A program made the position numbers and the translations under genes. A DNA stretch of 64,000 bases, from assembly GCA_019914945.1 (NCBI GenBank), contig CM034099.1:21540704-21604703 (forward strand). Direction: 5' to 3'. This document shows, one piece after another, positions 1 through 64,000 of the stretch (the first letter of the stretch is position 1; each line of letters opens with the position of its first letter). The notes below the pieces were generated by a model. The model was not told the origin of the DNA. It searched no databases and saw only the letters and a list, made by a program, of their open reading frames with translations. This DNA comes from Typha latifolia (taxonomy: Eukaryota > Streptophyta > Magnoliopsida > Poales > Typhaceae).

Positions 1-1102
1 TCTCAAATCTCGAATCATACTTATTCTTTATGTATATGATTGTGTGCATGTGTGCACATCCATCCATTCATCTGTCCGTTGGTATATATTATGTTCAAAC
101 ATCAAAGTGACTTGATTTGTCTGCAATATAGAATGAGGATGAGTATCAGTAAAATGGATTAGAAACTTCAGAAAGGCTATCCATTTGTTTTATTTAAAAT
201 AATTACATGTGTTATACTTTAAGTTGTGTAGGCAAATGTTGTAGTCATGCAAGTGGTTGTTTAACATTAATCCCCAAATGGAATTGCAAAACTACCAACA
301 TTTGCCTTCTCTTTATGCTGTTTAGCTTTGTATCAGCACATTAACTGGGGAGATTTGCATTTAGCTGTCCACATTTCCTTCTTATTTGCCCAACATCCTC
401 AGCTTCAATAATGATGATTTCTCTGAAATTTTTATTGAAATCCATTATTTAGTTTTCTTAAATTCAGGCGTTTCTAACTTCTTTTAATGAACTCCAGCAT
501 TATGCTGAAATTTTAACACTTGGATTGACACATGGGGTGCCGCACAAGTTCTAATGTCCAACTAAATTGGCAACTGAACTTGATAGTGTATCTTTTGATC
601 TGCGAGAAATCTGACTTACATTTCTACACAGAGGCCAAATTTTGAGTTCCTTGACATGTTGGATACTTGATATTCAGGATTGAATACTTCAATTCATCAA
701 GAGATTGTTTTACTTAGATTCTTCTACTTTGACACCTCTACATAATTGTTTTCGGTGTCTAATATTCCGCAATGTGTGCAAATTATAAGAATGGTAAAGC
801 TTGTTATACACTGTATTTTGTCATCATAGATATACACAAATGTACCACTTAGATATAAAGGTCACTTGTCATATTTCTCCATGACAAGCTCGTTTGTAAG
901 GGTCACTTGTCATATTTTCCAGAAGCTGATACTTCTTGATGCATTGGAGGAGCATTTCTTGTGAGACTGCGCTTCTAGTGCATTTGCTCTTGATATGTTC
1001 AAACTGATTAGCATAATGCCTTTTTTGCCTTTTTTCGTCTTCAAAGATGAAAAATGACTCTTTCATTAGATGATAATACTCAGGCCATGAACTGGTTTGC
1101 AG

Positions 1103-1364
1103 GAAAGCTCGGAAAACAGCTCCTCCTTATCGTGTAATATTACACAACGACAACTTTAATAAGCGAGAGTATGTCGTCCAAGTTCTGATGAAAGTTATCC
1201 CGGGAATGACCCTTGATATTGCTGTCAATATTATGCAAGAGGCACACTACAATGGCCTTGCGGTGGTGATCATCTGTTCCCAAGCAGATGCCGAGCAACA
1301 CTGCATGCAGCTGAGGGGCAATGGTCTCCTTAGCTCGATTGAGCCTGCAAGTGGTGGATGCTAA
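1103..1364 (+). CDS. CLPS1: ATP-dependent Clp protease adaptor ClpS1, chloroplastic: last exon only
   Basis: ClpS1 is the plastid N-recognin-like adaptor that hands substrates to the ClpC/ClpP protease. The exon follows an acceptor (tttgcag) and reads KARKTAPPYRVILHNDNFNK, then REYVVQVLMKVIPGMTLD, a stretch ending ADAEQHCMQLRGNGLLSS and a final SGGC before TAA at 1362-1364. The first base (1103) completes a codon from an upstream exon. The HNDNFNKREYVV block and the QLRGNGLLSS block are the ClpS substrate-binding fold and are close to the known plant ClpS1 sequence. About 86 residues are present, the whole ClpS core. The transit peptide and N-terminal extension are missing: I found no matching exon in 1-1102, which reads as intron, so the gene runs off the left edge. 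It converges on TAF2. Confidence 0.9.
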
Positions 1365-2840
1365 AAGTTGTGTTCTGTTAGAAGACAGCATTGAAGGATC
1401 CCGTACTCTCTGTATCGGACTATTGTAGATATTTCATATCCATATAATCTATGATGGTCTTGATAATTATGCAAATGGAAGAGCTAGACAGATTGTATTA
1501 GATGTACTTTGTAGGCTGTATACAGGATTCTCCACATTTGGCCTCCTCTCTTAACAAACAGCTAATATCCTCTAGCACTATGAGCATTTATATCATCTCT
1601 AGGTCCCTTTAGATACTTTTCTCGGTGCTTTTAATGTTGACATAATGCGTTCAAATTTTTTACAAAATTTTTGGCCGTCGTAAAATTTGATCAGTCTAAA
1701 ATATTTGAGCTGGACTTAGCAACCGAACCACATCGCACAAAAATGAGGATCCAGAGTTACAAGTGGGGAATGTGCCTCAAAATCAGTTATATTCTAAAGA
1801 GATTAAAATAATGAGAACTATACAAAGTCTTGTTGCATTGGGTAATCATATGAGAAGTATAGATTATACAAACTAAATCATGTTACAATTATGTAGCCAT
1901 GAATCTTTTGAAAAAGAATATAAAGGATGCAATCATTTAACTGATACGAGTCAGTTTCCATACATGATAATAAGAGATCACAGAAAACAAATCTTTTACG
2001 ACCAAGTTGATACATAGAATAGCAAGGCCGTATACATATATTGATTGGTCTTCTAACGTCCAAAACATAATTACGATCTACACAGGCAAACATCTAGAAA
2101 TTTAAAACCACAAGTACCTAAGACATTAAAAACCTACAAGTGGACATGGATGCACAAGTCTCTTCATTTCAATGCAAGACTTCTGTACAGAATCGCAGAT
2201 ATTTACAACTGGTTTGATTGAAATACGTTATTACCATAATTGTCCTTTCATCTTCAAAGGAAACACAATAATATTCACCATTCTGCTATCACATTTTTCT
2301 CTTTTTCCCTTTGAAGAGAGCTTGTGATCTGCTTAAAACTGCGAAAACATCAAGGCTTTCTTTAATTTCATTTAAGTCGAGATGTATATCAAACTGCACA
2401 TTTATGCATGCTAGCATCACAGAAAATTGTAGGCCTCCAGAGAAGCAAGGCGGAAACTGATGGCAAGCATGCCAGCTTTGCAAACAAAATTTTTATTCCA
2501 GGTTTGAAATGCTAGCAGATTTCACATTTTGCCTCGTCCAACCAGGTATAGGATTCAGCCACACAGAAGCAATAAAAATCAGCAAGTCAATAAAAATAGC
2601 GGTCTCCAAAACAGTGAATGACGAATCTTACTAATTCACTAGAAGCTGAATGGATACCTGCAGTGCTACACTAGTTACCAACTTAGACGCCCTCAGCTTA
2701 CTCCGCACCTGAAAAATATTGGTGCAGAAGCATCCTTGACTTGAATGCCAAGCCGAGAAAGGAAATTTGGAAATCAGCAAGACATTTTACTTCCTTGTAT
2801 CTACTGTACAGTGCATAGGCTTCCAGCTATCATTATGAGA
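1365..2840. other. Convergent intergenic spacer / 3' UTRs of ClpS1 and TAF2
   Basis: The spacer separates the stop codons of two tail-to-tail genes. It should hold both 3' UTRs. A TTTATT at 2492-2497 (AATAAA on the minus strand) lies about 345 nt past the TAF2 stop and is a possible poly(A) signal. No further coding exon was recognised on either strand. Confidence 0.5.
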
Positions 2841-5800
2841 TCAAATGTTCCCAATACTCAGGCTTTTAATTTTGATTCTGATTTTAGGTGCCGTACTGGC
2901 TTGTGTAGCATCTGCTGTTGTTTCTTTAGTTGAAACATGTGGTTCCACACCTTGTAACGTGTTTGAATCCCCTGGGGTCAAAGCTCCATGTGACTCTACA
3001 GATTTCATTAGGTTCTGTAATTCAGATGAAGAAGCCCTTTCCACGTCTTTTCGCATCTTTGCCTGCTCTTTCTCCATCCTTTTCTTCTCCTTCTTTAGAC
3101 GCTTTCTCTCCAAATACTGTGGATCATCTTTTTTGTCCGACCTATCCTCTCGCTTACGTTTTTTATCCTTTTCCTTCTTATCTTTCTTCCTTTTCTCTTT
3201 CGCTTCATGATCACCCACTGATAGTTGAGCTTGATCTCCATCGTGGCTAACCACGGAACCAGCTTGAAGAGGAGGAACAGTTTTATGAACAACTTCATCA
3301 CCATCAATAGTTACATGGGATAACTGGTCCTTAGAAAGGAGTCTTGAATCAGCCGTACATTGCAATTCCTTAGAAATCTCAAACTTGCTCCCTAACTTCG
3401 CACTGCCAATGCTGGCTGTCATTCTGGATTCACGGTCATGAGAAGAATTGACCTCTTCATTGTTCTGAGTGCTTATGTTCAATGGTTCATTTACTCCTCC
3501 TATAGGTGCATCAACAGATACAGAGCTACAAGGACCCAATTCATTTTCATTTGGTCCAGCTCGAGAGAGATCCATCTGATGATCAACATCGTCTGTTTTA
3601 CTGGACGATCCAGTTTGCTTAACTCTAATTTTTAAAATATTCATCCTTCTCTCACTGCTATTGGAAATATTGTCAGTCTCTTTAGCAGCTTCTGCAATAG
3701 GCGAAGCATCATGGAGGTTTGGTATATCTATGGGAGTATCTTGAGGTCTTGATATCTTTAGCTTGAGGAAACCAGCTTCAACATGTTGATCGCTATATGT
3801 CTCGGAAGATACCATGGGAGGAAGAACCTTTGGGACACCATATAGCGTTGGGGACCTAAATATGAGAAATGGTGATTCAGCCACACATATATATTGACAG
3901 TGAGCAATGCCTTCATACGTATGAAATACATATACGGAGATTTCATCTTAACAGGTAATGAAGCAACAGGCATCATCAAAATATGAAAACCGGACGAAAA
4001 ATTTACAGAAAAAGTGAAACTAAAACACATTGCTTCAAGTGAAAAGTTCTCTCATATCAGATACTGTAATATATTAGCTGAATTGAAAGATCCATATGCC
4101 CATGCGCAAGACAAGACAGTAAATTACTGGTAAAAAACTGAAGTTGCAGGATTGTTGCTCTTGAAGGTAAGCAACATTTACCTTTATTATAGAAGAAAGA
4201 AAAATAAGTGTCTGAAACATATTAAATTATTAATATAAGCTTAGGATGCATTTAGTATGACGTATTGAAAGAAATCTCCCTTGTCTTTACAAGAAATTGA
4301 TGGATACATACTGCAGGTATAAACGATATCTATAGAAACATCAATTATCACAAAAGAAGAGAAACGTAATAAGAAACAAGAAAATTGCTAACCTCCCTGC
4401 AAGAACTTGCAAAATGCAGAACAACTGGTGCCGAAGAAAAACATTGTTGAATGCTCTTCTGCTGGCAAGCAGCCGAAGAAGCCCAACAAGAGTCGTACAA
4501 GATATCTGATTCTCAGTGTGAGATTCAAGATTTACTTGACACAAATGACAAACATGACCAGCCAATTTCGTCTCTCCTGCAATTTATTGTATGTTAGAGA
4601 AAAATTAAACAACTTAACACATAAATAAAATATATACCAGGAGTCTAACCTCGTAAAGAAGGCTCTTCATCTAAAAATTTCAAAAACAAGGAGATAGCTG
4701 CTTCAAGACCTTTACAATGAAACTCAAGATCAAGAAGCACTCTACTTGCTTCAATACGAACTTTCCAAGTTTTCTCAATGCTGCGAAATGGTTTAATCAG
4801 TTCACAAGCACGATCCTGCAGTGATAAGAAGACACTGTTATGAAGGGGTTGAAAAGGCAAGAAAGGTCATTAAGAAAACTCTGCTTACAAGAGGTATGAA
4901 AGTGGACATCTTCAATGCAATTTGTGATAGGGCGCGAATGCAGCTTATAGTCAAAATTCCATTGTAACTAGGCATAAGACTGTAAAATATCAAAAAGGTT
5001 GAAATTATGCATAGTCAAAATTCAACTAGGCATGAGACTCAGAAGACAGCAAACTATCCAACAGGCTGAAATTATACATACTTGAAAACCAATTAGCAAA
5101 CTTTTGATACCTGTCAAATTGCAGTAGCCGATCAATACGTTTGAGTAGAGATGACAAAAAGAGTACGGTCTGTGTTTTGTAAAAGAAGCATAAGATAGAA
5201 TTGATTACTACAAATCGTTAAATTATCACAACTGGACTAGAGGGAGAAAACAGGATTATGGAGAGGGACGAGTAGTAGCAATAAGAGAACATATAGTTAG
5301 ACAAACCTGCTGACCAAATTCAAGTTCGCCAATTGCTTGAACCATAGCAGCAAGCCAGTAGACATCAGAGTAGGGGTTTCCATTGTTATCATTGTACTGA
5401 CACAAAAGAACAAGAAATTGTATTAATTAAAAGGAAAATAAAACAAAGATGATATATATGGTAACGCAGGAAAGCATTTAACATACTGATTCAAGGATCT
5501 GTTTTACATAAAGATAAGCTTAATCACTAACGAAAAACATATGCCAACTCTTAAAAATGCAGCAAGTGAAAAAGCAAAATCTCGATGTTTTCATTATCAT
5601 AAAGAAATAACCTAAACACAATGTTCATCCATATTTCAGCCACTACTAATGGTAATTGAATATTATACGACTCTTGTACAAACTTTTCACTACACAAAAA
5701 TAGTTAAACTAAAATTCTCCATAAGGCTACCCTTCAATTTAGTTTTTATCTTCATGCAATCAACCAGAGGATTTTTATCAGCCTTCTGAAACACTTTATT

Positions 5801-8800
5801 AGGTGCCATTAAGTTGTTATTTTTCATAATTAGCAGGGCATCTCCATTAACAATCAATGCAGATATGTTCCTTTAGAGCCTAATGGGGATAATAATCATT
5901 ACCGTGTCTAGGACCAATTATCCAGAAATGGAAAAAGCAACTTTTTACTAAAAAGCCTCCAGTCATACTCTATTGTATCAATATGTTCTTTCAGGAGCAC
6001 TTCATCCTGTATGTTCTTCGAGGAATAATAACCTTACTATTCCATGCTATGACCTCCTTCCTCACAGGGCATAACTGTACATAATTCTTTACATTTTTCT
6101 TCAAGTTTGATCTTTCAGCAGATCAAAGATAAAGAACAGAGTAAGGTGAGCAGATTATAAATGATAAAGAATGCCATTTAATTATGCAGATATCTTTTAG
6201 AAGTTCAATCTAATTAACAATCAATGCTACAGCATAATAATAAGAAAAGATATTGTCTGAAGGCATAAACATAATAGGCATATAGTGAAAAAACCTAATT
6301 GACTTGAATGATTACAGAAGGTACATTAACATCAACGGAAACCAACAGCATCATAAAAATATAGTGAGGGATTAGAAGAGAAAAACCTTTAGCAATTGCA
6401 GAACAAATTCAATGGCTTCTCTTGGACTTTTCTTGTCTGCTGCCCTTATCAAAGCTACTGCATGTGGTATAGCCTAATAAAGGAATCGAGATGAATGATC
6501 CCGGTCATTTCAATCGCAAACTATCATACTGTTTTCATCAAGTAGTATTCAGATTTCATAATACTACATTAAGAAAAATTAATAACAAAAACAATCACAT
6601 AAGTTTGCAGTCTTTTAAGTGATTATTCAAAGTATACACCAGAGATTACAGGGTTTCAATTTTTTGCACATGAATAAAAAAATGTAAAATATTATCAATT
6701 CAAACTTTTTCATGACAAAAAATTCTGCATCTTCTTTTACAATAAACTCTACGGAACAATACTCAGAACTAAAGAAATGATTGTGCTACTGCAATGCCAG
6801 TTATCAAGTGCTAAACTAGTATATTGCCTATACAATCTGACAACAAGAAGCAACGATCTCACTGGGTATACTTAAGTGAGCCTACAAAGGACATCTCCGC
6901 CAGTTACGTGATGCACAGTTCAATGACACAATTGTTTGGGCCGGTTTGACATTATTTTAAACAAAAATAGGATACTAAAGTAATATCTACTTTTCCTCTT
7001 TTAAGTCAAGAAAAAGATGAATGGAACATTATACCATCAAATTCCACTAATTTAATGTATGCATGAAAGCGATTGATCTATGAAAGACAAACCTTTTGCA
7101 AGCGTAGACGGGCTTCAATCATGGTAGACCTACTTGAATCTCAAAAAATGGAAAAGTATAAGAGAAATGAAGAAACTCACTTCGATAGCTTTCTCTGGTA
7201 ATCTCACTTCCAATCTGACACCAGCAAAACAGGAAGAAGTTTCTCTCCAACCAATCTTAGAACTCTTCCTCAGCCCTTGAGGAAGACAGAAGGAGATGTA
7301 GAGGGTTGAAAGACCCAAAAGGTACTCTAATGTAAGTTTAACAGGTATTGAGCGTGCCGCTCAATAACCCACGAGAAGCACATTTCATGCCAATTGGCAT
7401 GGAACTGTATTGAGCGACATGGTTTGCACAGATCCTATTAGTTTTACCAAAGTTCCAACAAGAATATTTTGTCCCAGACAGACCTTTTTCTTCCATTAGA
7501 TTCTGATATCACCTTAAGGTTTGGGAAGATCACACCAGAAATTAAGACACAAATAAAAAAATACATAGAAACAATCAAGTTCCTCAATTCTACATTTTTC
7601 CATAACATCCATGAAATAAGAACCAGAAGTTTTAGATCTGGTTACAAGATGACTCTATAATACACAACCATTCAAGTGCAAAGCAGGGAAAATTACTCAA
7701 TACATGTCCTATAATACACCCCAATATGCTAGAAACAACAAAATTACTGCAAAAACTATTAAAAGATTGTTCTTTCTTTTAATATACTTTTTTGAATGAA
7801 AATATTATGAATTGGGAATTATGAACTTGTCCTCTACCAGATTATAATATGTTCATTCTCAAAGTATAAGGTGATAGCAAGATTCCCAGTATCAGGATTG
7901 AGATCAGTATCGGTTGTTTGAAAAAACGATACGTATCGGCCCCTCGTTTCGGATCAAACTATTTTTTAATTACATAAATTTAAAATATTATTTAAAAATA
8001 TAGAAAATTTTCTAAAAATTTAGAAAAAATGAGAGAAAAATAAGAAAATAAAAATGGCTCACATATGAAGCCTAGAAACTTTAAATATTAACTTATTTAA
8101 AATTCAAAATTTTGATGAATATTGATCTCTCTCTCCTCCCCTCTTTTAAAATTTAAAACTTATTCAAAAATTACTCACATAGACAAAGTTCCCATTTTTT
8201 TCTTTACTTTTTCCCTTCTCCTTCCCCCCTCTTAGGCTCTCAGCAACTGGTGTTGCTGCTTCACCACAATAGTAACAGTAGAGGTCGGCAGATCTACTCG
8301 GTGTAGGAAGAGAAAAAGAGCAATTAAAAATTAAAAATAATAAATAAAAAAATCCATCCGAGGTTGCCGGAGGTAGGGGTGTAAACGAGGTGAGCCTGAG
8401 CAAGCCGACTCTAGCTCAAGCACGGCTCGAAATTAATTTTGAGCCCTCTAAAGATGTTTAGGCTCCACTCGGCTCAACTTGAGTTGAGCTTGTCGAGTTT
8501 GGGCCAAGCCCGAGCTTGATTAGAGGAGGAAGGGCGAACCGGAGGAGGCGAGGCCGACGGAGAGAAGGCGGCTTGTCGATGGAGAATGAGGAGGCCGGAT
8601 GAGGTGAAGGAGGAGGCGGCGGAGGAGTTAGATGAGGAGGCCGACAGCGAGATTGAGGTTGACGACAATGGAGAAGGCCGACAGCGAGATTGAGGTTGAC
8701 GTTGATGGAGGAGGCTGTCGGTTGAGGCCGGAGTAGCCGATTGATAGAGAAAGAGGAGGAGATTGGGTAGGTTTGTTAGGATATTTTTATTAGATTTAGG

Positions 8801-11800
8801 ATTAGAATTAGTATAATCAAAGATCTAATGGTAGCCATTGGATAAGTATTTAATAGTTAATTTCAAAGATCTAATGGTAGTCATTGGATAAAGATCTAAT
8901 GGTTAATTTATATATAATATATTATTTATATATATATAATATTAATAAATATTATACTTAAGCCGGCTCTAGCTCAGGCTCGGCTCGAAATTCAAATCGA
9001 GCCTTAAAATAAGACTGGGGCTTGCCTCAGCTCAAGCCAAACCGAGCTGAGCACGAGCTGAGATTGAGCCACCCATTTATTTTGACACCTCTAGTTGAAG
9101 GTCGAGGTCGTCGGATCTTCGTTGGAGAATGTGCTGAAGATCTACTCAGTTGCTGATGGAAGAGGTGAGAAAGAAGAGAGAGAGAGAGAGAAAAGAGAGG
9201 CAGGTGGAGGGTGGGATCTGGGTCGAATTCGACCCGTTCCCCCCAGTTTCGAGTGGGATTGGCCGTACGGATCCTGTCCGAAATTGAACGGGATCGACCG
9301 AGATCGGCCGAAACTAAGAACCTTGGGTAATAGTATAGCAGTCCCGACAGGATGCAGAAGGTTAGGTCACAATTGTAGAACAATATTTTCTACCATGCTA
9401 ATGGTGACACCAATAGGCTGAATGTTGATGATGGCAATTTGCTATCTGAGACAATAAAAACTCCTATTTAATGTACACATCAGCCATGTCTCTCAATGCC
9501 TAAGATATAATTTGCCTTTATCGGCACATACAGCATTACAATGATGATGAAAATAATTGTGTGACACAGAACTCAATTCATAAAAATGTAACACACATAA
9601 AGTGATAAAACTCAATCTTTCAGAAAAATTCACATATATTTGGACGAATTAATCTTAATTTACAAGAAATGCCTAAGGAAGTATAACAATTATCCTGAAT
9701 CTGCATTGACCAAAAACTGGAGATTTGTCCAGATGTCTTCTTGTACCCTTAAAAGAGAAGGGAAATTTAACGAGACAAACTACAAGACCCACCCATGGTC
9801 TAGAATCAGAATATTGACAGTAGGAAACAAACTACCTGAAGATAAGTGTCTGTTAGAGAGAGATATTGAGATGGAAGAGTGAGATTACTAGAAAATATAA
9901 AATAAGAAAATGAGTGTATTCAACTTAAGGTAGCATCTCTGAGGAAAAGTTTCATGGGAGCTAATTAAGATGTTTAGACATATAAAAACGAGAACCGGAC
10001 AAGGGCCTTGAGAGACAGGGGAAGACAACAGCCAACAGTAAGAAAGAAATGCTAACACATAAATCTAATGGAAAAAAAATAAAACACCAAGGAAAATGAG
10101 CTACAGTACAGATATGTTATTTAGTGAGTGATCGTTTCACATTGCAGATCAATTCATATTATAAATAACATTTACATGCAAAAAGTGATCTAACTTCCCT
10201 AATATAAGAGTGCTTTCTAATATTATATCACTTACTAATATAAGATGCCAACTGAGTTGCTTCAAACAAGAGTGCTTTCTTAACATGACAAATCTAACAT
10301 AATGACTATTTTAGAGGGTTGGACGATAACATATTACTAAGAAGGCAACACATTTAGTTCTTAGCTTTTGAGCCAGAGGTAGAGAGATACATGAAGGTCC
10401 ACTATTACAAAATTGCTTCACAACATTAGTCACTCCATGATATGAGCAGGTCCAAGGGAAAATGCCGCACTTTGAGCAAGTCAAATCAACCAAAACAAGG
10501 TTGTAGATCAATAACTCCACGTGATATAATGCGCCACTAAACTATCAGACTAGTAGAAGAAATACAGAATAATCTCAAATGTAGCTTCATCAAAACATAA
10601 GCATAAAAACAAAGTTTCAAAAACTAGTTCCTCAACATGGCAATTTACACGTGCACATGGAATATTACCAACAAAGTTAATAGCCAAAATAAAAGGCATA
10701 TACCAATATTTAATTAAACAAGGAACTACAATTTTATGTTTCCTACAAAACCGATTGCAAATAAATCCTACCTCACTGCATTACCTCAAGAACAAAGTAC
10801 TCCGGAACATCGCGGAAATCATTTGGCCTGTAAATGAAGAATCAACTTTCACAAAATGATGCTAAAAGCATTTGATCAAGAAAAACAAAAAATGAGGATC
10901 TTGACCTGGGTAGTCCAATATGTTCATCAAATCTCCTACTCTTATAAAACTTGATCAAATGAAGTAGACCTGCCAAGTCAGTTTCCTGGGATAAAGGGCA
11001 GCTTATAAGTACAAAATGAGGAGCATACGAGACCTATAAAAGAACAAAATTTTAAATGTAAGATTCACAAATAAAGCAGTAATAAGATGTTAGCCAGACT
11101 GAAAATGGTAGTTGAGGAAATACTCTTTTACCAAATGCATGTCACAGTGTCAAATTTTATTCTGGAAAGGTAGTTTAACATCTAATACCTGTAGCAAATA
11201 GTGCGAACATCATAAAAGGTAAAATTCAAAACAAAATGGAAAAGGCTTTTTTCAACTGCAAAGCAATTGTCATAGGGGTATACCATCAAGACAGCACATG
11301 TAAGGAATTCACTAGCAAACACCCCTTGCATGTCTTTGTATATTGACGTGCACCGTCCGTGCCAAAAGCAAGTATTTCCTCAACTACTATGTCTAAGCTG
11401 GTTATAAGACTCACAAGAATTTGAAGTGTGTGTAGTGCGTGCGTGTGTGTGTGTGTTAGAGGTGTTGTTTCAGCCTGTCAATAGAAGCACATATATAGAC
11501 AAGCATTCTCCATGAGCAGGTCAAGTCAAGTGCTTGCCATGTAAAGTACTTCCATTAGAATCTATAAGAGATATACTACTGTCTAAGAAGGATTTTAGTG
11601 GTTCCAACTTAAGCAAAGGTGCCTCACCGGCGCTATAATGAGATCTACAATTTACTGTTGAAGTAACAAGCTTAACATTAAAAGGATAATTCAAAAGTAA
11701 TTACTTATTTTAATGCACAATGGCATACATATGCAAATAATGAGATTTCCATGCATGTTGCAGTTTACAGGCAAGCTTACAAACGTACATAACATTTAAA

Positions 11801-14800
11801 ACATGCTTATGCTCACATTTACTGGTGGAAATATTCCATGCATAATATATTGTTCTGCAATAATTGATATACTTTCACAGAAAAAGCCTTACTGTGCATA
11901 TTGAAGAGTCAACAGATCGTGACCCTACCCTTTCTCTGGAAACCAGTCATTCAGGTCAAAGTGGAAAATACAATAATGAAGATTGAATTTAAATATCTTT
12001 TTAAAAGAAAACCAGTAACCGCAACCAAAATCCTTTTGATCTTATTTGGTTTGAGGTTAAGATCTGAACTCGATTAGTTAGTCTCATTTCTTAGTCTTGA
12101 TAAACTTAATTAGATATAAAAAAGATAAAAAGATGTTTGGTTACCGAACCAGTTCAGTGGGGATCCCTAAACTCAAAGCAAACAAAACATTTAGTCCTAA
12201 CTATTAGACATCAGCTATATGAATCTTTTTCTCTATTTATATCTGTTTATTTCATCAAATCAAGCAGTATCCTTTCATCCAAGACGCCTTCATTAGGAGA
12301 TAAGTGCTCACAAGGCACAGTTACCAACCAGCACGAAGCAGCTAAATTAAACAGATATTCAAACTAAAAAAAAAACCAAAAACACGTCACAGTGAAGTCT
12401 AGAATTTGACTAGATGTTACGTATATTTTTTATTATATATTCCATATTAACGAACATATTAGTGAAGCATAATCAATCACCCAGCATAGAATTTCATGTG
12501 ACCGTGCTCCAAATTAGATTGCCAAGCTAATAATGGCTTGAGCATTGTTCAAGCATTCATATGACTAGATCTTGATTAGTGAATCTAGGAAGCAAGATGT
12601 GTTTAATCAGATCGTTGCTTGATTGCTTCAGAGCCTTCGTTCACTAGTACCATAAATGAATTGCCACTTTTTGGAACAAAGCAGGGCTGGCAATTTCCAA
12701 ACAAAACCCACTACCCATCAGAACCTACATAGGAAATATAGTGCATTGTGGAGGTTCTTTCAAATGGTCCACGCATAGGCAAGCCAAAAGTTAGTCCCCA
12801 ATTGGATGGCTATGGTTTGCACCCACAATTCGAATCAACAGATCATGCCTACAGTATTTTAGCTTAGAAAGAAACTTCCTAAAAACAAAGAGAAAAGCTA
12901 AGTCTGTCACATCCAGTCCTTTTCTTCGTGAACTGTCTCCATTCACATCCCAACTTTTTAATATTCTCCTACTGATTCTAAATTTGAATGGCTTTCTACA
13001 TGATTGGGCTGATGGATCAGGTAGCAGTTAATCCGCTTCTAACTGAATGCTCATCATAGGTTTAGGGGTCTTTGTCTAGCAACTATGCTAACTAGCTAAG
13101 TGAAGCATGACTAGAAAGTTTCCTAAATCTGTTTTGAGCTCCTGCACCAATAGCTTCAACTTATGCATGCAAAGTTACAACATCATACCTACTTAAAACA
13201 TATCTTGGAATCTCAACTTTATTGCTAATAGGTATCTTTCCCCACACAAAAAAGCAAAAATATACAACAGTAACATGTAAATTTACAAATATAACACAAA
13301 ATAAAATGTATGTGAGAAAACCAAGAACATTTGACAAAAGAGCGTAGCTAAACTAGAATCTATATACATATAAAATGGCAGAATGCAGCACCAGCATATA
13401 TATAACTCTACAATTGAAAAGCAGATGCAAGCAATTGAATTATATATTTATAGTCATGAAAGGCAGCTGCATTGAAATTTTCACTAACATAAGTATAGAG
13501 GTGCTACCTCAGAAGCTGTCAATGCCAATGCATATGCCGCTTCTACTCTTACTCTCCAAAATGCCTACAGTAGTAGCAATGTAATAATAAAAATAGAAGT
13601 TAACAACATGGATCCTTAATATCAGAATGTCAGAAAAGCACCTTTGTATCATTCAGGAAATTATTGAGAGTATTAACAACAGAAAATGGAAGTTGTGGTA
13701 GCTTCTCCATCTCAGCAATTGCTTGTGACTGAGCAATGACATCCTTATCTTTCTCTAATTGATTAATCTGGCAAGAGAATTTCATATAATAAATGCAAAT
13801 GCCAACTCAAGAAGGAAAAAAAAGGCATTAATTAAATCAGAACATGACAAGCCATAAAAACCAATTGCATCGTGAAGGTAGTGTTGTTTGTTAAAAAAGG
13901 GTAGTCTAATTTTTTTTTTTTTTGCAGCGTCTAAAAGTTGTAATTTTTAGTCCCATGAATAGAAATTCAATCCCATGTCAGGATTTATGTGTACATCTGA
14001 AGTTTTAAAATTGAGTTGCATAAATCAAAATTAATTCTATAACAAGGACAAAATTGTCAGATGAAAAAGTGTCTGTAGAGGCACATGTCAGGCCAGCATC
14101 ACGCCAATGCAAAACATCATGGTAGTGACAAAGGGGGTTGGGTAGTGAGGGGTAACCGGTGACAATGTCAAGTTGACAACTCAAAATACCTAGATGAGTG
14201 CATATATCCACACATGTGCGCATAAATATAGAAATGTATCTTTATGTTCAAACACATACCATATGGATATAGTGCAGCAGTTTGCCAGTTTATGATACTT
14301 TACTTTGAAAATTAGTTGTCAAATTTTGATCATTTTCTTCAATATTTTTTTCCTCTTACTAGAATCATGTGCCATACATCTGATGCTAGCAATATTAACA
14401 AGACATGGTGGCATTTAATTTCTTCTGCTTAAGGATTTACATAATTTTATATTATTTTTTATTAGTTATATAAAGTTCAAGCATAAGATGAGAGAACATT
14501 TGTCAAGAACTCTTGATAAAAAGAGCTTTCATTTTTTAGTTCACCATATGCATCTTTGCCTGCAACTTTTCTATGGTTTAAGTTAGCCCCCTTTCCTGGA
14601 TTAAATTTAACATAGCTGAATATAAGCAATTTTCCATGGACATCCATCTTGCCATGGCATTCCTTGATGTAAATTTACATTATTCAACATTACTCCAAAC
14701 CTAAACAGAAATACAAAAAATCCAATTTGCAAATCAACTACCCAGAAAGTTCAAAATTCAAATTGATGAACTCTATGGTTTACTCTACTAAGAAATAGTC

Positions 14801-17800
14801 TTTAGGAAAATGGGCAGCACATTTTAAAAAGAAAAAAGGAAGTGCATAAGAACTGACGTTGCCACCTTGAAGCATATTCTTACCCACATCTGGACAGGTT
14901 GGTGAAGATGAATTTCGGCAAGGTACTCCATCTCAGGGTCAACTCTGATCCACAGCAACGGTGAATCAGTGCTGCAAACAAATTAAAGAGACAAAATTTC
15001 AGATGTAGTTCAGAGGAAAGACAAAGTTTAGTAAGAAGTATATGAAACTGTGGATGAGACCCAGTGCGAATATCCTGAGTTGTAACAGCATCTGCATTAT
15101 CATCAGAGCCATCATGCTTCAACCCTTTCTTAGGCTTCTGGATGCGCTTTGCAGCAAGTTTGCAATGGCATTGTACTTCCAACAGTTGCCAACTTTCCCC
15201 AGCCATAGGCAGTATTGGATGATCGTACATCCCATCAAGTTCATGAACTCGTATGCTCATCATTCCTGGCCATCCAGCACCACCTTCTTGAATCTCGTTA
15301 TCAGGATTACTACCAGAAATGGAACCACCTTTTGCTGTGCAATCTCTCATTACAGCTAATTCAACCATATTTCTCCTTTTGTTATAGGAGATGCCCATCC
15401 TTGAAAACAAAAATGTAAAAGGTAGGTAGATAAGAGGAAGCAGACGAGAAAAAGAGATGGATGGAGAACGACCAGCTCGCCCATTTACCTCATGATAGGA
15501 CACCCACAAGATTCAACCCATCGAGGAAAGAATTCTTTAAGGAAAGGACGTTCCAGATTACCAACCTTATTGGCAAGGTGCCTGAACTGTATAGCAGGAA
15601 CAAACATATAACTGAATATTCTTTCATTGACATTTTGATTATTGAGGGAATACTATATTTAAGTAATAATATTATGGCAACATAGGCATCTTGATAAGAT
15701 TTAGGATCATCACAAGTGCTAAAATATAGTTGGTTTGCAAAAACTCTTTCAATAAAAAATGATATTTGATGTACTTACCCATACTTGGAGTTATAAAATT
15801 AGTCTGATCCTATTATCAGAATCAGCATACTACTCAAATCAGATTACTGTAGCAACAGTTCAAAAACTGAAATTTGATTAATCTGAGTTGACATGAAATT
15901 TGGCACGTCGATGTTTGGACGCATGGTGTTCTTTTTCAAATAAAATGCTATTATATATTTACATGTATTGCACACTATAGCCCACGTTAGTTTTGATCAT
16001 CTGTTCTCTCATCTATTTGGATGAAATTGCTGTTATGAAAAGCTTCAATTTGTTATCGTCATCGGACATGTTCAAACCATCATAACCAATTTCCATACAA
16101 CCTTTTATCATTTAAACCACTAACTTGTTCAAGACATAAAAAACTTTTATATCTATCAGTGGACACCCTCAACGACCCAACATCATAATCTCCATGATAC
16201 TCTTATAGAATTGGTAGGCACTCTTCCCCATGACTAAAGAGGTCATAAAATCAACTCCAATCTCAAAGCTTAGAAGAGCAACTCACCAAGCGTATCTCAG
16301 CGATTTTTAGTTCGAACTAAAAGTTAAACGACGGAGATGACTTGAACTCTAGACTAGGTGGCTTAGTATATGAGCTAAAGTTTAATGGGAAGTGCCTATG
16401 TATCCAGTTCATATCTAGCTTTCAAGCTATTGAATGATCAAAAAAAAAAAAAAACTGATCTCCATGATACTCAATTTTCACATATGTTTCTAGTTAAATA
16501 ACATTCCAATTCATAAAACAATAATCTCTTAGTTAGACAATAAAATTTTCCTTCTAGATAGGTAAACTGAATGATTAGTTGCTTACTTTAAAATGTTTGT
16601 TACCCAACGTAAATAAACAAATTATTTAATTAGATTACCAATTTACTATTAAAACTTTGCCAACTTAATGTTCCTTGCTTTTATCTTTTCCTGCTTTCAA
16701 AGTGATATACAATGTACGATATTGTTATTTTAAGCTCACCGCACTATGCTGATTTTGTTATTTTAAGTTCACCACACTATGCTAAAATCAGGGAAAACAA
16801 TAATGCCCATATACTAGACAAGCCTAAGCATTTCCTAGATAGGTCGCGAGAATTTTACACATTGAGCACCTTCAAGCATAGCAGAATTTTACTTTCCTAT
16901 TTTTGATGTTTCCCTTTTTCTCTTGGCAATCAAACAATAGTAAAACTCATCTCTTTTTCTGCATTTCCTCCTGCCAGCACAAGCATTTCTGAATTTATTT
17001 AATTAATAATGAGTGGATTTAAGGGTTGTACTTCAAAAGTTGAATATAAAATTATCGCCAAATTAACTTACAAGTCCACCTATATCAACTACTGTAGACA
17101 CCAACTATAAGTTCACAATAATATTACATGCAGAAGGTTTCACTTCAGTAAATGTCTTGTTGACTTGATCAAGTCAGATATAGTCTAACTTTGACACACA
17201 ACATTTCTTCTGAATAAGATTTTTGGGCACAGAGCAGTTAAATATTCTGCAGACAATATCTGTAAAACAATTAGTCAATCTTGGATGACAATAAAACTCG
17301 CCCCTTGATCCAAATTGCCATGAGTTTGAGTCATAGAAATAGCCTCTTCAATAATAAGGAAAAGCTTGTACACATGTTGCACTTCCCACACCCCCTGTGC
17401 ACTAGGACACCTTTTCTAGTAGTCAAATTTGTTGCTTCTCTATCACTGAATGAACATACAGGTACTACAAGCAATATAACACAACTACAAACCACATTTT
17501 TAAATTATTTAACACAATTAAAGTGCTATATCAAATGCTCGGGCACAACAGGTGATGCAAAGCACACGAGCAAGTGAACAAAAAAATTGTCTAAAACAAA
17601 GAAATTATGACTGCTATTATCACCAAATGAAAACTAGCACTTTCAGAAATAAAAAGCAGAAAAATAAATGGTCTAAAAAACACATTTTTAGAGTGCTATA
17701 TCAAATGCTCAGGCACAACAGGTGATGCAAAGCAGAAGAGCAAGTGAACTAAAAAATTGTCTAAAACAAAGAAATTAAGGCTGCTATTATCACCAAATGT

Positions 17801-20800
17801 AAACTAGCACTTTCAGAAATAAAAAGCAGAAAAATAAATGGTCTAAAAAACACATTTTTAGGGTGCTATATCAAATACTTGGGCACAACAGGTGATGCAA
17901 AGCACAAGAGCAAGTGAACAAAAAAATTGTCTAAAACAAAGAAATTAAGGCTGCTATTATCACCAAATATAAAGTAGCACTTTCAGAAATAAAAAGCAGA
18001 AAAATAAATGGTCTAAAAACCAAAGTGACACAAGAGAAAGTGAACTAATATAATGAGGAAACAAAAAACAGTTCGATGAAAAATAGGTATCTTATTCTCG
18101 TGAATGGTAATTTTGTTGATGAAAACATCTCACTAATTTGTCTTATTTCTATGGACTGTGCACCATACTAGAAGTTGCTTGCCATATAAAGATACAACCT
18201 GAACAACAGCATAGTGTAAAATGGATATGCTATAAGAGTGATAAGTGACAGCTTTTGCTAACCTCTTTGGTACTAAGCGTTCTGGAAGAGCGATTTGGGC
18301 CGGGAGCTTTTGAGACAATCATCTGTAGAATCTGAATCCAGCACAGAAATTTAAGCAAACAAAAAAAAATGATAGTATTCAAAGCAAAGCAAGATTGAAT
18401 CTTATAAATAATGTGATCTGTAAATTTATAACAACAAAACCAAGCAAAAGTGGCTGGATCATCCAAGATTGCTAAAGTACAACATAAATCAAGTATATCT
18501 GGTATTCAAGAACAAGGTCATCATGATAAAATCAACTCCATATTAATAGTTGTCTCATGGGATTTTATTACTTATCAACTATATGCTTATGGCATTCGAA
18601 TAGAAGTACATCCACACGTCATTACCGTATTCACAATCACAGAGCAATCAGGTAATTAGTTCAGATAGTAGCATGAAGAATGAAACCCACGTGGATAAAT
18701 ATGAACTAATACAATTCAACCAACTTCCTACGACTCGAGACTCGGAGTAACTTTTTTAAGTAAAAAGAAAAATGGGAATGCAAAGATAACCAATACGAAG
18801 GTGGAAAAGTGCGAAACAGAAAACTGTAAATGAGATTCATATGCCAAATCATTAAAACCAAAGAATGGCATGATTTTTTCACAATATATAATAGAAGTAG
18901 GAAATCATGCAAAAGGAAGCATAAATGCAACCTTACGAAAAGAGTCTGGACCCATCTGCTTCTCCAGCATTTGAAATACTGTTACCTGTCATCAAGAATG
19001 TCAAACAGGAGCTGAAGTAACAATAATTTACTGAGCAGAAAAACTGAGGTGAACTTACAGCCTTCCAAGATCGAATTTTTCCATATAACCCAATGGTTTG
19101 AGTTCCATATAGATCGCCTGAAGCAGCAGAGGAGCTCAGAGCAGTTGCTCCGCAGACATCAGCTTTACATACAGCACAATTGGCCTATGCAGAAAAATAG
19201 CAGCTCAATACAAACTGATGACCACAGAGTAAAATTCAATAGACATGTGAATAAGTTAGCCACCAAGACTTATTACTGCACAACATTTGTGAAGGCCTAA
19301 GTGTGCATCTAAATAAAACTGAATATGACAGATCAACAAAAGGCTTCTTTTATTTTTTACTGCAACAACTGAAAAGGAAGGCAAGAAATTCCATTTAAAA
19401 TAAAAATAAATGACCTCACATTCCTAGCAAGCTTCTATGTTCCTAGAATCAGAATATCACTGCACATTGGCACAAACAGTAAAATAAATTCAATCGGTTT
19501 ATTTGACTTAATAGCATTTAAGTTGACGAATTTAGAATCACACCATAGCTTCATTTTTGTAAAACTGGCCCATATATAGCACTTGCTCAATCAACACAGG
19601 CCAACATGGGGTTTGCAAGCATTCTTAACATACCAATAGACTAATTCGTAACACTCTTGAACATAGCATATGAAACAGGGAGCTGCTTTTCACTTTGTTA
19701 TATCTAATGAAAGTGTCAATTTCAATTGCATATCATGTGATGCCACTAGAAAGATGAGATTTCACAATACTCGTGCAATGCCAAAATTCCGAGCAGGCTA
19801 GCAGCAAGTTCAGTACATAATGTCCTTTCTTTTCTAATTTCTCTTTTCTTAGACTTTCCAACATGTTTTCTTTTTCATCTTAATGTGTCCTGAGTTTCTC
19901 TTGCTTTAGATCTTTCAGTCTTTGCTATCCTTCTTTATTAGATTGGACCTAACAGTCAGTCAGCGGTAATTGGCCCACCACAGAAATGTTTTTGACCGCA
20001 CATCATAAGTATAGAAATGTAATTATGTACTAGTACATGACTTTCCAACCTAGTTGCTAATAATTACCTCATAGACCTAATACCATTGCAACATATCAGA
20101 GGGAGGAGCCTCTATAATGCATCACGTATTTTGGCTTAATGTCCCGTTTTCATTCCAAGAAATTCATATTGATAGCAGCATGCACCACTAAAACAAAACC
20201 CTACCAGATCAAAAAAAATTTAATGCTGTCGATAAATGAAACAACACCAATAAGCAAGAGAGGGTAAAATTCAACACCAAGGCACCCTTCACATATTATA
20301 TAGTTATTCAAATTCAGAAATTGAGAAAATCAAAATATCCGAGGGTTGGTATTATCTTCCATTGCAAAGATAAATGTATAATAAGAAAGAAAGCATAAAT
20401 AAGAAAGACATTTCTACTATAGAGAAGGAATGATGGTAGGAGAAATTGCTTCCCACAAAGAAAGACACGAGCATCTTATTACATGCATTTCAAAAACCAG
20501 AAAGCAGTGAGTAATAATGAACACAGAAAAATGAGATTTTGACTATAATGGTCAAAGGACATGCGGGAAGTTTCATTCATTGCTTATGCTTGACACATTC
20601 AAGGTATGCAGGAAAATTGATCTGTCATAGTCATGTACTGAATAGAAAAGGAAGCATAAAGCATCATCTCAAACTACAGGATGATGCTACTGCAGACAAC
20701 ATACTGCAGTTCAAAAAATAATAATGAAAATGAACAGAAGTTTCACTGATTGCATGCATTTCAAAAAGTCAAGGACCCTCAAGACACAAGAAGAGCTTTT

Positions 20801-23800
20801 AAGCACAATTATAAAACTTTCAAATCTGAGGAGCTGAGCAAGATCATGTCATATGTATTAGATCTGCAATCCTCTTGAACTCATCACCAACCCCAAAAGT
20901 AAACAAGAAGGTTAAGTAACAAATTTATTGATGGAACAAATGGAAGTCTGCATTAGATAAAACTTTAGCAGTAATCTTGTAAAAGAATGAGCACAAAAAA
21001 TAATTGCCCAAAACCAATTAATTCTTCAACTCCTCTTAGTTAGAGGTCTCTCAGGTTGTAAATGCACCGGTCTATCAAAGATTAATGATAATGATGATGA
21101 TAGTCACCAATGATGACAAGGCTTTTATATATTCAACCTTCCATAGCAACAGTAATACAAAGTTACAAGTGTTAAGACTATCAACTAGTTCTACAAGAAT
21201 ATTTTAAGTAATGAACAAGGCATAAAACCTTGAAACGCCGATAGCGTGCTTCATTATTTCCAAGAAAACGCTTGATGAAGTTATCAGTAAGAAACCCAGC
21301 TAAACCATTCAACAACCATTCTGCACAGAACCATATTAATGGTTATCAACTTATATGTTGACCAAAAGTTTACCATAATAATACTGTGCATTGTTAGTTA
21401 AAACTTAAAAGAAAACTTACCATCATTCTGTTCCTCTGCAGTAATATATACTCCAAACCATTGCCTTGCCAGTGCATATGCAAGTTTGATTCTCGTATTA
21501 ATTGTCTGGATTACATTAAGAGTCAGTTACAAGAACACTGAATGCACAAAACAGAAGGGCAAATATAATCAAAGCATCCTGAACAATCTCCACAGTGAAA
21601 GTGGTTTCCAAAGTAATCCATCAACTTTTTGTGTGATGGAATTAAGAGGAAGAAGGAACCTGATCTATGATCTTCTCATCATACAAGACATCAGAACTGA
21701 AGATGCACATGGATGCACCCAAGCTCATAGATGATGTTGTTAGGTCAGATGGGATGAAAATCTGCTTGTATGAACCAAATGGATACGATATGGAAAGGTA
21801 ATCTTCATAATAGCTGCAAAAGAACAACAATAGAAAGGACACCATAAAAGGCTGCAAATAGGAAAAAAGAAAATAAGAGAGGTGTAAAAGGTGATAATAC
21901 AATATTTCAGAACACTCACCTAAATGCATTGTGGAAAAACCCAACAGTATTTTGAAGCTTAGAAAAGTTGGGAGGTAAGCACATATGCGATAAAACACTA
22001 TTTTGACAATCAGGAAGAATTTTGAAGGGACCAACAACCAATGATATCCAATCAGCACTAACAGGAGTGTTCAACTTATATACATATGTTTTCCTTGGAG
22101 GATCGTCCTTGCTCAAAACCTGGAAGAGAAATTTTTAAGCAGACAAAACTTGAACATAATCCACAAGTCAAAATTTAACAGAGATCAATTTATTGTAAAT
22201 AATCAGAATGTGCAATTATTTGCATGCTTTCTTATTTGAACCCTGCAGACTTGCAGCAGAAAAAACATGCTCTTACATAGTTATACCTATGAATGGATCT
22301 GTTTCTAGAAAAAAAAGAAAAAGTGGTGGTCTTAAAGCATTAAGAGCCATTAGATAGACGTCACAAGTTAGAGCCTCCAAAAACTGATATCAATTTATTT
22401 TGCTTTTATAAATATTATTCAGACTTATCTAGTCTAAAATGCATGTAGTAATCCAATAGCCAAGCCTGCAGGATTTAGCCTTTCATTAAATGCAACTAAG
22501 ATTCGCAAGTAACCAAGAAATAAGTCACACACACAACTTTAGGGACCAACATGGAAGCCAGTGAAACTATATGAGGGTAAAGTAGGGAGGGAGAAAATCT
22601 GTGTACACCATCATATGGCCTCCCACAGGACTGACATCACAATAACCAAAAGGAATGACAGACCAGGCCTTTATCCATATATCTTGTATCAAGTAGAAAC
22701 AACTTGAATCTTTGAACAACAAAGCTCCTAGATCTTTGAGCGATATCAAGGGCAAAGATTCAAAATCAATATAGTATACTATCCGTGCATAGCGCAGGAT
22801 ATCCATCCATTATAATAGTATAAATACGTATTTGGACAGCAGAACAAACATAACGGCAATAATAATCCAGTAAAAGCTTTATAACAGGTATCAGCTAAAT
22901 TACAGCTAAAACAATGCACAATTTGAAATTTTGTACCTGATAAAGTAAGTTACCATTGCTGACAGCCACTAAATTAGTGCTAACAGTAAACTCCAGATCA
23001 AATCTGGGCAATTCAAGAAAATGTAATTAATTTCAGCAGGATTATAAAGAAGAATGATCATAGCCAAGATTAAATGAGACACAAAAAATTGCTCGACTTA
23101 CGAGCAGCGTTGTGCAACATTATCCATGCAAGGGAACCAACAGTGTGCACGCCTTATCTGATTATTAGTGTGTAGCATATCGCCCGCAAAATGAATGCCA
23201 GTATCGGCCCTATCTATCAGATAATCAATGCGAACCAACTTCACATTCTACAGACATTAACCGACATAAGAAAACAGAGGTGTCAAGCACTTATTTATGG
23301 GAAGTACATGAACCAAAATGAAGCCTTGCAAATAAATAAGCTAGACATAGTTAAAGAATCTAACTATATCACCTTGTCTTCCAGGAGACCATTGTAATCA
23401 TTAACAATCTGCTCTTCGGAAGAACTTTGGACAATATTCCCCCCATTTTCTTGGATGTGTTGTTCATTTTCTGACTTCATTGATTGATGACATGAAATGA
23501 TAAGGTTGGCAACTGTTTCTTTATTAAGAGATGAAATGTATGTTGAACCAGCGAGATCAGCAGCTGACTTGGAGCATGATACTGAAGACCATCTCTTCTC
23601 CTCATCGATATCTTGATAATGTGGAAAGTATTCAAACTCAGATGGCTCCCCATCTACAGATATACTCCTAACATTTATATTATCAGCATGCAATGCTATA
23701 TGCTCGCCCTCTTGGAGAAGAACTTTTAACTCTGTATACCTTAAAATATGAACAATGAAGTACAGTCAACTACCACCATGCAACTAATATAAATAAAATC

Positions 23801-25078
23801 ACAATAAAATATAAGTAAAGAATAACAGAAGGTCGAGGAACATTTAGCTCCATACTTCATACTATCAAGTACTAAACAGATCATATCAAGAATCATTAAG
23901 CAGGTCAGTTGTTGTTAGAATGAACTACACATGATCAGTGTTTAAGCATGACAAGCTCACAATAAGGATTGCCAAGTTCTGTTTGACGTGAAACTACATG
24001 GGAGTTTACTATGACGCCAAATGACATACTGTAGGCCTTTGCCTGGGTATACTAGGTTTAAGAAAAGTGTCAAAAGAATTTGAACTAGGTATCATGTCAT
24101 ACAAGTTACAAATTAAAAAGATGAGAAGGCAGCTTGCTTTGTGCTCAAAGGGGATGAATTACAATTCAAATTCTCTTTCCGCTATCCAGGCAAAAGAAAC
24201 AAAAATCACTGAAATTTCTGTTTCCTGCAAGGACCAAACTGAAACCATCGCCAACTTTCAGAACCTTGATCGAGACCAACTTAATGCCATTGATTAGAAG
24301 ATTACGGAGTGCTACTGATGAGCTTCTTAGTGAACAAACTCTAAGGTCTTCATCTAACTTTGGCCAGAGAAAAGAGATCAAAGTCTACCTGTGGGCAGAG
24401 AACCCAAGAAACATCTACATCTAGCCACCTGTTCACCTATTGCAAACACAGTTCCTAAATCCACAGACTAAATCAATCTTTCGAAAGAAACAACTTCAAG
24501 ACGTACCAATTCACCCAAACTCGCCAGAGATCAAAATGCATTGTTCCGTTACTCTTCAAGAAAATGATTAAACCCAAATGACGATTGCAGCACGGACTCC
24601 TCAATTCATGTATTGCACACACTGTTCTTGATTTAATCAATCCATCGAAAAAAAACTTCCGAAAAGTACCAACTCATTCATAAAATAAAAGAAACTACTG
24701 CCAGAGATCAAATACATTGCTCCGTTACTATCCAAGAAAAAGATTAACCTCCATATAAAGACCGCAGCACAGACCCCTCAAGATTCTTTCCGACCAATTC
24801 CACTTAGTAATTAACGAAAAGGGCAAAAGATGTCAATAACACAACCAAAAGTTTCAGCGACTACGAAGTTTTCCACTGAGACATAAACGAAAAAGAAAGC
24901 AACCACCGAAACCCTAACAAAAGAAAGATCCGAAACCGGAGCAAGAACTCGGAATTCCTCACCCGTAGATCCTCTTGTTCTCCATGTCGATCGATAGGCA
25001 GAGCTTCTGGTGGAGGACAACTCCTCCCGAGCTCTCGGGCTTCTGCTCCTCGTTCTTCTGCCTCCGAGCCTTCGCCAT
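2841..25078 (-). CDS. TAF2: Transcription initiation factor TFIID subunit 2 (TAF2), 25 exons
   Basis: TAF2 is the large TFIID subunit that helps position TFIID at the initiator. Exons on the minus strand: 25078-24963, 23739-23373, 23238-23102, 23003-22937, 22119-21920, 21813-21660, 21505-21421, 21320-21229, 19184-19059, 18985-18932, 18331-18263, 15586-15489, 15399-15061, 14971-14884, 13767-13642, 13564-13508, 10985-10906, 10827-10785, 6473-6387, 5396-5307, 5169-5111, 4979-4889, 4815-4650, 4576-4393, 3855-2841. Together they make 3,990 nt (1,329 aa). The start [16 protein letters not shown] and [17 protein letters not shown] match plant TAF2. An M1-aminopeptidase-like fold covers about residues 20-500. 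[11 protein letters not shown] (about 357-367) and [13 protein letters not shown] (about 376-388) sit where M1 enzymes carry HEXXH and the third zinc ligand, and both are lost, so it is non-catalytic. A helical repeat region follows to about 990, then an acidic/Lys-rich tail (Lys-rich about 1210-1262) ending [14 protein letters not shown]. All junctions are GT-AG. The last intron-poor exon and exact UTR ends are the least certain parts. Confidence 0.93.
7880..9340. mobile_element. Degenerate inverted-terminal repeat element in TAF2 intron 18
   Basis: The left end (about 7881 on, aagattcccagtatcagg then cagtatcggt) and the reverse complement of the right end (aaggttcttagtttcggc then cgatctcggtcgat) resemble each other, suggesting poor terminal inverted repeats about 1.45 kb apart. 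The right flank has runs of gatcgaccgagatcggccg. No transposase frame was found. A younger element (8374-9093) is nested within it. It lies in the 4.3-kb TAF2 intron between exons at 10827-10785 and 6473-6387. Boundaries are approximate and no clean target duplication was found. Confidence 0.4.
8374..9093. mobile_element. Nonautonomous hAT-like element, AGCTCG-rich family, copy 1
   Basis: The element begins TAGGGGTGTAAACGAGG and ends ttttgacacctcta, whose reverse complement is TAGAGGTGTCAAAA, so the ends are inverted repeats. Flanks GCCGGAGG (8366-8373) and GTTGAAGG (9094-9101) match at 5 of 8 positions, and all differences are transitions, consistent with a decayed 8-bp target duplication. 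Just inside each end lie many copies of gctcggctcgaaat and gagcc words. No transposase is encoded. Confidence 0.6.
16188..16472 (+). mobile_element. Poly(A)-tailed retroposed insert with 15-bp target duplication
   Basis: The 15-mer ATCTCCATGATACTC occurs at 16188-16202 and again at 16458-16472. Between them is a 255-bp insert that ends in 15 A residues (16440-16454) plus three bases. Long direct repeats plus a 3' A-tail are the mark of LINE-machinery insertion. The insert sequence was not recognised. It lies in a TAF2 intron (18262-15587). Confidence 0.75.
17523..18020. repeat. Three tandem copies of a 170-bp repeat in a TAF2 intron
   Basis: The words gtgctatatcaaatgct or gtgctatatcaaatact start copies at 17523, 17693 and 17863, giving a period of exactly 170 bp. 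Copies differ at only a few positions and the third breaks off near 18020. The array lies in the TAF2 intron between exons at 18331-18263 and 15586-15489. No coding potential is seen. Confidence 0.85.
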
Positions 25079-25233
25079 TTTCTTGATTCCTGAGGGAGAG
25101 GGAGAGGGTAAGAGGATTTGGGGGGGGGAAGAAGCTGGAGCACGAGACCAACACGTGCTCTCCTCCCACCAGCCCCTCTTCTTGCTGGTCTATTGCGAGA
25201 TATGGAAGGGAGGGAAGGAGGGAGAGGGGGCTT

Positions 25234-25241
25234 TATTTATA
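25234..25241 (-). promoter_or_regulatory. Putative TATA box of TAF2
   Basis: The minus strand reads GTCTATAAATAAAGCC. TATAAATA lies about 155 nt upstream of the TAF2 ATG, and the interval is C/T-rich on the minus strand, as plant 5' leaders often are. Position and sequence fit a core promoter; no transcript evidence. Confidence 0.5.
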
Positions 25242-25924
25242 GACGCTTCTCGGCCCTTCGGCCTTCCACGGGGAGGACGCCCGAAACGCCCTAGATTTGT
25301 TATTTATTTGGATCTCCGGAAGTAAGTTAAGAGGAAATGACGATAAAGCCCAATTCCATTAGGGCCGGCCCAATATGATCCATATCGGGCCGGGGGCATT
25401 CTTTATCACTCTCTACCATTATATATATTCTAACATCATAATTTGGGCATTTGAATATAAAAAGAAACTCAATTGGTGAAAAAAAGAAAGAAAATTTCTC
25501 AGTAGCATGAACTCCACATATCTTTCTTTTTTAATTAAAGTACACGATAAGTTACTTATCATATTATCTCATAGAACTATAATATTTTTTTTATGAAACT
25601 ATAATAAGTATATCAACATCTCCTAACTTATGCCTTTTTTATATAGTAATAACAACTTCAATAAATAAAGGTTAAGAGCTCCATGAGCACTCGATCTCTC
25701 TGAACTTATATTTCAAGAATATGTAGATTTTCTTTTAATATATTTAATCGTAATTGGACTTACTAGTTCCTCGAGGAAGATTTTATCCTTGGTGTTTAAA
25801 TTGTATTATATTGAAATGGTTCGAGGATTAACTCCCATTTGTAAATCTAATCAAGAAACAAATGAAGTTTTTAGAGTAGCACAAAAGAGGGATATGCACC
25901 GTTATAGATGTCTGAAGAAACTAG

Positions 25925-26262
25925 TGGCTCGGGCTCAATTCGACTTCACTTAAGCTAAGTCAAGTATGAGCTTTATTTTTGTATTTATTTAAATTTCGAG
26001 CTGAGTCTAAGTTAAAGTCAGCTCGCTCAGGTTCGACTTAAAATTAATTTTGAACCTAGCTTAGTTTGAAAATAGCCTAGCTATAAGTTGTGACTCAGCT
26101 CAAGCTTGCTCTAGCTCAGTTTAAATTCGCTCAAAAATAGACTTAATTTTAGCTCAAGCTCGATTTAAATTGAGCTGAGTCAAATCTAAATCCCAAGCTA
26201 GTTTAAAATTAATTTTAAGCCGAGGTAACTAGCTCAAGATTGACTTAGTCTACACCGCTATC
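25925..26262. repeat. AGCTCG-rich element remnant
   Basis: Dense words of the type gctcaagctcg, gagctgagtc and aaaattaattttgagcc are the same vocabulary as in the better-defined elements at 8374-9093 and 60970-62066. The right end (tagtctacaccgcta) resembles the family terminus cacccCTA. No target duplication was found, so limits are approximate. Confidence 0.45.
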
Positions 26263-28007
26263 TATGATAAAGCACTGAGGCTTTTGATACTTCTTTTTTC
26301 TACGCAATGTTACATACTTGAGCATTCATTTATAGAAAGACGTTATTATAGTTTTATTTTAGTTCTAACACTAACTTCTCATTATTTAAAAAAAGAAAAC
26401 AATCTATTTTGAAAAAAAAATATATCCATTGTTATAAATTATGTTGGTGTGCTAGTCAATAACACGTGATTCATGGATATGATATGTACCTGCTACGTGA
26501 CATGTAGCAAATATTTATTGAAGCAGTCTCTGCTACACATCAATATAGCATTCATTAGCCAAGGCCGTAACGTATTATTTTAATACACCTTTAACCTACG
26601 TTCTTAATAGTTTCAGATCACCTGATTTAACTAAGTTGATGTACAAAAAGATCGAACTAAGTTCATGTAAATATTAAATTGCCAACGATCCAATAACTTC
26701 TCACACAAAGTTAACACTAAGAACCAAAAAAGAAGGAGAGAGAACTCGCCCGGAAAACATCTTCTCAGCAACAGTTCAAATGGCCCTTTAATTACTATTT
26801 GATAGTGATCGCCCACAGATATAACGTTCCACTCGTAGAAAGTTTATGGCTTCTTAATGCACCTTTCAGCAACTTCAGTACCAAATTGACATAATCTAAC
26901 ATAGTATTGCTAATGTTTGTTAAACAATGAAAGTATTCCCATCTTTTGTTCTCCGGTCTTTGTCATACCCTACTATCTCCACCTCACCTTTAAGCCCTTA
27001 TACAAGAAGCCATGGCATATAAAACATCCAATTGGACCACAATCTATGTTCTCTTTCTAAAACTGGATGGTCCATATGTCTATGTGCTTTATTGCATTCT
27101 CCTAATTACTGTTATCTAATAAATTAAATGTTTAGAATAGTTATGAGTTAATAAAAATATCAAAGTGGAGGTCCCTGGTTTGAATTCCTGACAAGTCATT
27201 TAACTATGATCAGCAACAGTCCATTCATGTGAGGAAGGCACCAACCAGTGACCAGTAGTATAGTATATATAGTACATGCATCACCCTAAGATTAGTTCGA
27301 ATAGCCCAAAACAAAAGCTAATCGATTTGTTTAAAAATTAATGATTCCTTTACCATATAAATTATGATTAATTTTTTATTTTAAAAAAAAAGTACACAGA
27401 GTTCATAGTTGTAAGGCAATTAAGCAAAGGACACTTCGGTTAGGGTGCACACCAGCAATCTCTTAACGATCGAGGTGATCATCTTTTCTGCCTTTCTTCT
27501 TGGCCCGTGCAGTTCCCATGATGATATGGCGATGATTGACAGTTGCCCCGACAACTAGTCGAAAGGCATAAAAGCTGCTCCATTTTTTAATATCCCTCTC
27601 ATCTCCATCTCCATCTCCATTCTCTGGCCTCCAAAAGCCATTGGATTCCATCTACCTCTTTGCTCACATGAAAGGTTCTCTACGTGGTCTTGACCAATGA
27701 GAAGTACTGCTTACTGCTAAGATGCTGACGTGGTGATATAAATAAATATACATGTACATATTCCTTTGCTTTCTCTTCTTGGAAGCTTGAGCTCCACGCG
27801 AGCGTGCCGTGGATGCTCTCGATTGGTCGGGGTGCATGAGACCCTCACGTGCATGTCGGCGGATGGGGAGTCGACACTTGTCTCCTCTCCGCTACTAAAA
27901 GCTTTGGCCTCAGGCGAAAAGGATCTTCCGCGAACGAGGGGTGGGTAGTTGGTGGCTAAGTCCAAGAAAGATGGGGGGTTAGAGGCTCAGAATTGGTGCT
28001 CTTGAGA

Positions 28008-28051
<44 letters not shown>

Positions 28052-30751
28052 CTAGGAAGATGAGGTCATGACCAAAATAGGAAAATATAATAGACATGTC
28101 ATCATCTATAGACTTGGTAGTGGTGGCCAATGGATGATGACACTGAATGAATGATATTTGTACCAACTGGTGGTTCCCAAAGATTGTCTTGGATGTCATG
28201 GTATACCTACCATGCATATAGTTTTATCTTTCATTGTTGAATCTGGAACGTTTGTTTACTCAAACTGCATGACTTATAATTAATATATTGTAGCTTTGAA
28301 AATTATGAAACGGAGGAATGATTTCAATGCATGCTTGCTTTGTCAATTACCTTCCTTTTTATATATGTCTAAAATTTGATCCAAAGCCTAAGATCATGCC
28401 ACACCAAAAGGCTGGCATCTGGCTCTGTGTACGCGCGCGCGCGCGAGAGAAAGAGAGAGAGAGAGTTACAATATTTTAAAAGGGCATGAGCTCTTTTATC
28501 AACAGGAAGGCTTTTAATAAAACAAGCTAACTTTAAAAATAATTTGTATTTCAGGCATCAATTGTACTATGGTTAATGATCTTAAGATAGATCCGTAAAT
28601 TGTGTCAATCCGATTAAGGCCCGAATAAGAGCATTCAACGAATCTAATAATTACATGGTAATAAATTAGTCAAGATACATTAAAATAAAATATGAAAGAA
28701 TCGACTTGATTTGACCAGTAGTTTGAATCGGAGTTTATCTACCCTACTCGACTCAATAATGATTCCTACTAGATCGATTGAGGCACAAGGATGATATGTT
28801 TTCACCCCAGTAAACACAACTTCTTATTACCCGATAAATAATAAGACCTCTTTTGCATGTAGAATAGGGTTAAAATAAGATTAGTAATTCCTATTTGTTA
28901 TTATCAAAATAGGTGATTTATTTTAAGAATAATTATTTATATGTTTACTAGTATTTTAGAGCAAAAATATAATAATTACCTTAATGTGATATAAAATGAA
29001 GAAAAAATGTATTTTATTTTCTTATGAAATTATGAAAAGCACTCTTTGATTTCATATAAATAATTTGATATGATAGATACCAAGGATAAATTAGTAATTA
29101 AATTAGTATGTGGTATAAGATGTAATTTGGAGAAATAGTATTTTAATTTTGAATATGGTTATAATAATATTTAGCTATTATTTTAGAATAAAAACTTATA
29201 TGGTGGACATACTAAAGTGTGTGTTATAATAATATATATACATATATGAAAGCTTATAAATCATTAATTACAATGGAAGAGATATTTTTATGGCTCCTAA
29301 CTTGTGCATGTAATCATGCTGATACCATGAAGCATTATACTCAAAAAAATATTCCCCACATATATACACATATTTATATGCATGCAAGCATATATATGGA
29401 ACTAGGAGATATACATTTCTATATAATAAGAAAAAAAAAAGAGACTAGATGATTATACTGATTACAATATGCATACATTCGCCTGACAATTAAGTTCGAA
29501 CTATAGAGCTAGTGATGAGGAGTTTATTAAAAGTGAGACACATGAAGAATCCGAAAGCCCTTCAAAGGGTCATGAATCCTTCTATTTTCCAGGGATGTAC
29601 AAGTTCTTGCCATCTTAGGAATTTTTCCGAATGAGAGTGTAATGACAAATGACTCGTATACTTTTACCCCTCAAAAGAACGACTTGCATACTTACCCTCG
29701 TTGCTTTTAAATAGATGGCCCATCTGTATATATTATCTAATAAGCTATATATCTGTCCATCTCTAAAAAAATTATCGATCTGAGAAACTTATTTGACAAA
29801 ATCATAGAGAATAATATTATATTAAGACGTGATTAGGTGCTTACCAACTATTTCTTAAAAACTAATATATAATCTTTGATAATTTTAATACTATAATAAT
29901 CATTTTAAAATGGTGACCAGCTCAGTTTGAGTATGCTCTCGAAGACAAAAAAAATTCTGGACCACATGAGGGAGGAAAAAGGAGCATCCTGATTAAAAAG
30001 AACAAAATAATTATACTATCTCTATATTGTTAAATAATTAGTTGATTCGATTAAAATTTTTTACTATCACATAATAACGAGTTAAGAATATATATCATGT
30101 CTTTAACACGCTTTATCACATGCAACTTCTAATACCAAATCTCTAAAAAAATTAACTTTGATACTATGTTAAAACTATGCATACTTTTCTCTAGTCAAAT
30201 TCTCTAAATCTAGATAATTGAACTACTTTTTTATTTATTTTGGAGAACCAATCTTTGATACTAATCAGGATCGAATTCCTATTATATTTTCTAAACTATT
30301 AATATTTGTTTATGTTTGTACTTTCTTCTCATTAATTATTTAAAAGTTATAGTTTTCAACTCATCATCCTTCCATGTTAGAGAGCGAATTTTTTAAAAAA
30401 AATTGATAGAAAAGCTGCATTGCTTCTCAACTATAAATTTAAGGAATGAGTGGTAATTCTGATATGAAAGAAATTTTATCAAAGTTAGAGAATATGTATT
30501 CATATGTTCTCTAAAATTTAGATAGAATATGATTTAGACAACGAGGGGCAAATTGGTCATTACAGTAAACCGTAAGATAGCTCGATGCCCAATGTGGGAA
30601 ATTAAAAAAGTGCGAAATCCCATACGTAGCTACGCGTCAGCGATCGATACGGTAGGCGGCGGGCTGAAAGCACCAAGAAATGATACAATCGACGAGGGAA
30701 AACGTGGCTCTGCACCACTATCCACAGCGAGGGAGAGAGGGGGAGAGGGAG

Positions 30752-30753
<2 letters not shown>

Positions 30754-30807
<54 letters not shown>
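30754..30807 (+). repeat. (GA)n microsatellite upstream of the MADS-box gene
   Basis: A 54-nt pure GA/AG run about 300 nt upstream of the MADS ATG. GA repeats in plant promoters and leaders can bind BPC/GAGA-binding factors; whether that applies here is inference. Confidence 0.8.
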
Positions 30808-30810
<3 letters not shown>

Positions 30811-30864
30811 AGAAATAGAAAGTTGAAATCCTCCTATTGGTAAATCCCGTACACCCCTTTCTAA

Positions 30865-30874
30865 TATAAATATA
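30865..30874 (+). promoter_or_regulatory. Possible TATA box of the MADS-box gene
   Basis: TATAAATATA at 30865-30874 is about 230 nt upstream of the ATG at 31104, with a C/T- and GA-rich leader between. A plausible core promoter, not proven. Confidence 0.4.
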
Positions 30875-31103
30875 ATATTGGATTGTGGAGGAGCCGCTGA
30901 TCTAAAAAAGGAAGCCAAATAGGAATCCCAAGTCCCAGTCGTTTCCCTTCCGGCCCTCTCTTGGGAAGAAAGAACGAAAGAAAGAAAGAAGGTTAGGTTT
31001 CCTTTTTAGATCTGTCCCTTAACTTTCTACTCCTCTTTGTTGATCGAGTTATTTTTCTATATTTGTAGTTGAAGATTTGATTCAACTCATTTGCTGGGGA
31101 ACG

Positions 31104-31305
31104 ATGGGGAGGGGAAAGATTGTAATCAGGAGGATCGATAACTCGACGAGTAGGCAGGTGACCTTCTCGAAGAGGAGGAATGGGTTGCTAAAGAAGGCTA
31201 GAGAGCTTGCCATCCTTTGTGATGCCGAGGTCGGCCTCATGATCTTTTCCAGCACTGGTCGTCTCTATGATTTCACCAGCACCAGGTTCTTCTTCTTCTT
31301 CTTCT

Positions 31306-31337
<32 letters not shown>

Positions 31338-34300
31338 AGATGTTATGATGTGATTTATTTGGGTCAAGGATTTTGTTCGTTGAAGGTAATTAAAAGGTTC
31401 GAGCTTGGGAAAGTTTGTTGATGCTTAGTTCATGCATCTTTCTGACTTAAACTTAACTCGTGAAGCTACTGTTTGTGATTTGGATTTTCTTTTGGGCTTC
31501 TTTTTCTTTCTTTCTTTCTTTTGTTTCTTTTACTGCTCTCAGACATCGAGGTATATATTGTGAAAAGGGTTTGATTTGAAGAGGATACTGCGTTACTGTT
31601 ATGACGAAGACAACGTATGTCTTGGAGATTTTTGTTGTTGGTTTTGTTTTTTTTTAAATAAGATAATATGGAACAAATCTTGGCTTTGTCTCTTCTATTG
31701 TATTTTCCTCGTCTTTAACATCTAAACCATCTAAATATGATACTGGAGCTCATGATTAAGCATGAGTTAGGGGAAATAGTACGTGTTTAGTTAGAGTGTT
31801 AGGTAAAAAAGAAAAAGAAAAAGAAAAAGAAAAAGAATATATAAAAAGGACCTGATGGACTAGATTAGATCTACATATTTCTAACTGCAAGATCTAATCT
31901 TTCATAATTCCGTCGACATGAAGATATCTTTTGTCGTGTGGTAGGTCACTGCGAGAAATGAAGTTGCTATTCATTATAAACTAGAAATTAAAACAGTGTA
32001 AAGTTATCGTCGACTAAAGCCTTGCATTGACGACTATTGGATTTGTTGACAATTTATGAGGTAGCTAGCTTTCAGTATTCAAAGATGATGAGAGTTATTT
32101 CTATTATGACCACATTGAAAATGTCTTGAGTCGTTTCAAAAGCTTTATATATGGATAGACAACAAATGGAGTTCTTTTGATTCTTTTTGTCTTCATCTCC
32201 TCTCATGTCAGATAAATACTATACAAGGCTCTCTCAATGTTTGTGATTTATTATTTCCTACATTTGAATGAATACTCCAACTCTTATAATTTAAGAGAAT
32301 GACTTATGTTTAATTTATTGACAGCATGAGATCTGTGATAGAACGATACAACAAGGCAAAGGCGGAGCACCAGCTGAACATGAATGCTACTTCAGAGGTC
32401 AAGGTACTATATGGTCAAATATATCTTGTGATATCGATAACCGAGCTTATAACCGTAGGAAGTAGCTCAGGGCGCCATTCCCGTACCATTACTAGAGTCA
32501 AAACACTTGTGACATCAAAAAGTACTTAGCTCTAGTGACACAAAGCATGTGAAGAAATATAAAAACCCTAAAGAAAGAGCTGCAACCAACACCACTACAC
32601 TAGATATACATAGCTTTATCTAAAATCGGACTATGTCTACCGGCACAGGAGAATATTCTACATGTAAGTACGAGTGATCTCACTTTTGTACTATCATAGA
32701 CATACATAGTATGATTGTTAAAATAATCACAGTCTGCTCAAGTTCGGCTCCTTAAGACAAGATCAAGCTCGACTCGAATGGAATTGATTCAAGCTTGATC
32801 GAGGAATCATGCTCAAAATTATTTTTGAGTTGAGTTTGATCTTGAATCGGCTTGATCAACTTAGGCTTGATAAGACTTAAAATATTAACATTATACTATA
32901 TAAAGTCTCATAAATTCCTATAGTTATTACTCTAAGGTTAGAATGATTAGAAATTGGAACTAATATGGAGATATATGTTTGATTGAACCAAGGCTTATTT
33001 TAAGCTTGATCATGCTTGATTTAGGCTTAAATCAATTTAAGCTTGAAATTGCTTATTGATCGGCTCAATTAAGCTCGAGTCTAGCTCAAGATCGAAATTG
33101 CCTCGTATTGAAATTATTTTATTTCAAGCTTGATCCTAATTATTGGCCCAAAAGTATTTTTAATTTAAGCTTGATCAGAATTCGGCTTAATTAAACTCGA
33201 TTCTGTTATATTCTTATATACAATATGCCTAAAGGAAATTTTCTTGCTTACTATCTCTTAACCAAATTTGCTTCCGGAAGCTTAATTGGGGATCCTGAAC
33301 TAGCAAGAAAACCTAGAGAGAACATCTAAAATCTCTCTTCTCGACATTAATAAGAGAGAATAAAAAAGAAACCCTCTCTTGCCTATCAACCCTATTATAC
33401 ATTTGGGTTACTTATGCGCTCTTACATAGATATTTCACTTAACCCAAGCCACATGTGTTAAGTGTCTAAACCAATATAAATAACTCCATGACTTTATTGA
33501 ACCAACCTAAAAGAGTACTTCGTTAGATGGTGAGTTTGATATCACAAACTCAATTATCTCCACCTTGATAGCAAATTCACTATCTTCGTGCCACCTACAA
33601 TCTTTATCCTTGCTCACCTTGAAACCTAGATAAGTAAGGTGTCATTAACCTTCTCTTCTTATAAAGGCTTCATAAGCACCCACAACCCTTTCGATGAGAA
33701 TCAACGTCTTCCTATGTTATCATAGCTCTGTTGTTGCATGAATCTCTATTACTATTGCATTCCCAATAGCTTATATAAATTTCATACCTGGATAGCTTTC
33801 ATGTCGACCATTGCATTTTTTATATATCTTCAAACTCCACCTTGCTACGTGATCTCCTTGAAGTATCAACTCATTCTCTTGCATAACCTACACCATTCAA
33901 ACTCTCTTTAGTTGTCTTTTTTTCAGTGTTCATGCAAAGCAAATCTTCCTCGGTGCAAATTAGATTTATGACTAACTATCACAAATTTGTAACAATATGC
34001 ACAACAAAGTAATGGCTTTATCCTCATCGTCCATATCCACTTAACCATAGGAGAACTAGGAGTCTTATTTTATCTTTAAAAAGAACGACCTTCTCTTTAA
34101 GAAGACTCGGTTGGTAACCCTTAACATTTGGTACATGCTCTCTAGCTTTACCCATATGTTGAAGACTATCTTCTCCCCTAATGACTTCAAGGAGAACCTC
34201 CTCCGCTAAACACGAACGAATGCTAGACAATGTCTTCATATCTATTATATCCAATTCTTCAATAGTCATCTTCTACGCTATATTTCCTCTATTAGACATA

Positions 34301-37300
34301 GCCTTGTGTTGACTTTGTAGCACTAGTAGACCTTGTTCTTCTCATCAAATTTCTTCATCTTAAATTGACCTTTTGCCTTAAAAGGTATTTCATATCACTA
34401 TTAGAACCAAAATTCTTATAACATCAAAATACTTAGCTCTTGTAACACCCACCGCCAAGATGGGTGTTATGCAAGTATGTGAAGAAATATGAAATCCTAA
34501 GAGAAAAAACTACAAAGATAATAACAACACGAGTTACGCATGGTTCATCTGAAATCGTCCTGTGTCTATAGGCACGAAGAAAAAATATAACACCATCAAG
34601 AATATCATATACAAATAGAGAGATCTCGCTTCTCTATTATCACTAATATACAACATTCCGATAGGAATATTTCTTGCTTGACCCTCCCTTAAACAAATCC
34701 ACTTTCAGTACCCTAGTCATCTGAATATTTCTTGCTTGACCCTCCCTTAAACAAATCCACTTTCAGTACCCTAGTCATCACCTCCAACCAAGCTAGAAAC
34801 GTTGAACTAGTAAGAAGACCTAGAGAGCAAATTCTCAATCCTCTCTTCTCTACTCTAAGAAGAGAGAACAAGAGAGAAACCCTCTCTCGCCTACTAACCC
34901 TGCCATACATTTGGGAGGGCGACTGAAAGAGGTGTGTGACTAAGGAAATGAGAGAAAGAAGAAAGGTTCTTATATATACCTCTCACTTAACCCAAACCAC
35001 ACGAGTTAAGTGAATCTAAAATAACATAACTTACTCCATTAATTTATTAAAATAAACTGAATAAGTACTTGGTTTTGTTTGAATGGTAAATTTAATATAA
35101 CAAACCCAATAATAACTAGTAAGTTTTTATATTGTCGAAGTGTTCCTTATCACATGGCATGATACCAAGTCTTGACAAATTGCTGATTGTCGTACTACTG
35201 CCTCAGCTGCTGAATAAAGTTAGTCGAGTCTGCCCGATGCTCTTATAAGTATGACATCAGTACTTAGTTCTCTCTTTTTTTCGTTTTGACTGTGAAAGTA
35301 GCTTGCTATATGGTTTGACTCATGGAAAGATAGTGATAGAAGATATTTCACATAGAAAACGAGAGGACATACCATATGAAATGACATGTATCAATGTGCA
35401 TATTTTTATCTTTGACATATCATCTATCAGCATCTGAATATATGTTGGAGTACATTAGGAATTTACGAGGTTCTCTTTTTATTGGTCAAGTCAAGAAGCA
35501 ATTGAATCCAATGAACTTCATATGTTGCCAATCTGTTCATTAAAACTTGTGGTGTTGAAATTCATGTGCTTTTGCTCAAGTATTTTTGGGGGTAAAAATG
35601 AAAAAAAAAAATGGAGCAGGACGAAGAAGAAGGATACTACTGTTACTCTTTGAATGGAGCTAACTGATAAGGATGTTAATTTTCCATCTTCCACTTAAGC
35701 GTTTCCATCAAGTGAGGAAAAATGACACATAATAGAATTCATCATTTTCAGCTTTTAGTTCTTGCGAACCGTTCGAGTTGATTCTTTCTGACTTTCTCCT
35801 GAATAAAATAGGCTGTAGTAGTCTGACACAGATCTAGCAAAAGATGTAGGGCCTAGAGAGATGCCAATCTTTGTTTGTCGAACCTACAGGTGAGGAGAAT
35901 ATTCCATTGCTATTGGCCTAATATGAAAATGGCTGAACATTATATCGTGGAAGAGGGACACAACTTGGTTAGGGTTCGTTTATACGAGGAAAACAATGCT
36001 GTCCATAGAGAATTAGAGATGGCGTGAAAGAATCACTTCACTTCTCCACAGCTTCTCGAGTTTTGCAATGAGAGTCTAGCTTTTGATTTTGTTAAACGTG
36101 TTCATTTTGCCACACAAAAAGAAACTCTTTTAAACCAAAAGGACTTTAAACTCTCGTTTCTCGACAACTCTTTATTTAACTTTTTTTTTCATTTTTCTCC
36201 GCCCTTTCCTGTATTGATTTGATCAACCATAAAATTCCAACAAAACAACATAGCTTGGAATGCCGTATATTGATAGAAGACCAATATGTTGCATGCCTCC
36301 TGGCAAACAACCGACATCTCGTGCTCTCTAAATCATAGCTGATGTCTAGCGATATACTGGGTTTTAGACCATATACTTCTTACAAACATCTAGATTTTGA
36401 GCTGTGTTTAGAAGTGCAATAGCAGACAATTTATTCCTCTGACTATCAAATCTCAAGGGCTGCCATATTAGTGGAATAGGCGGGGTTAGTTTATCCACAG
36501 TCAATTCGTTTCGCTGTTAAATCTCAAGGATATAAAAGATAAATTACTGAATAAAAGTTACAGTCCACCTCTTTTATGTTACTATTTATCTTAGGACAAG
36601 GGAGAAAAAGTTTTTTTGCTTTTTGGTTTAGAATTGCCCACAGCCAGCCCCTTTGTCTCCTATTCCAAACTAAGCCTCAGGGTTTCGTGCCTCATTGTCA
36701 GCTCAGACAATCCTAGAAATCTTGAAACAGTTGCCTTAAGGCCAAAAGGTTTATCTATCAAGTTGAGATTCACATACGATTTCTGAAGAAATAGTGCTAA
36801 GCAGTAGGTATAGGACTCTAAAAGATATAGTAGGCTTTCATCCCTCCGTAATAATCTGTATACTCTAGTTAATCAATATTACTAGCAGGTCATTAAAGAG
36901 ACGCCAGTGGTACCTTCCATTTCATCGAAGAGTAGGATGTGTTGTTTGTTAGATGCATATAACTAGCTACACTTCTACATAATGCATAAGTTGCATTTCT
37001 CATTGGGCAACCATTCATATCGATGTCATTGAATACATGGATAAAATGGCGACGTAGCATGGACCAACAGATCCTGTCTATTTGAACTGCATATTTACCT
37101 CAGATAATTAACTTTAATACACTGAAAGTGAAAATAACAGATAGATCTACAATCAAAGGTTCAACAAAAACCTGATCAAGAATAAAAAGCAGACTCTAAA
37201 GTTCAAGCTAAATCAAACAATATGCTCACATATTCATCTGCAACAAAAATAAAGGGTACCAAAATCTACTTCTAATGAGAATATTGACTCGACACGAATT

Positions 37301-38066
37301 GAAGATAGCAGTGGGGCGAGCACCAGGAGCATTCACATTTTGGTCCACCAGTACATTATGTACCCGTCTAGACGAATGTGACCCAACTTCATATAAGAAC
37401 CTGTTTAACAAAACTTCTGAAGCAACTCACACTAGGTTAATCATTCAATTTATCGAGTCAGTACATGCAAAAATTAAACGGGCTAAATTCAAAGAAATGA
37501 TCACATAAATCACTTCATAGTGAAGTAATCCACCAATAGAAAAGAAGTCCAATTTATGAGGACAGGCATGTGATAGAAGTCAATTTAGAGCATGGGGGTC
37601 ATATAATGAAAGCTTAGTATTCAAATGAATTAATACAACGATGTAAATAATAAAAAGACTAGAGCTTAGTATTTGCAACTTATTGTCTCAATCCAAGTAT
37701 GTTATAGTCAACAGGAGTGTTTTCTTCTCTTCACATACACACACCATAGATCAAACTTCAATATTGTCGCATAATTTTGTATTTACATTGCCCCTACGTA
37801 CTACTCACTCCACCCAATCCGTGCGCGGCCATCACCTAGCCGAACGGAGCCAGCCAAGAGCAACTCTAGTGCTCTCAGCCTTCCCCTTAACTTATCTGGC
37901 TTCTCTAGTCCCTGGCCACCTTTCTCCTCACTTTCCACGAGGTTAGGGTTTATAAATATTATCAGTCCTTGAACTATTGAAGTAGTTTATTTAACAAAAT
38001 GAGGAGTCAAGTCATACTTAGGGTAGATAAAACTCTGACATGTCGCGGCACTTGCTGGCTGTGTCG

Positions 38067-38110
<44 letters not shown>

Positions 38111-41100
38111 GGGAGACTATTCACTTTCACCTTTCATCACTCGTCGTTGACGACCTCGCCGTCATTGCTCTTCACCACCTCATCGTTGTCCAAGCTAGAG
38201 GCGTCGCTCGCATCGGCGCCGTAGCTTAAGTTTTTATCCAAACCTGACAACCTGACCCATTTGCCCTTCTTCCTCCTCAAGCTAGGGCTCCGATGCGAGC
38301 AATGCCTCCAGCTTGGACGCCGACAAGATGGCGAAGAGCGAGGACGATGAGGTCGTCGAAGTGCGGGGATGGCGAGGTCGGTGAAGTGCGGCAACGACGA
38401 CGTCGGCAAAGTGCGGCGACAACGAGGTCGATGGGAGGAGAGGTGCCATGCGGCACCCCTCATGCCACATGCCGGTACGCTGCCGGCATGGCTATCGTTG
38501 CTATAATTATTGTGAAGCTGAAACTAACAAACCTACGTTTATAAAATTACAACATTTCTTTAATATTTCTAGTCTACTTTTCCCTTTGGGAATGCTGTGT
38601 GTAAAGAAATGTATTCTATTTGTTAGTTCATTTAGTTCAATTCCATCAGCTGACTAGTTTACTATATAAGTATATATGTCTATTTGATGTTCATACTAAT
38701 TCAATTAGAGCCTTCAGTCAAGCACAGCACTAGGATGCATATTGGGGCCGACCACCTTATTTTGATCCAATTGGGAAAGTTGTCTCAATTTGGAATACTT
38801 GTTGGCTTCTAATTTGGGTTGTAATAACTATTATACCATACACACTTCATATAGAGTAAATAAGATTTATTTCCAAATAGGATGGGTCATTATAGCCTAT
38901 TAACTATTAAAAGCACCTAAAGTCCCAAATAGAGAGGGCAGTCTCGGATCTTATTGCAGTTGTTCCGATTTCTGAAGTTCCTGCAACAAGATCACACCAT
39001 TTTATGCATGAAAGTGAAGAAGAGACGTGGTTTCATATGAACTGCATCGATCTATTAGGTGAGACCTAGATTTGTAACCTTCACAGAAACTACTCTAGTA
39101 AAAATTTCCTGCTTCCCTAAACATTGTACTGTAGAAAATTATCAATTTTCACTTTTCAAGTCCCTATTTCCTCTAATTGTCCCACTATTCAATCATAATA
39201 TTTTCCTAGCAGCAAAACATTAAACTTTAATGTAATCAGATTTGTTTTGTTGGATCTGGGTTTTAATTGACAAGTGACATGATCAGTTTATACATATTAC
39301 ATAGACTTTAACAGATAGTACATATGACTGACTTTCTTGTCTCTTAATTTATTAAATCACTACTTTGATCTTGTTTTCAACCTTATGTTCAATTATCATT
39401 TAGCAAACTTTTGGACTTTTAAGGTATATCTGTAGGCCTCTATCTTAAGCAGCAAGGGATGGAACAAAGAAGACTTTCTCCATATAGCAGAATTTCATAA
39501 TTTAAATCTTTAAATTTGTCTTTTCAAGCACCCTCAAAATAGCCTACTTTAGGACGCAAGAAGTAAAATAAAGAACCACACCATAATATTTTTGTTGTGA
39601 TACAGAGCCACAGACAGGTGAATATATCGGAGACTAAGCAAATAGCTACCTTATGCTACAGAGTAATATGTAACTACTTTAATAAGGTGAAGAAAACAAA
39701 AAATCAGAAACAAACAGACTTCTGATTTGTTATCACATAATTTCTTATGTGTAACAATGTAGTCTTAATGCTGTAGTCCTATAAAATCCTCTCTTTTTTA
39801 AGTACTTGCATGTAAACTCTATTTAGTTTGCATTTGGCAGCACATTTTTATTTCTCTAAGGTGACTTCATTCATGTTCAGATGATGCAAAAGTTATAACT
39901 ATTTCTTTATGTTACCACTAGTTCTGGCAAAGGGAGGCAGCAAGCTTGAGGCAGCAACTGCATAACTTGCAAGAAAATCACCGGTATGATCATCACTTGA
40001 GCCTACAAGAAATTCAAATAACATTAGTCTGCTAAACATTCAGTGCAGAAATAAGTAATGAGGCAACACAGTTATGGAAATTTTCACAACCACTAATTTC
40101 ATGACAGCATGAAATTAGAGGCAAGAATCCTGAATAACAACCAACAACTGATCATATTCATACTTCAAAAGTAAACTATAATATGACTCAAAGTTTTATA
40201 AACTAAGAGAAAAGGTTTATCCTAATTAACATAGCTCCTCAAGAGTTTTCTTTTTTGAAACTGAGAATCATGCTTATGATAACACTTGCAATTGACCAAC
40301 AAATTGCAAAGCTTCGTGCGTGTCATGGAACCTTAAGGCGCTCATTAAATAAATTATCTGCCTTGTGAGATAAAAATAAGAAATATCATGCGCGACATGA
40401 GTAATATTGTAAAATATCAGCTGCATTCATCATTCAAAATATTGTCCTACAAGCTAAGATATTTTCATATATTTGTTTCCTAATTGATTAATATTCAATA
40501 ACATAAACTGCCAATTTTTATAGCTGTATAGTATATTGTTTCCCATTCAAAAATGGGGTATGCAGTCATCATATAAGACACCAGAAATGTTCATCGACAC
40601 CCTAACCTGTTCTGCTTTCTTCCTACTGAACAGCTGAAAAAAAAGGAAGGATATACAATATTTCTTAATAGCTCTTGCATGCCTAGATTTACTAAAATTT
40701 CAGTCAGTTCAAACATTATAGAGACTATCTATAGGATTTGTCTTAAATGTGTTTATAGTTAAAAAAAAACTCAGTCGAGAGCTTTTTGCAAGACTAGAAT
40801 GCTACATCATAAAAGTCAGACAACAATCATTAACACCTACACCGCAGATACCAACCAAGGTATAAGTATAACAGACCACTTCATAAGGACATAATATGAC
40901 ACATCTTTGACAATCCTGGCAGGCAGTTGATGGGAGAAGAGCTTTCTGGCCTAAATGTGAAGGATCTTCAGAATTTAGAGAACCAGCTAGAAATGAGTCT
41001 ACGTGGTGTGCGAATGAAGAAGGTTCTATTACGCTTTAGTTCTTCTGCCACTGTGTTTTTTTTAAAGATTACTGATGCAGTTGAATTTCAATTGCAGGAC

Positions 41101-41598
41101 AAAATTTTGATCGATGAAATTCAAGAATTAAATCAGAAGGTTCGTCAACTTATTTTATCCTCCATCTCTTATTTTAAGTCATAGGTTTGCTGCATGTGAG
41201 TTGCCTAATTACGTTTGGTTTCATCACAGGGAAGCCTTATTCACCAAGAGAACATGGAACTCTACAAGAAGTTAAACATTGTTCGTCAAGAAAACATGGA
41301 ATTATATAAAAAGGTAATTGATCAAATTCAAACATATTTCAAACCTAACAGAAATGTTAGCAAACAAATAAAATTTAAAAAAAATTATAATGTGAAATCA
41401 TAGTTGAATACAAGTTAACCAATGAATTCTGGATGTCAGATTTATGAAACAAGAGATGTAAATGAATTCCAGAGAGGTTCAGTTATCCCAGGCAATTTTA
41501 GCATCCCGGATGATGCAAATGTTCCTGTTCATCTGGAACTAAGCCAGCCACAACAACAAATAGATGGAGTGCAATCAGGAGTTCCAAAACTAGGGTAA
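31104..41598 (+). CDS. MIKC-type MADS-box transcription factor, AGL17/ANR1 clade (MADS23/27-like)
   Basis: Exons: 31104-31285, 32325-32403, 39922-39983, 40923-41022, 41098-41139, 41230-41313, 41440-41598 (708 nt, 235 aa). Lengths 182, 79, 62, 100, 42 and 84 nt are typical of MIKC genes. MADS domain residues 1-60 open [20 protein letters not shown] and contain [20 protein letters not shown]. The I region has [14 protein letters not shown], and the K domain has [36 protein letters not shown] and a doubled QENMELYKK. These mark the AGL17 clade (rice MADS23/25/27/57, Arabidopsis ANR1), tied to nitrate response, root growth and tillering. Exon 3 carries a perfect miR444 site. Intron 2 is 7.5 kb and holds a copia remnant. 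The frame ends KLG-TAA at 41596-41598, whereas family members usually end KLGLQL. A donor (AGG|GTAACT) overlaps that stop, so a short final exon may exist. AATAAA at 41836-41841 could end this form. Confidence 0.9.
32730..33200. repeat. AGCTCG-type element nested in the left copia LTR
   Basis: The tract is missing from the right LTR copy. It consists of words such as gctcaagttcggctc, aagctcgactcg and cttgatcggctcaatt, the vocabulary of the family at 8374-9093 and 60970-62066. It must have inserted after the copia element. Confidence 0.5.
34665..34780. repeat. 58-bp perfect tandem duplication inside the right LTR
   Basis: The segment beginning gaatatttcttgcttgaccc at 34665 recurs at 34723. 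Both copies read through to ctagtcatc without visible differences, so the duplication is recent compared with the LTR divergence. Confidence 0.8.
38030..38505. mobile_element. Foldback, GA-repeat-bearing element related to 61434-61792
   Basis: The segment has a (GA)n run at 38070-38107. Two inverted arms follow, about 38188-38217 (ccaagctagaggcg and ctcgcatcgg) and 38289-38317 (ccgatgcgagc and cctccagcttgg). The right end reads gccggcatggctatcgttg, whose reverse complement matches the left terminus of the element at 61434 at 16 of 19 positions. The left limit is uncertain. It lies in MADS intron 2. Confidence 0.5.
39937..39957 (-). ncRNA. miR444: Mature miR444 / miR444 target site on the opposite strand
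   Basis: Minus strand 39957 to 39937 starts TTGCTGCCTCAAGCTTGCTG and ends C, identical over 21 nt to a known rice miR444 isoform. A second known isoform, starting TGCAGTTGCTGCC, fits minus 39962-39942. On the plus strand the same bases lie in MADS exon 3 and encode EAASLRQQ, so the MADS mRNA is a perfectly complementary target and cleavage would fall in the K-domain start. Confidence 0.92.
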
Positions 41599-44500
41599 CT
41601 TTCTTTCTGAACTTCAAAAATTGTATTGACTTTCAGTTTACAAGTTAGATAATAGAATACTCATAAACATGCAGCAGACTTCAATTGCACTGAGAAGACA
41701 CATGAATGAAGGATGGCTCTCTATGAACTTCCATTGATATTATTTTAAGGGCTAGGTATGCTACTAGTAGAAACATTTTCTGTATAAGGCATGAATAACT
41801 GCAAGACACATCACTGTGCAAAGATAACATGTTGCAATAAAACAGCAAAGATTATTCAATATATTTCAATTTAGTATTTTTCAGATAAATTATATTTGCT
41901 AATACAAATGACCACGTGGAAAAAGATTGCTGATTAACTCGCTAAGGCCATAACCAGAAATTTGAATGATCAGAAAAAGGAAGGATTAGTTCTTAGGCTT
42001 TAATAAAAGGCAACCAAATAATAGAAATCTCACTAGTAATATCATAACAATTTGCCATGAGTTAGAAATCATCTGTAAGATGCATTTCAAGATGTTAATA
42101 CATGCGCCCTGGATAAGTATTTCAATCACAAACAAGCAAAGAATTTGTCATCTGTAATATGCTAAAATACGCATAGGAGTCGGCCAAAAAAAAAATATCA
42201 TCATTTTCCATGAGGGGATTACATTTTATGGAAGAACATAAGAGTCTGGGAGGGTCCTATACTAATTCGGCAATTAGATTTTGCGGTTGCCTCTGGTCGC
42301 CCAACGTGTCTTGAAATTAGCATGTCCATCAGCACTAAAGCAATAGACCACACAATCACATATCCATCCATCAATCTCATATTCTCATGGTGACTAAATA
42401 TAATTTTTTAGTGCTCTAGACATATACGACCTTCCTTATATTTCTTAGGCATATGAAAAGAAGTGGCGATAGAAATTTCTTGCAAAATTTAGAACCATTT
42501 TCCTTGCTACCCACATAAAACACAAAACATCCTGCCGGAAGTAGAGCCAGCTTAATGTGTCAGCCATTAGGCAGTTGCTGGTAACTTGGTGGCTTTATAG
42601 CCAAGATATAGCAGATAGAAGAAGAGTCAAAAGAGAAATTGAGAGGATAAGAAAATCATTAGAATAAGAATACATGTTTACAACTCAAGGACCCTGACGA
42701 TCAATTGAGATCTCCTCTGTATTATAGGGGAGAAGGCTACTCACAAGGGTAGGTCGAGTAACAACACAATATATAGTGATTGGACAGGAATTTTCTCGAG
42801 TTCTCCATTATTTTCCACGTATAATATGCACCAAAAAAAAATATGAATCTCTAGATCTCATAATTGCTAGGAGTGCATAGATACTCGGGATATGGTAGAA
42901 AGAAACTGCGTTGTTCTATAAAAACTGGAGCCTTTGAGCCCTGTCAGAAATTTGCGTGAACACCCAAGCTCATGTAGGTTTGAACTTCGAGTCCCTGACA
43001 AAGGCTAATTTCATATAGATCAATCACAAGTTCAATAGTACAAAAATAAACTGCTTTCCTATAAAAGAATGACTACACTTATATAGTATCATGAAATGCA
43101 AAACATTTCCATTATTAATGTCGAACATACTTCTTTTAAATTTCTTTTAAAAAGTAACCGTGAATATGGAGAGATTCTTTTAAACTTAAATTTCTAATGT
43201 TTGTTTTACCTTGGAATACACTTAAAAAGGTAGATATAAACTTCAAAATTTAAATCATAATGAAACCACGAATAATCTGGAAGAGACTTGCACTTTAAAT
43301 AAGGCAAATACTTATCCCATGTAAGACCTCAAGAAATAGTCAGAAAAGGAAGAGGTATCAGCACTCCCAATAAGCATCTGAAGTTTTAGTCACTATATGA
43401 CGACTGATGCAAATTAAGACAATTAATCTGCTGCAATTAATGGCGTTTAAAAAGCAAGGAACGTGACAGACATGTCAGACTAAAAGGAAGATGCAGGGCT
43501 AATTGTTGATTGTAGTGGCAGATAGGCAAGATATGGTTTAGGTAGCAAAGCTAATAGACATGTAACTAAGACCTAAAATGTACAAGAATTCATAGCATGT
43601 ACATCTTTACACAAACTCTAGACAACCATGTAAATAACTGTTACATTGCACAGGCTATGAATTCTCCTTATTTGGAGAAATGTGTTATGCTTTTAATTTT
43701 AAATCAGTTCCACCATCTAAGAATGCCAATTCCATATCAGTTTGAGAACAAAGATAGGTGGACAATATCTTGCTCATCAGATCAAGCCACAGGATATAGG
43801 AAATCAGATCAAATTTGTCAAGTTACATGCGTTGGGATAAGTGTAATGATTAGCATCAACTGTGTAACCATTACACTATCATCCGTTATTTGAGAGGACA
43901 ACACGACAGATGACGATAGTAGGGCTAACATTGTTCCTCCATCTTGGTCAAAACATTGTTCCACTATCTAGAGTATCCACTGCCAGCTCCATGACGAGGG
44001 GGGAGATGGAGACTACATAATGTGCCACTCATGCCGTCATTGTCACCGTCGCCCTCAATGCCGCTCTCGCCGTCCATCTCATTGATCTACTACTTAAGTT
44101 AAATCTGCTTTATGGATCCTTTTTATTTTGACCCGTTTAGACATCGTCTTCTTTCAATGCTGGGACACGAGCGAAGGCGAGAGGGACAGCGGAATAACGA
44201 TGAGGGCAATGGCAATGGTGATGGCAATGATAGACTCCACCATTAATTGCCTCTACAATAGGGGTGAAAACGGGTCGAATTAACTCCGATCCGACCCGCT
44301 ATCCGACCCGATTCGGATCGGATTCGGATACGGATTCAGATATCCATTTATCCGCATATTTTTTTGAATGATTTACAGTTTTATTTTGCTTATTTAAATA
44401 GTAAATATTAATATTGTTACTAATAATATATTATATATTATTTATAGAGATTAATTTCTCTAATTTTACATATTTGACGTACAAAAAATTTATTTGTTGT

Positions 44501-45809
44501 AAAACTCTTAATATTTTTGTGTTAATTATATTTAAATAAAATATTATATTTTTTTTAAAATTCAATCAATATCCATTTAAGATCCGATTCTCTATCCGAA
44601 AATTATCCGTATTCATTTAATTAGGATATGGTTTTAAATTTTGTTATCCGTTCAATATCCGTAACCGGACTAAAAATATGAATCCAGATATGGGTTAAGC
44701 ACTATCCGATCCATTTTCACCCTTACTCTACAAGCCTATTCACAACTATCTGTATGAGCCGAAAGAAGAGCTGCCATGTGCAACCCTCGATTTGTACTTC
44801 ATCATTATGTAGTATTTCAATTATTTTAAAATAGTTTTGTAATGGTAAAATGGCAAAGTGGTAGTGAACATAGAAGGCACATCAACATAAAACTTATCAA
44901 AAAGCTTCTTTAGTATGCACTAATTGATAATACACTAGTAACAAGCTCAATTTCTTCATCCAATTCTTCCTCTGCCTCTTCTCCCATTTCACTGATCAAC
45001 CCCCCCCAACCCCCCCCCTCAATCCTAGTTCTGCAAATGTCGTCAAACTGCAATATCATAAGTATCTAAATTACAATTCAATGCCCTAAAATGAATGCTA
45101 ATTTGCAGGTTCCATGTATATGATCCACACATAAAATTGATCCTTCTTGGACCTATTTTTCAAAACTTTACAATTCTCCACAGAATCATGCTTATCTCAT
45201 ACTCTAGGACTTTTTGTTTAAGTGAAGTTAATTGATTCTCTAAACTAATGGGCGATCTTGATAGCCAATTTTTAAAATATCATTATTCATATGAGAGCAT
45301 CAGAATAACTTTATCATATGAGATGTTCTCTTCACACCTGGCTTTTCAATGTATTCACATTGTGATCCAATTATTCTTGCTATTTGGAGACCTATTTGCT
45401 ACGCAAGCCCTCGAATAACATGAAAGCAAAAAATGTTGCTTCTATCTTTAGTAGAACAGGAAAAGATAAGTCATAAAACATGTCTTCTTAGTTCATCAGG
45501 AACAGCAACACTTGGAATAGGAGAATGAAAGGCTAATCCCTAGAAATTACTGGGTTTATACTTTATGTGCACTCTAATAATGAGAATGCTAGCATAAAGA
45601 AATAAAAAGTTTAAATAAAGTAGACAACGAAGTACAGCAATATTGGCAATAGAAAACAACACAGTGGGAAGTTAAATAGTAACTCATAAAATACGTCCAA
45701 CATACTACTTAGGACAGCATACTTATCGAATTATTCTCATATATCAGAAACAATGGTTGTATGTATAATACCTCATTATTACATATTTAGGCTTCAAAAA
45801 AGATCTAAC
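41599..45809. other. Region between the MADS 3' end and the inverted exon copy
   Basis: AT-rich DNA with no coding exon recognised. It would be the large intron of the antisense miR444 transcript. It contains the MITE at 44259-44725 and a low-complexity C-rich run at about 45000-45020. Confidence 0.5.
44259..44725. mobile_element. 467-bp MITE with perfect 8-bp target duplication
   Basis: CTCTACAA flanks both sides (44251-44258 and 44726-44733). The left end is TAGGGGTGAAAACGG and the reverse complement of the right end is TAAGGGTGAAAATGG (13/15). The subterminal zones are built of ccgatccgacccg and ggattcggat words, and the centre is AT-rich with no frame. An 8-bp duplication points to hAT-type mobilisation. 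It sits in the presumed intron of the antisense miR444 transcript. Confidence 0.85.
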
Positions 45810-45871
45810 TTGCGAATTTCTTGCAAGACATGCAGTTGCCACCTCGAGCTTGCTGCCACCACATGCAACAA
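45810..45871 (-). ncRNA. Inverted duplicate of MADS exon 3: miR444* arm exon
   Basis: Read on the minus strand, this 62-nt block follows TTTACTAG and is followed by GTTAGATC. It matches MADS exon 3 at 47 of 62 positions, including a run GGCAGCAAGCT and a run CTTGCAAGAAA. Length and both splice dinucleotides are the same as in the MADS exon. It has no place in the MADS reading frame, being on the other strand, and most likely serves as the 5' arm of the miR444 hairpin. Confidence 0.8.
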
Positions 45872-45881
45872 CTAGTAAACA

Positions 45882-46240
45882 CAATTCAAAAGTCAGCTCA
45901 TGCAGGATATAATGCCTACAGTATTATGCTCAGTATGTTTACGAAAAGAAAAGGGTTAAGCCATTTTTTATACAATTCAAAAGTCAGCTCATGCAGGATA
46001 TAATGCCTACAGTTTTATGCTCAGTATGTTTACGAAAAGAAAAGGGTTAAGCCATTTTTTATACAATTCAAAAGTCAGCTCATGCAGGATATACTGCCTA
46101 CAATTTTATGCTCAGTATGTTTATGAAAAGAAAAGGGTTAAGCCATTTTTTTATACAATTCCAAAGTCAGCTCATGCAGGATATAATGCCTACAGTTTAT
46201 GCTCAGTATGTTTACGAAAAGACAAGGGTTAAGCCATTTT
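45882..46240. repeat. Four tandem copies of a 91-bp repeat beside the miR444* exon
   Basis: The word caattcaaaagtcagctc (or a one-base variant) starts copies at 45882, 45973, 46064 and 46156, giving periods of 91, 91 and 92 bp. The first copy ends 11 bp from the inverted exon. On the minus strand each copy contains GAGCTGACTTTTGAATTG, which includes a plant branch-point-like CTGAC. Confidence 0.88.
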
Positions 46241-47497
46241 TTACATGAATATTCCATCACTTCAAAGGAAAAAAATGCTATACAAAGCAGCTTAAAACAT
46301 TAACACACATAATAGATATATTATGAAAATTAGCAACTCCTTATATATGAAATCGTTACATTGGGTTTCAAATTATCGAATGAAGGCAAAAAGAATAAAA
46401 TTATCTATCATGCAATTCACTCTCCCAATCAGGCCCCCTATCATTTTGTTTGGAATGCATTAATCTTACACATAACTCTTACTGCAGTTTCTGACAATAT
46501 GTAGATGCATTGTGTAAGAAAAAGATGGAGAAATTTATTTAGCATGATAAAATATCGGAAGAATGAATGGAGCAACTCTTAGTTATAAACTGAGAACGGA
46601 CAGTTCATGCCCATGTAATCTGAAGGATAAAATCTGGCTTCCATCCAAGGTACTTACAATAAAGAAAGAAATTCACAGTACAAAATTTGCCTAAGAATTA
46701 CTACAGGATATAATTTTTTTTAAATTTGCTGGGTTAGACTATGTTTGACTTGGGTCATGTTCAGCGTTGGTAAATTTCTATAACCACAGATAGAGAGAAA
46801 CAAGAAATAACAGCAAAACATAAGATAAAACAAAGTGAGTGCTCACCTAAAATCCTATATTCATATCGCAACAGCCCATCACAACTCCACACATAATTCA
46901 AAAGTCTAGCAGATCATAGAAGGTATTGATCAGCAATTTCTGGCACTAAAATAAAAGACTCGCCTTTAATATCTATTAGTTTCAACATCAACAATATCTG
47001 TTCTAGGAGATCTCCATATATATCTCCAAAACAACAGCTAACATTTGTCAAAACTGGCATAAAGGAAATAAGGCTTGAGACAGACATTGGTCCGAGCAAT
47101 CAAAGTTTTTGAAGCTGGTTGCCTTCATGCTAACCATACATCTCCACTAGTAAAATCTAGCCTAATCCGGAAGAAGACATACAAAGACTACACAATCTAT
47201 GATGTGCTACTCAGTTAACATCTACAATACAAACATCTGTACAATAATGTAAAATCTTTCGGAGAACTATGAAGCCGAATAAAAACAAACCGCATCCCAA
47301 AAGAAAAACAATTGGAATAAAAAAAAAGCCACCGAAAATGCACATTAAACAAGAAAAGAAGAAGTTCAGATATAAACCTAAAACAGATGGAGAATGCGGT
47401 AATATTTCTAAAACCAAGAAACCATAATCAACCAAACTAACAGATGATGAAAGATACACAATGGCTGAACTCTTGATGAGTTAAAAAGTTTTCTTAC

Positions 47498-47900
47498 CTG
47501 AAATCGCCTCGCGTGTCCTGCCGCCGACTCAGAACGTACAAGAAACAAATCATACCCACAATAAGAAACGATCAAGCAAAGATAAGTACGCAAGATCGCG
47601 TGGTACGTGGCTAATCTCACGTCAATAAAGAAGGAAAACGATTGACAAATCGAAAGCAAGAAAAGAGAACGGAAAGTAACAAAGGATTCAAGCCGGATCT
47701 GATCTAAGAAACACGGACAACGAGAGAATTCTAATCTCGACTTCTAAATTGCAACAGAGAGAAAGAGAGAGAGAGCATAAGAGCAGTAGAACCCAAAATA
47801 TCTTGGATTGAATAGTTCCAAGAGGAATTAAAAAATGGCGAAGAGGAGAGGTTGATCTCCACCCACGTCTCCAACCTAATTTTAAATTCCTCGAGGTTCC
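47498..47900 (-). promoter_or_regulatory. Leader-like first exon and promoter of a minus-strand transcript
   Basis: On the minus strand the block has a TATA-like GGTTATAGAAAAGG near 47938-47951, then a C/T-rich leader with CTCTCTCTCTCTCTTTCTC (about 47760-47780), then AG|GTAAGA at 47498. This is the usual shape of a plant 5' UTR exon. No conserved frame is present. It is the nearest upstream candidate for the start of the miR444 primary transcript. Confidence 0.5.
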
Positions 47901-47949
47901 AAAAGGAGAAGGGCCGAAAAAAGAATTGGGAACCCTTTTCTATAACCGC

Positions 47950-49530
47950 GAGGACCGGTATGATGTACGAAAGGACTAGTTTAAAGTAGTTTTAACATGT
48001 ACTACACCGGGCGACGGGGGACGCGTTCGCTTTATCGGGAAGAATAAGTAACTCTTGTTGAATACGTGTCGGGCTTTAAACTGATTAATCCGAGTTGACC
48101 TGAGCTTTTCCTACTAAGAGGCAACGTGGCACGGTGACGACGGTCGTGATGGTGATGAGCGGTGGATGATTCCCCTCGGTTGGACGTTTCCTTCTCGATT
48201 GCTATCTTGACCCGCGGTACACCGTACACGGAGGAAGTGAAGGAGGGTTTGCTGGTCCCCCTTCGGCCCTCCCAACTTTTTTATTTTTGGATTTTTTTTT
48301 TTAAAAAAAAAGAGAAGGTCCATATTGCCCTCCCTACCAACTGAAGTGGCTCGTGATGAATGTAACGGTTAATTAACTCCCACTTGGAAGGAAGGTGTCT
48401 CCTTTACATGGAAGGAAGGTAAGCTCGTGGGAATCTTCGCAGGTGAAGGTTGATGGTATTGGATGGCCACTTGGGGCAAAGATAAATCTATCAAAATTAT
48501 CTCGTACCATATAATTGTCCTTTAATCCATGTGGGTTGTGGGGTTTTTTAAGATCTCTTTAATTATCTCATTATCTGTCGATTGATTGATTGAAACTAGT
48601 TTCAAACTTAACGTAAAATATTAAATTTGAGTCTATTTCAAGCACGAGCGACTTTGAACGACTTGATACAAAAGATTTAAACATATTTCAAGTCAAGCTT
48701 AATTCAAAGCTCGAACAAATTTGAATTTAATCTTAAATGATCTATATTTAATAATATTAAATTAGACATATAACCAAATTAAAATGTATTTATTACTTAT
48801 TATATATATATATATATATATTAATAAATTTTAATCGAGTCTTATTAAGTTGAGCTTAATTGAACTAAGTTTGTGATCAAGGTTGGATTAAAATTAATTT
48901 TGAGCCTAATCTAATTAATCATGCTTGACTCATAAAAGACGAGCTTGAGCCTGCTTGATTATTTTGACAGCTCTAGTTACCTATTAGCTCGAGCTGGCTT
49001 GATTATTTTGACAGCTCTAATTACCTATTAGCTATTGTTAGATGGTAGTATATTGCAATATGCACATCGTGGAGAATACTGCAATATAATCAAAAGATTT
49101 TGATTTGGAGGAAGAACTTAGGAACCTGTTAGATAAACTTTCTTCCATCAAAGATAAGGGGACTGGATCCTATTTTGATATTTCAATAAGTTGTAACTAT
49201 TCAACAACAATCAAAATGCCCTTCTAAATTTAGTGAAGAACCTTTAACAATCTGCTACAACCATATATGCTTCTAGTTTTTTAGGTAACCTGGTATGGCC
49301 TGAGATTCATTCAACAACTCAAAGAGATAACTAGCTTGAATTTCCCTCTGCTTCTTTGAGAAAATAAATTCCCACTTGCAGCTAGTTATCTAAACTACAA
49401 CCAAGCAATAATGACACAAATGTACAGGCAGACGTAGATGAGAAACAAAACTACCATCTGCTGATATGATACAACATAAAAAATTAAAAAATTAACATTA
49501 TGCTAGCTTTTTATAGAATTCTTTCGGTTT
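47950..49530. other. Spacer between the miR444 promoter and the kinase gene
   Basis: No exon recognised. It holds an AGCTTG-type element remnant (about 48590-49020) and an AT run at 48800-48821. Confidence 0.5.
48590..49020. mobile_element. AGCTTG-type element remnant with a duplicated end
   Basis: The right end reads cttgattattttgacagctcta, the family terminus also seen at 62066 (cttgattattttgacagccc). That terminus is present twice, 44 bp apart (48953 and 48997), with ttacctattagct after each. The left end (near 48598) is too decayed to define. Confidence 0.5.
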
Positions 49531-52500
49531 TCAATGCGAAGATGATCCTCGGCTTCTCCCAGTATTCGTGCTTGAGGTGGAAATAGTGTTGTTGGCATAG
49601 GAGGAAGAAGCCTGGGCAGAGGAGAAAGAGGCATGAGCAGAAGAGGAAGAGGCATGAGCATTGGAGGTGGTGGAGGTGTCCGTATTGCCTGAAGATGATC
49701 CCATAGAGTAGTGGGAACCACGCTGTTCGTAAGCTCTTCTCCGGTACCTCGAACCGGGGATTCCTGGCCTACTGGGCTCCTCTAGTGTGCTGGGCTTTTT
49801 TGACAAGATAACCACCACTCTCTTCATGTCTGGACGCATCTTCGGATCAGCTTGAGTGCAAAGAAGCCCAATGTGCACACACATCGCAACTTGCTCTGGA
49901 ACTGCAGTTGACCTAAGTGCAGAATCCATCATGTCCAGAGTCTGGCCCTTCTTGTAGAGCTTCCAAGCCTGTGACATGATTCCATTGAATTAGGCTTGAA
50001 AGAAATGTTGGATATATTACTAGTTAATAAATTATAACGGGGTTCCAGGAACAATAACAGGGAAGAATGCTGGACTGCATAGTCTAATGACCAAGAAAAT
50101 TAAAACAGCAGGAAAAACTGGAGAGGCAGATAGATATATGCTAGATATATACGAAAAATGACTATATGGTAGTTGTGGAGCTTACTGTTATTCTTTCATA
50201 TGCAATCAAAATTTTAGAATAGCATGTGTACTCTTTCAGTAAAGTGTAAATGATATTTCAGCTCTTGTAGGCATAGTTGGCTGTTCATATTTGGCAGCAA
50301 ATTAATTAATATTGTGCAATATACTATTTTCTTAATTAATTAGGTGCATGTGTTTATCTTTAGATGCAAAACTGCATTTTTAAACCTGATTAATCAATGT
50401 CAAATCCTCACAATTTTCTCAAAAACATCTAACTGACTTATTTGAAAGGAACTAATTGTGGTGTTTGATGCAAATGCACCTTTATTCGGTTGGAATCGTA
50501 AAACTGGTGTTGCCTGTACTTAGAAGATATCAAGCAACTAATTTTAAGCTATTTGTTGTGCTAACCTGATTCTAACTATTTGTTCCTATCAACATTATGA
50601 TAGAAATACTTTTAAGCACCCATACATTTATAAAGCATCAGTTACTTTAACAAATGGCCCGCTGAGTGAAAAAAGAACACTATTATATAAATTGCTCCAA
50701 TGAACAGAATATCCGTACTGATATAGGAGAGTAGCAGATAAAAAAACACCGGTGAGAGGCCAAATGTAGTCTATAGCTTTGTTCATGTACAACTTGAGCT
50801 TGAGCTAGTAGGTTTGAAACAGACTGTTAGAATTCTACCAACTTCAGCTTGAGCTAGCTTCAAGTCCTAAAAGTTCTGTCCTCAAGACTTCTACCAACTT
50901 CAGTTTTTTCATGGCTTAACACAGGGTTTAGTGTCCTAAGAAGGGGTGTATAGCCATTTCCAATAAAGATTTTTTGAGAATCGAAATAAACAAAATGCCG
51001 TCCATGATATGTTTGAGTTTAGGTGTTTGAAATGTTCTCAAAAAGGTTGTTGTGTTAATGGCTTGCCGAATTAAAGGGGAGAAATAGACAAGTTAACATG
51101 ATTTCAGATGACTTATAGCAGTCCGAAACTATTAATTGTTGAGACTCGAGAGCATAAATTTGATATTTTCAAATGAACTGAGGAACCATCTCAAGTAGTG
51201 GCTATAATTGATTATCTAAGTATGCACCCATTGACCACATTTTCATCTAAAGGCCCATCTCTACATAGGATGTCACCAATCATCAATAGAAATACTAAAA
51301 TACTCTTTGTCTACCTAGAACTCAACAAAGCAGAATTCCCGGTTACAATTATTATAGGAAAGAAAGAATCAAATTCAAGAAGATGATACCCGTAGTTGAA
51401 CCTTCAAGCATTTCGAACAATTGAAGTAAAGCAAGGCAATAGAAAGGTCATAACTCCTATAGGCAGAAGAGTAACAGAGTCGGAAAAAGACTTACCCATT
51501 CGAGGAGGCTTAGGGCGTCAGTGTCCGGGGGCGGCATGAAGGAGGAGTTCTTGCAGCCGGAGACGACCTCGAGGAGGAGGACGCCAAAGCTGAACACGTC
51601 AGCTTTGGTGGAGAGCGACCCGTGCATGAGGTACTCAGGGGCCATGTAGCCGTTGGTCCCGGCGATGCGGGTTTGAACGTGGGTCTGCTCCTCCGGGAAG
51701 AGCCGGGCCATCCCGAAGTCGGCGATCTTCGGAACCCACTTCTCGTCCAATAGGATGTTGCTGGCCTTGATGTCCCGGTGGATGATGGGCGTATGCGCGT
51801 CCTCGTGCAGGTACAACAGTCCCCGCGCCACCCCGACGATTACGTCGTACCTCCGACGCCAGTCCAACTCAGCACGCCTCGCACTCGATCCTCCTGCTGC
51901 CACGTGTACCACAGGATAATCAGACGAAAGTACGGTATCTGACGTCATCATTACAGATCATCTACGCAACAATTACCCGCGTTATTTCGTGATGTGAGCA
52001 CGGAACTGTAGGATGAGGACTTGATCTATATACGTGACCTCATTTGATTGATGCGGCAAGAGTAACCCAAGAATTATTCTAATTTACAGACGAGGAAGTC
52101 TAAGTCCAATTTTACTCGCGACTCGTGTAGGGTCCTGTACTCGTCACTCGATGGGAAGTTATGTGGGAGAGAGAGAGAGACAGAAAGCAACGGTGGAGAT
52201 AAAGCGAGATTCCTCCGTTGGAACACGGGAAAGCCCCACGTTAGACATGCATAATATCTGTACTACTGGACACGCCGTTCTGACCACTCCTTTTACTCTA
52301 TAAATATGCAGTTATGTCAACTTCAAGTGTGAAACGAAATATTATTATAAAAATTAGTCGTTTAACCTAACGCCCATCTGTAATCCAAATAGACTACCGA
52401 CGCAGGTGTCAACGTGGCACATACGGATTGGAACGACGCAGCATATGTCGAACCAACATAGATCACCGAACAAAATATAATTTCAACTGTGTGGTAGAAG

Positions 52501-53397
52501 ACTTGGTAGTCGGTGCGTTTGGCAAGTAATCTACCGCCGACTGTTGGCAGCAAATCAAGTACTGCCAAGTACCCGAAGTAGCAAATTCTTGCAGACTGTG
52601 CAGCAGACAATCTGCTCCAGCTCCTCCAGGATACATTTTGATTTTCCATCAACTTTATAAAATAAAATACAAAGTTGAAATTGACTAATTAGCGTAGAAT
52701 ACGAAGAGAGAGGCGAATGGGTTGGGGGGTGTGGGGGGTGGAAGATGATTAGCCTCTTATCTAACACAGAGAAATTAATAATGCCAACTGGGGGGGATGG
52801 CAGACATACCGCCGGAGACGAAGAGAACCTTGTCGAGGCTCTCGTTTGGGACGTACTCGTAGACGAGGAGCTTGTCATCCCCATACGCACAATAGCCGTA
52901 GAGGTTCACCACGTTCTTATGCTGCACCCGCGAGAGCAGCATCGCCTCATTCGTGAACTCCTTCGCCCCCTGCCTCGACCCCACCCCGAGCCGCTTCACC
53001 GCCACTTCTCTCCCGTCCTCCAATCGTCCCTAATCCAATCAAATCCGATCAGCACCGTCAATTTCGCTTCAAACTCCTCGATTTTTCACTCAACTTTTAC
53101 TAATTTCCAATCTTACCTTAAAGACCGGCCCGAATCCGCCCTCCCCGAGCTTATTCTTCGCGCTAAAGTTTCGCGTGGCGGCGACCAGCGTCTCGTAGCG
53201 GAACATCTTCTGCTCCTTCGCCGCGATCGCGGCTAAGTCCTCCTCCTCCTTCTGCCCCCCTGCTTCCGTAGCAACCCCAAATTAGACCGTGGAAGAAGCA
53301 CGATCTCGATTAAAGGAAGTAGACTCGACTCACCTCGACCTCGGTTGCTCGACCATGGCTTCATGAGTCCCTCAAGAAACTTTCGCGGATTCGTCAT
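49531..53397 (-). CDS. CRK43-like receptor-like cytoplasmic kinase
   Basis: Exons on the minus strand: 53397-53334, 53259-53117, 53029-52810, 51893-51496, 49968-49531 (1,263 nt, 420 aa). It opens [20 protein letters not shown] with no signal peptide, DUF26 ectodomain or membrane helix. The kinase domain has the glycine loop GEGGFGPV (60-67), ATP-binding K81 in EVAVKRL, catalytic loop HRDIKASN (181-188), DFG (201-203), [10 protein letters not shown] and KADVFSFGV. It is an intact RD Ser/Thr kinase. The start, the [20 protein letters not shown] linker, the AWKLYKKGQ region and [10 protein letters not shown] follow Arabidopsis CRK43 (At1g70740), a short member of the cysteine-rich RLK group. After the kinase comes a low-complexity Ser/Ala/Thr tail with near-repeats of AHASSSS. 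Likely a cytosolic signalling kinase; its partners cannot be told from sequence. Confidence 0.9.
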
Positions 53398-53505
53398 CAG
53401 CGAGTAAAAGAGAGAGAAGAGAGATGTGATCTAGGATTTGGGGTAAAGTAGACGGCGGGCTAACTGGCAACCCATAGCTTGGGTGGATTTCCCTTATTTG
53501 CCCCC

Positions 53506-53513
53506 TTTTATAT
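53506..53513 (-). promoter_or_regulatory. Putative TATA box of the CRK43-like gene
   Basis: The minus strand reads CTCATATAAAAGGGGGC. ATATAAAA lies about 110 nt upstream of the ATG at 53397. Confidence 0.55.
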
Positions 53514-54999
53514 GAGATTTTGGACATCTCTCTAGCTTTCTTCTGCCCCACGCGTCCACCACAGGACTACAGGAGCGTGTTGACGGACGCCACAACTGTA
53601 CTCCTTTCTATGGTTTTCGAACTTGGAAGGATTCGTCCCTCGTAGGATGGCGATACGCTTTGCCGATAAATAAAAAACGAGACATTTTGACTTTCTTTCT
53701 TACTGTACTTTTTCTCGCTCGTTCTGACTTTTAAATATATATTATATTTACATTATAATTCACTGAGCAATTTAATAATTTAGAAAAGTTGACATAAATA
53801 GATGAGGTGCTCTAATTTTCTCATTCTAACTAACAACTAGGATAAAGATATTCAAGTAAATCGAAGACATCTATCCTCAATAACCTCCTTTATTTCAACC
53901 CATCAAACATGTATAAAATTGAAGCACAATTATTGGTCATAATATCAGCACATAGTATTCTAGACAGCTTAGTCCGAATAATCTAATTGAGGTGATCAAT
54001 TTGAAGGTTTCTTTTTTAGCCTAAAAGGAACAAGGGAATCAAATTAGTTCATTTTTGTGATTTTAATAAGTTGTGAGCCTATACATTATGCTTATGAGCA
54101 CAAGCTCAAGAAGCAGTTGACAGATTTAACAAACACTATTGGAAGAAGGGAAAGAGAGAAGAGAAGATACCATGAAGATAAATTTAGATATTCATGAATT
54201 AAAATTAACTTCAATACAAACAAGAGATTCATAGCAGGGATGAGACTAGACTGGTGGTAAAAACAGGTCAGGATTAAATATAACTAAACCATCAGATTTT
54301 ACATTCGAAACGGTCCGGATAAAGATTAGATATCTCTATCCATCTTGCGTATAGAATGGTATTAGAAAAAAAAAATTATTCAATACGATCAAATAGAATT
54401 TTATTGGGGTTTGAATTCCAATAGCTCATATGTATTTATTGCATAAATATAACTAATTAACTACATCTAAGTTATGATTTACCTAACCAGATTTAATAGA
54501 TCCGATTCCAATCGGCCCGCTGACGCAACTCAATCCCAACTCACAAAACTCCCAAACTGTCCAATCTCAGGTCTTCAAGTTCCCAAAGTCAAGTCTCCAT
54601 ATATTATTCAACTCTTGAAAGTCCAAGCTGGCTCCATCCACCGTTTTCTCCGTCATCAATTACGATATGGTTGTGGAAACATTTGTGGTCTATTAATTGT
54701 ATTATTTTCTTTACAGTTGACAAACTTGTAGTAAGATTATCGAAGTTATCATTTGCTACTATGCCTAGTAGTACTTCTCTCTTCGTATATACTTTAACTA
54801 AGAAAGAAAGTTCTTGCCACTAAAAAGATCACACATTGCTTAATGTTTTTATCATAGTATTTATATATATATGACCATACATTTACTAATTCTACTTCGA
54901 ATTCTAACATCCAAATTCCAATGTAGATAACTATTGGTGATTAATTATAAAAAAAATGAAAGTAAATCCCATCGAAACAATCTAAGTAAGATGAGATCC

Positions 55000-55310
55000 C
55001 TGACAGAAATCATATAAGATTAGGACCAATAGAAAAGCAACGAAAACCCTAAGCAACGAGATCAATCGAGAACGAGAAGGGGAAAGAAGAAGATACCACG
55101 CTCGATGTCCGCGAGGATTAGATCCAAAAGTTCCTCCTCGGGAGTAGATTGGTACGACCGCTTGATCGGTCCTCTTCATTCTGCTGAGGTTTGCTCAGGT
55201 CAAGGATCAAGCAAACAAGTGAGGAATGGGGGGAGAAGGGGAAGGAAGCGTGCGCCGGAGGAGAGAAAGCAACGAAATATGAAGAGGAAGTCTTTAAGTT
55301 TATAATAAAT
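55000..55310 (-). other. Orphan promoter/first-exon-like island
   Basis: On the minus strand the block has TTATTATAAACTTAAAG near 55295-55310, a C/T-rich leader, an ATG at 55177-55179 opening MKRTDQAVVPIYSRGGTFGS, and a donor-like GTG|GTATCTTC. An intron-like tract follows (with ttagggtttt) and then an acceptor-like TTTCTGTCAG near 55006. In another frame, without an ATG, the same DNA reads STPEEELLDLILADIERG. No downstream exon was recognised before the kinase gene. It could be a gene fragment or a non-coding RNA start. Confidence 0.3.
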
Positions 55311-57549
55311 TACCAGGATATAAGCCCAATTATTTCGGCCTGGCCCAATCGCAGATGGGCACGTGGGCCGTTGTCCTACTCCTGGTGGTACCTTTTCCTT
55401 TCAGATTGTTAGGTATTTGCCAATACACTTTTAATTAACAAATTAAATTTAGATTAGACAAAGATTATTCTTTTACTATTATATAAATTGTCTATACCGG
55501 TTTAAAAGCTATCTAATGCTACTTAGGTTTTATAATACGACGATAATAATAATTTGTTAGGACTACTCTATAAATATATATTTATAAATAAAAAAACTAA
55601 TTATAATGGCAAGAACCATTCTCCTTATTCCTTCTAGTTTTTGTTTAAGGAGATGGATAGATAACGGTCTTCTTAATCAAAGTGATACTGCACCAGAGAG
55701 GACGACATTCTCCAAGCTCTCATCCAGTGATAAAAGGCGATGGCATTAACTGTGCTACTCCTGTCACTCTTTCTCACCCATTGGCCATTATATATATATA
55801 TATATAGAAAACTTATTTACAAAATAAGAGTATTCTGCATCTTCAATTTATCATATTTTAGTAGTTAAACATATATGTTCAGATTCATTGGCCATTAGGC
55901 TAGAATAATTCATTGATTTCTAGAATATGGTAGTTCCATAGAAAAAATAATGGAAGGATAAAGCAATTGCTCTCTAATATAATTCTTACATTTAGCCTAT
56001 AATAATAGACAACATCATAAATGGAACACAACATTAAGCTCGTAGACATAATAAAATATAAAAAATAAAGCATCACTCTAATAGATTCGTAAGTGCAGAG
56101 AGTCTCGAGTTAGCCTGCAGCTTCAGTCAAGCTAGCAATCTAATACACAGCCTCATAAATTCTTGAAGTCGTGAATTTCTAGGATCTCCAACCTACAACA
56201 AATAAAAAGTGAAAAATAAACCTACAACACACTAACCCTACAGTGGAGCGATGGCTAAAAAAAATTACACTGAGCCGCCCAACCACATTATGAAATAATA
56301 AATACTCATAATCTCAATTAAATATCACTTAATAATATGACTTATATATCTCATGATCACTTTTGTTTACATATTTAGATCAATTAATAAAAAAATTAAA
56401 TTTATAAAATTCTAACATTGATTGCAAGAGGTTGTAAGAGAAATGATGTAAGGTGGAAATGGAGAAGTCATCTAATCAAGGTCGAGAACACAAGCTACAA
56501 CAAAGCATAGGAAAAGCGAGGAAGGATGAGGGCGGCGCGATAACAACAAAGCATAGCAAAAGTGAGAGTCAACGAGAGTTCCTAATAATCAAAGGGAAAA
56601 GAAGTCACTTTATGGTATAAATCCAACATTACAATAATAGGGAGGCAACGGTGGATCAAAATAAATAAATAATAAATAAAAGATATCGGGCATAGAGAGA
56701 GCACTCTACTTTTCCCAAAAGCTCTCATACTAAAACTAATGGAGTAGCAAAGTGGCGTAAGGCGATGTAGCGAGAAATAGTGCATGGGCTGGGGAGCTGC
56801 ACAAGGTGGCAGCAAAGGCCACGTATAACGAGTAGAGTTAGAGTCATTGCAGTAAAGAGTCGACATGATGAAGAATGAGACGGGGCTACCAAATAAAAAG
56901 GATAGACAGAGATTTAAGAGATAGGATAGGGTTGAGTCAAATTGAAACTCACTAGGGAACTTTGTGGCCTGATATCTCAAAACTGTAGCAACAACAAAAA
57001 GGAGAGAATAGAAAAAAAGTTAGGAGAAAAGGACAAGTAAGAAAAAGGGGATGAAATGATAGTAAATAAATCATGAGGTAGGAAAAACCTCTCCCCTCCC
57101 TTATCCACTAGGTTGGGAAAAGATAGGGTAGTAAAGCTCCAAAAAGAGGGGAGAAAGAGGTAATCGAACCCTAGTAGAGATAAAACTGATGCCTTAAATT
57201 GAGTACTTTATGACACATATTTATGTTTGCATGTTAAATTATAAGGTTATATTAAAAGATAAAAATGTTTTTGGGGAGTTTTTGACCAAATTAGCTCTAT
57301 TTTAAAATTTATTTATCAACGTAAACAACACCTAAGCTTAAATTCCAAAAGATATCTATTTTACTATAGTCTTAACTAAAATACTTAATTATTAAGTATT
57401 TTATGTATCTGAAAAAAAAAGAGCTTTGCTCTAGAATAATATAAATCTCTTTTAAATATTTAAATTTAGGTATTATTTATTTTAATAAATAAATTTAAAA
57501 ATAGATCTAGTCCAACAACTCCTCGACTCGTCCAATGTAGCACATGATA

Positions 57550-58550
57550 ATTGTGGATTTAATTAAAGCTGTACCATTACCATGTGATTTGACTTAGTCG
57601 CTGAAGCTTATGTGGCCGCCAACGGAAGTTGCATAACGCTTTTAAAAAGTCAAGAAAGTTACGCGAACGCGGGGTTGGTCGTGGCCACGTTGTTCTTGCC
57701 GAATAACTATTCCGAATTATATCTGATAGAGATTTCAGATTTCTCCTCGTCCCAAGTTAGATAGGGATAAAAGAAAGTTATCCCACTTTTAATTTGCCTT
57801 TATAATATCTCTTTAACTAATATTTTATACTATATATATATATATGGTGAAAATATTTTAATATAGAATCTGTATTTATGATAATATGTAAATAGGATGA
57901 ATTCAGTCAAACTATTGTTTGTCAATGAACCAAAACTAACTATGAGCGAGACAGTATAATATTTATCTATATATAAAATCGAGGGCCTTTTACATAATTG
58001 CCGGTGAATTTATTTAAAATATTATAATTATTCGTACATTATTTAAATACTATATTTATCATTAAAGTCTTTTAACTCTCTCACGTGACAATTATGATAT
58101 TATAAATATCTACTGTATATCAAATTAATATATAAAAAAAAGAGTTACATTTTGATACTTTTTATTCCTATCCTAACAATCAACTAAATAGTGTTCGACT
58201 ATATCGAGATTTCTTGATAATATATTCCTCCTTTTTAGTTTAGTATTTTAACAGACAAGCATTTAATAAATCTCCAAAAGTCTTCTATTCTCTTAAGTGT
58301 ATAACAAGGTGGTCGAATTATGGCTTTAATGAAAGCCGTACCGTGTGATACAAATCTTACTTTGACTTAATTAAAAAGTCAAGAAAGTTACACGAAGGAG
58401 CTTGGCCTCTCTTGTTTTCTTTTTTAAATTTCGATCATCTATCTGGATAAGTATTCGGAAAAGAGATAGAGATTTCTCTCCCTCCTCACTCGTCCTAAAT
58501 TAGGCAGGGAACAAGGTTTTCTCGTTACACTGCTTATAATACCAATCCGG
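57550..58550. repeat. Two diverged direct copies of a ~250-bp segment
   Basis: Segments at about 57550-57815 and 58320-58550 share aaaaagtcaagaaagttac, gatagagattt, cgtccyaartta and a final ttataata, in the same order with gaps. This is an old segmental duplication upstream of the first PLAC8 gene. Confidence 0.55.
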
Positions 58551-59239
58551 TATTCATAATTCATTGTGATAAAGAGTTTATAGTTTCTGGTACTCTAATA
58601 ATTGCTGAGAAGTCAACGCATAACACTAAATTAAGGCTGACCAGATAACTGATAAGGTCAAAATACAGGTGGTAATCAATTGGCTGGGGACACGTAGAAT
58701 AAACCCACCGAATTGTGTTTTTTTTCCATCTGATATTATCCTTTCGTTCTATTCTACATAGTAGTCTAAGATGGCAGACTGGTAAAGCCCAAACAAAAGC
58801 AACTTTCTAACTACTACCACGTTTGCTAGCTGGACCTGGATGCTACATAAATAATGCTTGCTGTTTTATTATTATTATTTAGAGAGGTTAATGGTGTTCC
58901 GATTAAATGGATATTATTATAGTTTGAATTTAAAAGCACGTATACAACATGAGTTCTTTTAAAGTTTTATAGCGATTTAATACTTGGCTGTTACTGTAAA
59001 AAAAAACGGGGGGGGAAAAAAAAAAATACAATTAGCTCAACTTGCATGGATTCTAGCAAGCCAGCTAATAAATACTTTTGTCCTCTCCCACTCCGATATC
59101 CATCATTCCACTTTGAATCAGTCATCACATTCATTCCCTTCCGACGTATTACTTATTCAAATACATCCATACTAGTCAAAGTCATAATTTGCAGGTAAGC
59201 AATACTAAAAAATATAATAATTTCACATGGTCAGGCTGC

Positions 59240-59247
59240 TATAAATA
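59240..59247 (+). promoter_or_regulatory. Putative TATA box of PLAC8 gene 1
   Basis: TATAAATA at 59240-59247 lies 71 nt upstream of the ATG at 59318, a typical spacing for a short plant leader. Confidence 0.65.
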
Positions 59248-59317
59248 GATCCATCCTCATATCCAGATTGGTATCTCCTCACTAGTATCTAACTAACTTA
59301 TCTCTAACCTTCCAGCC

Positions 59318-60130
59318 ATGAATGCCAACAAGTCCTTCGAGCCGATGCCCGGGGTTCCGGTGCCTCCCCATCACCATGCATACGGTGGCCAATCTCAAGC
59401 CTGGACGACGGGCCTTTGCGACTGCACTGATGACTGTGGAAACTGTACGTAAGATCGATGTTAGCTTAATTTAACTACTCTTCTATCTCTTTGCATGTCT
59501 GTTGCATTTACACGGTGCTCTAATATTACAACAGGCTGCATGACTTTCTGGTGCCCATGCGTGACATTTGGCCGGATCGCCGAAGTCGTCGACAGAGGCA
59601 CAACATGTAAGTTGCATGTTTAATTCAATATTTACTATCCAGAAAAGAATAGCTCTGATGTTGTATTGGATACCATTAGAAAGGTCTAATTTGATTGTAA
59701 AAAATTAGCCTGCGGGACGAGCGGAGCTCTTTATGGGCTAATACTGGCGTTTACGGGGTGCCAGTGGATATACTCGTGCATGTACAGATCCAAACTCCGG
59801 GCGCAGTACAACCTACCTGAATCCCCCTGCGCTGACTGCTGCGTTCACTTCTGCTGTGAATACTGTGCACTTTGCCAACAGTACAGGGAGCTCAAGAACC
59901 GTGGATTCGATATGACCATAGGTATATATCTCTCTCTCTCTCTCTCTTTTATGAATTTATAGAGTTTTAATTACTCTCTGAAATAAGAATACTGAATTAT
60001 GTTCAATTTAAGGAGATCGCATGGCTGAATTGGTTTTGGTGGTGACTTTGCAGGGTGGCAACTAAACATGGAGAGGCAGGGAGCTGCGGCGGCTACTCAG
60101 CCGCCGTTCATGCAAGGAATGGGTCGTTGA
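59318..60130 (+). CDS. PLAC8 family protein 1 (PLANT CADMIUM RESISTANCE / cell number regulator-like)
   Basis: Exons 59318-59444, 59535-59606, 59709-59921, 60054-60130 (489 nt, 162 aa). The N-terminus is Pro/His-rich ([20 protein letters not shown]). The PLAC8 domain has [18 protein letters not shown] with the CCxxxxCPC motif at residues 43-51, [14 protein letters not shown], a hydrophobic segment [29 protein letters not shown] and a Cys-rich [20 protein letters not shown], then ELKNRGFDM. It ends GMGR. Family members are small membrane proteins; Arabidopsis PCR proteins affect cadmium and zinc export, and CNR proteins affect organ size. Which role applies here cannot be decided. AATAAA at 60327-60332 is a likely poly(A) signal. 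It is followed 3 kb on by a paralogue. Confidence 0.93.
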
Positions 60131-60648
60131 ACAAAAGCAAAAAGATTGGAAGGCTTAAACTTACGATAATGATCTATGCTATCACAAGTCAATTGATTGA
60201 TTCTCGCTTGCTAGTGTGATTAATTTGTTTCTTAATTCTCATTTGATGTGGGTACGTGTTGATGAATAAGCGATGTTATGGTTCAGGATCTCCAAGGCTT
60301 TTTATAATTAAAGTGTAATTTTTCTAAATAAATTTTATCGTGGGTGTTTTAAAGGCACTGCCATGAACTCTATCGCTCATTTTAAGTAGGTGTGATGAGT
60401 GATTTACCACAGTTAGTGTAGACAATTCGGCCTTTGTATCTATATACAATGGTCCAGCTTACTTAATCTATGAACTTCAACTAAAAAAACAAATATATAG
60501 CTTACACCGGAAGCTACCAGCTCTGAAAACTTGGCTTGGCTGTTCATTTACCCAATTATGGCAGTCCATTAGTTGACTTAAAAAATTTTATTCAAATAAA
60601 AGATCAAAATGTCAATGTCAGTGCCGGCCTCCGCTAAGATTTGGGAGC

Positions 60649-60680
<32 letters not shown>

Positions 60681-61230
60681 TGTGGTCTTCTTTAAAATAT
60701 CGATTGGATTGCATTGGTTTGGTGCCTTGTTGCCGTCTTCTTTAATGAACTTTCACTCAATAAAATAAAAGATCAAAACACTATAAAAATACGACTTAAT
60801 TTGCACTAAGATCGGCATGCTATAATTTAGATGACACAACTTTGAAGTTGAGACTTGAGCAGTAAAAGCTAATGGGTTCATAGATGAACAGCCTCGTATT
60901 AATTATCACTTTATCTTATTTTCTTCAATAAATGTCATTATTCTTCGACATTGTCGCATTTAAGATAAATAAGAGTTTAAACGAGCCGAGCTTGATCGAG
61001 CCTGGCTCTAATCAAGCTTGGATTGAAATTAATTTCGAGCCTATCTTCGTGATCAAGCTTGCCAATTTCGAATTTGAGCTAATTTCGAGCTTAAACGAGC
61101 TACTCAATTAGTGATTTCAAGCGTTATCAATTTCAAACCATTTTCGAGCCTGAGCAAGCTTAAATTAATTTAGGCTTGAATCAAGCTTGAAATAAAATCT
61201 AATTCAAGTATAAAGATATAAATATTATCA

Positions 61231-61445
61231 AAATATAAATTACAAGTAATAAAGATAAATGGGTTAAAAACTACAAGCAACCAAAATATAAATTACAAAT
61301 AACAAAGATAATTATGTTAAAAAACTATAAGCAACCAAAATATAAATTACAAATAACAAAGATAATTATGTTAAAAAAATATAAGCAACCAAAATATAAA
61401 TTACAAACAATAAAGATAATTGTGTCAGAAAATCAAGGATGGCCG
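61231..61445. repeat. Four tandem copies of a 53-54-bp repeat
   Basis: The word aaatataaattac starts at 61231, 61284, 61338 and 61392. Copies end in variants of caagcaaccaaaa or aacaaagataattatgtt. Confidence 0.8.
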
Positions 61446-61792
61446 TGCCGGCGGCGTACCGGCACGTGACACGAGGGGTGCCGCACAACACCCCTCCTAA
61501 TAGCTTCGCCATCGACCTCGTCGCCGTCGCCGCTCGCCCGAGCTCGCGTCGGGTGCCTTAGTCGAGGGAGAGGAAGAAAGAGATAGAGAGAGAGAATCTG
61601 CAACTTAAATTTTAACCGATAAACCCTCTCTCTCTCAATCTCTTTCTTCCTCTCCCTCGACTAGGGCACCAGACGCAAGCTTGGGCGAGTGGCGACGACG
61701 ACGACCAAGGTGGTACATTTTTCTCTCATTTTCTTACGGCATGGGCGGCAAATGTCGCGGCACGGATCTTGCCTGTGGCACGGCCATCATTA
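61434..61792. mobile_element. 359-bp foldback hAT-like MITE with perfect 8-bp target duplication
   Basis: CAGAAAAT flanks both sides (61426-61433 and 61793-61800). The left end is CAAGGATGGCCGTGCC and the reverse complement of the right end is TAATGATGGCCGTGCC (13/16). Inside are two long inverted arms around 61535-61595 and 61625-61690 (cgagggagaggaagaaagaga against tctttcttcctctccctcg). It is nested in the larger element and related to 38030-38505. Confidence 0.85.
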
Positions 61793-61862
61793 CAGAAAAT
61801 AACGATTAAAATTCTGAATGAGTGAAAGGGTTTTAATCTGATGGTTCATATTAGTTTGATAT

Positions 61863-61896
<34 letters not shown>

Positions 61897-63081
61897 GAGC
61901 CTTATCGAGCCGACTCGATCGAGCTGGCTCGGGATCAAGCTTCGCTCGAATTTAATTTCGAGCCTAGCTTTAATGATCAAGCTCAGCTTAGGCTATTTTT
62001 GAGCCGAGCTTGATCGAGCATTATCGAGCCGAACTTAAGCCGAGCTTGATTATTTTGACAGCCCTAAAGACAAACATCCTCATGTCCATTTTAATAGGAA
62101 AATGAATGCACTGAATACGTTCAGTATAAAAGGGAGGTATCTATTTGCAAATATGTCTAGTAAATGGAGCATGCGTGGACTATGCATAATAAACAAGCAG
62201 ATTCCGATAAGGGGTGACACTCGATCCGATTAAGTGGGTTTGCGTTGGATTATAGTGATACAAATACAAACATAATTAATTTATTAAATGGTTTAAAAAT
62301 TTTAATCACAAATACAATTTATGTATTAAATAGGCTATATGGGTTATAAATAAATTATCATAACACATATTATTTAAATTGATATAAGTCATTTGAATTA
62401 TAAATAAGTTTATTTGAATTATAAACTAGTTCATTTACATTATAAATATACTTTTGTTCATGTTGTAAATAGAGAATTTAAATGATAAAAGTGTTTATTT
62501 GAGTCTTATTGTGTCATAAGTGGATGGATGGATCTGATCTCAAACTGGGCTAAACATGTCAATATCCAATTATTTATCAGGTTAGATGAATTGACAGACT
62601 TACAACTCAAAGTAGGTTAAGGTAATTTTCAATCTATTTAAAAGTCAAATTATCGTATTAAATTACTATGTCACATCTACCCCTATTTTTTAATTTTATT
62701 ATTGTCTTTTCTTCTTCAATTCTCTTTATTTTATTATTTTAGAAAGACTAGACGAGGATTAGTCAAGTAGGTCCACTTATTTTTTTCTCTATGCTACTTA
62801 TTATTCCAAGATAACAGAGTGGAAATAAAGGTGCCAGCTTAACACATGCCCTACAATATGAATATCTCTCGAATATCATCCACTCATTCAGGAAGCCAGC
62901 CAAAAGATAATTGTATTTAAGTATTTAGCAACTAAATAAATACATGCATTCATACTATTCAAAGTCATCAGGTCAACCGATATGAACTTCACATATGAAT
63001 ATCTATATGTATATATATATATATAACATATGTAGATCTGTATCTCACCACTAATATTTCTAAGTTCTAAACCTTAGAGTC

Positions 63082-63866
63082 ATGTATCCTCCTAAGCCGT
63101 TTGAGCCGGCTGCTCCGGCGGCGGCGGCGGTGACCGGCATTCCGATGCCGACCAATTCCCGCCCACTCCATTCCTGGTCCTCGGGGCTCTTCGACTGCAC
63201 TGACGACTGTGGAAATTGTAAGATTCTCGGCTTAAACTTTTTCTTCCTCTTTCTCTTCTGGTAAATATTGTAACACGTATAGTTCTATTGACAGGCTGCC
63301 TGACTTGCTGGTGTCCATGCGTTACATTTGGTAGGATCGCTGAAATGATCGACAAAGGCACAACGGGTAAGTCGTCAAATTTCCTTGGCCTTTAATTTGC
63401 TCTCTAGTGGATGTCCTTTTTCCTACAAATTTTAACACTAATGTTTGTTTGCAAATGGATGAGCAGCATGCGGTATGAGTGGAGCTCTGTACGCCGTATT
63501 GTATACATTCACCGGATTCCAATGGATATATTCATGGATGTATAGATCCAAATTCCGAGCTCAATACGACTTAGTTGAAGTCCCCTGCTGCGATTGCTGC
63601 ATTCACTTCTGCTGTGAGCGCTGCTCTCTCTGTCAACAGTACAGAGAGCTCAAGAACCATGGATTCGATATGGAATTAGGTTGCTCTAGAGCTCCCCTGA
63701 ATACTTCGAAAAATTTGACCAAAGTGAAGGATTAATTGGTGTTTGGTTGGTGTTTTTTGCAGGATGGCATCTTAACTTGGAGCGGATGCCGAGAGCTACG
63801 TCTTCGACTAGGACTCAGCCGGCGGTCATGCAAGGAATGTATCGTGAAGGAAGTGAGCATAATTAG
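63082..63866 (+). CDS. PLAC8 family protein 2 (tandem paralogue of PLAC8 protein 1)
   Basis: Exons 63082-63217, 63295-63366, 63467-63679, 63763-63866 (525 nt, 174 aa). Exons 2 and 3 (72 and 213 nt) have exactly the lengths seen in the upstream paralogue. The N-terminus is Pro/Ala-rich ([19 protein letters not shown]). The domain has [18 protein letters not shown] with CCxxxxCPC at 46-54, [43 protein letters not shown] and [20 protein letters not shown], then ELKNHGFDM. The tail is longer and ends REGSEHN. AATAAA at 63978-63983 occurs in the same TTTCTAAATAAA context as in gene 1. Both look intact. Confidence 0.93.
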
Positions 63867-64000
63867 ATGCAGGTCTTCAACTTATGGACCCAAGAAAGAA
63901 AAAAATGATGTTATTATGAGTCTATTTGGATTAATTCCGGTTTGCATATATTGGGATTTGTTTCCTTTTGTTTTCTAAATAAACGATGTAATGCTCCTTG

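Follow-up and report, generated by a model that had tools for sequence, protein, structure and literature searches.

A predicted natural-antisense MIR444 gene on the opposite strand of its MADS-box target in Typha latifolia

A MADS-box gene of Typha latifolia very probably shares its DNA with a MIR444 natural-antisense microRNA (nat-miRNA) gene that targets it. Both lie in the window analyzed here, a stretch of 64,000 nt from contig CM034099.1 (Table 1). The sequence features behind this assignment are an exact miRNA, an inverted copy of the target exon, splice-type boundaries, a paralogous second locus and conserved antisense parts. In the model proposed here, Pol II would transcribe the minus strand from near 47.8 kb, and the star-arm exon (45871-45810) would be spliced to the exon opposite MADS exon 3, giving a long stem from which DCL1 would release miR444.1 and miR444.2. 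These would guide cleavage of the MADS mRNA made from the same DNA, and two paralogous MADS mRNAs would also be cleaved, with a less perfect match. The star exon itself would most likely go back to a duplication that reversed MADS exon 3 and took its acceptor and donor along. The nat-miRNA arrangement is already known from grasses, and the Typha locus adds a member. It would extend this self-targeting arrangement to an early-diverging lineage of Poales, which bears on the published, grass-restricted age of the pathway, and it would give the intron-split hairpin a concrete origin, namely a reversed target exon with kept splice sites.

Table 1. Features of the predicted MIR444 locus, its MADS-box host gene and paralog B. 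Positions are those of the window unless C4 is given.
Feature	Position	Strand	Remarks
MIKC-type MADS-box gene	31104..41693	+	8 coding exons, 240 aa, SRF-TF and K-box
MADS coding exons 1-4	31104-31285, 32325-32403, 39922-39983, 40923-41022	+	
MADS coding exons 5-8	41098-41139, 41230-41313, 41440-41594, 41675-41693	+	
MADS exon 3, 62 nt, miR444 target site	39922..39983	+	opposite strand would give the hairpin's 3' arm
Mature miR444.1, exact	39937..39957	-	UUGCUGCCUCAAGCUUGCUGC; sequence as in PMC2292181
Mature miR444.2 (rice miR444e), exact, 5-nt shift	39942..39962	-	UGCAGUUGCUGCCUCAAGCUU; sequence as in PMC2292181
Acceptor and 5' end, predicted MIR444 exon 3	39984..40043	-	inside MADS intron 3; conserved with paralog B
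Predicted MIR444 intron separating the arms (5,807 nt for an acceptor at 40002)	40003..45809	-	inferred from splice signals at both ends
Predicted MIR444 star-arm exon, inverted 62-nt copy of MADS exon 3	45810..45871	-	AG before, GT after
91-bp tandem array, 4.0 copies	45881..46243		Tandem Repeats Finder
Tentative MIR444 promoter-proximal region / exon 1	47498..47869	-	ends at CAG/GTAAGA donor; weak
Paralog B target exon	C4:15584349-15584410 (15.58 Mb)		
Paralog B star exon	C4:15580652-15580713		62 nt between CTACTAG and GTTAAC

Joined at GT/AG, the MADS exons form one open frame that encodes the complete protein, in which Pfam detected a K-box (E = 1e-28) and an SRF-TF domain (E = 6e-25). We take the gene to belong to the AGL17/ANR1 (OsMADS23/27/57) clade, the targets of MIR444. 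Exon 3 has the edges agTTCTGG...TCACCGgt. By its position and this gene model, the predicted microRNA gene runs antisense to a MIKC MADS exon, as is required of a MIR444 gene.

The original prediction placed an exact miR444 and a second isoform, shifted by 5 nt, on the minus strand of this exon. Both 21-nt isoforms are present there with 0 mismatches, so the locus carries the mature sequences that define MIR444. They are identical to the rice miR444 and miR444e printed in PMC2292181 (Sunkar et al. 2008), the available text of which also notes the 5-nt shift. According to that text, new members of the family lie opposite coding genes, and their fold-back requires the processed transcript. When up to 3 mismatches were allowed, the miR444.1 target site had 2 matches in the window; 100 shuffles averaged 0.00. 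Across the genome (214,191,904 bases in 62 contigs), the same 21-nt site with up to 3 mismatches occurred in 7 places, and a control pattern read backward in 2. The seven comprise the exon and the star arm in the window (locus A), exons at 15.58 Mb (paralog B) and 4.82 Mb (paralog C) on C4 with 1 mismatch each, and 3 others.

Because target and regulator are encoded by opposite strands of one exon, they had been expected to be unable to drift apart. This holds in cis, where a perfect match between each locus and its own mRNA follows from the shared DNA. It fails in trans: the two paralogous exons each mismatch miR444.1 of locus A once, with C x A at position 10 for the B mRNA and A x C at position 12 for the C mRNA. 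The miR444.2 of locus A has 1 mismatch, at position 15, with the B mRNA, and 2 mismatches plus 1 G-U with the C mRNA. When the B sequence was read as a miRNA against the A mRNA, the only departure was a single G-U. The matching is therefore locked in cis but has drifted in trans.

The inverted copy of exon 3 that had been reported at 45871-45810 was recovered as part of an ungapped inverted pair of 89 nt (39917-40005 / 45788-45876) that is 74% complementary, with E = 1.9e-13 within the window. The copy is exactly 62 nt between AG and GT: on the minus strand TTTACTAG stands before it and GTTAGA after it, and these line up with the acceptor (CCACTAG) and donor (GTATGA) of exon 3. Star arm A is identical to MADS exon 3 at 47/62 positions and differs at 15/62. 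Outside the 62 nt the similarity is modest (z 2.0-3.3 for flanks of 10-40 nt). Other inverted repeats occur nearby, such as one with 82-nt arms within 38149-38357, so the copy might be a chance or transposon-borne repeat unrelated to MIR444. The E value of the pair argues against this, as do the match to exactly one exon, the recurrence of such a copy beside a paralog on C4, and the rarity of 62-nt segments bounded by AG and GT, of which there are just 374 among 127,868 across the window. We regard a chance or transposon-borne repeat as exceedingly unlikely.

Judged from these boundaries, the star exon most likely arose when exon 3 was duplicated in reverse along with its splice signals, and the copied donor would remain in use for the MIR444 intron. 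The split hairpin may thus have inherited its splice sites from its target, and a hairpin that forms only after splicing would follow, because the duplicated exon would have carried its own acceptor and donor. The star-exon donors, CAA/GTTAGA in A and CAA/GTTAAC in B, lack a strong consensus. An inverted copy of an exact exon with kept splice dinucleotides was not found in the miR444 literature searched, as far as its text was available; Lu et al. 2008 may describe it. Changes in the star arm kept a wobble pair in 5/15 cases in A and 7/23 in B, which is no clear excess, so pairing is not clearly favored. The 91-bp array begins 10 nt outside the star exon, inside predicted MIR444 intron 1. A genome search with the star exon and its flanks as query matched only itself and missed the known star exon of paralog B. 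It is therefore too insensitive to count star arms, and we do not claim that they are absent elsewhere.

Between the arms, an intron of 5.8 kb had been anticipated, and the splice signals agree with one of 5,807 nt running from 45809 to 40003. Its predicted antisense acceptor is TTTCTTGTAG/GC, with the exon starting at 40002; an alternative, TCAAG/TG, would start the exon at 39995. When the arms were spliced in silico at 40002 or 39995, the folding energy was about -80 kcal/mol, while shuffled sequences averaged -41 to -44 (z -9.3 and -10.7; z -10.5 for the 40002 form with another shuffler). The modeled hairpin is near-perfect and has the miRNA in its 3' arm, with 20/21 bases paired for each isoform. 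Unspliced controls gave z -2.7 on the miRNA side (141 nt) and z +1.0 on the star side (140 nt). In these folding models, then, a stem-loop arises only after splicing, as in MIR444 genes, which supports the idea that splicing would join the two arms as a hairpin.

Upstream of the star exon, the block 47834-47869 matches the region upstream of the paralog B star exon (E = 3e-4; best reversed control 0.15), and position 47500 holds the sole CAGGTAAG on the minus strand between 45872 and 49500. In a longer MAFFT alignment this block was not aligned with paralog B, and exon 1 is therefore tentative. Reading frames were also compared by eye for a small conserved peptide like barley PEP444c, and no shared frame was seen.

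Paralog B has the same anatomy as locus A; here 3,635 nt lie between exon 3 and the star exon that follows it. Its spliced hairpin is weaker (-57.2 and -53.0, z -5.0) and its stem is degraded, with 15 and 16 of the 21 miRNA bases paired. We compared 28-56 kb of the window with 30 kb around B at E <= 0.01. Besides the MADS exons with their edges and a short tandem repeat, the star exon block (45806-45877, E = 1e-10) was the only conserved block. The remaining matches paired star arm with exon, apart from two rows that fell on the short tandem repeat at 44310-44338. The two star arms differ at 15/62 positions (47/62 identical) and the coding exons at 5. One pair in the stem, at position 42, is compensatory: U-A in A, and C-G in both B and the Rfam consensus.

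Conservation extends to the start of MADS intron 3, where the comparison of A with B gave z 6.7, 7.5 and 9.0 over 20, 40 and 60 nt (0/500 shuffles each). The corresponding values for A and C are much lower (z 1.7, 2.5 and 1.5), as are those of the two other intron flanks tested between A and B (intron 1 start, z 0.2-1.6; intron 2 end, z 2.0-2.3). This conserved stretch is where the start of the antisense exon and its acceptor AG should be expected.

The locus might instead produce siRNAs, either as cis-nat-siRNAs over the 62-nt exon or through DCL3/DCL4 dicing of the long stem. The predicted sense and antisense transcripts do overlap over exon 3, and the spliced stem of A is long and near-perfect. 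Nat-siRNAs would have no need of a star exon, yet both paralogs A and B have kept one. Between them its downstream flank shows no conservation (z -1.6 to 0.7), and the flank on its upstream, acceptor side shows it only in part (z 2.3-4.4). Conservation of the exact rice miR444 isoforms likewise speaks for a miRNA, and we consider an siRNA locus very improbable.

Paralog C keeps the target site. When star arm A and the exon arms of all three loci were searched against 30 kb there, which included about 21 kb downstream of exon 3, no inverted arm was found; matches besides exon 3 itself all had E >= 0.11. Together with the weaker B stem, the lack of a detectable star arm in C suggests that loss may happen in the MIR444 family here. 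Locus A could by the same token be a relic, an inverted exon duplicate of a former MIR444 at which transcription has been lost. Its stem still pairs 20/21 miRNA bases, however, and both splice dinucleotides and the conserved acceptor region have been kept, so we hold a relic to be highly improbable and an intact MIR444 gene to be the better account of locus A.

Lu et al. 2008 reportedly described the rice MIR444 family as nat-miRNAs. The predicted Typha gene resembles the rice genes in its mature sequences, their 5-nt shift, its position antisense to a coding gene and a fold-back that would form from the processed transcript only. It differs from them in belonging to a non-grass, in that one exact and one variant locus with a star arm were found, and in its star exon, which is an inverted copy of the full exon 3 with splice dinucleotides. 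By analogy, the predicted layout is also that of barley MIR444c and HvMADS27, for which the available text of PMC9511987 reports, from RACE, that exon 2 holds the star and exon 3 the miRNA, and that about 60 nt overlap with HvMADS27. The barley gene is backed, according to that text, by RACE, small-RNA and degradome data, whereas the Typha locus is a prediction from DNA sequence, and HvMADS27 is reported with 7 exons as against 8 coding exons in the Typha MADS gene.

An intron between the 5p and 3p arms is likewise described for Solanaceae miRtop14 in the accessible part of PMC11706861, according to which an intron-split stem-loop had earlier been seen only in the miR444 family. miRtop14 differs in being a eudicot family with LPR as its target, and that part of the paper holds no statement that we could find of a position antisense to the target. 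In the inverted-duplication model of MIRNA origin (Allen et al. 2004, as summarized in the available text of PMC5383695), the hairpin arms are also derived from the target. Unlike in that model as summarized there, the target exon in Typha still serves as one arm; the other arm is a reversed copy of it that lies close by and is likewise a predicted exon.

In its available text, PMC3017846 states that nat-miRNAs seem restricted to grasses and that the pathway is less than 50 million years old. Judged from the Typha locus, MIR444 would predate the grasses, against that statement of age. The chromosome-scale contigs of this genome also carry fragments of plastid ycf1, a gene that grass plastids lack, with 16 matches (best 224 bits) as compared with none in 14 control genomes. 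We lean slightly towards a single birth of MIR444 before the grasses, through a duplication that placed MADS exon 3, with both of its splice sites, in reverse orientation. This copy would still be spliced as an exon of the antisense gene, so that the split hairpin and its splice sites would be inherited from the target; in early-diverging Poales the gene would already have been duplicated, leaving one paralog with a divergent MIR444 and another with the target site only. Among the papers listed by searches for miR444 outside grasses, the two that contain miR444 both concern grasses, although this is a weak test since qualifying papers may omit the term 'miR444'. A paper retrieved for miR444 and Typha, PMC6232160, concerns, by its available text, the grass Arundo donax. 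The main text of the T. angustifolia small-RNA paper PMC4414455, in the form available, contains no miR444, and '444' occurs in it once, inside a read count.

Rfam gave 0 matches across the window at the gathering threshold, as expected for a hairpin split by an intron. The gathering score of the MIR444 model, RF00920, is 110 bits, and the best score on unspliced DNA was 58.5. A loose search of the genome with this model (E <= 10; 51 scored of 32,627 candidates) yielded 6 matches. The three target exons matched partially, with 58.5, 48.1 and 39.0 bits (E = 2e-9, 1e-6 and 2e-4). Weaker matches fell on star arm A (28.4 bits, E = 0.11), overlapping the B star arm (21.4 bits, E = 6.4) and, unexplained, on C2 (23.0 bits, E = 2.5). 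Since RF00920 at E <= 10 also matches 7/14 control genomes, the star-arm and C2 matches carry no weight alone.

Placed without gaps, the Rfam consensus continues into GTATGAT of the MADS intron. We also considered identity between star arm and Rfam consensus as an argument for one origin, which it leaves unproven, because the grass star consensus agrees with the grass exon at 44/50 positions and with star arm A at 40/50. Over positions 13-62 there is one fixed difference between star and exon, at position 59 (G against A). All three star arms have the end GCAA in common, which is suggestive only.

The 91-bp tandem array beside the star exon (the inverted copy of MADS exon 3) extends into that exon's predicted acceptor tract. 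Sequence matching (E up to 0.01) against a 30-kb stretch surrounding paralog B, the second MADS locus with a star exon, found no counterpart of the array. Apart from the three MADS paralogs, the MIR444 covariance model also gave a weak match on contig C2 (L042; 23 bits, E 2.5), which is most likely due to chance, since matches of equal level occur among the control genomes too.

Upstream of the predicted start of MIR444, the putative minus-strand microRNA gene, lies a protein kinase exon on the same strand. A nearby frame had no match in a Pfam search and, judged by eye, looks like the C-terminal part of this kinase.

Within MADS intron 2, an inverted repeat that overlaps a 25-nt tandem repeat may be a MITE-like element. 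Elsewhere, the chromosome-scale contigs of the same genome carry 16 fragments of plastid ycf1 (L071–L078 and others), some open and some carrying stops.

Coordinates of the features, within the window unless a contig is given
Feature	Position	Strand	Details
TAF2 Ig-like domain exon	14880-15512	-	Pfam PF25316
Inverted repeat	38149-38357		arms 82 nt, 80% complementarity, spacer 45 nt
Tandem array	45881-46243		unit 91 bp, 4.0 copies, 95% matches
Frame	49531-49989	-	
Protein kinase exon	51457-51957	-	Pfam Pkinase
MIR444 model match	C2:1112069-1112140	-
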